NCBI GenBank assembly: GCA_025353765.1
Contig: JANXOD010000009.1
Coordinates: 106,092-170,091, forward strand
DNA: 64,000 bases
Source: Sphingobacteriales bacterium
GTDB lineage: Bacteria > Bacteroidota > Bacteroidia > Sphingobacteriales > Sphingobacteriaceae
Reading direction: 5' to 3'
Of this stretch, positions 1-64,000 are shown piece by piece. Both the position numbers and the translations under genes were made by a program. The first letter of the stretch is position 1; each line of letters begins with the position of its first letter. The notes beneath the pieces are model-generated. The model had not been told where the DNA came from. It saw only the letters and a list, made by a program, of their open reading frames with translations, and searched no databases.

Positions 1-1488
1 ATAATCGCCATGACCTTGTTCGTCACTTTGACGACCAATAAAGTTCCAGGCAAAATAACGGGCATACATAAACCCGGTTTGGTAGCTCATTAAGAAACCA
101 ATATTATCTAAAAAGGTAGGCGATTGGGTTTCTGTCATTCCCATCCAGTCACGATAGAAATTTACATGTTGAGGGTCATCACTATACAATCTGGGTAGTA
201 ATGTATTACGATCATAAACCCGTTCGAATTTCTTACCGGCTACTTCATATTTTTCTTTTCCCTGGCGATAAATATCATCACCTTCCTTATTTTCAACTGG
301 TTTAGAATCAAAATACTGTCCGTATAATAATGGACGATCCCCATATTGTTCGCGGTTTACATAACTTAACAGGGAAAATGCATTATCCGGATCACTATTG
401 TTTAAGGATGTATCTGCCTTAGCACGAATAACAATCATAGCAAATGATCCATACCCCAAAATGATGAAAACCACAGATATCAGAGCAAGATTTAATATCC
501 GTTTCTTATCACGGATTTTAATACCATATTCTAATGCAACTAAAAGGATAACGGCAACTATCAATCCTGATATTCCCCCACCAATCATCATCAGCACTAA
601 AAAAGATATTACAGATATAAGTAAATTGGATTTACTTCCCTTAATGGTGTAAAGTATACCTGAAGTAAGAGATGTAATTAGAAGAACGATAAAAAAGGTT
701 ACCCCGGTTCCAAATCCTAAGCCTAAGGTATTTACAAAGAAAAGATCAGAATAAGCAGCAAATTTGATAAGATACTGCACAATTCCATATTGTATAAAAG
801 CCAAAATGATTATCCCTGTAAATAGAGCCAGTATAGTTCCCTTGGCTGTAGTTTGTTTAGATCGTCGAAAATAATATACCAATGCAATTGCCGGAATGGC
901 TAATAAATTTAATAGATGTACACCAATAGATAATCCTATTACATAAGCTATAAATAGGAGCCAGCGGTCTGCAAAAGGCTCATCTGCATGAGCATCCCAT
1001 TTTAAAATGGCCCAAAAAACAACGGCTGTACATAATGATGACATGGCATAAACTTCAGATTCTACCGCAGAGAACCAGAATGAATCGGAGAAGGTATATG
1101 CCAATGCACCAACTAAACCTGTGCCCATGATAACGATGAGCTTATCTGTTGTTAATTCTTCTCCCTGTTTCCAAAGGGCTTTTTTAGCTAAAGCGGTAAT
1201 GGTCCAGAAAAGAAATAATATAGTAGCACCACTGCAAAGGGCAGAACCAACATTCATCCAGTAAGCCAATCTATGAATATCACCGCCTGCCAATAGTGAA
1301 AACATTTTCTGAATCATCAGGAATAAAGGAGCTCCGGGTTGGTGGACAATTTGCAATTTGTATGCAGCAGAAATAAATTCACCACAATCCCAGAAACTGG
1401 CAGATGGTTCTAAAGTTAAAATGTAAACCACCGATGCTATTACAAAAGTAATCCATCCAAAAAGGTTGTTGGTTCTATTATAGTTCAT
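1..1488 (-). CDS. DUF2723 / GT117-family multi-pass membrane protein (3' end outside window)
   Basis: This gene enters the window from the left edge. Its ATG is at 1486-1488 and 496 codons are visible with no stop, so the C-terminus is missing. The protein begins MNYNRTNNLFGWITFVIA and carries the sequence PSASFWDCGEFISAAYKL at about residues 25-45, followed by many hydrophobic segments. This is typical of the Bacteroidota DUF2723 family, which is classed as glycosyltransferase family 117 and linked to protein O-glycosylation of exported proteins. The last visible part, with YARYFAWNFIGRQSDEQG, is also family-typical. It would act in the inner membrane, probably with a polyprenyl-linked sugar donor; that role is family knowledge and is not shown here. 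The next gene, tRNA-Gln, diverges from it. Confidence 0.88.
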   Translation of the reverse strand, partial: MNYNRTNNLFGWITFVIASVVYILTLEPSASFWDCGEFISAAYKLQIVHQPGAPLFLMIQKMFSLLAGGDIHRLAYWMNVGSALCSGATILFLFWTITALAKKALWKQGEELTTDKLIVIMGTGLVGALAYTFSDSFWFSAVESEVYAMSSLCTAVVFWAILKWDAHADEPFADRWLLFIAYVIGLSIGVHLLNLLAIPAIALVYYFRRSKQTTAKGTILALFTGIIILAFIQYGIVQYLIKFAAYSDLFFVNTLGLGFGTGVTFFIVLLITSLTSGILYTIKGSKSNLLISVISFLVLMMIGGGISGLIVAVILLVALEYGIKIRDKKRILNLALISVVFIILGYGSFAMIVIRAKADTSLNNSDPDNAFSLLSYVNREQYGDRPLLYGQYFDSKPVENKEGDDIYRQGKEKYEVAGKKFERVYDRNTLLPRLYSDDPQHVNFYRDWMGMTETQSPTFLDNIGFLMSYQTGFMYARYFAWNFIGRQSDEQGHGDY

Positions 1489-1626
1489 GTTATTGAGTTC
1501 AATAAAAATATTGCAGCCGAAAATAGTGATTTTATTACGATTAGCAGAAGAAGAATTGTTCCTTTAACACTATTTAACGCTATAAATAACTGCATTCTAA
1601 CTAAGAAAGTAAAAAATCAACTTTGA

Positions 1627-1658
1627 TTTGCAGAATATACTATATCCCACTATATTTG
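1627..1658 (+). promoter_or_regulatory. Bacteroidota-type promoter for tRNA-Gln
   Basis: A TTTG at 1627-1630 is followed, after exactly 20 bases, by TATATTTG at 1651-1658. This fits the phylum's primary sigma consensus TTTG-N19-20-TAnnTTTG. The predicted start of transcription, about 5-8 bases downstream, lies roughly 30 bases before the mature tRNA-Gln 5' end. The motif match is seen directly; promoter activity is inferred. Confidence 0.7.
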
Positions 1659-1695
1659 CATTCCATTTCAAAAGGATGTTCTTTTTGATATTGAT

Positions 1696-1766
1696 TGCCC
1701 GATAGTATAATGGTAGTACAACTGTTTTTGGTGCAGTTTGTCTAGGTTCGAATCCTGGTCGGGCAA
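1696..1766 (+). tRNA. tRNA-Gln (anticodon TTG)
   Basis: A full cloverleaf can be drawn. The acceptor arms TGCCCGA (1696-1702) and TCGGGCA (1759-1765) pair over seven bases. The anticodon arm ACTGT/GCAGT encloses the loop TTTTGGT with anticodon TTG, and the T-loop GTTCGAATCC is present. The discriminator is A1766 and no CCA is encoded. It reads CAA glutamine codons. A strong promoter lies just upstream and prs follows about 100 bases downstream, so read-through into prs is possible. Confidence 0.96.
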
Positions 1767-1867
1767 CAATAAAATTCGAGTTTTGGAATTATGTTCTTAA
1801 GAGATTGCAGTTGTAATCTAAATAGGAAAACAAATATTTCACTCAAATTTTAAATCTGAAACCGAAA

Positions 1868-2812
1868 ATGCCACTATCTTTTAATCCTGTAAAGTTATTT
1901 GCCGGTTCTGGAACTACTGATCTGGCGAATAAAATTGCTAAATCTTACGGGAAAGAACTTGGTGATTTGACTATTTCAAGATTTAGTGATGGCGAATTCC
2001 AACCTCATTTCAATGAAACAGTACGTGGATGTGATATCTTTTTAATCCAATCCACCAATCAGCCTAACGATAATTTAGTTGAGCTTTTATTGATGACAGA
2101 TGCCGCCAAGCGGGCTTCGGCACATTACATCACGGTGGTTGTACCTTATTTTGGATTGGCAAGGCAGGACAGAAAGGATAAACCGCGGGTTGCCATTGGA
2201 GCAAAGTTGATAGCAAATTTGATTACAGCTTCGGGTGCTCATCGGATTATGACCATGGATTTGCATGCGGCTCAAATTCAGGGATTTTTTGATATTCCTG
2301 TTGATCATTTGGATGCTTCAGTAATTTTTGTGCCACATATTAAGGCGTTAAAATTACCAAATTTAACTATTGCTTCGCCGGATATGGGTGGATCATATCG
2401 GGCCAGAACGTTTGCCAAGTATTTTAATGCAGAGGTTATTATTTGTGATAAACGTCGTAAACGTGCTAATGAAATAGAATCGATGTCTATAATAGGTGAT
2501 GTGACAGATCAGGATATTGTATTAATTGATGATATTTGCGATACGGCAGGAACCTTAGCAAAGGCAGCACAATTAATTATGGATAATGGTGCTCATAGTG
2601 TCAGGGCGGTTTGTACTCATCCGGTTTTATCCGGTAATGCTTACGAAATAATTGAAAACTCTGTTTTATCTGAATTAATTGTGACAGATACTATACCACT
2701 AAAACAGGAAAGCAGTAAAATAAAGGTATTATCAACGGCAGATCTTTTTGCCAGAGCTATTACCAACGTAAATGAACACGGATCCATAAGTGATCTGTTT
2801 AGAATAGACTAA
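1868..2812 (+). CDS. prs: Ribose-phosphate pyrophosphokinase
   Basis: The 314-residue protein makes PRPP from ribose-5-phosphate and ATP in the cytoplasm, feeding purine, pyrimidine, histidine, tryptophan and NAD synthesis. The length is normal for class I Prs. The flexible-loop region and the DLHAAQIQGFFD motif are at about residues 128-139, and the PRPP-binding loop DDICDTAGTL is at about 220-229. The N-terminal segment with KLFAGSGTTDLA and RFSDGE is canonical. The gene follows tRNA-Gln and precedes rplY by 36 bases, so prs and rplY probably form one transcript that ends at the hairpin after rplY. The ATG start gives the expected N-terminus. Confidence 0.97.
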   Translation: MPLSFNPVKLFAGSGTTDLANKIAKSYGKELGDLTISRFSDGEFQPHFNETVRGCDIFLIQSTNQPNDNLVELLLMTDAAKRASAHYITVVVPYFGLARQDRKDKPRVAIGAKLIANLITASGAHRIMTMDLHAAQIQGFFDIPVDHLDASVIFVPHIKALKLPNLTIASPDMGGSYRARTFAKYFNAEVIICDKRRKRANEIESMSIIGDVTDQDIVLIDDICDTAGTLAKAAQLIMDNGAHSVRAVCTHPVLSGNAYEIIENSVLSELIVTDTIPLKQESSKIKVLSTADLFARAITNVNEHGSISDLFRID

Positions 2813-2848
2813 TTTTTAGTAAATCATATATAATAAACAATTTAAAAA

Positions 2849-3427
2849 ATGAAATCAATTGCTATTAGCGGTTCTCCAAGAGAGAACGTAGGGAAAAGAG
2901 ACGCAAAAGAGCTACGTTATGAGGGCAAAGTGCCTGCGGTTCTTTATGGTGGAAAAAATCAAATCCACTTTTCTGTGTCTGCGACTGATTTGAAAGGTTT
3001 GGTTTATACACCAGACGTTCAATTCGTTGATCTTGATGTTGCAGGTGTAAAAGCAAAAGCCATTATCAAGGATGTACATTTTCATCCATTAACTGATTTG
3101 CCTTTACATGTTGACTTTTTAGAATTAGATGAGAAAAAACCAGTTGTTATGGAAATCCCGGTAAAATTAACCGGAACTTCTCCTGGTGTTAAAACTGGTG
3201 GTAAACTAGTGCAAAAACTGCGTAAACTGCGTGTTAAAGCATTCCCAAAAGATATGCCTCAATACGTAGAAGTAAGTATTGAAAAATTAGATGTTGGTAA
3301 ATCTGTTGGAGTAGATGAATTGAAATTTGATAAATTCAATATTACAAACAACCCGGATGATACTATCGTTTCTGTAACTATGTCTCGTGCATTAAAACAA
3401 GCTGAACAGGAAGCAGGAAAAAAATAA
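2849..3427 (+). CDS. rplY: 50S ribosomal protein L25 (Ctc/TL5 type)
   Basis: The protein has 192 residues, the long two-domain form of bL25. The N-terminal 5S-rRNA-binding domain covers about residues 1-90 (SGSPRENVGKRDAKELR, VPAVLYGG). The TL5/Ctc beta domain covers about 95-185 (DFLELDEKKPVVMEIPVKL, GGKLVQKLRKLRVKAFP). The short Lys-rich tail QEAGKK is typical of Bacteroidota. It binds 5S rRNA in the large subunit. It lies 36 bases after prs and is followed by pth; prs-rplY-pth is a widely conserved gene neighbourhood. Confidence 0.96.
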   Translation: MKSIAISGSPRENVGKRDAKELRYEGKVPAVLYGGKNQIHFSVSATDLKGLVYTPDVQFVDLDVAGVKAKAIIKDVHFHPLTDLPLHVDFLELDEKKPVVMEIPVKLTGTSPGVKTGGKLVQKLRKLRVKAFPKDMPQYVEVSIEKLDVGKSVGVDELKFDKFNITNNPDDTIVSVTMSRALKQAEQEAGKK

Positions 3428-3471
3428 AAACTTCACCCAAACCCTCTCCAAAGGAGAGGGTTTAAAATTAT

Positions 3472-3497
3472 AAAGCCTTCTGTTGGAGGCTTTTTTT
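3472..3497 (+). terminator. Intrinsic terminator after rplY
   Basis: The stem AAAGCCTTC / GGAGGCTTT has a TGTT loop and is followed by seven T residues (3491-3497, overlapping the stem). A second GC-rich hairpin, CCCTCTCC-AAA-GGAGAGGG at 3442-3460, lies just before it. Together they should end the prs-rplY transcript. Confidence 0.8.
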
Positions 3498-3547
3498 ATA
3501 CATTTAGTTTTTATAAACTCTTCCCTTTCCGGGGATGATTAGGAAGT

Positions 3548-4108
3548 ATGAAATATCTTATTGTTGGTTTAGGTAATATTGGTCCGGAATATGCAGATAC
3601 ACGGCATAACATCGGTTTTATGGTAGCTGATGAATTAGCAAAACAGGCCCAGGTTTCTTTTTTTAATATGCGCCTGGCTTATTATACAGAGCTAAGCCAT
3701 AAAAGCCGGAAAATTCATCTGATTAAACCAACAACGTATATGAACCTGAGCGGTAAGGCCGTTAATTACTGGATGCATGAACTAAAAATACCGGTTGAAA
3801 ATACTCTGGTTATTGTGGATGACCTGGCTCTGCCTTTTGGAACCATCCGACTTAAGCCCAAAGGAAGTGCTGCCGGACATAACGGTTTAAAAAGTATTGA
3901 AGCCATGCTGGGCGGAGTAGATTATCCCCGCTTACGTTTTGGTATTGGAGATAGTTTCCCGAAAGGAAGACAAGTAGATTATGTACTCAGTGGTTTTGAT
4001 AAAGAAGAACAGCCGGAACTTCCTGCATTAATAGATCGTTCTATTGAGGTAATACAAAGTTTTGTAACCGTGGGTGCAGAATTAACGATGACGAGGTTTA
4101 ATAAATAA
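3548..4108 (+). CDS. pth: Peptidyl-tRNA hydrolase
   Basis: The 186-residue cytoplasmic enzyme cleaves the ester bond of peptidyl-tRNA released from stalled ribosomes. The family signature is complete: [18 protein letters not shown] at residues 7-24 with catalytic His20, [10 protein letters not shown] at about 63-72, the DDLALPFG segment with the catalytic Asp at about 94, and GHNGLKSIE at about 113. In the N-terminal motif the usual GNPG is GNIG, a conservative variant. The gene has its own upstream spacer after the rplY terminator and converges on lpxB. Confidence 0.96.
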
Positions 4109-4169
4109 AACTCTGCCAGAGATTCTATGAAAAGCTAAAATCTCTTAAATATTCCAAATCCGTGTATTG

Positions 4170-5279
4170 CTATTTATTTAAATAAGCAACCATCAGCTTT
4201 GCTGCCTTGGAAGAAGCTCCCGCTTTCCCCATTCTTTCAGCTAGTTTATCATAATTCGCCAGCATCAGACTACGATATACAGAATTATGAAGAATAGCCT
4301 CTAATTCATCGCCTATTTGTTTAGGGTTACAATCTTCCTGGATCAGTTCTTTAACTACAGCATTATCCATCACCAGGTTTACCAGGGAAATGAATTTAAT
4401 GTTAACCAACATTCTTGCTATAGTGATAGAAATAGCGTTCCCTTTATACACTACCAATTGTGGAATTTTTAAAAGAGCGGTTTCTAAAGTTGCTGTTCCG
4501 GAGGTTACCATTGCCACCTGAGAATTTAAAAGTAAATTATAGGTTTCACTAAATACTACAGGGATGTTTCTATCTCCAATAAAGGGTTTATAAAAATCAA
4601 GATCAAATGTAGGCGCTCCTGCAATAATAAATTGATAATCCGGAAAACGATCTGATGCTTTGATCAGATCCGGTAAAATCTTGTTTAACTCTTGTTTACG
4701 ACTTCCGGGTAATAAGGCTATAATAGGTTTAGAACTTAAATGATGTCGCACATGAAATTGATCATCGAGTTTATTAGCTGCAATGGCATCTAACAGCGGA
4801 TTACCAATATAATCTACATCCATTCCCCAGGTTTTATAAAACTCAACCTCAAAAGGCAGAATGCAAAACATGTGGTCGACAATGCGCTTTATTTTAAGTA
4901 CCCGTTTTTGGTTCCAGGCCCAAACTTTAGGGGAGATATAGTAAAATACTTTGATCCCGTTTTTTTTAGCAAAATCAGCAATCTTTAAATTGAAACCCGG
5001 GAAATCAATTAAAATTAATACATCGGGTTTGTAGGCCAATACATCCTGTTTTGCTTTTTTGAGATTTTTAAAAATGGTTCTCAAATTGACTACAACTTCT
5101 ACAAAACCCATAAAAGCCATGTCGGCATAATGCTTTACCAGTGTTCCGCCTTCTGCCTTCATTAAATCGCCACCAAAAAAACGAAATTCTGATGTGGGAT
5201 CTTCCGTCTTTAGAGCTTTCATCAGGTTTGCTCCATGTAAATCTCCAGAAGCTTCACCGGCAATCAGGTAGTACTTCAT
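4170..5279 (-). CDS. lpxB: Lipid-A-disaccharide synthase
   Basis: The 369-residue GT19 enzyme joins UDP-2,3-diacylglucosamine and lipid X to form the lipid A disaccharide at the inner face of the inner membrane. Family motifs are visible: the N-terminal GEASGDLHG at residues 8-16, FVEVVVNL near 60, DFPGFNLKIA near 93, the YYISPKVWAW block near 114, and LPGSRKQEL near 188. Length is normal. Its start overlaps the stop of the upstream membrane-protein gene in ATGA, so translation is probably coupled. surE, the membrane protein and lpxB form a three-gene leftward operon that is common in this group. Confidence 0.96.
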   Translation of the reverse strand: MKYYLIAGEASGDLHGANLMKALKTEDPTSEFRFFGGDLMKAEGGTLVKHYADMAFMGFVEVVVNLRTIFKNLKKAKQDVLAYKPDVLILIDFPGFNLKIADFAKKNGIKVFYYISPKVWAWNQKRVLKIKRIVDHMFCILPFEVEFYKTWGMDVDYIGNPLLDAIAANKLDDQFHVRHHLSSKPIIALLPGSRKQELNKILPDLIKASDRFPDYQFIIAGAPTFDLDFYKPFIGDRNIPVVFSETYNLLLNSQVAMVTSGTATLETALLKIPQLVVYKGNAISITIARMLVNIKFISLVNLVMDNAVVKELIQEDCNPKQIGDELEAILHNSVYRSLMLANYDKLAERMGKAGASSKAAKLMVAYLNK

Positions 5280-5536
5280 TGATGGGTCTTATAATAGAAG
5301 AAGATAAAGGCACATATAAAGGTGGATGCCATAATTCCTTTTGAAGTTTTCTCTTTATCGATACTGAAATAATACCGGAGCAGTAAGAGATTTAAGGCAA
5401 TACAGCCAATATAAAGCAGGTCAGCACCTTTTAGTACGGGAATATTCTTTTTTAAAACTTCTGTAAAAAAGAAAGCAATACCAGGAATAACTAATCCGAT
5501 TAAAGCTCCAAACCAGGTATTATTTTGCTTAAACAT
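5276..5536 (-). CDS. Small membrane protein between surE and lpxB
   Basis: This 86-residue protein starts MFKQNNTWFGALIGLVIP. It has three or four hydrophobic segments (about 8-25, 40-55 and 66-84) and no catalytic motif. I chose the ATG at 5534-5536 rather than one 11 codons upstream, because the longer form would extend further into surE and adds a non-typical N-terminus. Even so it overlaps the surE stop by 8 bases, and its own stop overlaps the lpxB ATG. Position and overlaps imply translational coupling with lpxB. I do not recognise a characterised family. A role in envelope or lipid A assembly is suggested only by context. Confidence 0.75.
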   Translation of the reverse strand: MFKQNNTWFGALIGLVIPGIAFFFTEVLKKNIPVLKGADLLYIGCIALNLLLLRYYFSIDKEKTSKGIMASTFICAFIFFYYKTHQ

Positions 5537-6302
5537 TAAATTTCCAGGAATTAAGTGTTTGTATAGCATGGTGTGCAGTCATATCAAACTGGACGGGTAC
5601 TACAGAAACATAGTGGTTCTCTAAAGCCCATACATCGGTATCTTCTCCATGATCATTATTTTGAAATACACCCGTTAACCAATAATAATTACGCTTATGC
5701 GGATCAATACGCTCATCAAACTCTTCGGCCCATTTGGCATTTGCCTGCCGACAAATCTTGATGCCTTTAATAGCATTCCCATTTGGAAAATTAACATTTA
5801 ACAAGGTGCCTTCCTGTAAACCATGTTCTAAAACCTGGCTGGCAATTGCTTTTACATATTTTTTACAATTGCTGAAATCGGCATCATAGGTAAAATCATC
5901 CAGAGAAAACCCGATAGAAGGAATACTTTCTATGGCTCCTTCAACCGCGGCAGACATGGTACCGGAATAAATTACATTAATGGAATTGTTTAATCCATGA
6001 TTGATACCTGATACGCAGAGATCTGGCTTTTTGCCTTTAAATATTTTATTAACCGCTAATTTCACACAATCTACTGGTGTGCCGGAACATTTATACATTT
6101 CTACTCCATCATACAATTGAATTTTATCCAACCTTAAGGGTTTTGCAATGGTTATAGCATGGCCCATTCCCGATTGTGGACTATCTGGCGCTACAACTAC
6201 CACATTACCTAATTCCTGCATTACTTCAATTAATGCCTTTATACCCGGAGCGGTTATACCATCGTCGTTAACAACTAAAATGGTAGGTTTTGATTTTTTC
6301 AC
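5529..6302 (-). CDS. surE: 5'/3'-nucleotidase SurE
   Basis: The 257-residue metal-dependent nucleotidase hydrolyses nucleoside monophosphates, often during stationary phase. The signature VNDDGITAPGI at residues 11-21 carries the metal-binding Asp pair. PDSPQSGMGHAIT at about 40-52 and SGINHGLNNSINVIYSGT at about 99-116 complete the active site. The length fits the family. It is the first gene of the surE-membrane protein-lpxB operon, and the CsbD gene upstream is separated from it by a terminator. Confidence 0.95.
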   Translation of the reverse strand: MKKSKPTILVVNDDGITAPGIKALIEVMQELGNVVVVAPDSPQSGMGHAITIAKPLRLDKIQLYDGVEMYKCSGTPVDCVKLAVNKIFKGKKPDLCVSGINHGLNNSINVIYSGTMSAAVEGAIESIPSIGFSLDDFTYDADFSNCKKYVKAIASQVLEHGLQEGTLLNVNFPNGNAIKGIKICRQANAKWAEEFDERIDPHKRNYYWLTGVFQNNDHGEDTDVWALENHYVSVVPVQFDMTAHHAIQTLNSWKFNV

Positions 6303-6321
6303 GAAGCGAAATTACAAAAAG

Positions 6322-6351
6322 AAAAAGAGCTGAGATTACTCAACTCTTTTT
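6322..6351 (-). terminator. Intrinsic terminator after the CsbD gene
   Basis: On the minus strand the stem AAAAAGAG(x)TGAG / CTCA(x)CTCTTTTT has a 4-base loop and one internal mismatch, and is followed by more T-rich sequence. It lies between the stop of the CsbD-like gene and the start of surE, so it separates the two leftward units. Confidence 0.65.
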
Positions 6352-6372
6352 CTTTTCTGCTTTAGATCAATC

Positions 6373-6558
6373 TTACAAATCTTTTAACCATTTAACCAAC
6401 TCATCCCGGCTTTTACCCGTTTTCTGTTGCAAACGTCCTAATAGTTCATCATCTTTTCCTTCTTCATATTCCAAATCGTCATCCGTAAGATCTGCGTAAG
6501 CTTGCTTTAATTTGCCTTTCACTTCATTCCAGCGGCCTTTTAATTCTAATGTATCCAT
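6373..6558 (-). CDS. CsbD family stress protein
   Basis: The 61-residue acidic protein begins [19 protein letters not shown]. It contains the CsbD core ([23 protein letters not shown]) and a second block, [21 protein letters not shown]. CsbD-like proteins are small, hydrophilic and often induced by general stress; their biochemical role is unknown. I chose the ATG at 6556-6558, because the 18 residues that an upstream start would add look non-coding. The gene is single and carries its own terminator. Confidence 0.9.
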
Positions 6559-6619
6559 AATATTGAATTTTTTAATGAGTGTATAATTAGGATAAACAAG
6601 ATATGTACCCATTCGGTTT

Positions 6620-8533
6620 TCAACTAAATAGTGATCCCGATTTAATCTCTTCTACCACATTTGGATCTAATAAAGTGGATGTATCTCCCAGATTTGAAGT
6701 TTCGCCTTCTGCAATTTTTCTTAATATTCTTCGCATAATTTTACCAGACCTGGTTTTGGGTAAACCTGATACAAACTGTATTTTATCTGGTTTGGCTATG
6801 GCTCCAATAATACGCGATACAGTTTGCAGGATATTTTTTCGGGTTAAATCATGAGCATGGATAGAAGAACCCAGGATAACATAAGCGTAAATACCTTGTC
6901 CTTTTATATCGTGGGGATAACCCACCACTGCGCTTTCAATTACATCAGCATGCATATTGATGGCATTTTCTACTTCAGCAGTACCAATTCGATGCCCCGA
7001 AACATTAATTACATCATCTACCCGACCTGTAATCCTGTAATAACCATCTTCATCGCGTAAGCAACCATCTCCGGTAAAATACATATTTTCATACGTTGCA
7101 AAATAAGCTGTACGACAGCGTTCATGGTCGCCATAAGTTGTTCTGATAATTCCAGGCCATGGAAATTTGATACATAAATTTCCACTTACTCCGTTTCCTT
7201 CAATTTCTTTTCCATTTTCATCCACTAAACAAGGTTGTATCCCTGGTAAGGGTAAGGTTGCATAGCCGGGCTTAGTTGGTGTAATTCTGGCAATTGGCGA
7301 GATCATGATCCCTGACGTTTCTGTTTGCCACCAGGTATCTACAACCGGACAATTTTTCTTTCCAATTTTTTCATCGAACCAATGCCAGGCTTCTTCATTA
7401 ATAGGTTCACCAACAGAACCCAATTTTTTCAATGAGCTTAAATTCTTGCCTTTTAAAGGTTCATCACCAAAACTCATTAGCGAACGAATTGCTGTTGGTG
7501 CCGTGTATAAAATATTGGCTTGGTGTTTTTCTACAATATCCCAAAAACGACCGGCATCTGGCCATGTGGGAATCCCTTCAAAAAGCAGGGTAGTAGCTCC
7601 CTGAGACAATGGGCCATAAACAATGTAGGAATGGCCGGTTATCCAGCCAATATCGGCGGTACAGAAAAACACTTCGTCAGGCTGATATTGAAACACCGTT
7701 TTAAAGGTATATCCAACATAAACCATATATCCGCCGCAGGTATGAACTACTCCTTTAGGTTTACCGGTTGAGCCGGATGTATATAAAATAAACAATTCAT
7801 CTTCGGCATCCATTTCTTCGGCCAGGCAAGCCGGATTTCCCTGTGTTTCTACTTTTTTAATCTCATCTTCCCACCAAACATCCCGACCTTTAATCATAGA
7901 TACAGGAGTACGATTACGAGTTAACACAATTACTTTTTGCACGGAATGACACTGCACTAAAGCATCATCAATTACATTTTTGAGGGGAATATCTTTGTTA
8001 CCACGAAATCCTCCATCGGCAGTTATCACCAATGAACATTGAGCATCATTAATTCTGTCGGCAATAGATTGGGCAGAAAACCCGCCAAAAACAACGGAGT
8101 GAACAGCACCAATACGTGCACAGGCTAATACAGCAATAGCCAATTCGGGCACCATAGGCATATAAATGCAGATGCAATCGCCTTTTTTTGTACCATTATT
8201 TTTCAATGCATTTGCAAATTGGCAGACTTTAAAATGAAGCTCTTTGTATGTTAGTTTTCTATAATGCTCTTCCGGATCATTAGGCTCCCAAATTATAGCA
8301 GTTCTATCTCCTTCTTTCTCCAGGTGCCTGTCTAAGCAATTCTCTGTTATATTTAATTTAGCTCCCTGAAACCATTTTATGCTTGGATCTTTAAAATTCC
8401 ACTCCAAAACAGTATGCCACTTTTTACGCCAGTAATATGTATCTGCTATTCCTTCCCAGAATTTTTCAGGTTCAGCTATGCTGTAATCATATATGCGTTT
8501 ATAATCTTTAAAAGAGGTAATTTCTAGATTCAT
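6620..8533 (-). CDS. acs: Acetyl-coenzyme A synthetase
   Basis: The 637-residue enzyme activates acetate to acetyl-CoA through acetyl-AMP in the cytoplasm. The P-loop [16 protein letters not shown] is at about residues 250-265, and the adenylate-binding WWQTETSG is near 405. The hinge and C-terminal motif [20 protein letters not shown] is near 515, and [10 protein letters not shown] near 600 carries the regulatory acetylated Lys. Length matches bacterial Acs. It is monocistronic, with a divergent MORN-protein gene upstream. It would also feed acetyl-CoA alongside the malonate-semialdehyde route encoded at 55.5 kb. Confidence 0.97.
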
Positions 8534-8689
8534 GATAATTTAATTCATCTGGTAAATTACACATGATATTTTAGAATCACCAATTTGCTTTCTGATTTGC
8601 TTAATCAAGTTCGTATCTTATTCAATTGCTCTCATAATTTCATCAATTTTTATAACTTTATATTTAAAACCAGACTTAATTTATTTAAT

Positions 8690-9406
8690 ATGAGATTCTT
8701 TTTTAGGTTATTAATTATACAATTATTTATAGGTCTTTCTATAAATGCTAAGGCACAAGAAAACTGTAAGGCACTTTTACCAGCTATAGCTGATAAATAT
8801 GAAGGTGAATGCAATAAAGGTAAAGCTAGTGGATTGGGCAAGGCAAGTGGTGAGGATAAATATGAAGGGAACTTTAAAAATGGTTTACCAGATGGAAAAG
8901 GAGTATATACTTGGAAAAATGGTAAGATATACGATGGTCAATGGGTTAAAGGTAAGATGGAAGGAAAAGGGAGACTATCATATCCCAGAAATGGGAGGCC
9001 AGATAGTATCGTAACTGGATTTTGGAAGAAAGATATCTATATAGGCGAATATGAAAAACCTTTTATAGTACATGAATCTAGTAGTGAAGTGTCAAAAATA
9101 GATGTAAGACTCACAGGTAAAGCAGAAACATACAATTCACTTATTGTAAAGGTAACAAACACAACTGGAGGAACCATTTCGCAATTCAGTGTGGTAATGC
9201 CTCCGCCTGAATTAACTGATATCTCAATTCAAAGTGGATCTTTTAGGAGCAAAGAAAATTTATTTATAAGTAACAAAGGTATAGCAATTAGGCTTGTTGA
9301 TACAACCTACCCATTTAGAGCTCGATTTCAAATAGGTACACAGTTCGCGGATGTTGAAATCCTAGAAAAGGGTTCATGGACTATTGATATATTACTAAGG
9401 AATTAA
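8690..9406 (+). CDS. Secreted MORN-repeat protein
   Basis: The 238-residue protein begins MRFFFRLLIIQLFIGLSINAKAQ, a clear Sec signal peptide with cleavage after AQ. The ATG at 8690 was chosen because an upstream in-frame start would put 35 unrelated residues before the signal. About residues 35-110 hold MORN-type repeats (DKYEGECNKGKASGLGKAS, DKYEGNFKNGLPDGKGVYTW, IYDGQWVKGKMEGKGRL). The C-terminal half (about 140-238) looks like a beta-sandwich with no motif I can name. MORN repeats usually act as scaffold or membrane-contact modules. The function here is unknown. It stands alone between acs and rpmB. Confidence 0.82.
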   Translation: MRFFFRLLIIQLFIGLSINAKAQENCKALLPAIADKYEGECNKGKASGLGKASGEDKYEGNFKNGLPDGKGVYTWKNGKIYDGQWVKGKMEGKGRLSYPRNGRPDSIVTGFWKKDIYIGEYEKPFIVHESSSEVSKIDVRLTGKAETYNSLIVKVTNTTGGTISQFSVVMPPPELTDISIQSGSFRSKENLFISNKGIAIRLVDTTYPFRARFQIGTQFADVEILEKGSWTIDILLRN

Positions 9407-9430
9407 GATTAATAATATTGTAATTAAGCC

Positions 9431-9460
9431 TTGCGATTTAATTTAATATTGCGATATTTG
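9431..9460 (+). promoter_or_regulatory. Candidate promoter of the rpmB-rpmG operon
   Basis: TTG at 9431-9433 is followed after 19 bases by GATATTTG at 9453-9460, one mismatch from the TAnnTTTG box. The spacing is right, and the L28 gene begins about 50 bases later. Assignment is by motif only. Confidence 0.5.
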
Positions 9461-9509
9461 CAAACTCTTTAAGGAGCTGAGTTTTATATAACGATACACA
9501 TTAATAGTC

Positions 9510-9743
9510 ATGTCGAGAATTTGTGATTTAACAGGAAAGATGGCCATGAATGGTTTTAACGTTTCCAATTCAAACGTAAAAACTAAACGCAAGTTTTATC
9601 CTAACCTACAGGTAAAAAAGTTTTATATCCCCGATGAGGATAGATGGATCACGCTGAAAGTATCTACTTCGGCTATTAAAACCATCAATAAAAACGGCAT
9701 TACAGCCGTTATCAGTAAATTCCTTAAAAAAGGATACATATAA
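9510..9743 (+). CDS. rpmB: 50S ribosomal protein L28
   Basis: The 77-residue bL28 begins [21 protein letters not shown]. It has the family's N-terminal C-x-x-T-G-K pattern and the central [21 protein letters not shown] block. The size is normal. It is the first gene of a ribosomal and secretion run: L28, L33, DUF4295 protein, FtsY. A 75-base spacer containing a weak hairpin separates it from rpmG. Confidence 0.97.
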
Positions 9744-9758
9744 TAGTTAAAGTTGCAA

Positions 9759-9789
9759 GTTGTAAGTTGAACATAAATAAACTTATAAC
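9759..9789 (+). repeat. Imperfect inverted repeat between rpmB and rpmG
   Basis: GTTGTAAGTT (9759-9768) can pair with AACTTATAAC (9780-9789), including one G-T pair, across an 11-base AT-rich loop. The flanks repeat related words (AGTTGCAAGTTGTAAGTTG and CCTACAAC). This looks like a short intergenic repeat rather than a terminator, since no T-run follows and rpmG is expected to be co-transcribed. Confidence 0.45.
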
Positions 9790-9818
9790 ATACGACCCAA
9801 AACCTACAACATAAGAAA

Positions 9819-10001
9819 ATGGCTAAAAAAGGTAACAGAGTTCAGGTAATTTTAGAATGTACTGAACATAAAGAAAGTGGCATGGCGGGCATGTCTCGTT
9901 ATGTAACCACCAAAAATAAAAAGAACACTACAGAACGTCTTGAATTAAAAAAATTCAATCCGGTTTTAAGAAAAGTGACTGTTCATAAAGAAATTAAATA
10001 A
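9819..10001 (+). CDS. rpmG: 50S ribosomal protein L33
   Basis: The 60-residue bL33 begins [18 protein letters not shown] and continues [20 protein letters not shown], ending in HKEIK. It is a cysteine-poor (C-minus) form: of the four Zn-ribbon cysteines only one, in LECTEH, remains. C-minus paralogues do not bind zinc. The position after rpmB is the usual one in Bacteroidota. Confidence 0.96.
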
Positions 10002-10080
10002 ATTTATAGAAAATGGAAAAGGGATTGGAAGAAATTACAACTCATTCATTCCATCCTTTTATCATCAATAATTAAATAAA

Positions 10081-10248
10081 ATGGCTAAAAAAGTAGTTGC
10101 AACCTTAAAAACAGGTGCGGGCAAAGAATATTCAAAAGTGATCACCATGAGTAAATCACCCAGAACAGGTGCTTATTCATTCAAAGAACTTATTGTTCAT
10201 AATGATCACGTAAAAGACGCTATAGCTGTAGCTAAAAACGCTCAGTAA
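10081..10248 (+). CDS. DUF4295 ribosome-associated protein (bL38-like)
   Basis: A 55-residue basic protein runs from ATG 10081 to TAA 10246-10248. It begins MAKKVVATLKTGAGKEYSKV and continues with SPRTGAYSFKELIVHNDHVK. This is the Bacteroidota-specific DUF4295 family, always found directly after rpmB and rpmG. From memory, Bacteroidota ribosome structures identified such a protein as an extra large-subunit component, bL38; I cannot verify that here. It lies 79 bases after rpmG and before a terminator, so the rpmB-rpmG-DUF4295 transcript should end here and not run into ftsY. Confidence 0.88.
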   Translation: MAKKVVATLKTGAGKEYSKVITMSKSPRTGAYSFKELIVHNDHVKDAIAVAKNAQ

Positions 10249-10265
10249 TATATCAATGAATTTAT

Positions 10266-10302
10266 AAAGCCGTCCCGATACAAATCGAGGGTGGCTTTTT
10301 TT
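10266..10302 (+). terminator. Intrinsic terminator after the DUF4295 gene
   Basis: The long stem AAAGCC(G)TCCCGAT / ATCGAGGG(T)GGCTTT has a short ACAA loop and is followed by seven T residues up to 10302 (counting those in the stem). It ends the L28-L33-DUF4295 unit 15 bases before the ftsY start. Confidence 0.8.
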
Positions 10303-10316
10303 GTTAATTAGTATCC

Positions 10317-11288
10317 ATGGGATTATTTGATTTTTTCAAAAAGAAAGACAACAGCATAGAGGAACAGGAAGCTCTGGACAAAAGTTTAGAAAAGACCAAG
10401 GAAGGCCTATTTTCTAAAATTACAAAAGCTGTTGTTGGTAAATCTACCGTTGATGATGATGTGCTGGATGAGCTGGAGGAAATATTGGTAACTTCAGACG
10501 TGGGTGTAAGGACAACCTTGAAAATTATTGAAAGAATCCAATCCCGTGTTGCACGTGACAAATATGTTAATACATCAGAATTAAACGGAATATTACGGGA
10601 AGAAATTCAACTATTACTTTCAGAAAATAACAGTAGCGATTTCCGGAGTTTTGAGTATGGTAATCATAAACCTTATGTAATTATGGTTGTGGGAGTTAAT
10701 GGTGTGGGTAAAACTACCACTATTGGTAAGTTGGCTCATAAGTTAAAACTAGCTGGGAATAAAGTAGTTCTGGGTGCTGCTGATACTTTCCGTGCTGCTG
10801 CTGTAGACCAGCTTAAACTTTGGGCCGAGCGTGTGGGTGTTCGCATAGTTGCACAACCCATGGGATCTGATCCTGCATCTGTAGCATTTGATACGTTACA
10901 GTCTGCCGTTGCAAATGGTGATGATGTGGTTATCATTGACACTGCCGGTCGTTTACATAATAAAGTAGCTTTAATGAATGAACTCACCAAAATAAAACAG
11001 GTGATGCAAAAAGTTGTTCCCGCCTCACCTCATGAAATATTATTAGTTTTGGATGCATCAACCGGTCAAAATGCGATTGAGCAATGTAAACAGTTTACCC
11101 AAGCGACGGATGTAAATGCACTTGCTTTAACTAAATTAGATGGAACGGCAAAAGGCGGTGTAGTAATAGGAATTTCAGATCAGTTTAAAATACCGGTTAA
11201 ATATATTGGGGTTGGTGAAGGGATTGATCATTTACAATTATTCAATAAAAAGGAATTTGTAGATTCTCTTTTCAAACAATCAGTCTAA
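10317..11288 (+). CDS. ftsY: Signal recognition particle receptor FtsY
   Basis: The 323-residue SRP GTPase receives SRP-ribosome complexes at the inner membrane. A short charged N-terminal A region (FDFFKKKDNSIEEQE) precedes the NG domain. The P-loop GVNGVGKTTT is at about residues 127-136, DTAGRLHNK is at about 208, and the specificity motif TKLDGTAKGG is near 275. The short A domain is usual in Bacteroidota. The ATG lies 15 bases after the preceding terminator, so the promoter must overlap it, or some read-through must occur. rimO follows after 10 bases, which suggests co-transcription. Confidence 0.96.
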   Translation: MGLFDFFKKKDNSIEEQEALDKSLEKTKEGLFSKITKAVVGKSTVDDDVLDELEEILVTSDVGVRTTLKIIERIQSRVARDKYVNTSELNGILREEIQLLLSENNSSDFRSFEYGNHKPYVIMVVGVNGVGKTTTIGKLAHKLKLAGNKVVLGAADTFRAAAVDQLKLWAERVGVRIVAQPMGSDPASVAFDTLQSAVANGDDVVIIDTAGRLHNKVALMNELTKIKQVMQKVVPASPHEILLVLDASTGQNAIEQCKQFTQATDVNALALTKLDGTAKGGVVIGISDQFKIPVKYIGVGEGIDHLQLFNKKEFVDSLFKQSV

Positions 11289-11298
11289 TCAAAAACAA

Positions 11299-12639
11299 AT
11301 GAGAACAAAATCTGCCAAATCACCTCAAGCATTCGTCAAGTCATCTCCAAAAATCAATGTAATTACTTTAGGTTGCTCAAAAAATATTCATGATTCAGAG
11401 GTGTTAATGGGGCAACTTCGCGGTAACCAAATGGATGTGGTACATGAAGCAGAAAAAGTTGGAAAAGACGATATCATCATAATTAATACTTGCGGATTTA
11501 TTGATAATGCCAAACAGGAATCCATTGATACCATTCTTCAATACAGTGAACTTAAAGAGCAGGGAAAAGTAGGGAAAGTGATTGTTACCGGTTGCCTTTC
11601 TGAGAGATACAAACCGGAGCTTGAAGCTGAAATCACCAATATAGATGCTTATTTCGGGACTAATGACCTTCAAAATTTATTAACTTCTATAGGTGCAGAT
11701 TATAAGCATGAATTACTTGGAGAGCGTTTTTTAACCACTCCTTCTCATTTTGCTTATTTTAAAATTGCAGAAGGTTGTAATCGTCCCTGCTCATTTTGTG
11801 CAATTCCTTTGATGCGTGGCAAACATGTATCTAAATCAATGGAAGAGTTAGTGAAAGAAGCTAAATTTTTGGCTAAAAACGGAACAAAAGAACTCATATT
11901 AATTGCTCAGGATCTTACTTATTATGGCCTTGATCTCTACAATAAAAGAAACCTGGCCGATCTCTTAAGGAATCTTTCTGATGTAGATGGGATTGAATGG
12001 ATTCGTTTGCAATATGCTTATCCATCCGGCTTTCCAATGGACATTTTGGATGTAATGAATGAGCGCTCAAATATTTGCAATTATTTGGATATGCCTTTGC
12101 AGCATATTACAGATGATATGTTAAAGTCTATGCGACGTGGAACTACCAAACAAAAGACTATCGACCTGGTTAATTCCATTCGTGACAAAGTTCCAACTAT
12201 TGCATTGCGCACTACATTGATATGTGGTTATCCGGGCGAAACCGAGCATGATTTTGAAGAAATGAAAAACTGGGTAACCGAAACACGCTTTGATCGTTTA
12301 GGTTGCTTTACTTACTCTCATGAGGAAAAAACTCATGCTCATTTATTGAATGATAATATAACTGAAGAGGTAAAACAACAACGTGTGGATGCCATTATGG
12401 ATATTCAGCAAGGAATATCCTACGAAAAAAATCAGCAAAAGATAGGAAATACCTACAAAGTTTTGGTTGATAAAAAAGACGGTGATTATTTTATCGGACG
12501 GACTGAATTTGATTCCCCGGAAGTGGATAATGAAGTTTTAATTGATGCTCATGTAGATTATGCAAATTTGGGAAACTTTGTAAATGTAAAAATAGATCGT
12601 GCAGAAGATTTTGATTTGTATGGAAACATTGTCAAATAA
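11299..12639 (+). CDS. rimO: Ribosomal protein S12 methylthiotransferase
   Basis: The 446-residue radical-SAM enzyme adds a methylthio group to the conserved Asp of ribosomal protein S12. The N-terminal UPF0004 domain has the three auxiliary-cluster cysteines in LGCSKN, NTCGF and TGCLSE. The radical-SAM triad CNRPCSFC is at about residues 159-166. A C-terminal TRAM-like stretch covers about 378-440. The KTHAHLL block and the absence of tRNA-MiaB features favour RimO over MiaB. It follows ftsY closely. Confidence 0.95.
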   Translation: MRTKSAKSPQAFVKSSPKINVITLGCSKNIHDSEVLMGQLRGNQMDVVHEAEKVGKDDIIIINTCGFIDNAKQESIDTILQYSELKEQGKVGKVIVTGCLSERYKPELEAEITNIDAYFGTNDLQNLLTSIGADYKHELLGERFLTTPSHFAYFKIAEGCNRPCSFCAIPLMRGKHVSKSMEELVKEAKFLAKNGTKELILIAQDLTYYGLDLYNKRNLADLLRNLSDVDGIEWIRLQYAYPSGFPMDILDVMNERSNICNYLDMPLQHITDDMLKSMRRGTTKQKTIDLVNSIRDKVPTIALRTTLICGYPGETEHDFEEMKNWVTETRFDRLGCFTYSHEEKTHAHLLNDNITEEVKQQRVDAIMDIQQGISYEKNQQKIGNTYKVLVDKKDGDYFIGRTEFDSPEVDNEVLIDAHVDYANLGNFVNVKIDRAEDFDLYGNIVK

Positions 12640-12686
12640 AAGATAACGCATAGCGGAATTCAGCATTTTCCCTAATTTCGTTCTGA

Positions 12687-14288
12687 ATGAAAGCAACTTA
12701 TATTGATTATAGCGAAACAAACAGTTTCTCCCCCGCAGTAATTTCTTATCTCAAAAAAGATCCTACTCTAAAGCCTTTCATCTCTTTTCAGCCTAGTATT
12801 GATGGTTTTGAAAAATTATTGAAAAACAAAAAGGTCAATGCAGACCGTTCAATACTCGTAAATGTATTGAAAGAACAATATGATACAACTTCAATCTTCC
12901 AATCTCAAAACTCCAAACTGGTATCAGATAATATTGAATTATTAGCCAGAGATAATACCTATACCATAACTACCGGGCATCAATTAAATCTATTTACCGG
13001 GCCACTCTATTTTATTTTCAAGATTGTTACCACAATTAATCTGGCTAAGGAACTTAAACTAAAATTTCCTGATAAAAATTTTGTTCCTCTTTACTGGATG
13101 GCCACAGAAGATCATGATTTTGAAGAAATTAATCATGTTTACATTGGCGGTAAAAAGATTAAATGGGATAATGAAGATAAAGGTGCAACAGGTCGGTTAA
13201 ATATGAAAGGGTTACAGCAGGCAATTAAGGAATATGCCGGGATTTTAGGCCTGTCTGACCATGCAGAAAGTTTATCTAAAATTATAAATGCAGCCTATTT
13301 AAAGCATTCTAATTTGGCGGATGCTACCCGGTATTTAGTTCATACTTTATTTAAAAATTACGGTTTAGTTATTTTAGATGCAGATCATCCATCATTAAAA
13401 AAGCAGTTTGTTGATGTTATAGAACACGATATTATTGAACAAAATAGTTTTAAAAACATCAATGACAGTAATCAAAAACTACATGAAATAGGGATTGAAG
13501 CACCGGTGAATCCCAGAGAGATAAACTTCTTTTATTTGTTAGATAATTTACGCGAACGTATTGTTTTTGAAAATGGGATTTACCAAGTTTTAAATACAGA
13601 AATCACCTTCACTGAAGACCAACTCCGTAAAGAAATTGAAAATTACCCGGAACGATTTAGCCCAAATGTGGTTATGCGGCCATTGTACCAGGAAATCATT
13701 CTGCCTAATATTGCTTATGTAGGCGGTGGGGCAGAGGTAGTTTATTGGCTGCAACTCAAACAAAACTTTGATCATTATCAGGTTGATTTTCCCATCTTAA
13801 TTTTAAGAAACTCTGCTTTGCTAGTTGATGAAAGCTTAGAGAAAAAACTCAAAAAACTTGATTTGACTTTCAAAGATAGTTTTATAAAATCTCCCGATTT
13901 ACAAAAGGAATGGATTTTAAATCATACTAAACACGACCTGAGTTTAACCGATGAATGGCAGGAATTCACATCCATCTTTGAAAAAATAAAATCACAGGCT
14001 TCCCAGATTGATATTACTCTTGCCCCCAGTACCGATGCGGTAAAAGCCAGATTACATAAAGCTATATCCAACTTGGAAAAAAAGCTGCTTAAAGCTGAGA
14101 AAAGGAATTATGAAGATGCTTTAGCCCAAATTGAAAGCCTAAAAACGAAGCTTTTCCCTCAAGGTGAATTACAGGAACGTTCTGAAAATTTTGGTCTTCT
14201 TTATGCAAAACACGGAGATGATTTTATTGGGTTACTGATAACCTGTTTTAAACCCTTAGATTTCAAATTTACCATCTTACAAGAATAG
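12687..14288 (+). CDS. bshC: Putative bacillithiol biosynthesis cysteine-adding enzyme
   Basis: The 533-residue protein matches BshC, which is thought to add cysteine to GlcN-malate in the last step of bacillithiol synthesis. Recognisable blocks are TTGHQLNLFTGPLYFIFK at about residues 98-115, YWMATEDHDFEEINH at about 136-150, and YVGGGAEVVYWLQLK at about 344-358, with a coiled-coil segment near 440-480. Length is normal. The gene probably runs with rimO (47-base gap) and ends 7 bases before the Ldh gene. No bshA or bshB is in the window, so the rest of the pathway must lie elsewhere. Confidence 0.93.
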   Translation: MKATYIDYSETNSFSPAVISYLKKDPTLKPFISFQPSIDGFEKLLKNKKVNADRSILVNVLKEQYDTTSIFQSQNSKLVSDNIELLARDNTYTITTGHQLNLFTGPLYFIFKIVTTINLAKELKLKFPDKNFVPLYWMATEDHDFEEINHVYIGGKKIKWDNEDKGATGRLNMKGLQQAIKEYAGILGLSDHAESLSKIINAAYLKHSNLADATRYLVHTLFKNYGLVILDADHPSLKKQFVDVIEHDIIEQNSFKNINDSNQKLHEIGIEAPVNPREINFFYLLDNLRERIVFENGIYQVLNTEITFTEDQLRKEIENYPERFSPNVVMRPLYQEIILPNIAYVGGGAEVVYWLQLKQNFDHYQVDFPILILRNSALLVDESLEKKLKKLDLTFKDSFIKSPDLQKEWILNHTKHDLSLTDEWQEFTSIFEKIKSQASQIDITLAPSTDAVKARLHKAISNLEKKLLKAEKRNYEDALAQIESLKTKLFPQGELQERSENFGLLYAKHGDDFIGLLITCFKPLDFKFTILQE

Positions 14289-14295
14289 CTCAATA

Positions 14296-15381
14296 ATGAA
14301 TTACCATACTTTTTCTGAAGACACTTTACGAAATTTCACCAAATCTGTTTTCATCAAAATGGGCTGTTCAACTGAACATGCCAATTTAGCTACAGATGTA
14401 TTAATCAAATCAGATTTGCGGGGAATTGACTCTCATGGAGTTGCCCGCTTAAGCGGATATGTACGTTTGTGGGAAAAGGATCGCATTAATGCCAAACCTA
14501 ATATTCAAATTGTATACGAAACACCCACCACTGCAACGGTTGATGGCGATGGTGGTTTAGGTTTGGTTATTGCCCCTTTTGCGATGAAAGTAGCTATAGA
14601 AAAGGCTATTATGTATGGTTCTGGCTGGGTTTCAGTTAGAAATTCAAATCATTTTGGTATTGCAGCTTATCATACCTTAATGGCTGTTGAAAAAGATATG
14701 ATCGGTTTTGCAATGACGAATGCTAGTCCTCTGGTGGCACCTACTTTTGCCAATGAGCGTTTATTGGGAACCAACCCCATGTGTTATGCTTTTCCAGCAG
14801 GGAAATATCCGCCTGTAATTGTAGATATGGCAACCTCTGCAGCGGCAAATGGTAAATTAGAAATAGCCCAGCGTTCCGACAAAAAGGTGCCCGAAGGCTG
14901 GATACAAGATTCAAAAGGCCGGTCATCTGTTGATCCTCATGAATTAAAAAATGGTGGTTCATTACTCCCTTTGGGTAGTGATAAAGATCATGGCAGCCAT
15001 AAGGGATTTGGCTTAAGTGCTACAGTTGATATTCTTTCGGCGGTACTTTCGGGAGCTAATTACGGGCCCTGGGTTCCTCCCTTTGTGGCATTTTTAGACC
15101 CTCCAACTGATCCTGTCGGGAAAGGGATCGGGCATTTTTTAGGTGCGATTCGTGTAGATGGATTTCGACCTGTTGATGAATTTAAATCACATTTGGATAA
15201 TTGGATAGCACGATTCAAATCGGCTAAAACTGTATCCGAAGATCAAAAAGTAATTATTCCCGGTGAACCGGAATTTGCAGCAGAAAAAGATCGTAAGATT
15301 AATGGGATACCTTTGGTTGATGTGGTGGTAAATGATTTAAATGAATTGGCTGTGAAATTGGGTATTAAAAAATTAGTATAG
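14296..15381 (+). CDS. Ldh family (malate/L-lactate type) NAD(P)-dependent oxidoreductase
   Basis: The 361-residue protein belongs to the LDH2/MDH type II family, which is unrelated to the Rossmann LDHs. Family blocks include SDLRGIDSHGVARL at about residues 34-47, VRNSNHFGIAAYH at about 114-126 with the catalytic His, NPMCYAFP near 162, and the DHGSHKGFGL cluster near 232. Members reduce 2-oxo acids such as malate, lactate, ureidoglycolate or 2,3-diketogulonate. The substrate cannot be fixed from sequence. It lies 7 bases after bshC and is likely co-transcribed. The stop is followed at once by a strong GC hairpin. Confidence 0.9.
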   Translation: MNYHTFSEDTLRNFTKSVFIKMGCSTEHANLATDVLIKSDLRGIDSHGVARLSGYVRLWEKDRINAKPNIQIVYETPTTATVDGDGGLGLVIAPFAMKVAIEKAIMYGSGWVSVRNSNHFGIAAYHTLMAVEKDMIGFAMTNASPLVAPTFANERLLGTNPMCYAFPAGKYPPVIVDMATSAAANGKLEIAQRSDKKVPEGWIQDSKGRSSVDPHELKNGGSLLPLGSDKDHGSHKGFGLSATVDILSAVLSGANYGPWVPPFVAFLDPPTDPVGKGIGHFLGAIRVDGFRPVDEFKSHLDNWIARFKSAKTVSEDQKVIIPGEPEFAAEKDRKINGIPLVDVVVNDLNELAVKLGIKKLV

Positions 15382-15688
15382 GTATGCGGTTGGTGGGGGC
15401 ACCAACCGTGGGAATAAACGCTCTCCCCAATAACGCCATTATTAAATCCAAGAACTGTAAATATGGGTCTAAAAATGAAAATTTTTATTCAGAAATAGAC
15501 AACCTTCCTATTTTAGCTGTCTCTATCTCAAAAAAGAACCGTTTTAGGGAAGAATTAATGTGGGATAAGTTAATTTATGAAGCGTTTATAATATTCTTTT
15601 TGCAGAACTACCTTGAGGGCATCATCATAAAAACAAAAAGTAAGTATTCAGGGTTGTATTTATAAGGAGTACAAATACAATTCAAGTC
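15382..15688 (+). other. Intergenic region with a strong GC hairpin
   Basis: No convincing gene lies in these 307 bases. A 9-base-pair perfect stem, CGGTTGGTG / CACCAACCG, with a GGGG loop sits at 15387-15408, only five bases after the Ldh stop. No T-run follows, so it may be an mRNA 3'-end stabiliser or weak terminator. An open frame of 93 codons spans the region (15384-15665), but its composition and lack of domains argue against it. Confidence 0.55.
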
Positions 15689-15940
15689 ATGGCTAATCTC
15701 AAAAAAAGTGGGAAAGGGAAATTAGGTCTTGAAGCAAAGAGCAGAGACGCGGCTGATATCGACTCACAAATTACTAAAAGAAATTTGAAAGAAAGAGGAA
15801 TTTCGAATAGTGGCGGACAATTTGCTAACCAGACTGATAATAAACAGGCAACGGTTAATAAAGGCGATCAGAACCCTGACATACAGGGAAAAAGAAAAGC
15901 ACCAAAACTCCCCAGTGAAAGCGGACCGAAAAAAAAGTAG
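15689..15940 (+). CDS. Small basic hydrophilic protein
   Basis: The 83-residue protein begins MANLKKSGKGKLGLEAKSRDA and ends KAPKLPSESGPKKK. It is rich in Lys, Asn, Gln and Gly, has no signal peptide or membrane segment, and looks intrinsically disordered. I do not recognise a named family. Composition and ATG position suggest a real gene. It is monocistronic, and its stop codon is embedded in the hairpin shared with the converging lepB transcript. DNA binding or a stress role is possible but unsupported. Confidence 0.6.
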   Translation: MANLKKSGKGKLGLEAKSRDAADIDSQITKRNLKERGISNSGGQFANQTDNKQATVNKGDQNPDIQGKRKAPKLPSESGPKKK

Positions 15941-15965
15941 GGATAATTCAGTAAATTATCCCTAC
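15929..15965 (-). terminator. Terminator of the lepB operon, convergent hairpin
   Basis: A perfect 12-base-pair stem, GTAGGGATAATT / AATTATCCCTAC (15937-15948 with 15954-15965), encloses a 5-base loop. Read leftward it is followed by a run of T residues (complement of the A-run at 15929-15936), as expected for lepB termination. In the rightward direction no T-run follows. Confidence 0.8.
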
Positions 15966-15983
15966 TAATTAAGTGTAGGAGAA

Positions 15984-17090
15984 TTAATATATCCCTCTTA
16001 ATAATCTGTTCCAGCGTATTTTATCAAAAAATGATCCGTTTGTATTCCAGCTCATCCATACAAATAAAGCTTTACCCACAATATGATCTTCTGGTACAAA
16101 GCCCCAATAACGGGAATCTAAAGAGTTATGACGGTTATCGCCCATCATCCAATAGTAATTCATTTTAAAGGTATAGCTATCTGCTTTTTTACCATTAATC
16201 AAAATGTCTTTTCCTACCTGTTCTACCTTGTTGCCTTCATATACTGATATAGCACGCTGGTAAATTGGTAGATTTGTACTATCCAGTTTAACTGTCCAGC
16301 CTTTTTTTGGTACAATCAGCGGCCCGAAATTATCTACATTCCATTTAAATTGGATGTTATGAGGAAATATTTCCGGGTCATACTCACCCATTGGCTTGGT
16401 CATAGGGTTTAGTGTTTTTACGTTAGACCATTTTTTGATAACTTCCGCATCTTCTTTAGTCATGTTAAAATAATATTCATCGGCAGTTGCACGCTGAACC
16501 CCAACATGCATATCATCCAATGTTTGTGGATTAAAATCCGTTCCGTCAGTTTTAACATAATAATCTATCTGGCCAAACTGAGGTGTTTCCGCAGCTTTCC
16601 CATTAATATATACCTGGGCATTGATAATTCGCAAGGTATCTCCGGCAACAGCCTGGCAACGCTTGATATAATTTTCGCGTTTATCCACAGGACGATTAAA
16701 TGGAGGATCAGCTTCCATGGGATAATTAAAAACAACGACATCTCCTTTTTTAACCTCACTCAATCCCGGTAAACGATGGTAGTTCCATTGAATCCCATCC
16801 CAATAAGCTTTTGTACCAATAATGGGCATGGTATGATGTGCAAATGGAAATGAAATAGGGGTAATAGGCATACGAGCCCCATAATTTACTTTGCTTACAA
16901 ACAGGAAATCGCCAACCAGCAATGTTTTTTCCATGGATCCTGTCGGGATGGTATAGGCTTCTATAAATAATCCGCGAATTAATGTGGCAGCAACTACGGC
17001 AAAAAGGATGGCATCAAACCATTCACGTCCTGCACTTTTTTTAACTTTTGTATTTTTCGGGGATTTCTTCTTCCAGAATTTCAAACTCAT
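15984..17090 (-). CDS. lepB: Signal peptidase I
   Basis: The 368-residue inner-membrane protease removes Sec and Tat signal peptides. A transmembrane anchor at about residues 24-42 precedes the catalytic Ser in YTIPTGSMEKTLLVGD (about residue 52). The catalytic Lys is in NYIKRCQAVAGD (about 139). The late GDNRHNSLDSRYWGFVPEDH block is present near 315-335. The protein is longer than E. coli-type enzymes because of an insert between these boxes, as is usual in Bacteroidota. It is the last gene of parA-parB-DUF5683-dapB-lepB and ends at a strong terminator. Confidence 0.95.
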   Translation of the reverse strand: MSLKFWKKKSPKNTKVKKSAGREWFDAILFAVVAATLIRGLFIEAYTIPTGSMEKTLLVGDFLFVSKVNYGARMPITPISFPFAHHTMPIIGTKAYWDGIQWNYHRLPGLSEVKKGDVVVFNYPMEADPPFNRPVDKRENYIKRCQAVAGDTLRIINAQVYINGKAAETPQFGQIDYYVKTDGTDFNPQTLDDMHVGVQRATADEYYFNMTKEDAEVIKKWSNVKTLNPMTKPMGEYDPEIFPHNIQFKWNVDNFGPLIVPKKGWTVKLDSTNLPIYQRAISVYEGNKVEQVGKDILINGKKADSYTFKMNYYWMMGDNRHNSLDSRYWGFVPEDHIVGKALFVWMSWNTNGSFFDKIRWNRLLRGIY

Positions 17091-17113
17091 CTTTATTAAT
17101 TTATAATAATCTT

Positions 17114-17857
17114 TTAAACGCTAAAATCAAACATATCATCAATTGAAAAGAAGCCTGTTTTATCTTGCAGCCACTCGGCCGCTAAAACAGCACTCAAAGC
17201 AAATCCTGCCCGGTTATGTGCTTTGTGCTTAAATTCAATACTATCCACTTCCGAGCTATAAATTACCGTATGTGTACCCGGCACTTCTTCAATCCGGTGC
17301 GATTCTATTAATAATTGATCGGGTTTAACGATCATTTCATTTTCTTGTCCCACCACTTCATTTACCCATTCCTTTTTACGTTCCAGGTTTTCCAGTATTC
17401 CTTCGGCTATAGTCATTGCGGTACCGCTGGGCGCATCCATTTTTTGGGTATGGTGGATTTCTTCTACCTGCACTTCATATTGCGGATAAGAGTTCATAAT
17501 TTTTGCCAGTATCTTATTCACAAAGAAGAATACATTTACACCAATACTGAAATTAGATGCATATAGCATGGAATTGTTACTGCGTTCGCATTGATTCTTT
17601 ATTTCCTGCAATTTACCATACCAGCCTGTAGTGCCCACCACAATAGGAGCATTTGCTTCGAAACAAGTTTCTATATTCTTTATTACGGAGGCTGGAGTGC
17701 TAAAATCTATCGCCACATCTATTTTTTTAAGATTGGCTATGGTCAGTTCATGAATATTATCTGCATCAATTTTTAAGATAATTTCATGACCACGGTCTGT
17801 AGCAAACTTCTCGATAATTTGGCCCATTTTACCGTAACCTAATAAGGCTATTTTCAT
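17114..17857 (-). CDS. dapB: 4-hydroxy-tetrahydrodipicolinate reductase
   Basis: The 247-residue enzyme reduces hydroxytetrahydrodipicolinate in lysine and meso-diaminopimelate synthesis. The nucleotide-binding GYGKMGQ is at residues 7-13. The catalytic pair lies in EEIHHTQKMDAPSGTA at about 134-149, with the His-His and Lys of the family. VGTTGW is near 75. Length is normal for the Bacteroidota form. It lies 23 bases before lepB and 52 bases after the DUF5683 gene in one leftward operon. Confidence 0.95.
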   Translation of the reverse strand: MKIALLGYGKMGQIIEKFATDRGHEIILKIDADNIHELTIANLKKIDVAIDFSTPASVIKNIETCFEANAPIVVGTTGWYGKLQEIKNQCERSNNSMLYASNFSIGVNVFFFVNKILAKIMNSYPQYEVQVEEIHHTQKMDAPSGTAMTIAEGILENLERKKEWVNEVVGQENEMIVKPDQLLIESHRIEEVPGTHTVIYSSEVDSIEFKHKAHNRAGFALSAVLAAEWLQDKTGFFSIDDMFDFSV

Positions 17858-17909
17858 TAGAAGGATTTTATAATTATGATGAGATTTAATTTAATTATGC
17901 ACAGCCTAA

Positions 17910-18536
17910 TCATAAAGACAAACTTACTTTAATACCCGGAATATACGAATTCATAAATGGTTGCTGTTGTAAAGATGGTTTAATTTGTAGCGTTAAATCA
18001 TCAGATATATCGTATCTGAAAAACTTGGCATCCACATAAGCATCAATAATATTAATGGCATAAAATGCAACTCCGGCTAAAACAGATAAATCTCGATTAC
18101 GGCGATAAGCATCTTTATATAAAATAATTCCCTCATCAGTAGCATTAACAAATAAAGGGTTTTCCTTTAGTCCTGGATTTGCATTTCGGTATTGAGCTTC
18201 TTTCAGGAAAATCTTATAGTATCGGTTATTAAATTCAAATATCAATCCTAGGCCTACAAATCCGCCATAAATAAGCGGTACTTTCCACCATCGCTTATTA
18301 TAAATCTGACCTAAACCCGGTAATATTGCTGATCTGAAAGCTGCTTTTCGTGGCATTTTTTCTATGGCCAATCTTAGCGAATCTTTAATAATACCTTTTT
18401 CTTTAACAGATGGTTTGGATAATTTCTGTTGAACAGTATCTTTCTGAATAATGGTACTATCCGTTTTTTGGGCAAAAGCAGATAAGCTTATGAAAAAGCT
18501 AATGTTTATAAATAAAATGGATTTTTTTATAGTCAT
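17910..18536 (-). CDS. DUF5683 family envelope protein
   Basis: The 208-residue protein begins MTIKKSILFINISFFISLSAFAQ, a signal peptide ending in FAQ. The central part, AAFRSAILPGLGQIYNKRWW, is the DUF5683 hallmark and is followed by a hydrophobic stretch and a C-terminal beta-rich part. The ATG at 18534-18536 overlaps the parB TAA in TAATG, which implies translational coupling, so I prefer it to the TTG two codons upstream. The family is always found beside parB and dapB in Bacteroidota. Its function is unknown; an envelope role is inferred from the signal peptide. Confidence 0.88.
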   Translation of the reverse strand: MTIKKSILFINISFFISLSAFAQKTDSTIIQKDTVQQKLSKPSVKEKGIIKDSLRLAIEKMPRKAAFRSAILPGLGQIYNKRWWKVPLIYGGFVGLGLIFEFNNRYYKIFLKEAQYRNANPGLKENPLFVNATDEGIILYKDAYRRNRDLSVLAGVAFYAINIIDAYVDAKFFRYDISDDLTLQIKPSLQQQPFMNSYIPGIKVSLSL

Positions 18537-19432
18537 TACCAATCCAGCATTTCCAGGATGCGATTTAGGTCATCTTCTGATAAGAACGGAATTTCTATGG
18601 TTCCAGTTCCTTTAGCCTGAACTTTTAATTTTATTTTGGTTCCGAATTTAGAAGCCAGGTCATCTTCAATTTTTTGATACTGGAAAGATATAACACCTAA
18701 TTTTGCAGGTTTAGATTTACTACCTGCTTTTTGAATTTCACGTACCAGCTCCTCTACCTTACGTACAGAAAGCTCTTTATTGATAATTTGCTGATGGATA
18801 TAAAGCTGCTTATCTGCATCTTCAACGGAAATAAGAGCACGTGCATGGCCCATAGAAATTTCATTATCACGAATGGATGCCTGTATGGCGGGAGGAAGCT
18901 TTAGTAATCGAAGATAATTAGTAACTGTGGAGCGGTTTTTACTCACTCGATCTCCAAGCTCTTCCTGTTTTAAATGACATTCTTCTATCATCCGGTGAAA
19001 ACTTAGTGCTACTTCAATAGCATTCAGATTTTCACGTTGTATATTCTCAATCAATGCCATTTCAAGCATTTGCTGATCATTGGCTGTACGGATATATGCG
19101 GGTATTTCTACCAATCCGGCTAATTTAGAAGCACGTAAACGGCGTTCACCGGAAATTAATTGATAACTATTTTGACCAACTCTCCTAACGGTTACAGGCT
19201 GAATAAGGCCTTGTAATTTAATGGATGCAGAAAGCTCATGAAGAGCCTGAGGTTCAAATTCGGAACGTGGCTGAAAAGGGTTAACTTCAACATCGCTTAT
19301 TTTAATATGGCTGATTGTTCCGAGTGAAGCACCTTCATTACTTACCTGTTGTTTATTATTGTGAACAACTTCCGTATCATCCAAGAGTGCACTTAATCCT
19401 CTTCCTAATCCGGTTTTTTTCTGATGCGTCAT
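18536..19432 (-). CDS. parB: Chromosome partitioning protein ParB
   Basis: The 298-residue DNA-binding CTPase of the Spo0J family begins with a conserved N-terminal GLGRGLSALL (residues 8-17). The nuclease-like domain carries VNPFQPR near 52 and the CTP-binding GERRLRASKLAG near 95. The HTH around SKNRSTVTNYLRLLKLP near 165-181 recognises parS. The C-terminal dimerisation domain is complete. It lies 3 bases after parA, and its stop overlaps the next gene. I found no good parS palindrome in the window, so the centromere sites lie elsewhere. Confidence 0.96.
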   Translation of the reverse strand: MTHQKKTGLGRGLSALLDDTEVVHNNKQQVSNEGASLGTISHIKISDVEVNPFQPRSEFEPQALHELSASIKLQGLIQPVTVRRVGQNSYQLISGERRLRASKLAGLVEIPAYIRTANDQQMLEMALIENIQRENLNAIEVALSFHRMIEECHLKQEELGDRVSKNRSTVTNYLRLLKLPPAIQASIRDNEISMGHARALISVEDADKQLYIHQQIINKELSVRKVEELVREIQKAGSKSKPAKLGVISFQYQKIEDDLASKFGTKIKLKVQAKGTGTIEIPFLSEDDLNRILEMLDW

Positions 19433-19435
19433 GTG

Positions 19436-20239
19436 TTATACGATGGCTTGTTTTACTTCTTCTTCTGCGACTACTAAACCGTTTTTACGAATAATTTCAC
19501 GGGCTAAATTGAGATAATTTATGGCTCCTTTACAATTTGCATCGTGCATAATTACCGAAATACCATAACTCGGTGCTTCGCTTAAACGGGTATTCCGTTG
19601 TATAATGGTATCAAATACCAAGTCCTGAAAATGCGTTTTTACTTCTTCCACAACTTGATTAGATAAACGTAAACGAACATCATACATGGTTAATAAAATA
19701 CCTTCGATCTGAAGATTTGGATTTAAACGGTTTTGTACAATTTTGATTGTATTTAATAACTTCCCTAATCCTTCTAAAGCAAAATATTCGCATTGTACTG
19801 GAATGATTACCGAATCTGCCGCTGTTAGAGAATTGATCGTAATTAAGCCTAATGAGGGTGAACAATCAATAATTATGAAATCATAATCATCACGGATTTT
19901 GTTTAAAACCGCCTTCATTTTATATTCTCGATCCGTTAAATTGATCATTTCAATTTCTGCGCCAACCAAATCTATATGAGCCGGAAGCAGGTAAAGATTA
20001 GGTGTATCTGTTTTCTGAATGGCCTCTTTAGGATCAATTTCATTAATGATACATTCATAGATACTGGCTTTTATAGTACGCGGATCAAATCCAATACCCG
20101 AAGTAGAATTAGCCTGCGGATCTGCATCAACTAATAAAGTGCGGTATTCGAGCACAGCTAAACTGGCTGCAAGATTAATAGATGAAGTAGTTTTACCTAC
20201 TCCACCTTTTTGGTTAGCTAACGCGATGATTTTACCCAT
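19436..20239 (-). CDS. parA: Chromosome partitioning ATPase ParA
   Basis: The 267-residue Soj/ParA-type ATPase drives origin segregation with ParB. The deviant Walker A, NQKGGVGKTTSSINLAA, is at residues 9-25. Walker A' lies in LVDADPQANST at about 36-46, and Walker B is in IIIDCSPSLGLIT at about 123-135. No N-terminal HTH is present, as expected for a chromosomal type Ib-like ParA. It heads the leftward parA-parB-DUF5683-dapB-lepB operon, and a flavin reductase diverges from it. Confidence 0.96.
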   Translation of the reverse strand: MGKIIALANQKGGVGKTTSSINLAASLAVLEYRTLLVDADPQANSTSGIGFDPRTIKASIYECIINEIDPKEAIQKTDTPNLYLLPAHIDLVGAEIEMINLTDREYKMKAVLNKIRDDYDFIIIDCSPSLGLITINSLTAADSVIIPVQCEYFALEGLGKLLNTIKIVQNRLNPNLQIEGILLTMYDVRLRLSNQVVEEVKTHFQDLVFDTIIQRNTRLSEAPSYGISVIMHDANCKGAINYLNLAREIIRKNGLVVAEEEVKQAIV

Positions 20240-20417
20240 TACAGAACGAAAATATTTTACAAGTAAGTGATATTAAAAAAACTAAATCTGACAATCAAAG
20301 CAGATGAAACATTATTTTTGACATGCCTTTATGGGCTTTTTAACAACCCACTAAGATACAAACTTAAAACTATTTAAATTGCGGGGCGTTTTTCGTTTTG
20401 CACATCTTATCCACAAA

Positions 20418-20939
20418 ATGACCACAATTATAGCAAGCACTAATCGCCAGGGAAGTAATACACTTAAACTCGCTAATTACTATCAGAGACAGTTAGCAGA
20501 GAGGGGATATTCATCAGAAATACTTTCACTAATCGAACTGCCAAATGATTTTATCAGCTCAGACCTGTATGGAAAACGAAGTGATGCCTTTCAAATTATT
20601 CAGGATAAAATTATAGCTACAGATAAGTTTTTATTTGTTGTCCCGGAATATAACGGCAGTTTTCCGGGTATTTTAAAAACGTTTATTGATGCCTGTAAAT
20701 TTCCGGATAGTTTTTATGGTAAAAAAGCTGCTCTGTTAGGCCTTTCTTCTGGCAAATATGGTAATGTACGCGGCATTGAACATTTTACAGGAATTTCCCA
20801 CTATATCAATCTACATGTAATGCCGATGCGTTTACATATTCCTGCCATTGATAAAGAACTGGATGAAAGCGGAAATTTATTTAAAGAAGATACTGTAAGG
20901 TTTTCTGATCAGCAAATAGAGCAGTTTATTGCATATTGA
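20418..20939 (+). CDS. NADPH-dependent FMN reductase-like flavoprotein
   Basis: The 173-residue protein begins MTTIIASTNRQGSNTLKLA. The phosphate-binding loop STNRQGSNT (residues 7-15) and the PEYNGSFPGILKTFIDAC block (about 76-93) are typical of the NADPH-dependent FMN reductase family with a flavodoxin-like fold. It would reduce quinones, azo dyes, chromate or free flavin; the substrate is unknown. I chose the ATG at 20418 because the 13 residues added by the upstream start precede the beta-strand that normally begins the fold. It diverges from parA. Confidence 0.88.
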   Translation: MTTIIASTNRQGSNTLKLANYYQRQLAERGYSSEILSLIELPNDFISSDLYGKRSDAFQIIQDKIIATDKFLFVVPEYNGSFPGILKTFIDACKFPDSFYGKKAALLGLSSGKYGNVRGIEHFTGISHYINLHVMPMRLHIPAIDKELDESGNLFKEDTVRFSDQQIEQFIAY

Positions 20940-21026
20940 GTATAGTTGATAGTTCATAGCCCATCATATATATGACGCAGAACGAAAAACCTCTTTGTTA
21001 TTTTTAACTCTTTATTCCATACTCCT

Positions 21027-21719
21027 CTAAACTCGTCCTTCTATCAATTTAGCAACCATAAATGCAGCTATTGCAGCTAAGGCGCCAATAAAAACTACTT
21101 TTAAAGCTCCGGTTATAGGATTTTGACCTGTTACTTTGCTTTTAAAATATCCGAAAACAAATAAACAAAGCAAGGTAATTGCACAGGAATAATATAATGC
21201 GTCTGTTGAATTACTGATCAAAAAATAAGGCGAAAGAGGAATTATTCCGCCAATAATATAGGAAACACCTATGGTCAATGCGCTTTGAGATGCCCGGTTT
21301 ACTAATGGTTTTTCTAAGCCCAGCTCATAACGCATCATAAAATCAACCCATTTATCTTTATCCTTCGACATTTCTTCGGCAATTTCATATTGCAAACGTT
21401 CAGATAAACCAAACTCTGCAAATACTTCTTTCACTTCGGCTTTTTCCTTTTCGGGATATATTTCCACTTCCATGTGCTCGCGACTTAACTCCGAACTATA
21501 GTGATCTGCTTCTGTCCGTCCGGCTAAATATCCGCCTAAACCCATCGCAATAGAACCGGCAACTATTTCGGCAATACCAGCTGTTACTACAATAGCTGAG
21601 GAATTTATGGCCCCGCTTAAACCTGCCGCTAAGGCAAATGGAACGGTTAAACCATCGGCCATGCCAATGACAATATCACGAATGGTATCAGAACTTCTTA
21701 AATGTTGTTCGCTATGCAT
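21027..21719 (-). CDS. VIT1/CCC1 family Fe2+/Mn2+ transporter
   Basis: The 230-residue membrane protein begins MHSEQHLRSSDTIRDIVIGM. The GMADGLTVPFALAAGLSGA block in the first helix, the AGSIAMGLGGYLAGRTEADHY segment (about 55-75) and the Glu-rich cytoplasmic metal-binding loop (about 80-125) are VIT1/CCC1 hallmarks. Five transmembrane helices are expected. Members export iron or manganese from the cytoplasm in bacteria. It is monocistronic and lies 3 kb from the imelysin/di-heme envelope cluster, so iron handling is a recurrent theme here. Confidence 0.9.
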   Translation of the reverse strand: MHSEQHLRSSDTIRDIVIGMADGLTVPFALAAGLSGAINSSAIVVTAGIAEIVAGSIAMGLGGYLAGRTEADHYSSELSREHMEVEIYPEKEKAEVKEVFAEFGLSERLQYEIAEEMSKDKDKWVDFMMRYELGLEKPLVNRASQSALTIGVSYIIGGIIPLSPYFLISNSTDALYYSCAITLLCLFVFGYFKSKVTGQNPITGALKVVFIGALAAIAAFMVAKLIEGRV

Positions 21720-21781
21720 GCACTAAAAATAGGAAGAAAAATATCGGATTAGCTAAATATGGGATAATTTTAATAGCCCCG

Positions 21782-21821
21782 GTATCAATAACCTCCAGTT
21801 TAAACTGGTGGCTATTAATAC
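21782..21821. repeat. Palindromic intergenic element
   Basis: Twenty-base arms meet at the centre TTTAAA. The left arm, ending CTCCAGTTT, pairs with the right arm, starting AAACTGGTGG, over nearly the full length with three mismatches (two could pair as G-T in RNA). It lies between the start of the VIT1 gene and the end of the barrel gene, with no T-run. The core resembles the palindromes at 28.8 kb and 57.6 kb. Confidence 0.6.
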
Positions 21822-21883
21822 AATACAGCCCGTTTTTCAACTATCTTCTATGATCTATCCACTATAACCAAGAGCTTATTTTA

Positions 21884-24325
21884 TTATTGCTTTCCCTCAC
21901 TTTTCCCTTTTACATCATCATTATTAACACCCCTTTGATTTTTCTTAATAGAATCTTTCAATCTACCGAAACGGTAATCTAGGCTCACATGATAACTTCT
22001 ATTATAACTAAGATAATTACTTGTTTGTGTAAAATCAGGCCCTGTGGTTTCGTTTTTATATTCCCTGTATTTACTAAATGGATTGCTTAGATATGCTGAA
22101 AAAGTAAGTTTATCTTTAATAATCTCTTTACTCATACTAAGCGCTGAATAACTCCATGAATTGGATCTTCTCTGAAGATTAACATATGAATGGTTATAAC
22201 TGAAATAGATATTGGCTCGCCAGCCCTTTTTAAACTTGTATCCACTGCCACCATAAAAATAACCATTTATACCTTTATTGGTCACTAATACATTATTTAT
22301 CAATCCTTCCGTCCATGTATAATTCAAAATACCACTGATATTAAAGTCCCATTTATTGGTGATGGGATAGTTAATATTGAAATTGCTTCCCACTGATCTG
22401 TCTTTACCAACATTTGAGTAAGTAGTCTGGGTTACATTTTTTGATGCATCAAACACAGAAACCTCCTGTATGGTATTATTGGCAAATGAATAGTTTAGCC
22501 CAATAGTGACAGATCCTTTTTTAAATACGCTGTAACCTAATTCAATATTATTACTTAAAACGGGTTTAAGATCCGGATTCCCTGCAGATTCAAAATTAGG
22601 ATTGGAACGATCAACAAAGGGGTTTAATTCATATATCCCCGGCCTTTCTATGCGTTGTGTGAAACCTAAATTCAGGCTGCTCATATTTTCAATTTTCCGT
22701 TGAATAGATACTGATGGAATTAAATTAAAATAACTGGCATTTACTTTAGAAGCATTTGAAACAAAATCAGCATTTACACTGGTATATTCTAAACGTAGCC
22801 CTACTTTAAAACCCCAATTCTCTAAATTATATTGATAGGAATTATATAGACCAATCACATTCTGATTGTTATTAAATTTATTTGTCCTGTTAGGATTCTC
22901 TTCAAATTGTCCGTTATTGACATTAAACGCTTTATATTGAAAGTTGCTGTTATTATCCCGTAAAATCCCTTTTAATCCTGCCTCAATAGTTAGTTTTTCA
23001 AATGGATGCACATAATCGGCTTGGAGAGTTTGTTCATTTGCACTTGTTTTATTGGTTTGCCGATAGTCTGGCTCTGAGTAGTTTACCCTGTTTGAAACTT
23101 CCAAACGATTAAAATCAGTATAATTTGAATTGCTATATTGGTATGAAAAGGTGAGCAGACGGTCTTTATTATTCTTAAAACCTAACTGATAATTTAAAGA
23201 TAAGTCAATACCACGACCACCGCTTTTCCCTCCATTGGCCAAATTATATCTTATTATATTTTGTGAGGTATTCAATACCGACAATTGATTTCTTACATAG
23301 TTGTAATTACCCTTATTAACACTTAATCCAGCAGTAAGTAAATTTAGGCTGTCTATTTCATAACTCAATTCTGTTCCACCAGAAATAAATTTCTGTTTAG
23401 ATTTACTGGTTCCATTCTCTGTTAAATTACTTGGCAAACCACCTATAGATACCCGATTGCCTGAATTTGTAGTTTCTGGTTGATTATATAAACTAGTATT
23501 AGCATAAGCGGAAGCACCAAATTTGCCTTGTTTAATGGTTAAATTACTTCCAATGCCTGGTCCGCCTGTAGGAAATGAATGAGATGTATTAAGGTTTCCA
23601 CTATAACCATTATCAATCTTTTTAGTGGTGATGATATTAATAATACCAGCTAAACCTTCACTATCATATTTGGATGGAGGTGTTGTAATAACTTCAATTT
23701 TTTGGATACTTGATGCCGGCATACTCCTAAGCACATCTTTTGGATCATGAGCGATCATGCTAGATGGTTTGTCATTAATTAAAATCTTATAATTGGATTG
23801 TCCTTTCAGTTTGATATTATCTTCAGCATCCAGCGAAAGCAAAGGTACTTTACGCATCATATCCAATACATTATTTATCTTACTTTCCGGATCAGCTTGA
23901 ACATCGTAGGTTATACGATCTACTTCTTGTTTTACCAATGGTTTTTGTGCGGTTATAAGTACTTCATTAAGTTCATTACTTTGTGTACTGATTGCAATTT
24001 TGCCGAGATCAATAACTTGTTTTGTACTATCTATACTTACCGGAATAATAGCGCTTTTATATCCGATAGCAACCACATGAACCTGATATGCTCCTGTTCC
24101 AATTTTTTCAAAAACGAATGACCCGTCGCTTTTAGTTAGGACACTTTTAACAGACTGACCTGTTTCGGTTTTTAAGGCTATGGTTATAAAATCAAGGCCT
24201 TTTTGGGTGATTGAATCAATCACTATTCCTTTGATAGAATAATTATTTAGCTGGGTTTGAGAATTTGCAGATGAAGCAACGAATAGAATGAATGGAATAA
24301 TTAGTGCTAAAAATTTAATGTTCAT
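21884..24325 (-). CDS. Outer-membrane beta-barrel protein of the TonB-dependent receptor type
   Basis: The 813-residue protein has a signal peptide (MNIKFLALIIPFILFVASSANSQ, split after NSQ). A carboxypeptidase-regulatory-like beta domain covers about residues 28-110 (YSIKGIVIDS, GLDFITIALK, DGSFVFEKIG). A plug follows at about 120-235 (INNVLDMMRKVPLLSLDAED, SKYDSEGLAGIINIITTKK). A long beta-barrel follows to the C-terminus (outer membrane protein beta-barrel family type 3). It lacks a recognisable SusD partner, so it is not a classic PUL system. The ligand is unknown; peptides or metal complexes are possible. A 21-bp repeat array lies directly upstream. Confidence 0.9.
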   Translation of the reverse strand: MNIKFLALIIPFILFVASSANSQTQLNNYSIKGIVIDSITQKGLDFITIALKTETGQSVKSVLTKSDGSFVFEKIGTGAYQVHVVAIGYKSAIIPVSIDSTKQVIDLGKIAISTQSNELNEVLITAQKPLVKQEVDRITYDVQADPESKINNVLDMMRKVPLLSLDAEDNIKLKGQSNYKILINDKPSSMIAHDPKDVLRSMPASSIQKIEVITTPPSKYDSEGLAGIINIITTKKIDNGYSGNLNTSHSFPTGGPGIGSNLTIKQGKFGASAYANTSLYNQPETTNSGNRVSIGGLPSNLTENGTSKSKQKFISGGTELSYEIDSLNLLTAGLSVNKGNYNYVRNQLSVLNTSQNIIRYNLANGGKSGGRGIDLSLNYQLGFKNNKDRLLTFSYQYSNSNYTDFNRLEVSNRVNYSEPDYRQTNKTSANEQTLQADYVHPFEKLTIEAGLKGILRDNNSNFQYKAFNVNNGQFEENPNRTNKFNNNQNVIGLYNSYQYNLENWGFKVGLRLEYTSVNADFVSNASKVNASYFNLIPSVSIQRKIENMSSLNLGFTQRIERPGIYELNPFVDRSNPNFESAGNPDLKPVLSNNIELGYSVFKKGSVTIGLNYSFANNTIQEVSVFDASKNVTQTTYSNVGKDRSVGSNFNINYPITNKWDFNISGILNYTWTEGLINNVLVTNKGINGYFYGGSGYKFKKGWRANIYFSYNHSYVNLQRRSNSWSYSALSMSKEIIKDKLTFSAYLSNPFSKYREYKNETTGPDFTQTSNYLSYNRSYHVSLDYRFGRLKDSIKKNQRGVNNDDVKGKSEGKQ

Positions 24326-24387
24326 AGATTATAGTTTACCAGCGTTACCATAACCTATTTTTAGAGAAAATTGTTTTTGCCTGATAA

Positions 24388-24492
24388 ATATAACAGATAA
24401 AAAATGCACAGGCATATCTTAGAAATGAGGTGCCAGATATAAAAATGTAGTGACATATGCAGAAAATGCACAGCCATGTACGGAAAATGCAG
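24388..24492. repeat. Tandem 21-bp repeat array with phased A-tracts (locus A)
   Basis: Five degenerate units of 20-21 bases run head to tail. They end in AAAAATGCA, AGAAATGA, AAAAATGTA, GAAAATGCA and GAAAATGCA, and several contain CAGATA(T)A just before the A-tract. The period puts an A-tract every two helical turns. It fills the gap between the barrel gene start and the di-heme gene end. It shares unit length and core words with the array at 43612-43749. Confidence 0.75.
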
Positions 24493-24513
24493 TAGTATAC
24501 TTGTTTAAAAAGA

Positions 24514-25899
24514 TTAAAGAGATCCAACGAAAGCAATCAAAGCATCTCTGTCTTTTTTTGATAAATTTTTTACTTTATTTTTTGAGGATAATCCTTCACC
24601 ATCATGCCATAAGATAGCCTCCATCAAACTTCTTGCTCTTCCATCATGTAAAAAATTAGTATGTCCGTTCACTTTTTGAGTTAAACCAATTCCCCATAGA
24701 GGAGGAGTACGCCATTCGGCGCCACTAGCTAAAAAATCTGGACGGTTATCTGCAAGCCCATCACCCATGTCATGTAATAACAGATCGGTGTATGGATGGA
24801 TAAGCTGGTTACTAAGCTGGGGGAAACTTACATTGACCGCTGTCCTCATATCTGCAATATGACATTTTGCACAACCAACAGATAGAAATAATGCTTTCCC
24901 TTGCATGACTAAAAGATCATTTACATTTCTTCTTGCCGGCACAGCCAAGGTCCTTATATAAAGGGATGTACTTTCCAGTAAGCTATCCGTTAATTCATAG
25001 TGGTAACCTGGTTTACTGTCAAATTGGGTTTGCCCGTCACTGCTTTCTTTTGGAAATATGGAATTGGTGATGCCCATATCACCATTATAGGCGGCAGCAA
25101 CTTGTTGCAGAATGGCTGGCTGGTTAGCTTTCCATCCGAAACGGCCCATTACTTTTTTCTGATGTACAACATCCCAAACGTAATTGGGAATACCACTAAT
25201 TCCATCTCCGTTTGCATCATTTGGATCGGCATTAGCTAAAACATCAGCATCACTAATAGCTTCGAGTAAACCGAGGCCAAATACCGGTGCAGCTACTCGC
25301 GGGGAAAGTAGTACACCTGCAGGATAGGAAATATAAGGATTATTAACTGTATAGGTTGGAAAACGAACACTGTAAACTGATCCGTCACCAAATGTAAATG
25401 ATTGTTCAGAATAGCTAATAGTAACATCTGCTTCTTTTGGAATATTTAAAACGCTGCGTGTTTGTATCTGGTCACCATATCCTGGCACAGGAACCGGATT
25501 GCCATGTTCACCCATACCTGGTAAACTAATACGAAACAGCATATTTGCAGCAGTTTCACCCATACCCGGTACTTTACCCCTGCCATCAGAAACATGACAG
25601 GAACCACAGGAAACATTATTGAAAATTGGTCCCAAGCCCGGATTTAAAGGAGCCGGAGCTGTAACAAATGTAGCTCCGAATTGCCCATCGCCAATTTCAT
25701 GTACACGCTCCAGGCTTTCTGGCAATGATTTAAACATATGAGAATAGGCGCCACTTCCCTGGTCGAAAGCAGTTTGCAGTCCGCCGCTTAACCATTCGCT
25801 ATGCGGATCAGGAACTCCCTGTTCAAATTTTGTACAGGCAGCCTGTATTACAACAATAAGTGTTATAATAATTAAGATCGCTTTAGTTGTTTTCCTCAT
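24514..25899 (-). CDS. Di-heme c-type lipoprotein (DUF1111, thiol-oxidoreductase-like)
   Basis: The 461-residue protein begins with a lipoprotein signal (residues 1-21, lipobox VIQAAC). Two heme c motifs are visible: CGSCH at about residue 97 and CAKCH at about 342. The late WRTPPLWGIGL and FLHDGRARSLMEAILWHDG blocks are typical of DUF1111 di-heme oxidoreductases related to MauG-type and cytochrome c peroxidases. It would sit in the periplasm on a membrane. It is the last gene of the porin-Rieske-imelysin-di-heme run, a pairing with imelysin seen in iron-regulated loci. The substrate is unknown. Confidence 0.9.
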   Translation of the reverse strand: MRKTTKAILIIITLIVVIQAACTKFEQGVPDPHSEWLSGGLQTAFDQGSGAYSHMFKSLPESLERVHEIGDGQFGATFVTAPAPLNPGLGPIFNNVSCGSCHVSDGRGKVPGMGETAANMLFRISLPGMGEHGNPVPVPGYGDQIQTRSVLNIPKEADVTISYSEQSFTFGDGSVYSVRFPTYTVNNPYISYPAGVLLSPRVAAPVFGLGLLEAISDADVLANADPNDANGDGISGIPNYVWDVVHQKKVMGRFGWKANQPAILQQVAAAYNGDMGITNSIFPKESSDGQTQFDSKPGYHYELTDSLLESTSLYIRTLAVPARRNVNDLLVMQGKALFLSVGCAKCHIADMRTAVNVSFPQLSNQLIHPYTDLLLHDMGDGLADNRPDFLASGAEWRTPPLWGIGLTQKVNGHTNFLHDGRARSLMEAILWHDGEGLSSKNKVKNLSKKDRDALIAFVGSL

Positions 25900-25923
25900 A
25901 ACACTTATCTAATGAAGGCAATT

Positions 25924-26988
25924 CTATTTTACATATTGCTGAATAAAAGGCTTGAGCTTTTGTTCAATAACCATATTAAGATCGTTAATTTTTACCATCG
26001 CATTGTTAACGGTTGATGCTTCAGCTAGTGATTCTCCAAATGGTTTATTAAAAGCGGCAAGTGATGCGATGGCGGCTGCATGTTTGCTTTTTATTTCGGC
26101 ATCCAGAGATAAATTATAGTGACGTACCAAATCTTCTATTCCTTTGCCATCATTAATAAATCTACCCTTGTAAATATCTATTACTCCATTTATATTATTT
26201 GTAAAATCTATAATTGAATTTTTAGCAAATGGACTCTCTTCTTTTGTAGGATCTTGAGATTCAAAAGGCTCTTTGATTTTAGAATTAGCTACTTCCTCAC
26301 AGATACCTGCCATTGCATCGGCAATTTGTATAAACGCCGCCTGTTGAGTAGAAAACTCTGTTGAACCCTTACCGGCAGTAGCTAACTGAATAGCATAGCC
26401 ATTAGTCCAAGTATCACGAGCACTTTTGCTTAAATTAACAAGATTTTGTGTTAAACTAACTAGGTAATTCTTTTCACGATCTGTAAATGTATTTGCTGTT
26501 TTATTGCCGTTAGATCCCCATAACAGATATTCAATGGGATGAAAGCCTTTAAGGGCATCTTCCAAATTATTAACATAATCTACTGTAAGGGATTGATTAT
26601 TATTTAAAACTCCCTCAAGGTCTTGAAAATTTACAGGCCAGGTATCAATCCGTGGATCAATATCATCAGCTTTGATCGGCCCGAAAAGCCACGCTTCTGA
26701 TTGTTCCCAGGTATTACGTACATCTTTCCAAAGTGTACGGCAATTTGCCAAATTGGCATCTGTTGGATTAGTATTAAACGTATTTACATCAGTAAGTAAA
26801 TTAGTTGATTTAGTATACATGTCTTCGTAAGATTCTTTGCAAACCTTTACAGAAATATCAGAGAGGACCTGTGTTTTAAGTACTTCTACATCCACATCTG
26901 CTGTTTTAGTTTCACTTTTTTTACAGGATGTAGTTATACTAATAACCGGAATAATAAGTAATAATGTTTTTGAAAATATTTTATGCAT
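25924..26988 (-). CDS. Imelysin family lipoprotein
   Basis: The 354-residue protein begins with a lipoprotein signal peptide ending ISITTSC (Cys22). The imelysin-type motif GxHxxE is present as GFHPIEYLLWG at about residues 144-154. An upstream WLFGPIKADDIDPRIDTWP block, near 100-118, is also family-typical. The fold is a helical pair. Imelysin proteins (IrpA and ICMP, related to EfeO) are thought to take part in periplasmic iron uptake, but true peptidase activity is doubtful. It lies 5 bases after the Rieske gene and 24 bases before the di-heme gene, so the four genes almost certainly form an operon. Confidence 0.92.
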   Translation of the reverse strand: MHKIFSKTLLLIIPVISITTSCKKSETKTADVDVEVLKTQVLSDISVKVCKESYEDMYTKSTNLLTDVNTFNTNPTDANLANCRTLWKDVRNTWEQSEAWLFGPIKADDIDPRIDTWPVNFQDLEGVLNNNQSLTVDYVNNLEDALKGFHPIEYLLWGSNGNKTANTFTDREKNYLVSLTQNLVNLSKSARDTWTNGYAIQLATAGKGSTEFSTQQAAFIQIADAMAGICEEVANSKIKEPFESQDPTKEESPFAKNSIIDFTNNINGVIDIYKGRFINDGKGIEDLVRHYNLSLDAEIKSKHAAAIASLAAFNKPFGESLAEASTVNNAMVKINDLNMVIEQKLKPFIQQYVK

Positions 26989-26993
26989 AATAA

Positions 26994-27422
26994 TTAAATT
27001 AAATGTATGATTATGTTATTATCGTTGATCTCTGTTTTAAATTGTTTAAGGGGTTTAAGGGCAGGTTCTTTAACTACTTCACCATTTAAGTTGAACTCAC
27101 TGCCATGGGCATTACAATAAATTTTAGTAGCAATTGGAGTTAGACTATATCCTTCATGAGTACATTTTAAATAAAGTGCTTTGTAGCTTTCACCATTTTT
27201 TTCCAGTAGAATATCATTTTCTAATGCAGTACTTCTCACAATAAACATTGTTGATTTTTGAGATGTAAAACTTGCTAAAGGCACCTTTAATATTTTTTCA
27301 TTTGTATTATCCAACTTAATCATTGGTAAAACGCCAGAACAGGATTCTAAGAAAACAGCTAGGCCTGCAACTCCCAAACACGCGGCACAACCGGTTTTTA
27401 TAAATGATCTTCTGTTAACCAT
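26994..27422 (-). CDS. Rieske [2Fe-2S] protein with twin-arginine signal
   Basis: The 142-residue protein starts MVNRRSFIKTGCAACLGVAG, which has the RRxFIK core of a Tat signal followed by a hydrophobic stretch and possible lipobox ESC. The Rieske ligands are Cys87-x-His89 and Cys103-x2-His106 (CTH and CNAH), spaced as in small Rieske ferredoxins. A Tat export route fits a cofactor loaded in the cytoplasm. It would be a periplasmic electron carrier or ferric-reductase partner for the di-heme protein. Neither role is shown by sequence alone. Confidence 0.88.
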   Translation of the reverse strand: MVNRRSFIKTGCAACLGVAGLAVFLESCSGVLPMIKLDNTNEKILKVPLASFTSQKSTMFIVRSTALENDILLEKNGESYKALYLKCTHEGYSLTPIATKIYCNAHGSEFNLNGEVVKEPALKPLKQFKTEINDNNIIIHLI

Positions 27423-27431
27423 GTTTTTCTA

Positions 27432-28676
27432 TTAAAAATTATAGGCCATACCTAGGTTAATGAAACCATTATTTTTGTAATATGGAATTTGCTGTGTAAA
27501 AGGAGTAACAATAAGTGCCGGATTGAAATCTCCCGTTATTCTCCGTACATAATCTGCTTTAATGGCTACGCCCTTTACCGGTTTATAAGTTAAACCGCCC
27601 ACAAAGTATTGCTTTCTGTTTGCCGCATTTTCAATTCCATTAGATGGATTTTTTTTACTCAAATTAATAAATTCATACCGACTAAAAATGATCAAAGCTT
27701 TATCATTATGAAATTTATTGTATAACAGATCATATCCTGCTTCTCCGTAAGCGCCATACATTGTTTCGGGGGTATTATTAGCATAAGCACGATTAATATC
27801 AGAAGCATTATCTATATGAACGGCAGTTGCAATTGCCCTTATTGTAAGGCCGGATCTGGAATATTGTCCGTTAATTTCACCCAGTTTAACCGGATTCCCA
27901 AATGCTCCGGAATTTAATTGTAAACTATCTGCCACACGTTTTTCGGCAGCTGTAGAACCACCAATATAGCCGGATGCCTGTAAACGAAAGTTATTTATAT
28001 AATAAAGCAATGATCCGATTGCCGCGATGTTTAAGCCGTTGGTGCTGTTTCCTAACTGTCTTCCGCCACGTATTCCTGTATCACCGGCAAAGCCTGCAGA
28101 GTTTAAACCATTAGTAAGAGCCAGACTGTAATTCAGTCCCTGAATCCTGTTAAATTGTCCATATAATCCTAGACCAATTTCTCTCCATGTAGAAGGAATA
28201 ACTTGTTCTTCAACAAACGGACGATCAACTCCATTAAATGTGGCCGGAAGATGGTTTTCATTGAGATAACCAATACGCGGGATGAAAAGACCGGCTACTA
28301 TATAGGTAGATGGATTTAAATTAAACTTCAAAAAGGCCTGTTCCATTGAAATACTTCCTTTTCCTGCTATGCCTTCGTCTCCGGTTGATCCGCTCACCAG
28401 AGCATCTTCAAGCTCCATTTCTGTAAAGAGTGAAATGTTATTACTGAATTTATGGCCAAGAAATAATACTACCCGCTTAAGCCCGGCTTCAGAGCTTTTC
28501 CGTTTAGTATCAATTGTGTAATGCGCTTCACCGTATCCGGAGATTACAGTGGATTGTTCTTTACTAATCAATCCGGTAGCTAATGAATCTTCTGGCGTTA
28601 ATACCTGACCAGAAGACTTTGTAATTAGTGCACTTATACACAGGACGAAAGCAGTAGTAAATAACTTAGATCTCAT
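27432..28676 (-). CDS. Porin-like outer-membrane barrel
   Basis: The 414-residue protein has a signal peptide (residues 1-24, ending SSGQ) and an early segment, ISGYGEAHYTIDT, typical of porin-type barrels. Alternating beta-strand patterns continue to a C-terminal strand ending GMAYNF, with the terminal aromatic residue used for BAM insertion. No POTRA or plug domain is present. It heads the envelope iron/redox operon and lies 9 bases before the Rieske gene. Selective uptake of an anionic or metal-related solute is likely but unproven. Confidence 0.85.
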   Translation of the reverse strand: MRSKLFTTAFVLCISALITKSSGQVLTPEDSLATGLISKEQSTVISGYGEAHYTIDTKRKSSEAGLKRVVLFLGHKFSNNISLFTEMELEDALVSGSTGDEGIAGKGSISMEQAFLKFNLNPSTYIVAGLFIPRIGYLNENHLPATFNGVDRPFVEEQVIPSTWREIGLGLYGQFNRIQGLNYSLALTNGLNSAGFAGDTGIRGGRQLGNSTNGLNIAAIGSLLYYINNFRLQASGYIGGSTAAEKRVADSLQLNSGAFGNPVKLGEINGQYSRSGLTIRAIATAVHIDNASDINRAYANNTPETMYGAYGEAGYDLLYNKFHNDKALIIFSRYEFINLSKKNPSNGIENAANRKQYFVGGLTYKPVKGVAIKADYVRRITGDFNPALIVTPFTQQIPYYKNNGFINLGMAYNF

Positions 28677-28716
28677 TTTGATAATTGAATGGCCAAAAAT
28701 AAAAAATAATATTTTA

Positions 28717-28731
28717 TTTAGACTAATTAAA
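28717..28731. promoter_or_regulatory. Candidate operator upstream of the porin operon
   Basis: An imperfect palindrome, TTTAGACTAATTAAA, lies about 41-55 bases before the porin start codon. It resembles the TTTAGA-N3-TCTAAA type of site used by DtxR/MntR-class metalloregulators, with two mismatches in the right half. The surroundings are strongly AT-rich, so a chance match is quite possible. Confidence 0.25.
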
Positions 28732-28817
28732 AATAATAAATTTTAATTATCTTTTTTGTATAAGATAAGCCTGGTTTCAAGAATAAATAGTAAGGTTTTT
28801 TAGAGGAAGATACTCCT

Positions 28818-28836
28818 ACTTCAGTTTGAACTAAGT
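28818..28836. repeat. Small palindrome with AGTTTGAACT core
   Basis: ACTTCAGTTTGAACTAAGT forms a hairpin with one bulged C. It lies in the 230-base gap between the porin promoter and the end of the EamA gene. The core resembles the elements at 21.8 kb and 57.6 kb. Confidence 0.4.
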
Positions 28837-28906
28837 CTATATAGAGTTGTTATGATTGGCAATATATTTCGAATTAAACTTAATTCAACAGTATTAGCAA
28901 TGTTAC

Positions 28907-29320
28907 TTACATAATTAAGACTAAGGATCCACTTAAAATTAAAATAGCTGCAATTGCATTTTTCCATGTTATGGGCTCATTTAGAAATACAGCTGCTAAA
29001 ATAATAACAATTGCTACACTTAATTTATCAATTGGTGCAACTTTAGAAACAGGACCTAGTTGTAATGCTTTAAAATAAAATATCCAGGATAGACCAGTAG
29101 CCACGCCGGATAGCAGAAGAAACAATAAATTAGTTTTCGATAGGATACTTATTTCGGAAGAAGCTCCTTTAAATAATACAATTGACCATGTAAGTATTAG
29201 AATTATAACCGTTCTGATGGCTGTTGCCAGATCAGAATCTACTCCTTTAATCCCTATTTTAGCAAAAACTGCTGTCAGAGCTGCAAAAAAAGCTGATAGT
29301 AAGGCATATATCCACCACAT
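28907..29320 (-). CDS. EamA-domain transporter, half-size (4-5 helices)
   Basis: The 137-residue membrane protein holds one EamA domain. It begins MWWIYALLSAFFAALTAVFAK and contains the DLATAIRTVIILILTW and LQLGPVSKVAPIDKLSVAIVI segments. Four to five helices are predicted. The family exports small metabolites, and half-size members work as dimers (SMR-like arrangement). The substrate is unknown. It is monocistronic; its 3' end faces the porin promoter region. Confidence 0.85.
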   Translation of the reverse strand: MWWIYALLSAFFAALTAVFAKIGIKGVDSDLATAIRTVIILILTWSIVLFKGASSEISILSKTNLLFLLLSGVATGLSWIFYFKALQLGPVSKVAPIDKLSVAIVIILAAVFLNEPITWKNAIAAILILSGSLVLIM

Positions 29321-29441
29321 GAAACCGTATTATATTGCTTAAATGTTGCTTTTCTTTTTCTTATCGTACGTTAGTGGATAATTGAGGTTATGCTTAACCT
29401 TTTCCAGTAACTACAAAATTAAAGGGGTGACACTATATATA

Positions 29442-29487
29442 TAGAAAAAAGAAAATCCGTAAAAATTATGGTAAATCTTACGGATTC
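29442..29487 (-). terminator. Intrinsic terminator after tRNA-Ala
   Basis: The stem AATCCGTAA / TTACGGATT (29454-29462 with 29478-29486) is followed on the minus strand by a T-rich stretch (complement of the A-rich 29442-29455). It lies 10 bases downstream of the tRNA-Ala 3' end. Confidence 0.65.
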
Positions 29488-29496
29488 GTACAAAAT

Positions 29497-29573
29497 TGGT
29501 GGAGAATATCGGATTCGAACCGATCACCTCTTCACTGCCAGCGAAGCGCTCTAGCCAAATGAGCTAATCCCCC
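29497..29573 (-). tRNA. tRNA-Ala (anticodon GGC)
   Basis: On the minus strand the 5' arm GGGGGAT pairs with ATTCTCC, including two G-T pairs. The D arm contains TAGCTCATTTGGCTAGAGC. The anticodon arm CTTCG/TGAAG encloses CTGGCAG, giving anticodon GGC, which reads GCC and GCU alanine codons. The T-loop GGTTCGAATCC is present. The discriminator A is followed by an encoded CCA (29497-29499), unlike the tRNA-Gln in this window. The mature gene body is 29500-29573. Confidence 0.95.
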
Positions 29574-29861
29574 AATGAAAAGACGAAAATAGTAAAAAGA
29601 TTCTTCTTCCCAAATTATGGAATATAATGTAGAATTTTTTAATACAACATTGAAAATAAGATAAAGATTTTTGCTTCTGAAATTAGACAATAACCTGGTA
29701 TTAGGTGATTGAGCCTATGTCGCTTTTTTGTTACACAATATTTTTTTTTCTTAATACTTATAAAGTATATATTTACGCTCTAAAAAATGCTTTTTACTAA
29801 AATACGGTAGCACTTTTTATTCCTAGAGGCAATTTTTTTTATTAATTTAGAATTCTCGAAT

Positions 29862-32800
29862 TTGAAAGTTTTTACAATCTCTTCCAAAGTACTACTCATT
29901 CCCTTGCAAAAGCATCTTCCTATTAATGGGTTTATAAAGCATATCCGCCTTGCTTTTGGCTTATTTATTTTGCTCATGTTTAATAGTAATTTAAGTCATG
30001 CTCAATCACTGGTAAATGAAGATTTTACAGGATATAGTACTGGTAATTTAGCCACTCAGGGAGGTTGGACAAAAGCAGGAACCGGGCCGGATGCAGCTGT
30101 AGCTAATGCTTCTCCTCTTACTTACTCCGGATACAACGGTGGAGGTGGTAATTATGTGCAAATTCCAGCATCCAGTAATACAACAAGCAACGTCCGTTTG
30201 GGATTCACTTTAACATCCTCAGGTACTAATACTATATATTATTCTTTTTTATTAAACCTGAGTTCTGCTACTGCTACCGGGGATTACTTTTTAAGTTTAG
30301 CAGATCCTACTACCGGTACTAATTATTTTGCAAAGGTATTTGCCCGCACGAGTGCTGCAGGATATAATATTGGGATTTCTAAAGGAGCAGGTACCGGTAC
30401 CTATGGCTCATCGGTTTTAAATTTCAACCAAACCTATTTAATTGTTGCCAGGGTTTCTTTTATTGCAGGTTCCTCCAACGATGAAGCTACAGTATGGGTT
30501 AATCCTTCACCAGTTACTTCTGAACCTGTTATAGGTTCTGCAGAATCTACCATATCTTCAGGGAGTGATTTTACCGGAACTGTTGGAAATATTGTTTGGC
30601 ACAACAGGAGTTTAAATAACCCGGTTGGGAAATTTGATGGATTAAAAGTTGCGGTAGGCTCGACTTCCAGATTAGCCTGGGCAAATTTAGGAGTAAGTAC
30701 AACGCCTTTTATTACCAGCAGCCTTACAGCAAATGCTGTTTATGGTGTCGCGGCTTCTACGTATACTATTACAGCCAGTAATTCGCCAACAAGCTATGCT
30801 GCAACAGGTTTGCCTCCGGGCTTAAGCATTAATACCAGCACCGGCCAAATTACAGGTACGCCTACCAGTGCGGCAGGGTCTCCGTATAATGTAAGTATTT
30901 CTGCAACGAATGCTAACGGGACAGGATCTACTACTTTAGTTTACACCATTAACCCAACTTGTATTACTACGGGTACGGTTAATTGGAATTTTGGTACTAG
31001 CACTGGTACAGCCTCTCCATCAAGCTCGCCAATTACTAATCTAACTGTTTCTGATATAAGCCAGGGGAATAATAATGGAACTACAACAATGCTAAATAAT
31101 GGCAGTGTATCAAATACTTATACTTCGTTTTCAGCAGCGTATAATGCAGAAGCTGCTACCCGCAATGGAGCTCTTAATACGGCTGCAAATGGAAGTGCTT
31201 ATTTTGAATTTACATTAACACCGAATTCTGCATACAGTGTTAGTTTAACAGGCATATCATTTGGTTCCCGTTCAACAGGTACCGGGCCTCAGGCTTACTC
31301 ACTAAGATCAAGTTTAGATAATTATGCCAGTGATATTGCTACAGGATCATTACCCAATAATGCTGCATGGATTTTATATGCACCAACTATACCAACACCT
31401 GCTTCTAGTGCTGTTGGTGCAGCAATAACCTATAGAATTTACGGTTATGGTGGAGCTGGCGCTGTTACGAATACGGCAGTTTGGCGTATAGATGATTTAA
31501 ATTTAACGGTTGCATTAAGCACTTCTGTATTTACCTGGACAGGCACAAGTAGTACTAACTGGAACGATTCAGGCAATTGGTCATGTAATAATATTCCAGG
31601 CAATGCAGCTTCTGATGTAATTATATCATCTTCTGCAACAAATATGCCTTCCTTGGGAATTGATGTTTCTATCCGTGATCTTAATCTTTCTGGGACATCA
31701 ACCTTAACATTAAACGGACATACGTTAACCGTTAACGGGGTAGTTTCTGGTACAGGAAAATTAATTGGTTCTGCCAGTTCTAATTTAGTAATTGCCGGGT
31801 CAGGTGCATCTAGTCTGGTGTTTGATCAAACCAGCTCATCCACACGGGTTTTAAATAATTATACCCAATCAGGTAATGCCACCGTTACATTAACTAATCC
31901 TTTGAATATTGTGGGTAATTTAAATTTAACAGGAGGCTCATCTATTTTTGCTTCCGGTGGAAATTTAACGATGCTATCTACAGCTACAACCAGTTCTAAT
32001 ATTGGTTCCTTAACGGGTACTGCAGATATTACAGGAAACGTGAATGTTCAATCCTATTTAACAGGCGGGGCTTTACCCTACAGAGGCACACGTTCTATGT
32101 CTTCGCCCATTAATGATGCAGGCCTTGCAAGTAAAACCTATGCACAATTGAAAAATTCTATTTTGATTACCGGGCCCCAGGGAGGCGGGTTTGATACTGG
32201 CGGATCTTTGCAACCTTATGCAGTTACCTTAAATTTATATTCTGAACCAGCTTTACCGGCTACTTCTTTTATACCTGTAAGTAATATTGCTAATAGTGCT
32301 ACACCTGGTCAGGGATTTTTAACCTTTTTCCGTGGTGATCGTCTCACTAACTTAACTAACAAACTAACAGCACCCTTTGCAAACCCGGAACCCGTAACCC
32401 TTACGTATACTGGTCCTATTAATAAAGGAGATATTCAGGTAAATTTGTCTTATACCAATAATTCTGGAGATACTCGTAATGGTTTTAACCTTATAGGCAA
32501 TCCATATGCTTCTACTATCGACTGGTCATTAATCACTAAAACGGCTAGTGTTATTGATCAAACATACACATTAATTCCAGGCGGAGGTACGGCCGTTTAT
32601 GACGGGGCTTCGGGTATCGGTACTAATGGTGCTACAAAATATATCCAACCTGGTCAGGGCTTTTATATAATTTGTACTTCAACAGGACAGTCTATTACCT
32701 TTACGGAAAGTAGCAAAGGCAGTAATTCACCAGCCAGACTTTTAAGTACTCCGGAAGTTACCCAAATACAAAGCAATAAAAAACATAATACCACTCATGT

Positions 32801-33785
32801 TAATTCTGCGCCTGATCTAATCCGTTTAAACCTACAGGACAGCGAAAGAACAGATGAAACTATCATTGCATTTAAAGAGGGGGATGTTGCAGAGGCCGAT
32901 AGTGCAGATGCTCCATATTTTTCCGGTAGTACAGTTTCATTAGGAAGTCTTTCTTCGGATGATAAAATAATGGCTATTAATCATATGCCTGATATTAACC
33001 AAGTAAGTCAGGTGAAACTGAATGTAGGATCTGCTGCAAGCGGAAATGTAAAATTAAATTTCACAGACCTTACGGGAGCCGGGTACTTGGATGTAATTTT
33101 GCAGGATGATTATTTAAATACCCAAACAGATGTAAAGATTAACCCAGTATATAACTTTAATATTAATACAAAAGTAGCGACAAGTTTTGGAGCGAACCGC
33201 TTTAAGTTATTATTTCAACCACCTGTTGTATTACCCCTGCAATTAACTGGTTTTACAGTCAAGAAAGCAAATGGCGGAGCAGAATTAAATTGGAGTACAT
33301 CTAGTGAAAAGAATAATGACCGTTTTGAATTGGAACGATCAACAGATGGCAAGGTATTTGAAAAGATTGCACAGGTAAAAGGCGGAGGTAATTCATTAAA
33401 TAAGTTAAGTTATTCTTTTACAGATAAAAATCCGGCGAACGGAACAAACTATTATAGATTAAAGCAGGTAGATCTTAATGGCAAATATACATACTCAAAT
33501 TCACTTACATTGGAATATAACTTATCAGCAGATAATTCTAAGTTGATTCTTTATCCCAATCCTGTAGTTGATGAAATTATTTTAGATTTAAAAAATAATA
33601 ATAGTAAGACGGTAATAGTTTGTATTATTGATGCTGTAGGTAAATGTGTAAAAAGCAGTCAAGTGAATACCAGTGAACTAATAAGACAGCATGTGGCTAA
33701 TTTGAATTCGGGAGTATACTTTCTCGAAGTTTCGGACTCTTTTACCAAAAACTTAATAGGACGTAGTAAATTTCTTAAACAGTAG
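29862..33785 (+). CDS. Large T9SS-exported surface protein with Ig-like domain
   Basis: The 1307-residue multidomain protein has a hydrophobic signal region ending LSHAQ (about 33-48). The first domain is lectin/LamG-like (EDFTGYSTGNLATQGGW). A putative Ig domain at about 282-363 has the motif GLPPGLSINTSTGQITGTP. A Ser/Thr/Asn-rich beta domain follows to about 555, then a segment with WTGTSSTNWNDSGNWS near 560 and beta-helix-like strands. An FnIII-like stretch is near 1125-1220, and a C-terminal T9SS type A sorting domain (LILYPNPVVDEIIL to the end) closes it. It would be exported and anchored or released at the cell surface. The start is uncertain: TTG at 29862 or TTG at 29904; no ATG precedes the signal. 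Confidence 0.87.
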   Translation: MKVFTISSKVLLIPLQKHLPINGFIKHIRLAFGLFILLMFNSNLSHAQSLVNEDFTGYSTGNLATQGGWTKAGTGPDAAVANASPLTYSGYNGGGGNYVQIPASSNTTSNVRLGFTLTSSGTNTIYYSFLLNLSSATATGDYFLSLADPTTGTNYFAKVFARTSAAGYNIGISKGAGTGTYGSSVLNFNQTYLIVARVSFIAGSSNDEATVWVNPSPVTSEPVIGSAESTISSGSDFTGTVGNIVWHNRSLNNPVGKFDGLKVAVGSTSRLAWANLGVSTTPFITSSLTANAVYGVAASTYTITASNSPTSYAATGLPPGLSINTSTGQITGTPTSAAGSPYNVSISATNANGTGSTTLVYTINPTCITTGTVNWNFGTSTGTASPSSSPITNLTVSDISQGNNNGTTTMLNNGSVSNTYTSFSAAYNAEAATRNGALNTAANGSAYFEFTLTPNSAYSVSLTGISFGSRSTGTGPQAYSLRSSLDNYASDIATGSLPNNAAWILYAPTIPTPASSAVGAAITYRIYGYGGAGAVTNTAVWRIDDLNLTVALSTSVFTWTGTSSTNWNDSGNWSCNNIPGNAASDVIISSSATNMPSLGIDVSIRDLNLSGTSTLTLNGHTLTVNGVVSGTGKLIGSASSNLVIAGSGASSLVFDQTSSSTRVLNNYTQSGNATVTLTNPLNIVGNLNLTGGSSIFASGGNLTMLSTATTSSNIGSLTGTADITGNVNVQSYLTGGALPYRGTRSMSSPINDAGLASKTYAQLKNSILITGPQGGGFDTGGSLQPYAVTLNLYSEPALPATSFIPVSNIANSATPGQGFLTFFRGDRLTNLTNKLTAPFANPEPVTLTYTGPINKGDIQVNLSYTNNSGDTRNGFNLIGNPYASTIDWSLITKTASVIDQTYTLIPGGGTAVYDGASGIGTNGATKYIQPGQGFYIICTSTGQSITFTESSKGSNSPARLLSTPEVTQIQSNKKHNTTHVNSAPDLIRLNLQDSERTDETIIAFKEGDVAEADSADAPYFSGSTVSLGSLSSDDKIMAINHMPDINQVSQVKLNVGSAASGNVKLNFTDLTGAGYLDVILQDDYLNTQTDVKINPVYNFNINTKVATSFGANRFKLLFQPPVVLPLQLTGFTVKKANGGAELNWSTSSEKNNDRFELERSTDGKVFEKIAQVKGGGNSLNKLSYSFTDKNPANGTNYYRLKQVDLNGKYTYSNSLTLEYNLSADNSKLILYPNPVVDEIILDLKNNNSKTVIVCIIDAVGKCVKSSQVNTSELIRQHVANLNSGVYFLEVSDSFTKNLIGRSKFLKQ

Positions 33786-33797
33786 CCAACATCCAAT

Positions 33798-34298
33798 ATG
33801 CTGATTGAGTCAAAAGCCGACGTATTTTCAACTATTGAAGTTCAACTAAATCAACAGGGATTTACAATAGTTCAGCAAGATCAAAACCGGCCATGGGGTG
33901 GTTTTTTTGTAATAGATGAATCACAGGCACAGCAATTTGCAAATATATATTTTGATGGCTTAGAAATAGATCAGCTAAAGATTTCGGGTAAATTAAGTCC
34001 TAAAATATTGCTTGTAGCCCCCCATAAAAGATTATCTTGGCAATACCATCATCGTCGTGCAGAAATATGGCAGGTTATAAAAGGAGTAGTGGGAGTTATA
34101 ACTAGTGATACCGATAAAGAGGGGGAGCTAAAAACGTATCATCCAGGTGAGGTAATTACTTTAAAACAGGGAGAACGACACCGCTTGGTAGGTTTAGATG
34201 ATTGGGCAATTTTAGCTGAAATTTGGCAACATACTGATCCGTTAAATCCGTCTGATGAGGATGATATTGTAAGGGTTCAGGATGATTTTGGGAGATAA
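33798..34298 (+). CDS. Cupin protein of the mannose-6-phosphate isomerase type II class
   Basis: The 166-residue cytoplasmic protein holds one cupin. RPWGGFFVIDES at about residues 31-42 and the metal site in WQYHHRRAEIWQVIKG at about 80-95 (His-His and Glu) match the C-terminal isomerase domain of type II phosphomannose isomerases. The second His motif is in KQGERHRLVG. It lacks a nucleotidyltransferase domain. It lies 12 bases after the T9SS gene, which may suggest a sugar-nucleotide role for surface glycosylation. The exact substrate is not determined. Confidence 0.85.
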   Translation: MLIESKADVFSTIEVQLNQQGFTIVQQDQNRPWGGFFVIDESQAQQFANIYFDGLEIDQLKISGKLSPKILLVAPHKRLSWQYHHRRAEIWQVIKGVVGVITSDTDKEGELKTYHPGEVITLKQGERHRLVGLDDWAILAEIWQHTDPLNPSDEDDIVRVQDDFGR

Positions 34299-34360
34299 GA
34301 TTCACTCCAATTTAAAATATTCATTTAAACAAAACGTTTCACGTAATCATTTGCCACATT

Positions 34361-35029
34361 CTATTTCCCTGTTTCCATGTGTGGAGCATCTACAGGTTTT
34401 GATTCTGGTGAGCCATACTGCCTTAAATAAATGGATAAGAATATAAGCGTAGCAACGGATAAAAATTCACTTTGCCAATTTTGAAATGATTCAAACCATA
34501 GTTTGCTATCCATTAAAAACTCTGTTATATTTTCCTGTGGCTTATTTTTGAGCCCCTGTTCTATATTATAATTCTCAAAACTACCATAGGTATGCATTAT
34601 AAAGCTTAATGTAAATAGAATCAAGAGCGTGAGAGATAATGAATTTTTATATACTTTTAATATCCAGCCACCTTTTTTTACAGGCCAGGGAGCATCCGGT
34701 CCTGGCTTTGGCTCATGGTCAACTTCCTCTTTGTGATCTAAGTTTTTTGATTCTGCAGCACCAATTTGTCTTAATTTAATGGTTAAAATAACATACATAG
34801 CCATTTGTAAAAATTCACTTTCCCAATTCTCAAAAGTTGCCTCTATAAAATGTCCGCTTGTTAAATATTCTTTAAAATGCAGTTGCCTGGTATGTTCATC
34901 TGCAAGTTCTTTATTATGCTCTTTCCAGCCTGTAATAGCTTGTCCGCATAAAGAAATAATGAACATGATCATAAAAATAATGGTTAGTCCATTTTTATAG
35001 AAATAAGAGTCATTAATTTTTCTTTTCAT
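34361..35029 (-). CDS. DUF6766-type membrane protein with internal duplication
   Basis: The 222-residue protein has four predicted transmembrane helices arranged as two similar halves. The first half contains LTIIFMIMFIISLCGQAI and FENWESEFLQMAMYVILTIKLRQIGAAES; the second contains LSLTLLILFTLSFIMHTYGS and FQNWQSEFLSVATLIFLSIYLRQYGSPES. The repeated F-x-NW-x-SEFL-x4-x-LRQ-GSxES signature shows an internal duplication. I know it only as an uncharacterised DUF6766-like family, often near stress genes. Upstream lie two small hydrophilic protein genes, also leftward, separated by a terminator. Confidence 0.8.
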   Translation of the reverse strand: MKRKINDSYFYKNGLTIIFMIMFIISLCGQAITGWKEHNKELADEHTRQLHFKEYLTSGHFIEATFENWESEFLQMAMYVILTIKLRQIGAAESKNLDHKEEVDHEPKPGPDAPWPVKKGGWILKVYKNSLSLTLLILFTLSFIMHTYGSFENYNIEQGLKNKPQENITEFLMDSKLWFESFQNWQSEFLSVATLIFLSIYLRQYGSPESKPVDAPHMETGK

Positions 35030-35043
35030 AATGTAAAAGACAT

Positions 35044-35071
35044 AAAAAAAGAGTTCGGGGAAGAACTCTTT
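35044..35071 (-). terminator. Terminator between the 53-residue gene and the DUF6766 gene
   Basis: The stem AAAGAGTTC / GAACTCTTT (35048-35056 with 35063-35071) has a 6-base loop. Read leftward it is followed by T7, and read rightward by T-rich sequence, so it may work both ways. Confidence 0.75.
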
Positions 35072-35102
35072 TTGCTGTTTTAATAAAGAACGAGTTTTTA
35101 TA

Positions 35103-35264
35103 TTAGGTAGTTGGCACTGAGATTAAATTACTAGTAAGAAATTGCTCCATAATCTTATTTTTTGCATAGCGGATAGATCTTAATTCTGCTGCAAGAATAT
35201 CATGCAATTGGTTATCAAATTTTTTAATTAATTTAAATGCTGTTGAGTTCTGAGTCTTTTTCAT
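35103..35264 (-). CDS. Small protein, 53 residues, DUF892-like helix
   Basis: The frame starts with ATG at 35262-35264 and stops at 35103-35105. The protein begins MKKTQNSTAFKLIKKFDNQL and continues HDILAAELRSIRYAKNKIME. The middle resembles the first helix of DUF892 (YciE/YciF-like ferritin-fold proteins), where L-D-I-Y-x-A-E is common, but the rest of that fold is missing. It lies between two small leftward stress-type genes and ends 31 bases before a terminator. It may be a genuine small protein or a decayed remnant. Coding status is moderately supported by amino acid composition and terminator placement. Confidence 0.55.
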   Translation of the reverse strand: MKKTQNSTAFKLIKKFDNQLHDILAAELRSIRYAKNKIMEQFLTSNLISVPTT

Positions 35265-35291
35265 GATCGTAATTTTTAATTAAAATATTGA

Positions 35292-35480
35292 TTAATTTTT
35301 TTCGCCGTTTGTTAAATTTTCTTTTCTCCGTTTCGCTTCTTCCAGTTGGCGTAACATCTTTTCGGTATCTCGTTCGTCTTCTGTAGCTTCCGGATTTTTG
35401 GGATTATCCCAATCTTTTTCAACCTTACTCTTTTCTTTTTCAGAAGAAACGGTCGATTTTTTTTTGCCTTTGATATCCAT
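35292..35480 (-). CDS. Small charged hydrophilic protein
   Basis: The 62-residue Lys/Glu-rich protein begins MDIKGKKKSTVSSEKEKSKV and ends NLTNGEKN. It has no membrane segment, is likely disordered with a helical Glu/Lys region (DERDTEKMLRQLEEAKRRKE), and has no named family that I recognise. I chose the ATG at 35478-35480 over a TTG two codons upstream. A GGAGT sequence 8-12 bases before the ATG could be a rare Shine-Dalgarno element. It precedes the 53-residue gene, and the two may be co-transcribed. Confidence 0.65.
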   Translation of the reverse strand: MDIKGKKKSTVSSEKEKSKVEKDWDNPKNPEATEDERDTEKMLRQLEEAKRRKENLTNGEKN

Positions 35481-35698
35481 AATCAACTCCTTTGATATTT
35501 TAATATATGCGATTAGCGTACCAAAATTTTATAAAAAAGTGTATATGATTTAAATGGTAGTAGGATTTATAAAAAGCCTTTAAATTCTCTCTAATTTGTT
35601 GTTTTGATAATATTTTGAGTTTAATAGATTGTATACAACTCTGTACAAAGTGTAAGAAAAGTTGGCTATCAAAGCAAGATATTCACATCAATGGTTTT

Positions 35699-35776
35699 GC
35701 GTTAGGGATTGCAGCGGAAATCCTTTTTGCCTTCTTTAGGCAAAAAGATTGTAACGAAAAGCCCGCCCGAACGCCC
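35699..35776. repeat. Repeat-like palindromic intergenic element
   Basis: The element runs from GCGTTAGGGATTGCAGCGGA to GCCCGCCCGAACGCCC and is notably GC-richer than its flanks. Its centre is a strong hairpin: ATC(C)TTTTTGCCT pairs with AGGCAAAAAGAT around a TCTTT loop (35720-35749). The outer arms are only partly complementary. This style of element is dispersed in Sphingobacteriaceae genomes from memory. No second copy occurs in this window. Confidence 0.5.
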
Positions 35777-35857
35777 AAATTCTTATGTTTAAAATAATTT
35801 ATTAATCATAATGTTTAAATGTTGAAATCTAACACCCCTATACATTGATCTAAATTT

Positions 35858-35865
35858 TAAATTTG
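35858..35865 (+). promoter_or_regulatory. Candidate -7 box upstream of parE
   Basis: TAAATTTG matches TAnnTTTG and lies 33 bases before the parE ATG. No good TTTG is found at the proper distance upstream, so this is a weak call. Confidence 0.4.
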
Positions 35866-35898
35866 CAGGAATAAGAACATACATATACCTTCATAATA

Positions 35899-37785
35899 AT
35901 GGAAGAAATAGATTACAGTGATGATAGCATACGGTCTTTAGATTGGAAAGAACATATTCGTTTACGCCCCGGGATGTATATTGGAAAACTCGGCGATGGT
36001 TCTGCGTATGATGATGGAATATATGTGCTGCTGAAAGAAATCATGGATAATTGCATCGATGAATTTGTGATGGGAGCTGGTAAAACCATAGAAATTACGG
36101 TAACAGATAAAAAAGTATCCATACGTGATTATGGACGTGGTATCCCGCTGGGAAAAGTAATTGACTGTGTTTCTAAAATTAATACGGGTGGTAAATATGA
36201 TTCGAAAGCATTCCAAAAATCGGTAGGATTAAACGGAGTGGGAACTAAAGCAGTAAATGCGCTTTCATCTAATTTTATCGTACAATCTTACCGTAATGAT
36301 CGTACTAAAAAGGCAGAATTTGAACAAGGTAAATTAGTAAACGATTTGCCCGAAACAGAAACTACACAGCGCAATGGTACATTGGTGACTTTCCTTCCGG
36401 ATGATACCATTTTCCGCCATTACCATTACATACCAGAGTTTGTTGAAAGTATGATCTGGAATTATGTATTTCTTAATTCAGGTTTGACGATCAATTTTAA
36501 TGGTAAAAAATTCTTTTCAGAACGTGGACTTTATGATCTATTGGCCCGAAATACAGATGAAGAAACGATCAGGTATCCAATCATTCATTTAAAAGGGGAT
36601 GATATAGAAATAGCCATGACACATGGTCAGCAGTATGGAGAAGAATATTATTCATTTGTAAACGGCCAGCATACTACACAGGGAGGAACACACCAAGCCG
36701 CTTTTCGCGAAGCAGTAGTAAAAACTATCCGTGAATTTTATAAAAAGGAATTCGATGCTTCGGATGTGAGGGCATCTATTGTCTCGGCTATTTCTATTCG
36801 TGTACAGGAGCCTGTTTTTGAATCGCAAACCAAAACAAAATTAGGCTCTCAAAATATTGCTCCTGATGGTCCGAGTGTACGGACGTTCATTAATGATTTT
36901 GTTAAAAAAGCACTGGATGATTATTTGCACAAACATTCTGCAGATGCCGACGCTTTGTTAAAACGGATTCTGCAATCAGAGCGTGAGCGGAAAGATATTG
37001 CCGGGATTAAGAAATTGGCAAATGAGCGGGCTAAAAAAGCATCACTTCATAATAAGAAATTGCGGGATTGTAAAATCCATTTTGAAGATACACATGAACG
37101 CAAGCAGGATACTACCTTATTTATAACAGAGGGAGATTCTGCTAGCGGGTCTATCACAAAATCACGAGATGTGCAAACTCAGGCAGTATTCAGTTTGAAG
37201 GGGAAACCGCTTAATTGCTTTGGGCTTACTAAAAAAGTAGTGTATGAAAATGAGGAGTTTAATCTCTTACAACATGCACTGAACATAGAAGATGGTTTAG
37301 ATAACCTTCGTTATAACAATATTGTAATTGCTACCGATGCTGATGTGGATGGAATGCACATCCGCTTACTGTTAATGACATTCTTTCTGCAATTCTTTCC
37401 TGATCTGGTAAAAGCGGGACATGTATCTATTTTACAAACACCCTTATTTCGGGTGCGGAATAAAAAGGAAACTATTTACTGTTACAGTGATGAGGAACGT
37501 CAGCGAGCTATTCAAAAATTAGGAAATAAACCGGAAATAACCCGCTTTAAAGGTTTAGGAGAAATATCTCCCGAAGAATTTGAATTATTTATCGGTAAAG
37601 ATATTCGTTTAGACCCTGTGATTTTATCGAAAGAGCAAAGCATCAAAAACCTATTAGAATATTATATGGGTAAAAATACTCCTGATCGCCAACAACATAT
37701 CATTGGAAACCTGCGGGTAGAAGTTGATTTTATTGGTGAAGAGGAAAATACTACTGCAACCGAGGACGAATTGCTCATAGTCTAA
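35899..37785 (+). CDS. parE: DNA topoisomerase IV subunit B
   Basis: The 628-residue ATPase subunit decatenates chromosomes with ParC. The GHKL domain includes [12 protein letters not shown] near residue 25, [10 protein letters not shown] near 47 and GRGIPLG near 83. The transducer domain follows. The TOPRIM domain carries EGDSASGS near 410, with DADVDGMHI near 479 holding the Mg-binding acidic residues. The short length and lack of a GyrB insert favour ParE over GyrB, and the parC-like gene 6 kb downstream supports this. cdd follows after 84 bases. Confidence 0.93.
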
Positions 37786-37869
37786 ATTTTTATTCTGTTT
37801 CTTTAATTAAATTTATTACCTTGTAAACCCTTTCTGAAATATCAGGGAAGGATTAACGACTTAAGTTAT

Positions 37870-38358
37870 ATGCAGAAGAAACATCTATCCATTTCATTTG
37901 AAGAATACCAATCTATTGAAGATTTAAGCCAAAAAGATAAAGATTTATGTGCTGAGGCTGTTAAAGCAATGGAAAATTCACATTCTCCTTACTCTCAATT
38001 TAAAGTTGGTACAGCCGTAAGATTAAAAAGCGGTAAAATAGTGTATGGTAGCAATCAGGAAAATGTGGCATATCCCTCAGGACTATGTGCAGAACGTGTG
38101 GCTTTATTTACCATTGGGGCTAATTATCCCGATGATCCTGCTGTATCTATGGCAATTACAGCGCATACAGATCAGTTTGAGATAAAGCAACCGATTACAT
38201 CATGCGGTTCATGTTTGCAAGTTATGGCAGAGTATGAAAAAAAACAAAAGCAACCTTTGGAAGTACTGTTTTATTGTCAGGGTGGGTCTGTTTTAAAAAC
38301 AGAAGGAATTAAGAGTTTACTGCCTTTTGCTTTCGCTGAAGATAGGTTAAGTAAATAA
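37870..38358 (+). CDS. cdd: Cytidine deaminase
   Basis: The 162-residue enzyme deaminates cytidine and deoxycytidine to uridine forms for pyrimidine salvage. The catalytic Zn motif CAE lies in PSGLCAERVALF at about residues 68-79, and the second Zn pair CGSC is at about 112-115 in place of the common PCGxC. The N-terminal HSPYSQFKVG block is typical. It sits between parE and a barrel protein on the opposite strand. It could supply uridine that, after cleavage to uracil, feeds the pyrimidine degradation operon at 47-57 kb. Confidence 0.93.
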   Translation: MQKKHLSISFEEYQSIEDLSQKDKDLCAEAVKAMENSHSPYSQFKVGTAVRLKSGKIVYGSNQENVAYPSGLCAERVALFTIGANYPDDPAVSMAITAHTDQFEIKQPITSCGSCLQVMAEYEKKQKQPLEVLFYCQGGSVLKTEGIKSLLPFAFAEDRLSK

Positions 38359-38380
38359 TAATATTCTCTTAGTTGAGCTG

Positions 38381-39667
38381 TTATTTCTTCTTTAAATTAT
38401 AGTTAACCTGAAAGGAAAATCCGAAAGACTTGAGGTCAACTTTTCCCTGACCAACGCCCTGTAAAGGAATCTTCATGTAAGGTTGTACAATTATACTTGT
38501 TTGTTTAGAGATAGGCTTTTGAATTCCAGCAGCTAAATTAAGTACGCCCAAAATGTGTTCATTCTTATTCTTAATAGTATAGCTAATATCTCTAATTTCT
38601 GTAGAACCAGGTGTATAGAAACCGGGTGTATAAGAACCATTAGGTGTATAAAACCCAGGAGTTCCTGCTGCTACATTAAAGGTATATTTCTCATTCAACA
38701 TAAAGTAAGATGATATCCCTGCAGAAACAAACAAAGTTTGCTTTTTTTGCCTGCTGAAGATGTAATTCATATTTAAAGGAATATCCAGAACCCTGCAATC
38801 TGCTGCAATAGAATTTATACTGGAATTGAAAGGCATTTCCTGCGATTGGTAAGAAACTGCATTTGCTGAATATATCTTTTTTGCATAAGCCAGACCTGTA
38901 TTCAGGGTAATTCTTTTGCTAAGTTGATAGCTTATACCCATCCCAAAACCAGTTCCAAAACTGCTATTTTTAAGGTTACTTACTGTATTTAAATCAGGAG
39001 AAAAAGCTAAAGCAAAACTCCATTTACTGTTTTCATCAATTTTTATTTTAGATCGATCCTTATTTGAAGATGAATCTAAATTGGTATTAATTGGTACGGT
39101 GTTTAATATAGTTGGGGTATAAATGGATCCGTTATTGGAAAGCATATTAATTTGTATTTTTGAAATAGCAAAATCATTCTCTGGAGGATTTTTTGAAGAA
39201 TCGTCTTGAATTATATGCAGTTCTTGTATACCCCGATTTTTATTTATAAAAAATGCATCAGAATTGCCTGTTTCTGATTTCTTAGAAGAATTTGTAGCTA
39301 CAACGAGACTCTCACTCTTACCCGCCTGTTTATTAGTATCTAAAGCAGTATCAGAAGGATTTCCGTTAGTTAAGGATTGATTTGGGGCTATAGTTTCAGT
39401 ATTATCTTTTTTAGTTTCAGGGATAGATTTATTTTTAGCCTTCTGTTCTACCAAAACGTCCGCTTTAAATAACCATATAGAAAGAAAAGCCAACAGTATA
39501 GCTGCAATGCCTGAAACATAGTACCATACTGCAACGCCTTGTCGTTTAGATTTAGGATGAAGCAATTCCTCCATCTTCTTCCAATCCTGATCTTGAAATT
39601 GCAATTCAGCTGCTTCAAGATTTTCCTTGAAATACTGATCTATCGGATTCTTGTTTAACTTCTCCAT
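38381..39667 (-). CDS. Membrane-anchored beta-barrel protein paired with the ECF sigma factor
   Basis: The 428-residue protein has an N-terminal cytoplasmic-type stretch (about 1-45, PIDQYFKENLEAAELQFQ). One transmembrane helix follows at about 47-66 (VWYYVSGIAAILLAFLSIWL), then a long polar linker to about 205. A C-terminal outer-membrane beta-barrel-like domain covers about 215-428 (WSFALAFSPDLNTVSNLKN, SYQLSKRITLNTGLAYAKK). The topology resembles an anti-sigma factor fused to a porin-like domain, and it starts 2 bases after the sigma-factor gene. It is likely the regulator or envelope partner of that sigma factor; direct binding is inferred. Confidence 0.8.
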   Translation of the reverse strand: MEKLNKNPIDQYFKENLEAAELQFQDQDWKKMEELLHPKSKRQGVAVWYYVSGIAAILLAFLSIWLFKADVLVEQKAKNKSIPETKKDNTETIAPNQSLTNGNPSDTALDTNKQAGKSESLVVATNSSKKSETGNSDAFFINKNRGIQELHIIQDDSSKNPPENDFAISKIQINMLSNNGSIYTPTILNTVPINTNLDSSSNKDRSKIKIDENSKWSFALAFSPDLNTVSNLKNSSFGTGFGMGISYQLSKRITLNTGLAYAKKIYSANAVSYQSQEMPFNSSINSIAADCRVLDIPLNMNYIFSRQKKQTLFVSAGISSYFMLNEKYTFNVAAGTPGFYTPNGSYTPGFYTPGSTEIRDISYTIKNKNEHILGVLNLAAGIQKPISKQTSIIVQPYMKIPLQGVGQGKVDLKSFGFSFQVNYNLKKK

Positions 39668-39669
39668 AT

Positions 39670-40254
39670 TTATCTGTCAAAACTTCCCATCATGGGAAGG
39701 ACCTTTACTTCGTTTGAAACTTCTTCTAATAAAATTCTTAATTTTTGTCGGGCTTTAAATAGATTAGATTTTGAGGTGTTGATGGAGATGCCCAATAAAT
39801 CGCCGATTTCCTGATGCGTGTATCCATCTATAGCATACAGGTTAAAAACTGTTCGGTAACCATTTGGTAAACGCTGGATAAGTGCTAATAAATCCTCATA
39901 ATTTAATTTGTTATGAATACAGGGTTCTGTGCCTATATCATCAATTCCTGAAATATCTTCTGTATAAGCATATCGTAACTGACTACGATAATGATCAATG
40001 GCTTTATTAGTCATAACTCTGGCTAACCAAGGCTTAAAAGGTTTTTCAGGATTATATTGATTTAATTGGGTAAGCACTTTTAAAAAACCATCATTCATTA
40101 TTTCAACTGCTTCATCACGATTACGAGCATATCGTAAGCAAATAGCCATAGCAAATCCATGAAAACTATGATATAGTTTTTTTTGACTGTTATGTTCACC
40201 TCGTATACATCCGTCCCGAAGTGCATCCGACAATTCAGGTAATGCTTTATTCAA
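39670..40254 (-). CDS. ECF RNA polymerase sigma factor
   Basis: The 194-residue sigma-70 family protein has region 2 (LYHSFHGFAMAICLRYARNR, EAVEIMNDGFLKVL) at about residues 27-65 and FKPWLARVMTNKAIDHYR near 75-92. Region 4 (LIQRLPNGYRTVFNLYAIDG, HQEIGDLLGISINTSKSNL) covers about 125-166. It has no extra domain. The downstream gene encodes a membrane/barrel protein that probably acts as its partner. Target promoters cannot be told from the window, but the S74 surface protein or the barrel gene itself are candidates. Confidence 0.93.
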   Translation of the reverse strand: MNKALPELSDALRDGCIRGEHNSQKKLYHSFHGFAMAICLRYARNRDEAVEIMNDGFLKVLTQLNQYNPEKPFKPWLARVMTNKAIDHYRSQLRYAYTEDISGIDDIGTEPCIHNKLNYEDLLALIQRLPNGYRTVFNLYAIDGYTHQEIGDLLGISINTSKSNLFKARQKLRILLEEVSNEVKVLPMMGSFDR

Positions 40255-40350
40255 TTGACATGCTTATATAGTTGACACGAAAATTTCATAAAAAAGGTTG
40301 CTCCCACAAAAAATAAAATTGAAATTATAATGATTTCCAAAATCCTATCA

Positions 40351-41043
40351 TTATGGCTTTTTCAAAAAAGAAATATCCATATAGTTTCTCTTTTGAGGAT
40401 CTTTGGGATCGATTAAGACAGTAAATTTTTCCTGATGGATTTGAAGAGAATGAATCCATATATCTTCACTTTTGAATGAATAGGTAGTAGTATTAGTCGT
40501 ATCCAACCAGGTACAGCAGACATTAAAAGGATGACCGCCATTTAATGTAATATTTTTATTTACTAAAACTTCCTTAAAAGTGGCTTCTATAGAAGTTCCA
40601 AATTGCTGAAGCCACTTAATTTCTTTTTTACGTTTTGCCTGGGCACTCCATATTACTAGCCCGACTCCTCCAAAAAATAAACCGAACACACCTGTTAAGA
40701 GCACTGGACCCCATTGGCTGAAAAAATCATTTAATAATACATCATTCGGATTATTAGGATTATATCGAATATCTACTTTTTCTCCTTTATTATATTCCGG
40801 TGGATTAGACCCCGAGCTGGAACGAATAGTATATGTTTTCCCGTCTTGAGCAATAAAAGTTATAACCGGATAATAAATTCCTAAATTGTTCTTGCCCGAA
40901 CCTTGCTCATACTCTAAATCTATAACCGTGCCTTTGCCTATTTTGGCTGAAGATATAAATTGATAATGGTCGGAAACTAAAAATCCGGAAGCAAATAGTA
41001 ATAGTATTCCAATTGCTAAGAAGAGTATTGCAATTTTTTTCAT
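40351..41043 (-). CDS. DUF3592 membrane protein
   Basis: The 230-residue protein has an N-terminal transmembrane helix (about 4-23, IAILFLAIGILLLFASGFLV). A DUF3592 beta domain follows at about 24-105 (GTVIDLEYEQG, PVITFIAQDGKTYTIRS, YNKGEKVDIRYNPNNPND), then a second helix (about 112-132) and a C-terminal domain partly repeating it. The short R-Y-N-P-x-N-P-x-D motif is the family mark. No enzymatic function is known. It is monocistronic. Confidence 0.85.
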   Translation of the reverse strand: MKKIAILFLAIGILLLFASGFLVSDHYQFISSAKIGKGTVIDLEYEQGSGKNNLGIYYPVITFIAQDGKTYTIRSSSGSNPPEYNKGEKVDIRYNPNNPNDVLLNDFFSQWGPVLLTGVFGLFFGGVGLVIWSAQAKRKKEIKWLQQFGTSIEATFKEVLVNKNITLNGGHPFNVCCTWLDTTNTTTYSFKSEDIWIHSLQIHQEKFTVLIDPKDPQKRNYMDISFLKKP

Positions 41044-41137
41044 AATAATAATTTAGTTACTTATGCAGAATAAATATAAAACAAGCATTTGATATTTTAG
41101 ACTTAACTCCATTTTTCAGATTAAAGAATAGCTAAAT

Positions 41138-41168
41138 AAAAAGGCTGTCTTTTTGAGACAGCCTTTTT
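41138..41168 (-). terminator. Strong intrinsic terminator after the S74 protein gene
   Basis: A perfect 13-base-pair stem, AAAAAGGCTGTCT / AGACAGCCTTTTT, with a 5-base loop lies 24 bases after the stop of the leftward surface protein gene. T5 is present on both strands, so it also works rightward. Confidence 0.85.
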
Positions 41169-41191
41169 ATAGGTTTGTTATTTGTCGAGAA

Positions 41192-43141
41192 TTACTCCAC
41201 AATAACTTTTTGTGTGCTACTTTTACCGTTTGAAGTTACATTTACCATATAAATTCCTTTAGCATTTCCTGATAAATCTAGCTCATAAGCAGAGATATTA
41301 TCTTTCAAGTCTATTTTTTGAATTTTGCTTCCTGATAAATCGGATACTTCTATGGTTCCATTACTCAATTTTGTAGTAATGGTAAATTTACCAGTAGTTG
41401 GGTTTGGAGAGATAGTAACATCTTCTGAGACTAGACTTCCTGCTTCATTCCCTTTAGTATCTGTTGTAACACTAGTAGTTTTAACAGTCCTTGCTCCCGC
41501 AGGGTTAGTTAATGCTTCCACTAGTTTTTTAAGTTCATCAATTTGTTTTTGTTGTTCTTTAATTTGTTTTTGTTGTTCAGTTATTTGTCCTTGTTGTTCT
41601 TGCATACCTTTTACCAAAGGCACAACAAATTCAGCATAACGAATTCCGTAAAGTGCATTAGCGTTTGTTGGAACATCCACACCGCTAAAATCAAAGCCAC
41701 TTTCTTTCGCTGTTTTTTCTACTTCCTGGGCAATGAAACCACTCTCGCGGTGTTTGGCCGCATATTCATAACTGGCTTGTTTCATTTTCTGCAGTTGAGC
41801 ATCTTCTGTACGTGAAGTACTCTTGCGGCCTTTATCATAAAATGCATCTATCCCCGGTATATCTACTATATAAGTAACAGGTCTCAATTTATTGATAAAA
41901 TCAAGCCCTTTTACGTTTTCCATGACCTCTTTTTTAAAGCGGCCATCACTCAATTTTGTAAAGTTTACCGCTCCGCTTATCGAAGTAACTAAAGTATTAC
42001 CTATTCTTACTTTATTACTGGCATCTACGCTTGAGTTATACCCAATAGCTGTGGCGTTAGTTAAATCCTCTTTTGAAGAAATATCAGCACCATAGCCTAA
42101 GGCGGTATTAAAAGCTCCTCCAATATTACTTAGAAGTGCCTCAACACCTACGGCAGTATTACCACCCCCTGAAATGTTAGTGGAGAGTGCATTTACACCC
42201 AAAGCAGAATTAGAACCTCCCTTAATATTCCCATAAAGCGCACGATATCCTCCGGCAGTATTGTCATTTCCTGTGAGATTGGCGCTCAGTCCATCCTCGC
42301 CTAAGGCAGAATTATGCAATCCTGTGGTATTGGATAAGAGTGCAGCCACACCATCAGCTGTATTTCCACTTCCAGAGATATTGCTATGAAGTGACTGACT
42401 ACCGTTGGCGGTATTATAAGATCCTATAGTATTGCTTGAAAGTGCACCATGGCCATTACTGGTATTCCCATGGCCGGAGATATTGCTATTAAGAGAATAA
42501 GCACCAGCAGCTGTATTTTCAAACCCTTTAGTATTAAATTGAAGTGCATAAGAACCGCTAGCGGTGTTGCTAAATCCATCAATGTTGTTACTAAGTGCCT
42601 GAAATCCAGTAGCTGTATTAAAAGAACCTGAAATATTTGCACCCAATGCACTTGTACCACTAGCAGTATTTTCATGCCCTATGGTGTTGGAAGAAAGGGA
42701 TAAAAAGCCAGTAGCTGTATTATCATATCCATTGGTATTACTAGAGAGTGCACTATTGCCCATAGCTGTATTCCTATTGCTTATGTTTTTAGAAAGTGCA
42801 TTAAAACCGAAGGCTGAATTATTAAATCCTGCAATATTGCTAGAAAGTGCATTTCCACCAGTGGCAGTATTTTGAGTACCAGACATGTTGCTAGCAAGTG
42901 CCTTAAAGCCATTAGCAGTATTATCACTGCCAGTGGTGTTTGTATTAAGTGCCTTAAAACCAAATGCCGAATTATTAATACCACTTGAATTAATAAATAG
43001 AGCTCCAGCACCATAGGCGGTATTTTGAGCCATGGAAGGATTAAAAGACAGGAATAAGCCTGTTATTAGCAGAAGTTTTTTGTACACATCTTTTTTACTG
43101 AAAAGAGGGTTCATTGCTTTTGTATGTAAATTTTTCATCAT
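41192..43141 (-). CDS. Adhesin-like surface protein: 17-residue repeats, S74 chaperone domain, T9SS sorting domain
   Basis: The 649-residue protein has a signal peptide (about 1-39, ending PSMAQ). Nineteen near-perfect repeats of about 17 residues follow (residues 40-360), patterned N-T/S-A-x-G-x3-L-x2-N-x2-G-x2, like a left-handed head repeat of trimeric adhesins. A Peptidase_S74 intramolecular chaperone domain (SDGRFKKEVMENVKGLDFI) starts near 400. A Gln-rich coiled coil (about 510-540) and a C-terminal T9SS type A domain (VTISPNPTTGKFTI to VIVE) complete it. It should trimerise at the cell surface. One repeat (unit 5) is shortened to 16 residues. Confidence 0.88.
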   Translation of the reverse strand: MMKNLHTKAMNPLFSKKDVYKKLLLITGLFLSFNPSMAQNTAYGAGALFINSSGINNSAFGFKALNTNTTGSDNTANGFKALASNMSGTQNTATGGNALSSNIAGFNNSAFGFNALSKNISNRNTAMGNSALSSNTNGYDNTATGFLSLSSNTIGHENTASGTSALGANISGSFNTATGFQALSNNIDGFSNTASGSYALQFNTKGFENTAAGAYSLNSNISGHGNTSNGHGALSSNTIGSYNTANGSQSLHSNISGSGNTADGVAALLSNTTGLHNSALGEDGLSANLTGNDNTAGGYRALYGNIKGGSNSALGVNALSTNISGGGNTAVGVEALLSNIGGAFNTALGYGADISSKEDLTNATAIGYNSSVDASNKVRIGNTLVTSISGAVNFTKLSDGRFKKEVMENVKGLDFINKLRPVTYIVDIPGIDAFYDKGRKSTSRTEDAQLQKMKQASYEYAAKHRESGFIAQEVEKTAKESGFDFSGVDVPTNANALYGIRYAEFVVPLVKGMQEQQGQITEQQKQIKEQQKQIDELKKLVEALTNPAGARTVKTTSVTTDTKGNEAGSLVSEDVTISPNPTTGKFTITTKLSNGTIEVSDLSGSKIQKIDLKDNISAYELDLSGNAKGIYMVNVTSNGKSSTQKVIVE

Positions 43142-43373
43142 TTTTTTATTTAAATTAAGATATATAAATTAGAGGAAAATAATTTTCTACAAGTATAAGA
43201 AACCTTTATTTTTTCCTGCTGTAATGCCTGTAACAATATTGCTATATATAGAGATTAAGAATGTATTAGCTTCTTGATCTATTCGGATGGTTTATATAGC
43301 CAAAGCAGACACAAAATATCCCAACAAGAATTATTGCTGAGGTATTTGTAATAATTGTTGTTTTATATGAAGA

Positions 43374-43611
43374 TCACTCCACAATAACTTTATGGTTACT
43401 GCTTTTACCATTTGAAGTTACATTTACCACATAAATTCCTTTAGCGTTTCCTGATAAATCCAGCTCGTAAGATGATTTATCCAATGTAAGGTCTATTTTT
43501 TTGATTTTGCTTTCTGATAAATTAAATACCTCTATGGTTCCATTATTTAATTTTGTAATGATGGTAAATTTACCGGTAGTGGGGTTATGGGAGATCCCAA
43601 CACCATCTGCT
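43374..43611 (-). pseudogene. Orphan T9SS sorting-domain remnant
   Basis: About 75 codons reproduce the C-terminal sorting domain of the protein at 41192-43141 (GISHNPTTGKFTIITKLNNG, SYELDLSGNAKGIYVVNVTS, NHKVIVE). DNA identity to 41192-41420 is evidently high on sight, with one in-frame codon insertion. No signal peptide, repeats or S74 domain precede it; instead the frame runs into a 21-bp repeat array. It is therefore a duplicated 3' end whose upstream part has been lost or replaced. A short leftward frame starting at 43688 still translates through the array. Confidence 0.8.
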
Positions 43612-43749
43612 GTGGACAGATACAGAAAATAGGCGGACAGATATAAAAAATAGACAGAGAGTAATAGAAAACACACCGAAAAATACATGGTCAGATGTAA
43701 AAAATAGATAGATAGCTATTAAAATGTGGTGCCGGAAACAAAAATGCAG
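43612..43749. repeat. Tandem 21-bp repeat array with phased A-tracts (locus B)
   Basis: Six 21-base units plus one 12-base truncated unit run from 43612 to 43749. The clearest two share GGACAGATA(T/C)A followed by A3-6 and end AATAG. Later units diverge but keep an A-tract near position 15 of 21. The array directly abuts the T9SS remnant and ends 75 bases before parC. Unit length and the AGATATAAAAA core match the array at 24388-24492. Confidence 0.8.
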
Positions 43750-43824
43750 CGACAGTTAGTTAAGATGGGACAAATAATATATCTATCACTTATATTTACC
43801 CCTTTAAAGAGTTTCAATTAAAGG

Positions 43825-46599
43825 ATGAGTGAAGAATTAGAAGATACGCATGGCGAAGAAAGTGTACATAACGTAACCACCTTATCTGGTTTGTATGAAA
43901 ACTGGTTTTTAGATTATGCATCTTATGTGATCTTAGACCGTGCTGTTCCGCATATTCACGATGGTTTAAAGCCGGTTCAACGCCGTATTTTGCATTCTCT
44001 TAAGGAAATGGACGATGGCCGTTTCAATAAAGCTGCCAACGTAATTGGTAATACCATGAAATACCATCCGCATGGTGATGCTTCTATTGGTGATGCTATG
44101 GTTCAGATTGGCCAAAAGAATTTATTAATTGAGACACAGGGAAACTGGGGCGATCCGATAACCGGAGACTCTGCCGCAGCACCCCGTTATATCGAAGCAA
44201 GACTTTCAAAATTTGCTCTTGAAGTGGTGTTTAATCCAGATACGACCGAATGGCAATCCAGTTATGATGGGCGTAATAAAGAGCCTGTTACTTTGCCTGT
44301 AAAATTCCCTCTTTTACTTGCCCAGGGAGCTGATGGTATTGCAGTTGGTTTGGCCACTAAAATTATGCCTCACAATTTTGTGGAACTCATTGATGCATCC
44401 ATCGAAGTGTTAAAAGGAAACCGACCGAATATGCTTCCTGATTTTCAAATGGGAGGGATGGCCGATTTTACCAATTATAATGAAGGTCAGCGTGGCGGTA
44501 AAATACGGGTGAGGGCAAAAATTGTAGAACGGGATAAGAAAACGCTTGCCATTACAGAAATACCTTATACTACTACAACCGGAGGTTTAATTGACAGTGT
44601 GATATCTGCTAATGATAAAGGTAAGATTAAGATCAAAAAGATTGAGGATAATACCGCTAAAAACGTAGAGATTATGATCCATCTGGCACCCGGTATTTCT
44701 CCGGATGTGACCATAGATGCACTGTATGCCTTTACAGATTGTGAAGTATCCATCTCACCAAACACTTGTATTATCAAAGGCGATAAGCCTTATTTTATGA
44801 GTGTGAATGATATTTTGGTGGAGAGTACACAGCATACCAAAAACTTATTAAAAGAAGAGCTGGAAATAAAACTGGCCGAATTAAAAGAGAAAATATTCTT
44901 TAGCTCGCTCTTGAAAATTTTCATCCAGGAAGGGATGTATAAAAACCCGGAATATGAAAGCTCTGGAAATTTAGAAAATGTAGTGGAAGTTTTAAATAAA
45001 CTTTTTGAACCTTTCTTTTCTCAGTTTTACAGAGAAATTCTACCTGAAGATTATAAAAAACTCATTGATAAACCCATGAGCAGCATCACCCGGTTTGATG
45101 TTAAAAAATCGGATGAGCAAATGAAATCTCTTGAAAATGATATTAAAGAGGTTAATAAACATTTAAAGCATCTTACAGATTATGCGATTGCCTGGTTTGA
45201 AAAATTAAAGCATAAATACGGAGCAGGCAGAGAGCGCAAAACAGAAATCCGCTTATTTGATAGGGTAGAGGCTTCTAAAGTAGCGTTGGCCAATGTGAAG
45301 CTATATATGAACCGTGAAGATGGCTTTATTGGTACAGGTTTACGTAAAGATGAATTTGTTTGTGATTGTTCTGATCTGGATGAGATTATTGTGTTCCGCG
45401 AAGACGGGAAATTTACGGTTTCTAAAGTGGCCGAGAAAACATTTGTAGGTAAAGGAATTATTCATGCACAGGTTTTTAAAAAGAATGATGAGCGTACAGT
45501 TTATAATTTAATTTATCGTGATGGTGAAAGCGGTACATCTTATATGAAACGTTTTTCTGTATTGGGCGTTACCCGCGATAAGGAATATGATTTAACAAAA
45601 GGTGGCAAAGGTTCTAAAGTGCTGTATTTTTCACCTAATCCTAACGGTGAAGCAGAAATCGTAAATGTGCAGTTAAAGCCGCATTCTAAACTGAAAAAGC
45701 TGCAATTTGATTTAGATTTTGCCGATCAGGTTATTAAAGGCCGCAGTTCTATGGGAAATATTGTCAGCAAGTATCCCATTAAAAAAGTGGTTTTAAAGAG
45801 TAAAGGTATTTCTACATTATCCGGCCGTAAAATTTGGTTTGATGATATTTTAAAACGCTTAAATGTAGATGGCCGCGGAAAATATTTGGGTGAGTTTGAT
45901 GGCGATGATAAAATACTGACGGTTAACAGGGATGGCATTTACGAGTTAAGCAGTTTTGAACTAAGCAATCATTTCGATGATCATTTGCTCATCATCGAAA
46001 AGTATAATCCCGAAAAAGTGTTTGCTGTGATCTATCTGGATGGCAAATCTAAAAATCAGTATTTAAAGCGCTTTACTTTCGAGAATTCATCCATTGGGAA
46101 AAAGACTACAATCATCAGTGAAGAAAATGGTTCTAAACTGATCCTGATTTCAGGCGCTCAAAACCCTAAAATCCAAATGGAGCAGTTAAAAGGAAAAGGG
46201 CAGGTTGCTGAAGTGGTGGAACTTAATTTAACTGAAGCCATTGATGTAAAAGGGATGAAAGCGTTGGGAAATCGCTTAAGTCAGCATGAGGTGAAAAAAA
46301 TTGAATTAATTGCAGAGGCAGAAGAGCCGGAGGAAATCCCTGAAGTAAGCCCTGGAATTGTTCCTGAAGTTTATACAGAATCTGATGAGCCTGTTCAGTA
46401 TGGGGCCATTCCTATATCATCTTCAGAAGGAGATATTACTGAATCTGTAGAAGAAGAATCCGAAGAAAATGAAAAAGGACTGATTGAAGAAACGATTGAT
46501 GAGGAGGAAGAAATAAAGCCTGCTAAAATAATTGATTTTGAAATCACTAACCCAGATGATGTAGATATAGACGATAAAGGGCAATTGGGATTATTCTAA
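43825..46599 (+). CDS. parC: DNA topoisomerase IV subunit A
   Basis: The 924-residue subunit breaks and rejoins DNA. The winged-helix region has DGLKPVQRRILHSLKEMDDG near residues 46-65, and the catalytic Tyr122 lies in AAAPRYIEARLSK. The tower and coiled-coil regions follow. The C-terminal beta-pinwheel (from about 520) has degenerate blade motifs and no GyrA box (QRRGGKG), which supports ParC over GyrA. An acidic tail rich in Glu closes the protein. Its partner parE lies 6 kb upstream on the same strand. Confidence 0.93.
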   Translation: MSEELEDTHGEESVHNVTTLSGLYENWFLDYASYVILDRAVPHIHDGLKPVQRRILHSLKEMDDGRFNKAANVIGNTMKYHPHGDASIGDAMVQIGQKNLLIETQGNWGDPITGDSAAAPRYIEARLSKFALEVVFNPDTTEWQSSYDGRNKEPVTLPVKFPLLLAQGADGIAVGLATKIMPHNFVELIDASIEVLKGNRPNMLPDFQMGGMADFTNYNEGQRGGKIRVRAKIVERDKKTLAITEIPYTTTTGGLIDSVISANDKGKIKIKKIEDNTAKNVEIMIHLAPGISPDVTIDALYAFTDCEVSISPNTCIIKGDKPYFMSVNDILVESTQHTKNLLKEELEIKLAELKEKIFFSSLLKIFIQEGMYKNPEYESSGNLENVVEVLNKLFEPFFSQFYREILPEDYKKLIDKPMSSITRFDVKKSDEQMKSLENDIKEVNKHLKHLTDYAIAWFEKLKHKYGAGRERKTEIRLFDRVEASKVALANVKLYMNREDGFIGTGLRKDEFVCDCSDLDEIIVFREDGKFTVSKVAEKTFVGKGIIHAQVFKKNDERTVYNLIYRDGESGTSYMKRFSVLGVTRDKEYDLTKGGKGSKVLYFSPNPNGEAEIVNVQLKPHSKLKKLQFDLDFADQVIKGRSSMGNIVSKYPIKKVVLKSKGISTLSGRKIWFDDILKRLNVDGRGKYLGEFDGDDKILTVNRDGIYELSSFELSNHFDDHLLIIEKYNPEKVFAVIYLDGKSKNQYLKRFTFENSSIGKKTTIISEENGSKLILISGAQNPKIQMEQLKGKGQVAEVVELNLTEAIDVKGMKALGNRLSQHEVKKIELIAEAEEPEEIPEVSPGIVPEVYTESDEPVQYGAIPISSSEGDITESVEEESEENEKGLIEETIDEEEEIKPAKIIDFEITNPDDVDIDDKGQLGLF

Positions 46600-46614
46600 A
46601 ACTCGGTTTTAATA

Positions 46615-46782
46615 TCATAAATTTAAGTTTTGTTCAACAAGTAATTTATGTCTCATCATCCAACACTTGATATAATACTTCCCTTTTTCTACTCTTCCTG
46701 CCACAATGCCTGGTAAAGCTACCATAAGTCTGGAATACTGTATTTCCGTTACTTCAATAGAAGTATCATACTTAATTTCCAT
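46615..46782 (-). CDS. Small conserved-type protein, 55 residues
   Basis: ATG at 46780-46782 and TGA at 46615-46617 bound a 55-residue frame that begins MEIKYDTSIEVTEIQYSRLM and continues with VALPGIVAGRVEKGKYYIKC. It has a beta-alpha-beta pattern with charged ends. I recall similar short Bacteroidota proteins with the G-x-x-A-G-R-x-x-x-G-K-Y-Y-I-K feature but no function for them. It converges on parC and lies upstream of msrA on the same strand. It is below common length cut-offs and easy to miss. Confidence 0.55.
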   Translation of the reverse strand: MEIKYDTSIEVTEIQYSRLMVALPGIVAGRVEKGKYYIKCWMMRHKLLVEQNLNL

Positions 46783-46876
46783 GATTTATAATGATATGGT
46801 AATTTAGTGGGTATAATAAAGCTTCAGGTTATCTTATTTAAGCTTGGCTTGTATTATAAATATGCAATATGGATTA

Positions 46877-47434
46877 TTAAAATAAGCTATTAAGCACTTC
46901 TGGTTTTATTTTTTCTTTAAATTCTGAAATGAATTTATTAAGCTTGGGCTGTATTACAAATGAGCAATATGGCTTATTTGCATTCGCATTAAAATAGTTC
47001 TGATGGTAGTTTTCTGCTTCATAAAACTTTGAAACAGGAGCTATTTCTGTAATAATGGGTTTATCAAATACCATTTCTTTGTCCAGGTCGTCTATCATTT
47101 GTTGAGTCTGTTGTTTTTGCTCGGGAGTATGGTAAAAAACAGCAGAACGATATTGGGTTCCGAAGTCATTTCCCTGACTGTTTAATGTGGTAGGATTATG
47201 GGTTTTGAAAAATACCAGTAAAAGTTCATTAAAAGAAACTATTTCAAAATCAAAATCTATTTGGATCACTTCGGCATGGCCTGTATTTCCCGAACAAATA
47301 TCTTCATAACTGGGGTTAAGTTTATGGCCGCCCATATATCCGGAAGTAACTTTAGAAACTCCTTTTAAATTTTGAAAAATGGCTTCGGTGCACCAAAAAC
47401 AACCGGCACCAAGTGTGGCTTGTTCTATATTCAT
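46877..47434 (-). CDS. msrA: Peptide-methionine (S)-S-oxide reductase
   Basis: The 185-residue enzyme repairs methionine-S-sulfoxide. The catalytic motif GCFWCTE is at residues 12-18, with the active-site Cys and Phe-Trp. Family blocks GYMGGHKLNPSYEDICSGNTGHAEV near 33-57 and QGNDFGTQYRSAVFYHT near 88-104 are present. Resolving cysteines are not obvious at the C-terminus, so recycling may use thioredoxin or bacillithiol directly. No export signal is present, so it acts in the cytoplasm. It lies 76 bases after preA on the same strand. Confidence 0.95.
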   Translation of the reverse strand: MNIEQATLGAGCFWCTEAIFQNLKGVSKVTSGYMGGHKLNPSYEDICSGNTGHAEVIQIDFDFEIVSFNELLLVFFKTHNPTTLNSQGNDFGTQYRSAVFYHTPEQKQQTQQMIDDLDKEMVFDKPIITEIAPVSKFYEAENYHQNYFNANANKPYCSFVIQPKLNKFISEFKEKIKPEVLNSLF

Positions 47435-47510
47435 ACCAAATTAACGAGTATTTTAAGATTTTGGTTTGGGACTTTTGTCAAAAATGCCTCCCCACTTTCT
47501 ATATCAAAAT

Positions 47511-48779
47511 TTAATGATCATTGAGAGGTAAACCTTTTCGTTGATATTCTTTCCAGTTTAAATATTCATCGCCTTTGCGCTGCTCTACCATCGTAATACA
47601 AGAATCAACAGGGCAAACTAATTTGCACAGATTACAACCTACACATTCTTCTTCTTTGATCGTGTAGGTGTTGTAAGGTTTACCAAAATCTAAACTGATA
47701 GACTGGTGCGAAGTATCTTCACAGGCAATATAACATAATCCGCAATGGATGCATTTATCCTGATCGATATTAGCAACAATATGGTAATTGATGTCTAATT
47801 CTTCCCAACTGGTAATGGAAGGCACCGATTTGCCAATGAAATCATAGATGGTTTTAAACTGCTTTTCATCCATCCAATTGTTTAAGCCTTCACATAAATC
47901 TTCAATGATTCTAAAGCCATACTTCATAGCTGCGGTACATACCTGCACGTTTGAAGCGCCAAGTAACATAAACTCTACGGCGTCTTTCCAGGTACTTACA
48001 CCGCCAATACCCGAGATAGGAACGATTTTGGTCAATGCGTTTTGACTAAGTGTAGTCAGCATTTTTAAAGCTATGGGCTTTACTGCCGGACCGCAATAAC
48101 CACCAAAGGCAGAATGGCCGCCAACATTTGGATTGGCCACAAATGTATCAAGATCAATACCTGTAACAGATTGAATGGTATTAATTAATGACAAAGCATT
48201 AGTTCCGGCTTCTACAGCGGCTGTCCCGGTAGGAACTACGGAATGAACATTTGGAGTTAACTTTGTGATTACAGGAATTGTTGCTGCTTCCATTACCCAT
48301 TCTACAACCATTCTGGCAATTTCCGGATCTTGCCCAACGGATGCACCCATCCCTCTTTCTGTCATACCATGCGGACAACCGAAATTTAATTCAAAGCCAT
48401 GTGCACCTGTATCTTCCACTTTTTTAATCAATTCATGCCAGGCCTCTTTGGTATTATCTGCCATAAGCGACACGATCATAGCCCGGTCAGGAAATTCCCG
48501 GATACATTCTCTTATTTCAAGAAGATTAATTTCAAGCGGCCGATCGGAGATAAGCTCAATATTATTAAAACCCATCATTCTTGATCCGTTAAAATCAACA
48601 GATGAATAGCGGGATGAAACATTTTTTACCTGTGAGCCTAAAGTTTTCCAAACCACACCTCCCCATCCTGCTTCAAAAGCACGCAGCACGTTGAATTTTT
48701 TATCAGTAGGAGGAGCACTCGCCAACCAAAATGGATTTGGTGATTTGATGCCGAGGAAATTTGCGCTTATATCTGCCAT
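47511..48779 (-). CDS. preA: NAD-dependent dihydropyrimidine dehydrogenase subunit PreA
   Basis: The 422-residue subunit carries an FMN-binding dihydroorotate dehydrogenase-like barrel (about 1-320, with NFGCPHGMTERGMGASVG near 128-145). Two [4Fe-4S] clusters follow: CIHCGLC near 342 and CVGCNLCKLVC near 376. Together with PreT it reduces uracil and thymine to the dihydro forms with NADH (reversible in vitro). The family also includes mammalian DPYD, where both halves are fused. It is the last gene of the leftward pyrimidine degradation operon. Confidence 0.95.
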   Translation of the reverse strand: MADISANFLGIKSPNPFWLASAPPTDKKFNVLRAFEAGWGGVVWKTLGSQVKNVSSRYSSVDFNGSRMMGFNNIELISDRPLEINLLEIRECIREFPDRAMIVSLMADNTKEAWHELIKKVEDTGAHGFELNFGCPHGMTERGMGASVGQDPEIARMVVEWVMEAATIPVITKLTPNVHSVVPTGTAAVEAGTNALSLINTIQSVTGIDLDTFVANPNVGGHSAFGGYCGPAVKPIALKMLTTLSQNALTKIVPISGIGGVSTWKDAVEFMLLGASNVQVCTAAMKYGFRIIEDLCEGLNNWMDEKQFKTIYDFIGKSVPSITSWEELDINYHIVANIDQDKCIHCGLCYIACEDTSHQSISLDFGKPYNTYTIKEEECVGCNLCKLVCPVDSCITMVEQRKGDEYLNWKEYQRKGLPLNDH

Positions 48780-48878
48780 TGGAGTTGTGTTAAGTGTTGG
48801 GTTTTGAGTATTTAATTATTTTTAATAAGAGGTTTTACTAAGGGGTTTGATATTTTAATAATAACTTTTTAATAATAC

Positions 48879-50222
48879 TCAAGACAGTTGAATATATTCT
48901 AAAATAGCAGCGGCTCCTTCTTTTCCGGCTTGTACTGCATCTACCACTTCCTTGCCGCCATTCACACAATCACCACCGGCAAATACTCCTTTAATATTTG
49001 TTTGGCAGGTATTGTCAATAGTAATTTTTCCTTTAGAATTACCCAGTTGAGTGTTTGTAACTAATTCTTCAAAAGGCATTTGCCCTGCAGCTTTAATTAC
49101 CATGTCTATGTCCATTGTAAATGTTTCTCCGCTTTCAACAGGTGACCGGCGTCCGCTTGCATCGGGTTCTCCAAGTTGTATTATGCTGCAAACTAGTTGT
49201 GTTACTTTTCCGTTTACACCGATTATTTCTTTCGGTGTAGCCAGCCAAATAATATTACATCCATCTAATTTGGCGATGTTTAATTCAACTTCTGTGCAAG
49301 GCATTTCAGCTTGGGTTCTTCTGTAAATGAGAGTCACTTCTTTAGCACCTAAACGCATAGCCTGTGTAGCAGCATCTATGGCTGTCATACCCATCCCGAT
49401 TACGGCCACTTTATCTCCAACGGCTACATTAGAATAGCCTTTTGTCCGGATGTCGTAAATAAATGTAATGGCATCTTCCACACCTTGCAATTCTTCTCCT
49501 TGGATTTCTAATTGTCTGGCTAAGCCAACACCAATACCCAGATATACTGAATCATATTGTTGTTGTAATTCTGCCAATGAAATATCTTTTCCCAATTCCT
49601 GGTTGTACTTGATCTCAATACCTCCTATGGAAGTGATATAATTCACTTCATCTTCACAAAACTCAGGCGTAACTTTATAGGCTGCAATACCATATGTCAT
49701 TAATCCGCCACCCTTACTTTCTTTTTCAAAGATCGTTATATCTACACCTTCACGACTCAAAACATGCGCACATGATAAACCTGCAGGGCCCGCTCCAATC
49801 ACAGCAACTTTTTTACCTGTTGATGCTTTGCGCTGAAATAAAGGCCATTTTTCCTTAATAGCTTTTTCTGTTGAATAGCGTTGCAGTTTTGCAATATTAA
49901 TGGGTTCTTCTTCCATCAAATTGTATACACAGGCACCTTCGCATAATTTTTCAACAGGGCAAACTTTGGAGCAACCACCACCGATAATATTGGATGAAAA
50001 AATAGTATGTGCCGAACCTTTTATGTTGTCAGTTGAAATCTGTTTAATAAACTTAGGTACATTAATGCTTGTAGGGCAACTTTTTATACAAGGTGCATCA
50101 TAACAGAACAGGCACCTGTTCGCTTCTACTAAGGCAGCATCCTTTGTCTCAAACGGAGGATGAATGTCATTGAAGTTATTTGAGTATTGCTCGGGATTTA
50201 ATCGATTGTTAATAATAGCCAT
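48879..50222 (-). CDS. preT: NAD-dependent dihydropyrimidine dehydrogenase subunit PreT
   Basis: The 447-residue flavoprotein resembles the small subunit of glutamate synthase and the N-terminal half of DPYD. N-terminal Cys clusters CLFCYDAPCIKSCP (about 37-50) and CSKVCPVEKLCEGAC (about 84-98) bind Fe-S. The FAD-binding IGAGPAGLSCAH near 142-153, a second nucleotide-binding VIGMGMTAIDAA near 270, and AGGDCVNGGKEVVDAVQAGKE near 417 are present. It takes electrons from NADH and passes them to PreA. It lies 24 bases after the ureidopropionase gene. Confidence 0.95.
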   Translation of the reverse strand: MAIINNRLNPEQYSNNFNDIHPPFETKDAALVEANRCLFCYDAPCIKSCPTSINVPKFIKQISTDNIKGSAHTIFSSNIIGGGCSKVCPVEKLCEGACVYNLMEEEPINIAKLQRYSTEKAIKEKWPLFQRKASTGKKVAVIGAGPAGLSCAHVLSREGVDITIFEKESKGGGLMTYGIAAYKVTPEFCEDEVNYITSIGGIEIKYNQELGKDISLAELQQQYDSVYLGIGVGLARQLEIQGEELQGVEDAITFIYDIRTKGYSNVAVGDKVAVIGMGMTAIDAATQAMRLGAKEVTLIYRRTQAEMPCTEVELNIAKLDGCNIIWLATPKEIIGVNGKVTQLVCSIIQLGEPDASGRRSPVESGETFTMDIDMVIKAAGQMPFEELVTNTQLGNSKGKITIDNTCQTNIKGVFAGGDCVNGGKEVVDAVQAGKEGAAAILEYIQLS

Positions 50223-50246
50223 TCAGGATTTTTTTAAATAAATATA

Positions 50247-51113
50247 TTAGGGCTGTACTATGGGTCCGTAAGTTTCTGGCCTGCGATCTCTGTAGAATTG
50301 CCATGTACTTCTAACCTCATCAATCATATCTAAATCAAATTCAGATACCAGTAATTCATCCTTATCTTCGGATGCCTGTGCAAAAATTTGCCCGCGTGGA
50401 TCTACGAAATAAGATGAACCATAAAATTTACCTAAGTTCCATGGCTTTTCTGTACCAACTCGATTAATGCAGCCCATAAAATAACCATTTGCAGCAGCAT
50501 GAGCAGGTTGTTCCAGTTTCCATAAATATTGAGATAAACCGGCTACCGTTGCTGAAGGATTATATACGATCTCTGCACCATTTATTCCAAGACATCTGGC
50601 ACCATCCGGGAAGTGGCGATCATAACAGATATACACACCCACTTTAGCATATTTAGTCTGGAAAACAGGATAACCCATATTGCCAGGCTTAAAGAAAAAT
50701 TTTTCCCAAAAACCTGAAGTATGTGGAATATGGTTTTTTCGGTATTTACCCAGATATGTCCCATCTGCATCAATTACTGCAGCTGTGTTATATAATACAC
50801 CTGCTTGTTCTTTTTCATAAATGGGAACAACGATTACCATATTATATTTTTTTGCATATACTGCCATGCGATCTGTTGTAGGACCTGGTACAGTCTCTGC
50901 AGATGCATACCATGCTTTATCCTGTCCAGGACAGAAATAGGGGGTATTAAAAATTTCCTGTAAGCATAATATTTGTACACCTTGTTCCCCTGCCTTTTCA
51001 ATTAAGGGGATGTGCTTTTGCACCATCGCTTCCATAATCTCTGCAATAGTTCCTTCGCCTTCTGTCATCGGCAAACTCATTTGAATTAGTCCGGATTTGA
51101 TTATTCTGGGCAT
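50247..51113 (-). CDS. Nitrilase-fold hydrolase, probable beta-ureidopropionase
   Basis: The 288-residue carbon-nitrogen hydrolase has the Glu-Lys-Cys triad: Glu53 in CLQEIFNTPYF, Lys near 122-127 in GKYRKNHIP, and Cys near 160 in VYICYDRHFPDGAR. The YDRHFPDGAR segment and neighbours match beta-ureidopropionase or N-carbamoylputrescine amidase. Placed between hydA and preT, hydrolysis of N-carbamoyl-beta-alanine to beta-alanine, CO2 and ammonia is the most likely reaction. The alternative, agmatine-pathway N-carbamoylputrescine hydrolysis, has no support from neighbours. Confidence 0.9.
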   Translation of the reverse strand: MPRIIKSGLIQMSLPMTEGEGTIAEIMEAMVQKHIPLIEKAGEQGVQILCLQEIFNTPYFCPGQDKAWYASAETVPGPTTDRMAVYAKKYNMVIVVPIYEKEQAGVLYNTAAVIDADGTYLGKYRKNHIPHTSGFWEKFFFKPGNMGYPVFQTKYAKVGVYICYDRHFPDGARCLGINGAEIVYNPSATVAGLSQYLWKLEQPAHAAANGYFMGCINRVGTEKPWNLGKFYGSSYFVDPRGQIFAQASEDKDELLVSEFDLDMIDEVRSTWQFYRDRRPETYGPIVQP

Positions 51114-51200
51114 GTAATTTTTGTTTAGTTTTTAGCTGTGTTTGTTTATTGCTTTGCTGCTTTAATTAATTAAAAATTAAATATAAAACATTTTGTTCTT

Positions 51201-52583
51201 TTAAATATAGCCTTGTACTTTGTTCCTTTTAATAAATTGGCCGTTCCCTTTCTCCACCAAACATTTTTCGTTATCAATGGCAACAGCACCTCGTAGTAAT
51301 ACTGTTTTTATCTTTCCGGTTAATTCCCAGCCTTCGTAGCTAGAATAATCCACATTCATATGATGCTTATCTACAGAAATCGTATGCTTTGCTTTCGGAT
51401 CAAATATCACCAGGTCAGCATCACTACCGATGGTAATGGTTCCCTTTTTAGGGAACATACCAAATATTTTTGCAGGATTAGTACAGGCTACTTCCACATA
51501 TTTATTTAAAGAAATTTTTCCTTTATGTACGCCTTCACTGTATAATAATTCCATTCGGTGTTCAATAGCAGGATGGCCATTCGGGATTTTAGAAAAATCT
51601 TTCTCACCTAATTTCTTTTGTTCCCATTTAAAGGGGCAATGATCTGTTGCAACCACGTTAACCAATCCCTGATTGATGCCTGCCCATAACGATGCCTGAT
51701 CTTTCTTCTCTCGTAAGGGTGGACTCATAACCCACTTTGCCCCTTCAAAATCATTTTCATATAAAGAGGCATCCAACACTAAATACTGAATACAGGTTTC
51801 TACAAATATTTTCTGGTTTCTTCTTGTTGCATCGCGAACAGCATTTAAAGCACCTTCACAGGTCATGTGTACAATATATGAAGGACAGCCGGTATACTCA
51901 GCCATATCTACAAAGCGACTGCTCGCTTCAGCTTCTGTTACCTCCGGTTGGGATAAATAATGATAAAGTGGAGAAAGCTTCCCTTCTGATTTATGTTTAG
52001 CTGTAAGATAATCTATGATATCGCCATTAGTTGCATGAACGGTTACCATGCCACCTTGTTTTTTAACTTCCTGCATTAAGGCAATCATTTGACGGTCGTC
52101 AATCATTAATGCGCCTTTATAGGCCATAAATGTTTTGAAAGACGTTATCCCCTCCTGCTCAATAAATTCTTTGATCTCTTTTTTAGTTTCATCATTGAAG
52201 TCTGTCACAGCCATATGGAAGCTATAATCACCTACAGCGTTTCCTTCAGCTCTTGAACGCCATTCATTTAAAGCAGATCGTAATGATTTACCTTGGGTTT
52301 GCAAAATAAAGTCAATCACCGTAGTGGTGCCCCCATGCAAAGCTGCCCTTGTTCCGGTTTCATAATTATCGCTTGAATAAGTGCCCATAAAAGGCATATC
52401 CAAATGCACATGCGGATCAATACCGCCTGGAAAGATTAGCATTCCTGAAGCATCAATTTCTTGAGTTGCTGGTATATTTAGATTCTTACCAATGGCTTTT
52501 ATTATTTCGCCATCTATAAAAATATCAGCTACATAATCATCAGTAGCGGTAATAATCCTTCCGTTTTTAATTAGTACTGACAT
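51201..52583 (-). CDS. hydA: Dihydropyrimidinase
   Basis: The 460-residue amidohydrolase opens the dihydropyrimidine ring to N-carbamoyl-beta-amino acids. The metal ligands HVHLD near 57-61, the carboxylated Lys in SFKTFMAYKGALM near 148-160, a metal-binding His (VHATNG) near 183, and the later Asp in VATDHCPFK near 316 match D-hydantoinase-type enzymes. Length is normal. Its start overlaps the permease 3' end by 17 bases, so the two are translationally coupled. Confidence 0.95.
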   Translation of the reverse strand: MSVLIKNGRIITATDDYVADIFIDGEIIKAIGKNLNIPATQEIDASGMLIFPGGIDPHVHLDMPFMGTYSSDNYETGTRAALHGGTTTVIDFILQTQGKSLRSALNEWRSRAEGNAVGDYSFHMAVTDFNDETKKEIKEFIEQEGITSFKTFMAYKGALMIDDRQMIALMQEVKKQGGMVTVHATNGDIIDYLTAKHKSEGKLSPLYHYLSQPEVTEAEASSRFVDMAEYTGCPSYIVHMTCEGALNAVRDATRRNQKIFVETCIQYLVLDASLYENDFEGAKWVMSPPLREKKDQASLWAGINQGLVNVVATDHCPFKWEQKKLGEKDFSKIPNGHPAIEHRMELLYSEGVHKGKISLNKYVEVACTNPAKIFGMFPKKGTITIGSDADLVIFDPKAKHTISVDKHHMNVDYSSYEGWELTGKIKTVLLRGAVAIDNEKCLVEKGNGQFIKRNKVQGYI

Positions 52584-54090
52584 ATTGAATTTCTTCTTTT
52601 AAATTTTCTGAAGCTCTTAAGGCTTGTTTATATTTAGACATTAGGAGCATATAAATGATTCCCGAAACGAAGAATCCCACAAACCAGGCATAATAATATA
52701 AGTGTGAAATCCATGTTGGCACCGCATCCTGAGCAATTGCTTTGATCTGTATTAAAAAACCAGGTATGTTTGGAATTATTCCCAACAGTAATGCGATGAT
52801 GGCGTATTTATTGAAACCCTTGCCAAAGGAATATTGTCCATTGTGTTGATAGAGATCTTTCACATTCAATTGTTGTTTGCGAATGAAATAATAATCTGTA
52901 ATCAGGATACCGCCTATAGGTCCAAGAAGGCTTGAATAAGCAATGAGCCATGTAAAAATATAACCATTCGGATCGGCAATTAGTTTCCAGGGAAAAATAA
53001 GGATCCCAATAATGCCGGTGATATAACCTCCGAGTTTGAAATTAATTTTAGCTGGAGAAATATTGGCAAAATCATTGGCAGGACTTACAATATTAGCTGC
53101 AATATTAGTAGCTAAGGTGGAAATTGTTACTGCAATCATCGCAATGCTGACTAATAATTTACTGTCGAATCTGCCTGCTAATACTAATGGGTCCCAAATA
53201 GTTTTGCCATAAATAATAACAGTAGCAGATGTTACCACAACTCCAATAAATGAAAATAGTGTCATAGCAGGAGGGAGGCCTATAATTTGTCCGTTGATTT
53301 GTGCTTTCTGACTTTTTGCATAACGAGTAAAGTCTGGAATGTTCAAAGATAGCGTTGCCCAAAAACCAACCATGCCTGTAAGGGCAGGAAAGAAGAATGT
53401 AAAGAACTCCGTACCTGTTTTAAATTTTGAGGGTTGAGATAAGATTGGCCCTAATCCTTTGCCGGCTGAAATAGCCCACAATAATAGAGCAAGAGCGGCA
53501 ATAGGTAAAAAAAATGCTTTGAATACGAGTAATTTCTTAATGCTTTCTACACCGAGGTAAACAACCAGCATATTAAGTAGCCAAAACAAAAAGAACGTAA
53601 TTGCCGGACCCGTTTGCAAACCAAATGAAGCAGGAAATAGTTGAGGCAATGTTTCTAAAGAAGGGATCCAAAGTTTTAACATTAAATATAAGGCATAACC
53701 ACCTATCCACGTTTGAATGCCAAACCAGCCGCAGGCCACAATGGCTCTGAGTATAGCGGGAATATTTGCTCCCTTTACACCGAAACTTGCCCTTGCAAAT
53801 ACCGGGAAAGGAATGCCATATTTAGCACCTGCATGTCCGTTTAATATCATTGGAATTAAAACGATGGTATTTCCGATAAAGATAGTGAGGATGGCTTGCC
53901 ACCAATTCATACCTCCCTGAATCAGTGAACTGGCGAGCATATACGTTGGGATACATAGACTCATACTGATCCATAACGCAGCATAGTTCCAGGTATTCCA
54001 ACTACGTTTATTAGATGGGATAGGAGCCAGATCCTCACTGTAAAGCGAAGACGTTTCAATTTCGAGAATATCGTTCAGGGTTTCCTTCAT
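52567..54090 (-). CDS. NCS1 family nucleobase permease
   Basis: The 507-residue membrane protein of the NCS1 type (12 predicted helices) has the early NKRSWNTWNYAALWISMSLC block at about residues 27-46 and the NPFGxP-like region GAKYGIPFPVFARASFG near 90. Members import uracil, cytosine, thiamine, allantoin or hydantoins with Na+ or H+. Between dihydropyrimidinase and transaminase genes, uracil, thymine or dihydropyrimidines are the likely substrates. It lies one base after the transaminase gene. Confidence 0.93.
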   Translation of the reverse strand: MKETLNDILEIETSSLYSEDLAPIPSNKRSWNTWNYAALWISMSLCIPTYMLASSLIQGGMNWWQAILTIFIGNTIVLIPMILNGHAGAKYGIPFPVFARASFGVKGANIPAILRAIVACGWFGIQTWIGGYALYLMLKLWIPSLETLPQLFPASFGLQTGPAITFFLFWLLNMLVVYLGVESIKKLLVFKAFFLPIAALALLLWAISAGKGLGPILSQPSKFKTGTEFFTFFFPALTGMVGFWATLSLNIPDFTRYAKSQKAQINGQIIGLPPAMTLFSFIGVVVTSATVIIYGKTIWDPLVLAGRFDSKLLVSIAMIAVTISTLATNIAANIVSPANDFANISPAKINFKLGGYITGIIGILIFPWKLIADPNGYIFTWLIAYSSLLGPIGGILITDYYFIRKQQLNVKDLYQHNGQYSFGKGFNKYAIIALLLGIIPNIPGFLIQIKAIAQDAVPTWISHLYYYAWFVGFFVSGIIYMLLMSKYKQALRASENLKEEIQYVSTN

Positions 54091-54091
54091 A

Positions 54092-55438
54092 TTATATTAC
54101 ATGCGCATCGGCAATGGAAATAGCATCTTCAATGATAGCCAATCCTTCATCTATTTGTTCTTTGGTGATGCATAAAGGTGGAGCAATGAAAATATAATTC
54201 CATCTCACAAAGGTGTACATGCCCAGTTCTTTTATTCTGGAAGCTACTTTATTCATCACGATCATTTCATCCGGTTTGGCATTGAAAGGAGCCATTGGTT
54301 CTTTGGTGTCTTTGTTTTTCACCAATTCAATACATCCCAATAAACCGGTGTTCCGGAAATCGCCGATACTTGGATGACGAGATTTCATAGCCGCTACTTT
54401 TTCATCTACGTATTTGCCCATAGCAGCGGCATTCTCAATCAGATTTTCATCTTCATAAATATGAAGAGTTTCCAATGCGGCTGCACAGCTTACCGGGTGG
54501 GCAGAATAGGTTAATCCCAATGCAAGCATCTTATCATCATAAGCAGTAGCAATTTTATCGGATACCATCAGGCAGCCAAATGGCAGATAACCACATGTCA
54601 ATCCTTTTGCCATCGCGATCATATCCGGAATTATGCCGTGATTTTCAAAACCAAACCATTTCCCTGTTCTTCCAAATCCACTCATTACTTCATCCATGAT
54701 AAGCAAAATGCTATGTTTATCACAGATAGCTCTCACTTGTTTGAGGTAACCTGCTGGATATTTTAAACAACCCGATGAACCTGATTCTCCTTCTAAGAGT
54801 ATAGCAGCGATATTACCCGGTCCTTCATACGCAATGACCTTTTCTAATTGGCTGACCGTATCTTTCAAAAGATTTTCTTCGCCATATTCCCAACGGTATG
54901 CGTATGGGATGTCAAAATGTACAAAGTTTGGTGCCTGTTGTGAATCTGCCGGTAACTTGCGTGGATCTCCACCTGCTGACATTACGCCATATGTAGATCC
55001 ATGATAAGATTGATACCGACTTAAAATTTTATGACGGCCGGTATGCATACGAGCCAATTTGATGGCATTTTCTATGGAAGTAGCACCACATAATGTAAAA
55101 AAAGCTTTGTTCAGATCGCCCGGGCATATTTCAGCTAATTTCTTACCCAATTCTCCACGAACTTTAGTCACACAACTTGGTGTGACGTAGCTTATTTCCT
55201 GCATCTGTTTTACTACAGCATCAGTTATCCGCTGGTTGCCGTGACCAATGTTCACATTCATCAATCCCGATGAAAAATCAAGATGGCGTTTGCCATCATA
55301 ATCATATAGATAAACTCCTTTGCCGTTCTTAATAGCAAGAGGTGCAACACCTTTCTGCTTGCTCCAGCTAAATAAAGTATAATCTAAATTATTCTGAATA
55401 ATTTCTTCTGATTCTGATATTGTTGCTGTTTTGTTCAT
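54092..55438 (-). CDS. Class III aminotransferase, probable beta-alanine/3-aminoisobutyrate transaminase
   Basis: The 448-residue PLP enzyme has GATSIENAIKLARMHTGRHK near 117-136, the metal/PLP region DEVMSGFGRTGKWFGFENH near 246-264, and the Schiff-base Lys in IAMAKGLTCGYLPFG near 277. It would turn beta-alanine (from uracil) or 3-aminoisobutyrate (from thymine) into malonate or methylmalonate semialdehyde. The assignment rests on its position between the permease and mmsA; class III enzymes are similar to each other. Confidence 0.9.
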   Translation of the reverse strand: MNKTATISESEEIIQNNLDYTLFSWSKQKGVAPLAIKNGKGVYLYDYDGKRHLDFSSGLMNVNIGHGNQRITDAVVKQMQEISYVTPSCVTKVRGELGKKLAEICPGDLNKAFFTLCGATSIENAIKLARMHTGRHKILSRYQSYHGSTYGVMSAGGDPRKLPADSQQAPNFVHFDIPYAYRWEYGEENLLKDTVSQLEKVIAYEGPGNIAAILLEGESGSSGCLKYPAGYLKQVRAICDKHSILLIMDEVMSGFGRTGKWFGFENHGIIPDMIAMAKGLTCGYLPFGCLMVSDKIATAYDDKMLALGLTYSAHPVSCAAALETLHIYEDENLIENAAAMGKYVDEKVAAMKSRHPSIGDFRNTGLLGCIELVKNKDTKEPMAPFNAKPDEMIVMNKVASRIKELGMYTFVRWNYIFIAPPLCITKEQIDEGLAIIEDAISIADAHVI

Positions 55439-55484
55439 GATATAATAAATATTTTTAACCCTTTCGGGGATGTCACCTCAACTC

Positions 55485-56942
55485 CTAGCTCATCCAATTA
55501 ATCCCGGCATCAGGGCTCCATTTGATGGTACTCTTTTTCAGTTTAGTCCAAAATTCAATAGAACTTTTTCCAGTGATGTCACCCACGCCAAACTTACTGT
55601 CATTCCATCCACCAAAAGAAAAGGGCTCACGCGGTACGGGCACGCCTACATTTACGCCAATCATCCCTGCACTTGCTTTATCAATGATATAACGGGCCAT
55701 ACCACCATTTTGTGTAAATACAGAAGCAGCATTCCCGTAAGGATTTGCATTCTCAATAGCTAAGGCTTCATCCACCGTTTTTGTCCTAATGATGCTGATT
55801 ACCGGTCCAAAAATTTCTTCGGTGGCTACCGCCATATCTGGTGTTACATAATCAATTACTGTAGGGCCGACATACGTGCCTTTCTCTTTTCCTGCTACTT
55901 TTGCATTTCGCCCGTCTACTAATATTTTTGCACCTTGCTTCTCGGCCTGAGTAATATATTGTTCAATCTTTTCCTGTGATTCTTTATTGATAACGGCACC
56001 CAGATTTTTGCCCGGTACAATTTTACGGGCTTCTTCACAGATCTTATCAATAATATGATCTACATTACCAACGCCTACCATGGCTGATGCCGCCATACAA
56101 CGTTGCCCGGCACAGCCACTCATGGAAGTCACCACATTTTGGGCGGTCATTGCTGGTATTGCATCAGGTAATACCATTAAATGGTTTTTTGCACCACCTA
56201 AGGCCAAACATCTTTTATAATTATGTGTGGCACGCTGGTATACAATTTTAGCCACTTTTGTTGATCCCACAAAGGAAACTGCTTCAATATCCGGGTGATC
56301 ACAAATAGCTTCCACTATTTCCACATCACCATGTACAATATTGAGTACGCCATTAGGCAGACCAGCTTCTTTTAATAGTTCTGCTAAACGGCCGGTGCTC
56401 AATGGCACTTTTTCGGATGGCTTAATGATCATGCAATTGCCCAAAGCCAAAGCGTTAGGGATGGTCCAGTTTGGAACCATGCTTGGAAAATTAAAAGGGA
56501 CAATAGAAGCAACAATGCCCAATGGTACATGTTCTGTCCGGCATTCAATACCTCTGCTTACTTCTAACAATTCACCTGTAATTAGTTGAGGTAATGAACA
56601 GGCAAATTCTGTTAATTCAATACTTTTTTCAACTTCGGCAACAGCCTCGCTATATGTTTTACCATTTTCTTCCTGAACTAATTCTGCCAGTTCTTTTAAA
56701 TTCTTTTCTAATAACGTTTTATAGCGGTAAAAAACCTGTACTCTTTCTTTAATCGGTGTTTTTGACCATTGAACAAAGGCTTTTTTAGCAGCATCAACGG
56801 CAGTATTCAAGTCGTCAGTTGAAGACATAGGAACGGATGATAATAGTGTACCATCTATAGGGGAAATCACATCTAATTTTCTGGATGTGCTGGCATTTAC
56901 AAACTGGCCATTAATAAAGTTTTGAATCTTTGGGTATTTCAT
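55485..56942 (-). CDS. mmsA: (Methyl)malonate-semialdehyde dehydrogenase (CoA-acylating)
   Basis: The 485-residue aldehyde dehydrogenase has the catalytic Cys in GCAGQRCMAASA (about residue 282), the NAD-binding SFVGSTKVAKIV near 227, and the PFNFPSMVPNWTIPNA block near 153-168 that is typical of MmsA. It lacks the general-base Glu of ordinary ALDHs, as CoA-acylating MMSDHs do. It converts malonate semialdehyde to acetyl-CoA and methylmalonate semialdehyde to propionyl-CoA. It heads the seven-gene operon, with the Lrp-type regulator divergent upstream. It ends 46 bases before the transaminase start. Confidence 0.94.
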   Translation of the reverse strand: MKYPKIQNFINGQFVNASTSRKLDVISPIDGTLLSSVPMSSTDDLNTAVDAAKKAFVQWSKTPIKERVQVFYRYKTLLEKNLKELAELVQEENGKTYSEAVAEVEKSIELTEFACSLPQLITGELLEVSRGIECRTEHVPLGIVASIVPFNFPSMVPNWTIPNALALGNCMIIKPSEKVPLSTGRLAELLKEAGLPNGVLNIVHGDVEIVEAICDHPDIEAVSFVGSTKVAKIVYQRATHNYKRCLALGGAKNHLMVLPDAIPAMTAQNVVTSMSGCAGQRCMAASAMVGVGNVDHIIDKICEEARKIVPGKNLGAVINKESQEKIEQYITQAEKQGAKILVDGRNAKVAGKEKGTYVGPTVIDYVTPDMAVATEEIFGPVISIIRTKTVDEALAIENANPYGNAASVFTQNGGMARYIIDKASAGMIGVNVGVPVPREPFSFGGWNDSKFGVGDITGKSSIEFWTKLKKSTIKWSPDAGINWMS

Positions 56943-57029
56943 TTTGGATTAAATTATTTGCTAAACTATAAATTTTGCAGAAATAACAAGAAAAAATAAA
57001 AATAATGCATTTTAATTTAAAATAAAAAA

Positions 57030-57037
57030 TATTTTTG
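57030..57037 (+). promoter_or_regulatory. Candidate -7 box of the Lrp-type regulator gene
   Basis: TATTTTTG matches TAnnTTTG. Transcription from here would begin around 57042-57046 and leave room for translation only from the TTG at 57071. This argues that the upstream TTG at 57035, inside the box, is not the start codon. Confidence 0.5.
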
Positions 57038-57070
57038 TGGGATAAAACTTCAACATATCTATCATTAACA

Positions 57071-57544
57071 TTGGAAACTAAAAGCAATATTATTCTGGAT
57101 GAGCTGGATTTTTCTATCCTATCTCATCTGCAGGGGGATGGTCGTATGTCATTTACGGTGATTGCTGATAAACTGAATGTTTCTATCGGAACGGTAAGAT
57201 CACGTTTTAATAAACTGATTACTGATGGAACGGTTAATATTGTAGGAAGAATCAACCCGGACAAGGTGGGCTTTCATGCTTATGCGCATATTGCCGTGTG
57301 TATTCGTCCAGCCCGGTTAAAAGAAGCAGTTGCTGAGAAAATTAACCAGCGAAGAGAGGTCAGTTTTTTAGCGATGACTTCAGGAGACTATGACCTGGAG
57401 GTAAACGTCATGTGTAAGGATAATGACCACTTGGTTCAGTTTGTAGATGATATATCAAATATTGAAGGTGTTTTTCAAACTAAAACTACATTATATTTTA
57501 AGGTATATAAATATGCACAGCCTGATTTGAATTTGTTGAAGTAA
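57071..57544 (+). CDS. Lrp/AsnC family transcriptional regulator
   Basis: The regulator has 157 residues from the TTG at 57071 (METKSNIILDELDFSILSHL); the alternative TTG at 57035 adds 12. An N-terminal winged HTH at about 8-60 holds LNVSIGTVRSRFNKLITDG. A C-terminal RAM ligand-binding domain covers about 70-150 (FHAYAHIAVCIRPA, SGDYDLEVNVMCKD). It diverges from mmsA with a 128-base shared regulatory gap. The layout suggests that it controls the pyrimidine degradation operon, with a beta-amino acid or related compound as effector. That is inference from position. Confidence 0.9.
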   Translation: METKSNIILDELDFSILSHLQGDGRMSFTVIADKLNVSIGTVRSRFNKLITDGTVNIVGRINPDKVGFHAYAHIAVCIRPARLKEAVAEKINQRREVSFLAMTSGDYDLEVNVMCKDNDHLVQFVDDISNIEGVFQTKTTLYFKVYKYAQPDLNLLK

Positions 57545-57577
57545 TTCTTTGAATTCTTAGCTTCCCTAATACTCTCC

Positions 57578-57600
57578 GGCTTCAGGTTCAAACTGAAGCT
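57578..57600. repeat. Small palindrome after the regulator gene
   Basis: GGCTTCAG at 57578-57585 pairs with CTGAAGCT at 57593-57600 around a GTTCAAA loop. The AGTTT/AAACT-type centre resembles the elements at 21.8 and 28.8 kb. It may also serve as a weak terminator of the regulator gene, but no T-run follows. Confidence 0.4.
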
Positions 57601-57656
57601 TAACAGATAGTTTAAGTCTTAGATTTAAAACAGAAAGTGGGCTGACTGCTTTATCG

Positions 57657-58046
57657 TTAATTCTCTCGCCGGTCAGCAACCATGCAGATAAATAAGCCCA
57701 CAGCATAAGCAAGGATGTCGTTTATGTCAAAAATTCCTGAAATAAAGTGCTTCAACTGCAGTAATTCAGAAATCAATCCAACGATAAATATGGATATCCC
57801 TGCTCGCCAAGGTGAAAGTCCAAACCAATTACCAAACAATAGGCCTGACATTGGGCGTCTATCCAATCGATTAAGTCCACGCAGCTGAATGTAAAACCAT
57901 GGAGGAAAAGTTATATCTGAAAGGTAATTACTTAGGAAACCAGCACTTATTTTATTCATGGACAAAAGAGCACCAATAATCCAGCAGAACATTAATATCC
58001 AGTAAACCATGTTCCAGTACGAAGTATTATTCGGAATTTTTTTCAA
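57657..58046 (-). CDS. VanZ-like membrane protein
   Basis: The 129-residue protein has hydrophobic segments at about residues 12-30, 70-90 and 108-122. The SELLQLKHFISGIFDINDIL block near 92-112 is the VanZ-like signature (E-x2-Q-x4-x-R/F-x-D-x-x-D). The N-terminal segments are shorter than in VanZ itself. Its role is unknown; VanZ-like proteins affect teicoplanin resistance or envelope phenotypes. It ends the leftward cassette-like cluster. Confidence 0.7.
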   Translation of the reverse strand: MKKIPNNTSYWNMVYWILMFCWIIGALLSMNKISAGFLSNYLSDITFPPWFYIQLRGLNRLDRRPMSGLLFGNWFGLSPWRAGISIFIVGLISELLQLKHFISGIFDINDILAYAVGLFICMVADRREN

Positions 58047-58080
58047 AATTGTTTGCTTTTATAAATATATTCAACCTTAA

Positions 58081-58248
58081 CTCGCCTCCATTTGGCACAA
58101 ATAAGCACTGACTTATGCATGGAGTACTTGTGCCTTTCTTTTTTATTTTTTTATGACTATTACTCAATTTATTTTAATCTAATTAGGCACAATTAGCTAT
58201 TGCCTACTTATCCTGCCCCTCATTCTTGGGCCAAATGAGATGTTAGGC
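58081..58248. other. Inverted-repeat-rich spacer with a GTTAGGC core, possible cassette boundary
   Basis: GGCACAA at 58094 and TTGTGCC at 58128-58134 frame a partly paired hairpin. A second AGGCACAATTAGCTATTGCCT hairpin lies near 58185-58205. GTTAGGC at 58242-58248 equals the attC core pattern GTTRRRY. The spacer is about 235 bases long and shows no gene. It separates the VanZ-like gene from the VOC remnant. Similar spacers mark gene cassettes in Bacteroidota from memory; integrase evidence is lacking. Confidence 0.35.
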
Positions 58249-58281
58249 GTTCGGTATTTTTCGTCAGTTACTTTTACCCGT

Positions 58282-58416
58282 TCTAGTTTGGGTCAAACTC
58301 CACCATTCACTGCACACCAAATTTGTCTGTAAGCATTCCAAAATAATTATCCCATGGACCGTAGGCCATTGGCATTTCAACTTTACCGCCCTCTGAAAAT
58401 CCGTTGAATAATGTTT
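58282..58416 (-). pseudogene. VOC/PhnB-like 3' fragment with an internal stop
   Basis: About 44 codons on the minus strand read TLFNGFSEGGKVEMPMAYGP, WDNYFGMLTDKFGVQ, then TGA, then MVEFDPN and TAG. This is the C-terminal end of a PhnB-type glyoxalase-fold protein, where the normal continuation is F-G-V-Q-W-M-V. The Trp codon TGG has become TGA. Nothing of the N-terminal 90 or so residues is present, and the fragment begins 8 bases after the DUF1801 stop. It is a deleted remnant of a gene that typically travels with ArsR/SRPBCC pairs. Confidence 0.8.
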
Positions 58417-58424
58417 ATTTTTAA

Positions 58425-58871
58425 TTATTTCATCAGCTCACCTTTTTCATTCTGAGCCTCAACGCCATATCGTATGGCCGCTTCAAGTACATCAATGTTT
58501 ATATCTTTTAGGGTTTTAAACCTGATGCAATAACCGGTCACACTTGCCTTGCCTAGTTTTTTTCCATACGTTTGGGTTAAGTATGTCTTATCCTTGATGC
58601 CGAGGATATAGACAGAGATTCCGGTTTTGTTTACGCTCAAACCAATTTGATAAAAATCTCTGGTTGTTTCATCAGCATATTTTATGGTGTGAGATCCATA
58701 TCCTATATTAGGATTAGAAACAGTTTTATTTTCACTGTTTTTACCATCCAGGAACCATAATTTACATGCTGGCATTACTTGCAGAATGATGTGTTGCAAA
58801 TCTTGCATGTCACTGCGTTTTGGTTCGGGTTGGCTGGTAATATACTTTTTGATTTGTTTTTGTACGTTCAT
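58425..58871 (-). CDS. DUF1801 domain protein
   Basis: The 148-residue protein begins MNVQKQIKKYITSQPEPKRS and contains the DUF1801 pattern (DMQDLQHIILQVMPACKLWF near 21-40 and the DGKNSENKTVSNPNIGYGSH region). The fold is YdhG/YjbR-like. No enzymatic role is known. It sits downstream of the SRPBCC gene (49-base gap) in the cluster ArsR-SRPBCC-DUF1801-VOC remnant, a combination often found together and thought to be stress or detoxification related. Confidence 0.85.
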   Translation of the reverse strand: MNVQKQIKKYITSQPEPKRSDMQDLQHIILQVMPACKLWFLDGKNSENKTVSNPNIGYGSHTIKYADETTRDFYQIGLSVNKTGISVYILGIKDKTYLTQTYGKKLGKASVTGYCIRFKTLKDINIDVLEAAIRYGVEAQNEKGELMK

Positions 58872-58920
58872 TCTTATTCCAATTCTTTGAAGTAAAATGT
58901 ATGAATATTTTGTAATCCTA

Positions 58921-59418
58921 TCATTTTTTGGATAAAGTTGCCAATAGATTTTCCAGGTTGCTCAATGACATTTTCATTCCTTGTGTAAAGCCATCAAGTA
59001 TTCTCTCTAACCTTTCAAGAGATTCATTGTAAATAGTAATGCTCACTTTTGTTGTTCCGTTTTGTTCGCTGAAAGTATGATCCCATTCAGAGCCCGGCAA
59101 TTCCGGGTTTTCATCTTTGTCTGCAAAAGCATTATACATTTTAAAGTTGGTTTTCGGAGTAATGGAAGTGTATTCCTGGATTACCCAACGCTCCTGTCCT
59201 TCAGGGCTTACCATTGCATAAAATCTTTTGCCACCAACTTTGAAATCCATGTATTTTGTTTTAGATGACCAGGGCTTAGGGGCCAACCATTGGTCAAGTA
59301 GTTCCTGTTTGGTAAAAGCATCCCAAACTAATGAAAGCTCGGCATTAAAATCCCTAGTTATGAATACCGTTTTTTTTGTTTTGTCAATGGTAAAATCAAA
59401 TTCTAAATTACTTTTCAT
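58921..59418 (-). CDS. SRPBCC (AHSA1-like) protein
   Basis: The 165-residue protein has the SRPBCC START-like fold of the AHSA1 family: [20 protein letters not shown] at about residues 19-38, [11 protein letters not shown] near 43-53, and the [16 protein letters not shown] region. A C-terminal helix ([18 protein letters not shown]) closes the ligand pocket. The ligand is unknown. Its start overlaps the end of the ArsR regulator by 11 bases, so the two are translationally coupled, the classic ArsR-SRPBCC pair. Confidence 0.9.
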
Positions 59419-59737
59419 TTTTTTTCTGTTTTTTAATTGTTGATAATACTTGGTCTAGTTGATTAAATCGGTTTTCCCAAATCTTTCGGTATTGTTCTAA
59501 CCATTTATCGATCTCTTTCATTTTTTCAATTTCAAGTGAGTAGTAAATTTCCCTGCCTTGTTGTTCTTGCTTCACTAATTGGCACTCTGTCAAAATCCGA
59601 AGGTGTTTTGAAACCGCTTGTCGAGTCGTGTTAAAGTTTTCGGCGATAGTATTCGGTGTCATTGCCTGTAACGCAATTAAGGCGATAATAGCCCGTCTTG
59701 TTGGGTCGGCAATAGCCTGAAATATGTCTCGCCTCAT
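59408..59737 (-). CDS. ArsR family HTH regulator
   Basis: The 109-residue winged-helix protein begins [20 protein letters not shown]. The recognition helix lies in [20 protein letters not shown] near 34-53, and the wing in [14 protein letters not shown] near 54-67. No Cys pair for metal binding is present, so it is not a metal-sensing ArsR. It heads the leftward SRPBCC cluster and likely autoregulates it. Upstream (rightward) lies the 42-bp repeat array. Confidence 0.93.
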
Positions 59738-59932
59738 TTGTTTAATAGTTATTTAAGAAACTAATCGGTTGCAAACATATGTGCAACTATTTGGTTTCGC
59801 AAATTGTTTTATAATTATTTTTCTTTGCCTTAAATTTTTGTTTAAAATGACTAAAGAGATTAAGGTGTTATCTTTGAATTGAGCTCCAAGTAACAGCGGG
59901 AGCTTTATTTATATGACGAGTTGAGAGTTTTA

Positions 59933-60142
59933 CTGTCAAGCGAATATAAAAAAGATGCAACGCTGATACTTTTACTGTCAAGCGAATATAAAAAAGATAC
60001 AACGTTGATACTTTTAGATGCAAGCGAGTATAAAAAAGATGCAACGTTGATACTTTTACACTCAAGCGAATATAAAAAAGATGTAACGTTGATACTTTTA
60101 GATGCAAGCGAATATAAAAAAGATGCTCCGTTGCATCTTTTT
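59933..60142. repeat. Tandem 42-bp repeat array (five units, locus C)
   Basis: Units start at 59933, 59975, 60017, 60059 and 60101. Each has the shape (N)4CAAGCGAATATAAAAAAGAT, then GCAACGTTGATACTTTTA. Identity between units is above 80 percent by eye, with the first four bases (CTGT, CTGT, GATG, CACT, GATG) the most variable part. Each unit has an A-tract and a T-tract whose centres are 21 bases apart, so tracts recur every two helical turns. The last unit ends differently and forms a hairpin. Confidence 0.93.
60117..60142 (-). terminator. Hairpin at the end of the 42-bp array, possible terminator
   Basis: AAAAAGATGC / GCATCTTTTT pair over 10 bases around a TCCGTT loop. Both strands carry a T-run next to a GC-containing stem. 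It lies about 98 bases after the M1 peptidase stop on the minus strand and could end that transcript. Confidence 0.5.
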
Positions 60143-60239
60143 ATATCAAATTAGTTAGGAAGCGATATTGATAAAAAATGCAGATCCATTGTAAAAGCAA
60201 ATACAAGCCATTGAATTCTGCTGCTATTTCCTCTTTATA

Positions 60240-62579
60240 TTAATTTCCTGTTGGTTTTGCCTGCTGCATCGGGTTTGGGCCGGGAGTAGACCCACGGGGT
60301 ATCTGTGGCTGTTGTTTAAATAATTCGAATTTAGATGGCAGGTTTTGACGAGGCCAGTTATTGCTGTTTTCATCAATATCGGCAGTTTCACGATAAGGAT
60401 CCAGTTTTATAGATACTACCTGTTTATCCTTCGCAAAAACCTTAGTTATTTTTTGCTCGTTTTTTCGCCATACGTATGCCGAAATGCGGTCTACTTCTTT
60501 TGTGCCATCTGCATAAGTCCACTCTATAATTAAAGGCATTACTAAGCCACCTTTATTGGAAAAATCGATCTCATAAAAGTTTTTCTTCGAATCGTATAGC
60601 TTCTTTTCATCCGCCGATAAGGCAGAATAAAAGGTGTTGAAGTTTTCTTTAGATGCCGGGGTAATTGCAAAAGGATCCCATTTATTATAAAAATCCTGCA
60701 AACTGGTATCTTGTTCTACCGCGAATTTGATACCTGCTTCTTTGTTTCGTTGCCGGCCTATGGCATAGGCATCACTTTCAAATTTCTTTTTATCTTCTGC
60801 ATTTTCAACCGCTGGATCTTTCGTATCTATCCGGTAATAACGCACATCATCAATGGATATATCTACCGGATCAGTACCAAAAAACCAGCCACGCCAAAAC
60901 CAGTCTAAATCAACCGCCGAAGCATCTTCCATGGTACGGAAAAAGTCGGCAGGGGTAGGGTGTTTAAATGCCCAGCGACGAGCGTATTCTTTAAAAGCAT
61001 AATCAAACAGTTCTCTGCCCATTACGGTTTCACGTAAAATATTCAATGCTGTTGCCGGTTTTGAATATGCATTGGGACCAAAGTTTACAATGTTTTCCGA
61101 ATTGGTCATAATAGGCTCCAGCTGATCTTTAGGAAGCTTCATATAAGGAACTATTTTATGTGCAGGTCCGCGTTGTGAAGGGAAGTTGTTATCCCATTCC
61201 TGCTCAGCTAAAAACTGGCAAAATGTGTTTAATCCTTCATCCATCCAGGTCCATTGGCGTTCATCGGAGTTCACAATCATGGGAAAAAAGTTGTGCCCTA
61301 CTTCATGGGTGATCACTCCGATCATGCCATACTTTGTAGCTTCAGAATACGTACCATCTTTTTCTGCCCTCCCATAGTTAAAGCAGATCATAGGATATTC
61401 CATCCCATTAGAAGCTTCTACAGATATGGCAACCGGGTAGGGATAAGCGATAGTGTGTTTAGAGTATACTTTTAAGGTGTTCGCAATTACTTTGGTGGAG
61501 TACCGACGATATAAAGGATAAGCTTCCGGGCCATAATAAGACATAGCCATGGTTTGTTTTCCTTCTACATTTACAGCCATCGCATCCCAAACTAAACGGC
61601 GGGATGAAACAAAAGCAAAATCACGAACATTTTCTGCAACATAAGTCCAGGTTTTTTTGCCTGTAGCTTTGGATTTCATAGCTTGTTTTGCTTCATTAAG
61701 CGTAACAATTTCTATGGGTTCTGTCGAATTTTGCGCCTGTTTCCAGCGGTTTAATTGTGCGGAAGTTAATACCTGATCATAATTTTGACATTGACCGGTT
61801 GCACCAATGATATGATCTGAGGGTGCAGTAATGTTCACTTTATAATTTCCAAATACCAATGCAAATTCGCCACGGCCGGTAAACTGCTTATTTTGCCATC
61901 CCTGGAAATCAGAATATACAGCTAAACGAGGGAACCATTGTGTAATGGTGTATAAATAATTAGCATCATCACTAAAATACTCATAACCGCCACGTCCACC
62001 AATAGTCATTCGGTCGGATATATTATAGAACCAATCCAGTTTAAATTTAAATTTTTCGCCAGGTTGTAATGTCTTTGGGAGTTCAATACGCATCATAGTT
62101 TGATTAATGGTATAGTTTAATGATGCCCCGTTTTCTCCAATTAGTTTTTGAATTTTTATTCCCAAATCCAGCGTGTTGCCTATGATGCCTTGAAGATCAC
62201 GAATAGTCATCTTATCTTTCATTTTTGATTCGTCAAACTTTTGGCTCTCACTGGTAGACTTATGCTCGTTTTCATCCAGTTGTAACCAGATATAGGTTAG
62301 CGGATCCGGCGAATTATTGAAATAAGTCACACTCTCTGAACCTGTGATGCGTTGTTTCTGATCATCCAGCTCTACATTAATATCATAGTCTGCTCGTTGT
62401 TGCCAATATTGCGAACCAGGTGCACCGGATGCTGTACGATAAGAATTCGGGCTTTGAAGCATAGTGCCCAATTGCTCAAATTTATTACCGTGGTTTGCAC
62501 CTGCATTATTTTGATTTTGAGCAAAAGATGTTTCTAAACAGGCAGTAAGAATAAAGAGTGCGAGTATTTTTTTGTTCAT
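60240..62579 (-). CDS. M1 family metallopeptidase
   Basis: The 779-residue protein starts MNKKILALFILTACLETSFA with a signal peptide (cleavage near FAQ). I chose the ATG at 62577-62579 because the longer frame puts 29 unrelated residues before the signal. The N-terminal beta domain of M1 enzymes covers about 60-290. The catalytic gluzincin site has HEVGH near residue 423 and WMDEGLNTF about 20 residues later. A Pro/Gln-rich tail ends the protein. It would cleave peptides in the periplasm. It lies 4 bases after the HupE gene. Confidence 0.92.
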   Translation of the reverse strand: MNKKILALFILTACLETSFAQNQNNAGANHGNKFEQLGTMLQSPNSYRTASGAPGSQYWQQRADYDINVELDDQKQRITGSESVTYFNNSPDPLTYIWLQLDENEHKSTSESQKFDESKMKDKMTIRDLQGIIGNTLDLGIKIQKLIGENGASLNYTINQTMMRIELPKTLQPGEKFKFKLDWFYNISDRMTIGGRGGYEYFSDDANYLYTITQWFPRLAVYSDFQGWQNKQFTGRGEFALVFGNYKVNITAPSDHIIGATGQCQNYDQVLTSAQLNRWKQAQNSTEPIEIVTLNEAKQAMKSKATGKKTWTYVAENVRDFAFVSSRRLVWDAMAVNVEGKQTMAMSYYGPEAYPLYRRYSTKVIANTLKVYSKHTIAYPYPVAISVEASNGMEYPMICFNYGRAEKDGTYSEATKYGMIGVITHEVGHNFFPMIVNSDERQWTWMDEGLNTFCQFLAEQEWDNNFPSQRGPAHKIVPYMKLPKDQLEPIMTNSENIVNFGPNAYSKPATALNILRETVMGRELFDYAFKEYARRWAFKHPTPADFFRTMEDASAVDLDWFWRGWFFGTDPVDISIDDVRYYRIDTKDPAVENAEDKKKFESDAYAIGRQRNKEAGIKFAVEQDTSLQDFYNKWDPFAITPASKENFNTFYSALSADEKKLYDSKKNFYEIDFSNKGGLVMPLIIEWTYADGTKEVDRISAYVWRKNEQKITKVFAKDKQVVSIKLDPYRETADIDENSNNWPRQNLPSKFELFKQQPQIPRGSTPGPNPMQQAKPTGN

Positions 62580-62583
62580 ATTG

Positions 62584-63168
62584 TTAAAGTAAAACAGACA
62601 ATCGTTCAATTGCCATGATGAATGCAATCCCAAATATAGCAGATGAGATGAATAAATTCCATTCACGTCTATTAATTTTTATAACCCGGATGGCCAGATA
62701 GGATAATATAAGTACAATGCTCACAATAGTTAGTTGGCCAAGCTCCAAGCCAATATTGAATGCGAATAGTTCGCCTGTAATATTGCTGCTTTTACCCAGG
62801 AGGCTTTTAAGATAATTGGAAAAGCCCATCCCATGAATAAAGCCAAATACTAATGCTAAAATATAGTTTATTCTTATTTTCTTTAGTTCAAAATGTTTGT
62901 TTCTGATATTGGAAAGAGCTGTAATAATAATAGTAACAGGAATTAGAAATTCTATATAGGCCGAAGGAATTTTAATTTTATTGAAAACACTTAATACTAA
63001 AGTTATGGTATGGCCTACAGTGAAAGCAGTAACTAAAACTAAAACTTTTTTCCAATCCGCAATCAAATAAATGCCACATAAAACGGTTACGAATAATATA
63101 TGATCATAAGCCTGCCAATCGCAAATATGTTTCCATCCTATTTCAAAATAAAGCCAGAAATTTTGCAT
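62584..63168 (-). CDS. HupE/UreJ family membrane protein
   Basis: The 194-residue protein starts MQNFWLYFEIGWKHICDWQA; the ATG at 63166-63168 is preferred over two upstream TTG codons. About six transmembrane segments are visible (for example VLVLVTAFTVGHTITLVLSV and YILALVFGFIHGMGFSNYL). The motif H-x-x-T-L and the G-F-x-H-G-x-G-F-S segment are HupE/UreJ-like. These proteins transport nickel or cobalt in some bacteria. In Bacteroidota they occur beside an M1 peptidase and DUF6702, so the substrate may be different. It shares an operon with the peptidase. Confidence 0.87.
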   Translation of the reverse strand: MQNFWLYFEIGWKHICDWQAYDHILFVTVLCGIYLIADWKKVLVLVTAFTVGHTITLVLSVFNKIKIPSAYIEFLIPVTIIITALSNIRNKHFELKKIRINYILALVFGFIHGMGFSNYLKSLLGKSSNITGELFAFNIGLELGQLTIVSIVLILSYLAIRVIKINRREWNLFISSAIFGIAFIMAIERLSVLL

Positions 63169-63214
63169 CAACAATTATATGCTATTTTTGCTGAAGATTA
63201 AACTTTAGTAAGCC

Positions 63215-63691
63215 ATGTTACAAATTCTATTCATCAGTATCCTTTCTATTTTGCATCCATTTTATATCAGCATGACAGAAATTAAACATAATGCAAAGGA
63301 TAAAAGATTAGAGGTTAGCTGTCGGATGTTTTTTGATGATTTTGAACATACACTTGAAAAAAATTATAGCACCCAAATAGATATATTAAAACCTGCAGAC
63401 CGGAAAAAAGTAGATGCAATGATGGCTGATTATATTAAAAAACATTTAGCTATTAAAGTAGGTGGCAAGGAAATAGTTTTAAATTATCTTGGTTATGAGA
63501 TTGAGGAAGATGCTTGCTGGTGTTATTTTGAAGCAAATAATATACGCAAAGTAAGTCGCATGGATGTTTTTAACGATCTGTTGTTTGCAGAACATAAATC
63601 GCAAATAAATATGTTGCAGGTTACTGTTAATGGAAAAGAAACAACTACAAAGTTAGATAATCCTCAAAGTAAGACAGTTTTGAATTTTTGA
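63215..63691 (+). CDS. DUF6702 family protein
   Basis: The 158-residue protein starts with a hydrophobic signal-like segment (MLQILFISILSILHPFYISM). The IKHNAKDKRLEVSCRMFFDDFE block near 23-44 and the conserved acidic/aromatic pattern FLGYEIEEDACWCYFE-like near 92-108 (here YLGYEIEEDACWCYFEAN) fit DUF6702. The exported domain appears small and beta-rich. It diverges from the HupE gene with a 46-base gap. The conserved M1-HupE-DUF6702 neighbourhood suggests a shared envelope function. Confidence 0.85.
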   Translation: MLQILFISILSILHPFYISMTEIKHNAKDKRLEVSCRMFFDDFEHTLEKNYSTQIDILKPADRKKVDAMMADYIKKHLAIKVGGKEIVLNYLGYEIEEDACWCYFEANNIRKVSRMDVFNDLLFAEHKSQINMLQVTVNGKETTTKLDNPQSKTVLNF

Positions 63692-63763
63692 TGCTTATAC
63701 TTATTAAAATAATTAATGTTAAGTAATTGTATTACTAGAGAATCTTAAAACTATGTCATAAAG

Positions 63764-63795
63764 CAAAGAGATTGCTTTTAGGACAACCTCTTTTG
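63764..63795 (+). terminator. Stem-loop after the DUF6702 gene
   Basis: CAAAGAG(A)TTG can pair with CAA(C)CTC(T)TTTG with one mismatch and one bulge, followed by AT-rich sequence. It sits between two converging genes and may serve either one. The T-run is short, so this is a weak call. Confidence 0.35.
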
Positions 63796-63817
63796 ATTAT
63801 TTGCAATATGTATAATC

Positions 63818-64000
63818 TTAATTAGACTTATATATTTTCTGAGTTTCTGTTCGACCTGCATATTTCATGGAGCAGAAATAGATGCCTGGTTGAAGCTGGT
63901 TACCCGATTCATCTTTGCCATCCCAGCTTATGAACTGGTTTCCCCTGGTCTTTACCTCGGTCCAGGTATTTAGTATCCTTCCGCTCAGATCCGTAATTTG
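63818..64000 (-). CDS. T9SS sorting-domain protein, C-terminal end only
   Basis: Sixty codons are visible before the right edge, ending at TAA 63818-63820. They read QITDLSGRILNTWTEVK and continue with SWDGKDESGNQLQPGIYFCS, MKYAGRTETQKIYKSN. The pattern is a FlgD-like or gliding-motility-type CTD of T9SS substrates (W-D-G-x-D-x-x-G, then P-G-x-Y-x-C). The rest of the gene lies outside the window. Confidence 0.8.
   Translation of the reverse strand, partial: QITDLSGRILNTWTEVKTRGNQFISWDGKDESGNQLQPGIYFCSMKYAGRTETQKIYKSN

What the first reader, a model, noticed from the sequence alone, without database searches (positions are those of the whole stretch)
43612..43749. Locus B: second copy of the 21-bp repeat family, fused to a T9SS remnant
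Seen: six 21-bp units plus a 12-bp one share the AGATATAAAAA core and A-tract phase with locus A, 19 kb away. The array has replaced the body of a duplicated surface-protein gene, leaving only its sorting domain. Inference: the repeats are a dispersed, expanding family that inserts in or grows at intergenic and decayed surface genes. I know no named element with this layout.
Basis: partly seen in the sequence, partly recalled or inferred. Interest (0 to 1): 0.72.

Follow-up and report, generated by a model that had tools for sequence, protein, structure and literature searches.

The report
Scattered families of 21-letter DNA repeats
The stretch between a clipped surface-protein gene and a DNA-untangling gene is one of 26 arrays found between the genes of one bacterium, built on a repeat of 21 letters but in several unrelated sequences, some with relatives at distant sites, so something likely fixes the repeat's length rather than its letters.

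Summary
Locus B is real: period-21 identity 0.53, reached by 0 of 1000 dinucleotide shuffles. It aligns with locus A and with a third array on contig C24 (0 of 300 shuffles each); of 16 other arrays one is marginal and 15 are not significant. In 1.26 Mb (45%) of this 2.83-Mb Daejeonella-like genome I catalogued 25 intergenic arrays built on 21 bp (one, L212, fits 43 better), plus one found by pattern. At z>=5, 15 of 26 fall into seven unrelated sequence families with members at separate sites. One family has hits at four places here and none in 19 congeners. No array lies upstream of parC in 19 congeners. The arrays show no overall codon signal, curvature, heptamer substructure or shared ends; T9SS tails occur in 2 of 36 scanned flanking ORFs. 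At B the array begins within about 5 bp of where an orphan T9SS tail stops matching its paralogues. Best reading: length-locked intergenic minisatellites; growth, copying between sites and the ruler are inferred. Closest known kinds: BrickBuilt and heptamer repeats. New variant of a known kind.

The parts
43612..43757 (.). Array B: tandem repeat on a 21-bp unit, consensus near GACAGATATAAAAAATAGNNN (four 21-bp, one 12-bp, two 20-bp units, then a decayed edge)
   Evidence: relation to A and to the C24 array:
43374..43612 (-). Orphan T9SS sorting tail (Por_Secre_tail); the 104-aa frame 43374-43688 opens inside the array
   Evidence: E 8.6e-10; 88% identical to a C37 gene, 82% to the adjacent gene; match ends at 43609-43612 in local alignments
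41192..43141 (-). Adjacent intact surface protein with Peptidase_S74 and T9SS tail, paralogue of the orphan tail
43790..43799 (+). TTATATTTAC, putative parC promoter core just downstream of the array; present upstream of parC in 17 of 19 congeners
   Evidence: that it is a promoter is recalled consensus, not tested
43825..46599 (+). Topoisomerase IV subunit A (parC)
24391..24494 (.). Array A, same sequence family as B, between a di-haem oxidoreductase (putative peroxidase) gene and an outer-membrane beta-barrel gene
59915..60180 (.). Array C, 42-bp (2 x 21) units, a different sequence family with hits at three further places in this genome

Best explanation
Array B is one member of a three-locus sequence family within a set of intergenic minisatellites that share a 21-bp unit length but not a sequence; the arrays likely grow by duplication of whole units and were likely copied now and then to other intergenic sites, one such copy likely having landed at B together with loss of the body of a T9SS surface gene. 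Shown: the array, its kin at A and C24, at least seven unrelated families, family members at distant sites, higher-order blocks of 42, 63, 84 and 126 bp, absence of an array at parC in congeners, lack of an overall codon-phase, curvature or heptamer signal. Inferred: growth by slippage or unequal exchange in whole-unit steps; transfer between sites by an unidentified recombination or mobilisation route; a length ruler, most simply two turns of B-DNA (2 x 10.5 bp) during strand realignment; no sequence-specific function, the arrays being tolerated because they sit between genes.
For: Periodicity of B. Two later samples of the same genome, taken after the 21-bp idea arose, gave 9, 7, 5 hits and 7, 7, 6 hits at periods 21, 42, 63, against at most 2 and at most 4 at any other period from 10 to 69. 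TRF arrays (score >=80, >=50 bp, outside long ORFs) whose period is a multiple of 21: 12 of 18 in the window and the first two samples (8 of 9, then 4 of 9; one of the 12, L170, reads as a coding lipoprotein), 1 of 13 in congeners, 3 of 18 in other Sphingobacteriaceae (Fisher p 0.0002; the third sample was not in this tally). Families: 8 pairs at z>=5 and 0 of 100 shuffles among 351 pairs, giving seven families; control with shuffled arrays 1 of 351 at z>=5. The C family: 12 pattern hits at four places (C27, C35, C20; a single three-mismatch hit on C13), none in 19 congeners, reversed-pattern control 0. No overall codon signal: Fisher p 0.32 over 17 arrays. No array upstream of parC in 19 congeners, and none on period 21 or 42 beside the best matches, in 13 congeners, of the gene next to array C.
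Against: The ruler is inferred from length alone: predicted curvature at 10.5 bp is not raised (mean z -0.15 +- 0.23 over 19 arrays), and congeners carry 7-, 11-, 14- and 22-bp arrays, so helical pitch does not explain the family at large. A and B contain 19- or 20-bp and 12-bp steps, and L212 fits period 43 (0.52) better than 21 (0.44) or 42 (0.40). In the second sample only 4 of 9 TRF arrays are multiples of 21; two of the other five, at periods 43 and 124, are catalogued arrays with indels. 11 of 26 arrays have no relative at z>=5 in the sample. No shared ends or target duplications were found that would show how copies moved. Several arrays fold more stably than shuffles (L223a, L223b, L184, L212, C minus strand), so an RNA role for some is not excluded. 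Three of 17 arrays (L167, L174, L207) have a single-array codon-phase p just under 0.05, and L167 has an open frame with syn/non 1.40.
Confidence: 0.58

Rival explanations
1. Ordinary slippage-born minisatellite at a dead surface gene; the likeness to other arrays is AT-rich chance.
For: The catalogued arrays lie between genes; B is diverged and contains odd-length steps. No function could be shown.
Against: A-B and B-C24 alignments are reached by 0 of 300 shuffles; one unit length stands out in three samples of the genome, which slippage with free unit length does not predict.
Confidence: 0.15
2. The arrays are or were coding: 21 bp is seven codons, and B's frame runs into the T9SS tail as a 104-aa protein.
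For: B's minus frame is open into the tail; L167 has syn/non 1.40 in one open frame; 21-bp periodic coding sequence lies nearby in a real gene (41524-41599); 12 of 17 arrays have at least one frame without stops, though that is expected of short repeats.
Against: No overall codon-phase excess over 17 arrays (Fisher p 0.32); L223b has at least 5 stops in every frame and L184 at least 2; other multiples of three are not in similar excess.
Confidence: 0.1
3. MITE-like mobile element with a tandem-repeat interior, like BrickBuilt of P. gingivalis, moved by a transposase in trans.
For: Intergenic, not seen in congeners, multi-copy, 21 versus 23 bp (for BrickBuilt); arrays C and L329 share about 20 bp beyond the repeat body.
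Against: No common leader, tail or inverted ends in an all-against-all of flanks of 19 arrays (five stray matches of 20-26 bp); families differ in sequence.
Confidence: 0.15
4. Helically phased regulatory or nucleoid sites (bent DNA upstream of parC and elsewhere).
For: 21 bp is two helical turns; B abuts the putative parC promoter.
Against: Curvature score not raised; lag 10-11 identity is not raised; neighbours are convergent 8, divergent 6, tandem 11 of 25, against 57, 77, 181 of 315 for all gaps of 150 bp or more.
Confidence: 0.1

Closest known systems
BrickBuilt minisatellite-MITE of Porphyromonas gingivalis (PMC4596501; outline and abstract read)
   Same: Bacteroidota; intergenic; short unit (23 nt) without spacers; 19 copies in strain ATCC 33277; limited host range
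   Different: One sequence with leader and tail bearing inverted ends; here at least seven unrelated families, a 21-bp unit and no shared ends found
Intergenic heptamer direct repeats (TAACTGA in Beggiatoaceae, Cyanobacteria, Bacteroidetes; PMC4679880, passages read; it also reports Mrazek et al. 2007 on heptamers and a polymerase-footprint idea for unit length)
   Same: Intergenic, dispersed, fixed unit length, sporadic in Bacteroidetes; a unit-length ruler has been proposed
   Different: Unit 7 with one sequence; here unit 21 with many sequences and no 7-bp substructure
CRISPR arrays (features recalled)
   Same: Tandem repeats between genes
   Different: No constant repeat with unique spacers; contiguous 21-bp units

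Membership tests
BrickBuilt MITE | 23-nt tandem unit of one sequence | tested here: not met
   Unit 21; seven unrelated families
BrickBuilt MITE | Leader and tail with small inverted-repeat ends common to the copies | tested here: not met
   Flank all-against-all of 19 of 26 arrays shows none; C and L329 share about 20 bp on one side
BrickBuilt MITE | Bidirectional promoter activity | not testable with these tools
   Needs reporter assays
Heptamer repeats (STRR, TAACTGA type) | 7-bp period | tested here: not met
   Identity at lag 7: mean z 0.11 +- 0.28 over 19 arrays
Coding heptapeptide repeats | Substitutions concentrated at third codon positions in an open frame | tested here: not met
   17 arrays, Fisher p 0.32; three single arrays just under 0.05; L167 the best candidate exception
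Phased bent DNA | Raised curvature at the helical repeat | tested here: not met
   Roll-based score, mean z -0.15 +- 0.23 over 19 arrays (roll values recalled)
Retron or DGR product | Reverse transcriptase in the genome | tested here: not met
   No PF00078 match in the draft genome G000
T9SS cargo | C-terminal Por_Secre_tail on a secreted passenger | tested here: inconclusive
   Tail present; no passenger, frame opens in the array

The most novel reading that the evidence does not exclude
This species carries a genome-wide array system of roughly 56 intergenic arrays in which an unknown process measures 21 bp, multiplies whatever local sequence it starts from, and copies arrays to new intergenic sites in either orientation: a repeat class defined by length, not by sequence.
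Probability: 0.33. Interest if true: 0.75.

Novelty: new variant of a known kind. Interest (0 to 1): 0.5.

Why it matters
Bacterial repeat families are usually defined by one sequence (recalled). A genome whose intergenic arrays share unit length across unrelated sequences points to a mutational or recombinational ruler, and makes the question of what sets repeat unit length in bacteria testable, in a genome with MutS and without a detected reverse transcriptase. It would also give typing loci if copy number varies, and shows how a surface gene can be reduced to its sorting tag.

Tried and rejected
Coding origin, bent DNA, heptamer and 10-11-bp substructure (one search shows a weak negative correlation of A/T content at lags 10-12, z about -2), RNA families at B (none), plasmid kin (no match), reverse transcription, missing MutS (present), MITE ends, clustering at T9SS genes. 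A sequence-only profile (R1) found in this genome, below E 0.08, only the four arrays it was built from. PWM comparison ranked the families only weakly; local alignment resolved them. A hidden continuum of decayed arrays in other gaps could not be shown: my ORF mask leaves coding scraps, and lag 21 is raised in relatives too. Seen and dropped from the catalogue: L176 and L170 (look coding), L224 5238-5429 and L321 (heptamers), the non-21 arrays of L210, and weaker hits at 21, 42, 63 or 84 bp below about 0.58 that did not look like arrays (for example in L166, L177, L211, L217, L221, L320, L328).

Full report
Setting. The window is G000:C27:106092-170091 of a 2.83-Mb, 44-contig genome.

The observation. 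Array B shows identity 0.53 at offset 21; none of 1000 dinucleotide shuffles reaches this. Read unit by unit it is 21, 21, 21, 12, 21, 20, 20. In a sliding scan of the window, B and A are the second and third best places at period 21; the best is a coding coiled-coil stalk at 41484. A alone is weaker: 4 of 1000 at period 21, 22 of 1000 over all periods.

The sorting tail. 43374-43612 (-) encodes Por_Secre_tail. The genome has 50 matches to this family, 45 over the cut-off; this one has the shortest open frame (113 aa) apart from two at contig starts. Nearest DNA is a 794-aa T9SS protein on C37 (88% over 213 bp), then the adjacent gene (82%). The match ends at 43612 and 43609 in local alignments. 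In a three-way comparison the tail has 8 synonymous and 6 nonsynonymous private codons, no more relaxed than its intact paralogues (6/6 and 6/4), so decay of the tail itself is not shown; what is shown is that no body precedes it.

Kinship of arrays. B aligns with A (54; 0 of 300 shuffles) and with the C24 array (70; 0 of 300); with L171a only marginally (22 of 300 dinucleotide shuffles, 44 of 300 unit shuffles); with the remaining 15 of 18 not significantly (L171b the closest, 38 and 24 of 300). The pattern search that led to the C24 and C6 arrays is weak in itself: 20 hits against 22 in the reversed control.

The wider set. I sampled the genome in three spaced sets of 400 kb besides the window. 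Arrays outside long ORFs on 21 bp: 10 in window plus set one, 8 in set two, 7 in set three, 25 in 1.264 Mb, plus C24 found by pattern. One of the 25, L212, fits period 43 better. Scaled up this is about 56 per genome (my extrapolation). One search adds a place on C20 with four hits 42 bp apart and a single hit on C13, neither read. The catalogue was made by threshold and by reading; what was dropped is listed under Tried and rejected. In 700 kb of eight congeners the clustered arrays with best period 21, 42 or 63 are L242, made of heptamers, and a weak L236; in 82 kb of four Daejeonella records two period-21 hits are heptamers too. Pedobacter kyungheensis has three 21- or 42-bp arrays in what I read: L057, L273, L280.

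Families. Among 26 arrays plus one outgroup (351 pairs), 8 pairs pass z>=5 with 0 of 100 shuffles: {A,B,C24}, {C,L329}, {L207,L336}, {L173,L215}, {L171b,L223a}, {L184,L323}, {L223b,L326}; L167-L323 has z 7.5 but 1 of 100. Shuffled control: 1 of 351. L173 and L215 lie on one contig (C20) in opposite orientation. Printed alignments of five pairs show homology confined to the arrays, save about 20 bp beside C. With 45% of the genome in hand, some singletons may have unseen partners (inference).

Absence in relatives. A period scan of up to 600 bp upstream of parC finds no array in 19 congeners (17 with 600 bp, one with 525, one with 126), while the same scan finds B. Best matches of the gene beside array C in 13 congeners show no 21- or 42-bp array nearby (one has a period-27 hit), and one match of the gene beside A shows none. 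The C-family pattern has no hit in 19 congeners. The R1 profile has one hit in one congener, not a periodic array.

What they are not. Codon phase p 0.32 over 17 arrays, with L167, L174 and L207 singly just under 0.05; curvature mean z -0.15; identity at lags 7, 14, 10, 11 not raised; no shared flanks among 19 arrays; no reverse transcriptase found; MutS present; no Rfam match at B. Neighbouring genes: 36 ORFs at 19 arrays scanned, T9SS tail in two; the seven arrays of set three were not scanned. Orientation of neighbours is close to background with a mild convergent excess, 8 of 25 against 57 of 315. Median share of the gap filled by the array is 0.66 (25 arrays).

Mechanism. Blocks of 42, 63, 84 and 126 bp indicate growth in whole-unit steps. 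Over 19 arrays, 283 of 317 scored windows sit exactly on 21 or 42; the exceptions lie in L212, L174, L223b, A and B. Family members at separate sites imply copying between sites; how is unknown. The ruler is inferred; two helical turns is the simplest candidate, not a tested one.

Literature. Nine searches of the open library showed, in listings that are partly capped, no paper on 21-bp intergenic arrays in this group; most subscription papers are not covered. BrickBuilt: outline and abstract. TAACTGA repeats: 12 of 22 passages.

Noticed in passing
59915-60180 (array C); C35:4823-4938; C20:264240-264397; C13:116049-116080: A 42-bp array family with hits at four places of this genome (the C13 one a single hit) and none in 19 congeners; C and the C35 copy share about 20 bp beyond the repeats.
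   Followed up: partly
41484-41609: 21-bp periodic coding sequence: coiled-coil stalk (EQQKQIK-like) of the S74/T9SS surface protein.
   Followed up: partly
L224 5309-5372; L321 5556-5730: CTAACTG heptamer arrays in this genome, close to the published TAACTGA direct repeats.
   Followed up: no
L191 12182-12235; L198 7893-8093; L242 16871-17023; L087 3808-3860; L081 2974-3026; L103 3847-3900: Intergenic 11- or 22-bp arrays in other Daejeonella-genus genomes, Pedobacter and Desertivirga; L081 and L087 look alike, the others differ.
   Followed up: no
L057 9463-9651; L273 1-200; L280 9776-9994: Pedobacter kyungheensis has 21/42-bp intergenic arrays too, one of them upstream of parC.
   Followed up: partly
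L167 5416-5709: Array with a 14-residue open frame (IIKFYGVLPQLRNG) and syn/non 1.40; may be a translated exception beside a T9SS subtilase gene.
   Followed up: partly
L223 7005-7400 and 18745-19100; window 59926-60135 minus strand; L184 14994-15312; L212 18130-18451: These arrays (first 210 bp folded) are more stable as RNA than 30 dinucleotide shuffles, z about -3.5 to -3.9 on at least one strand.
   Followed up: no
24501-24523 and 59838-59860: 23-bp 91% match between the right flank of array A and the left flank of array C; may be promoter-like AT-rich chance.
   Followed up: no
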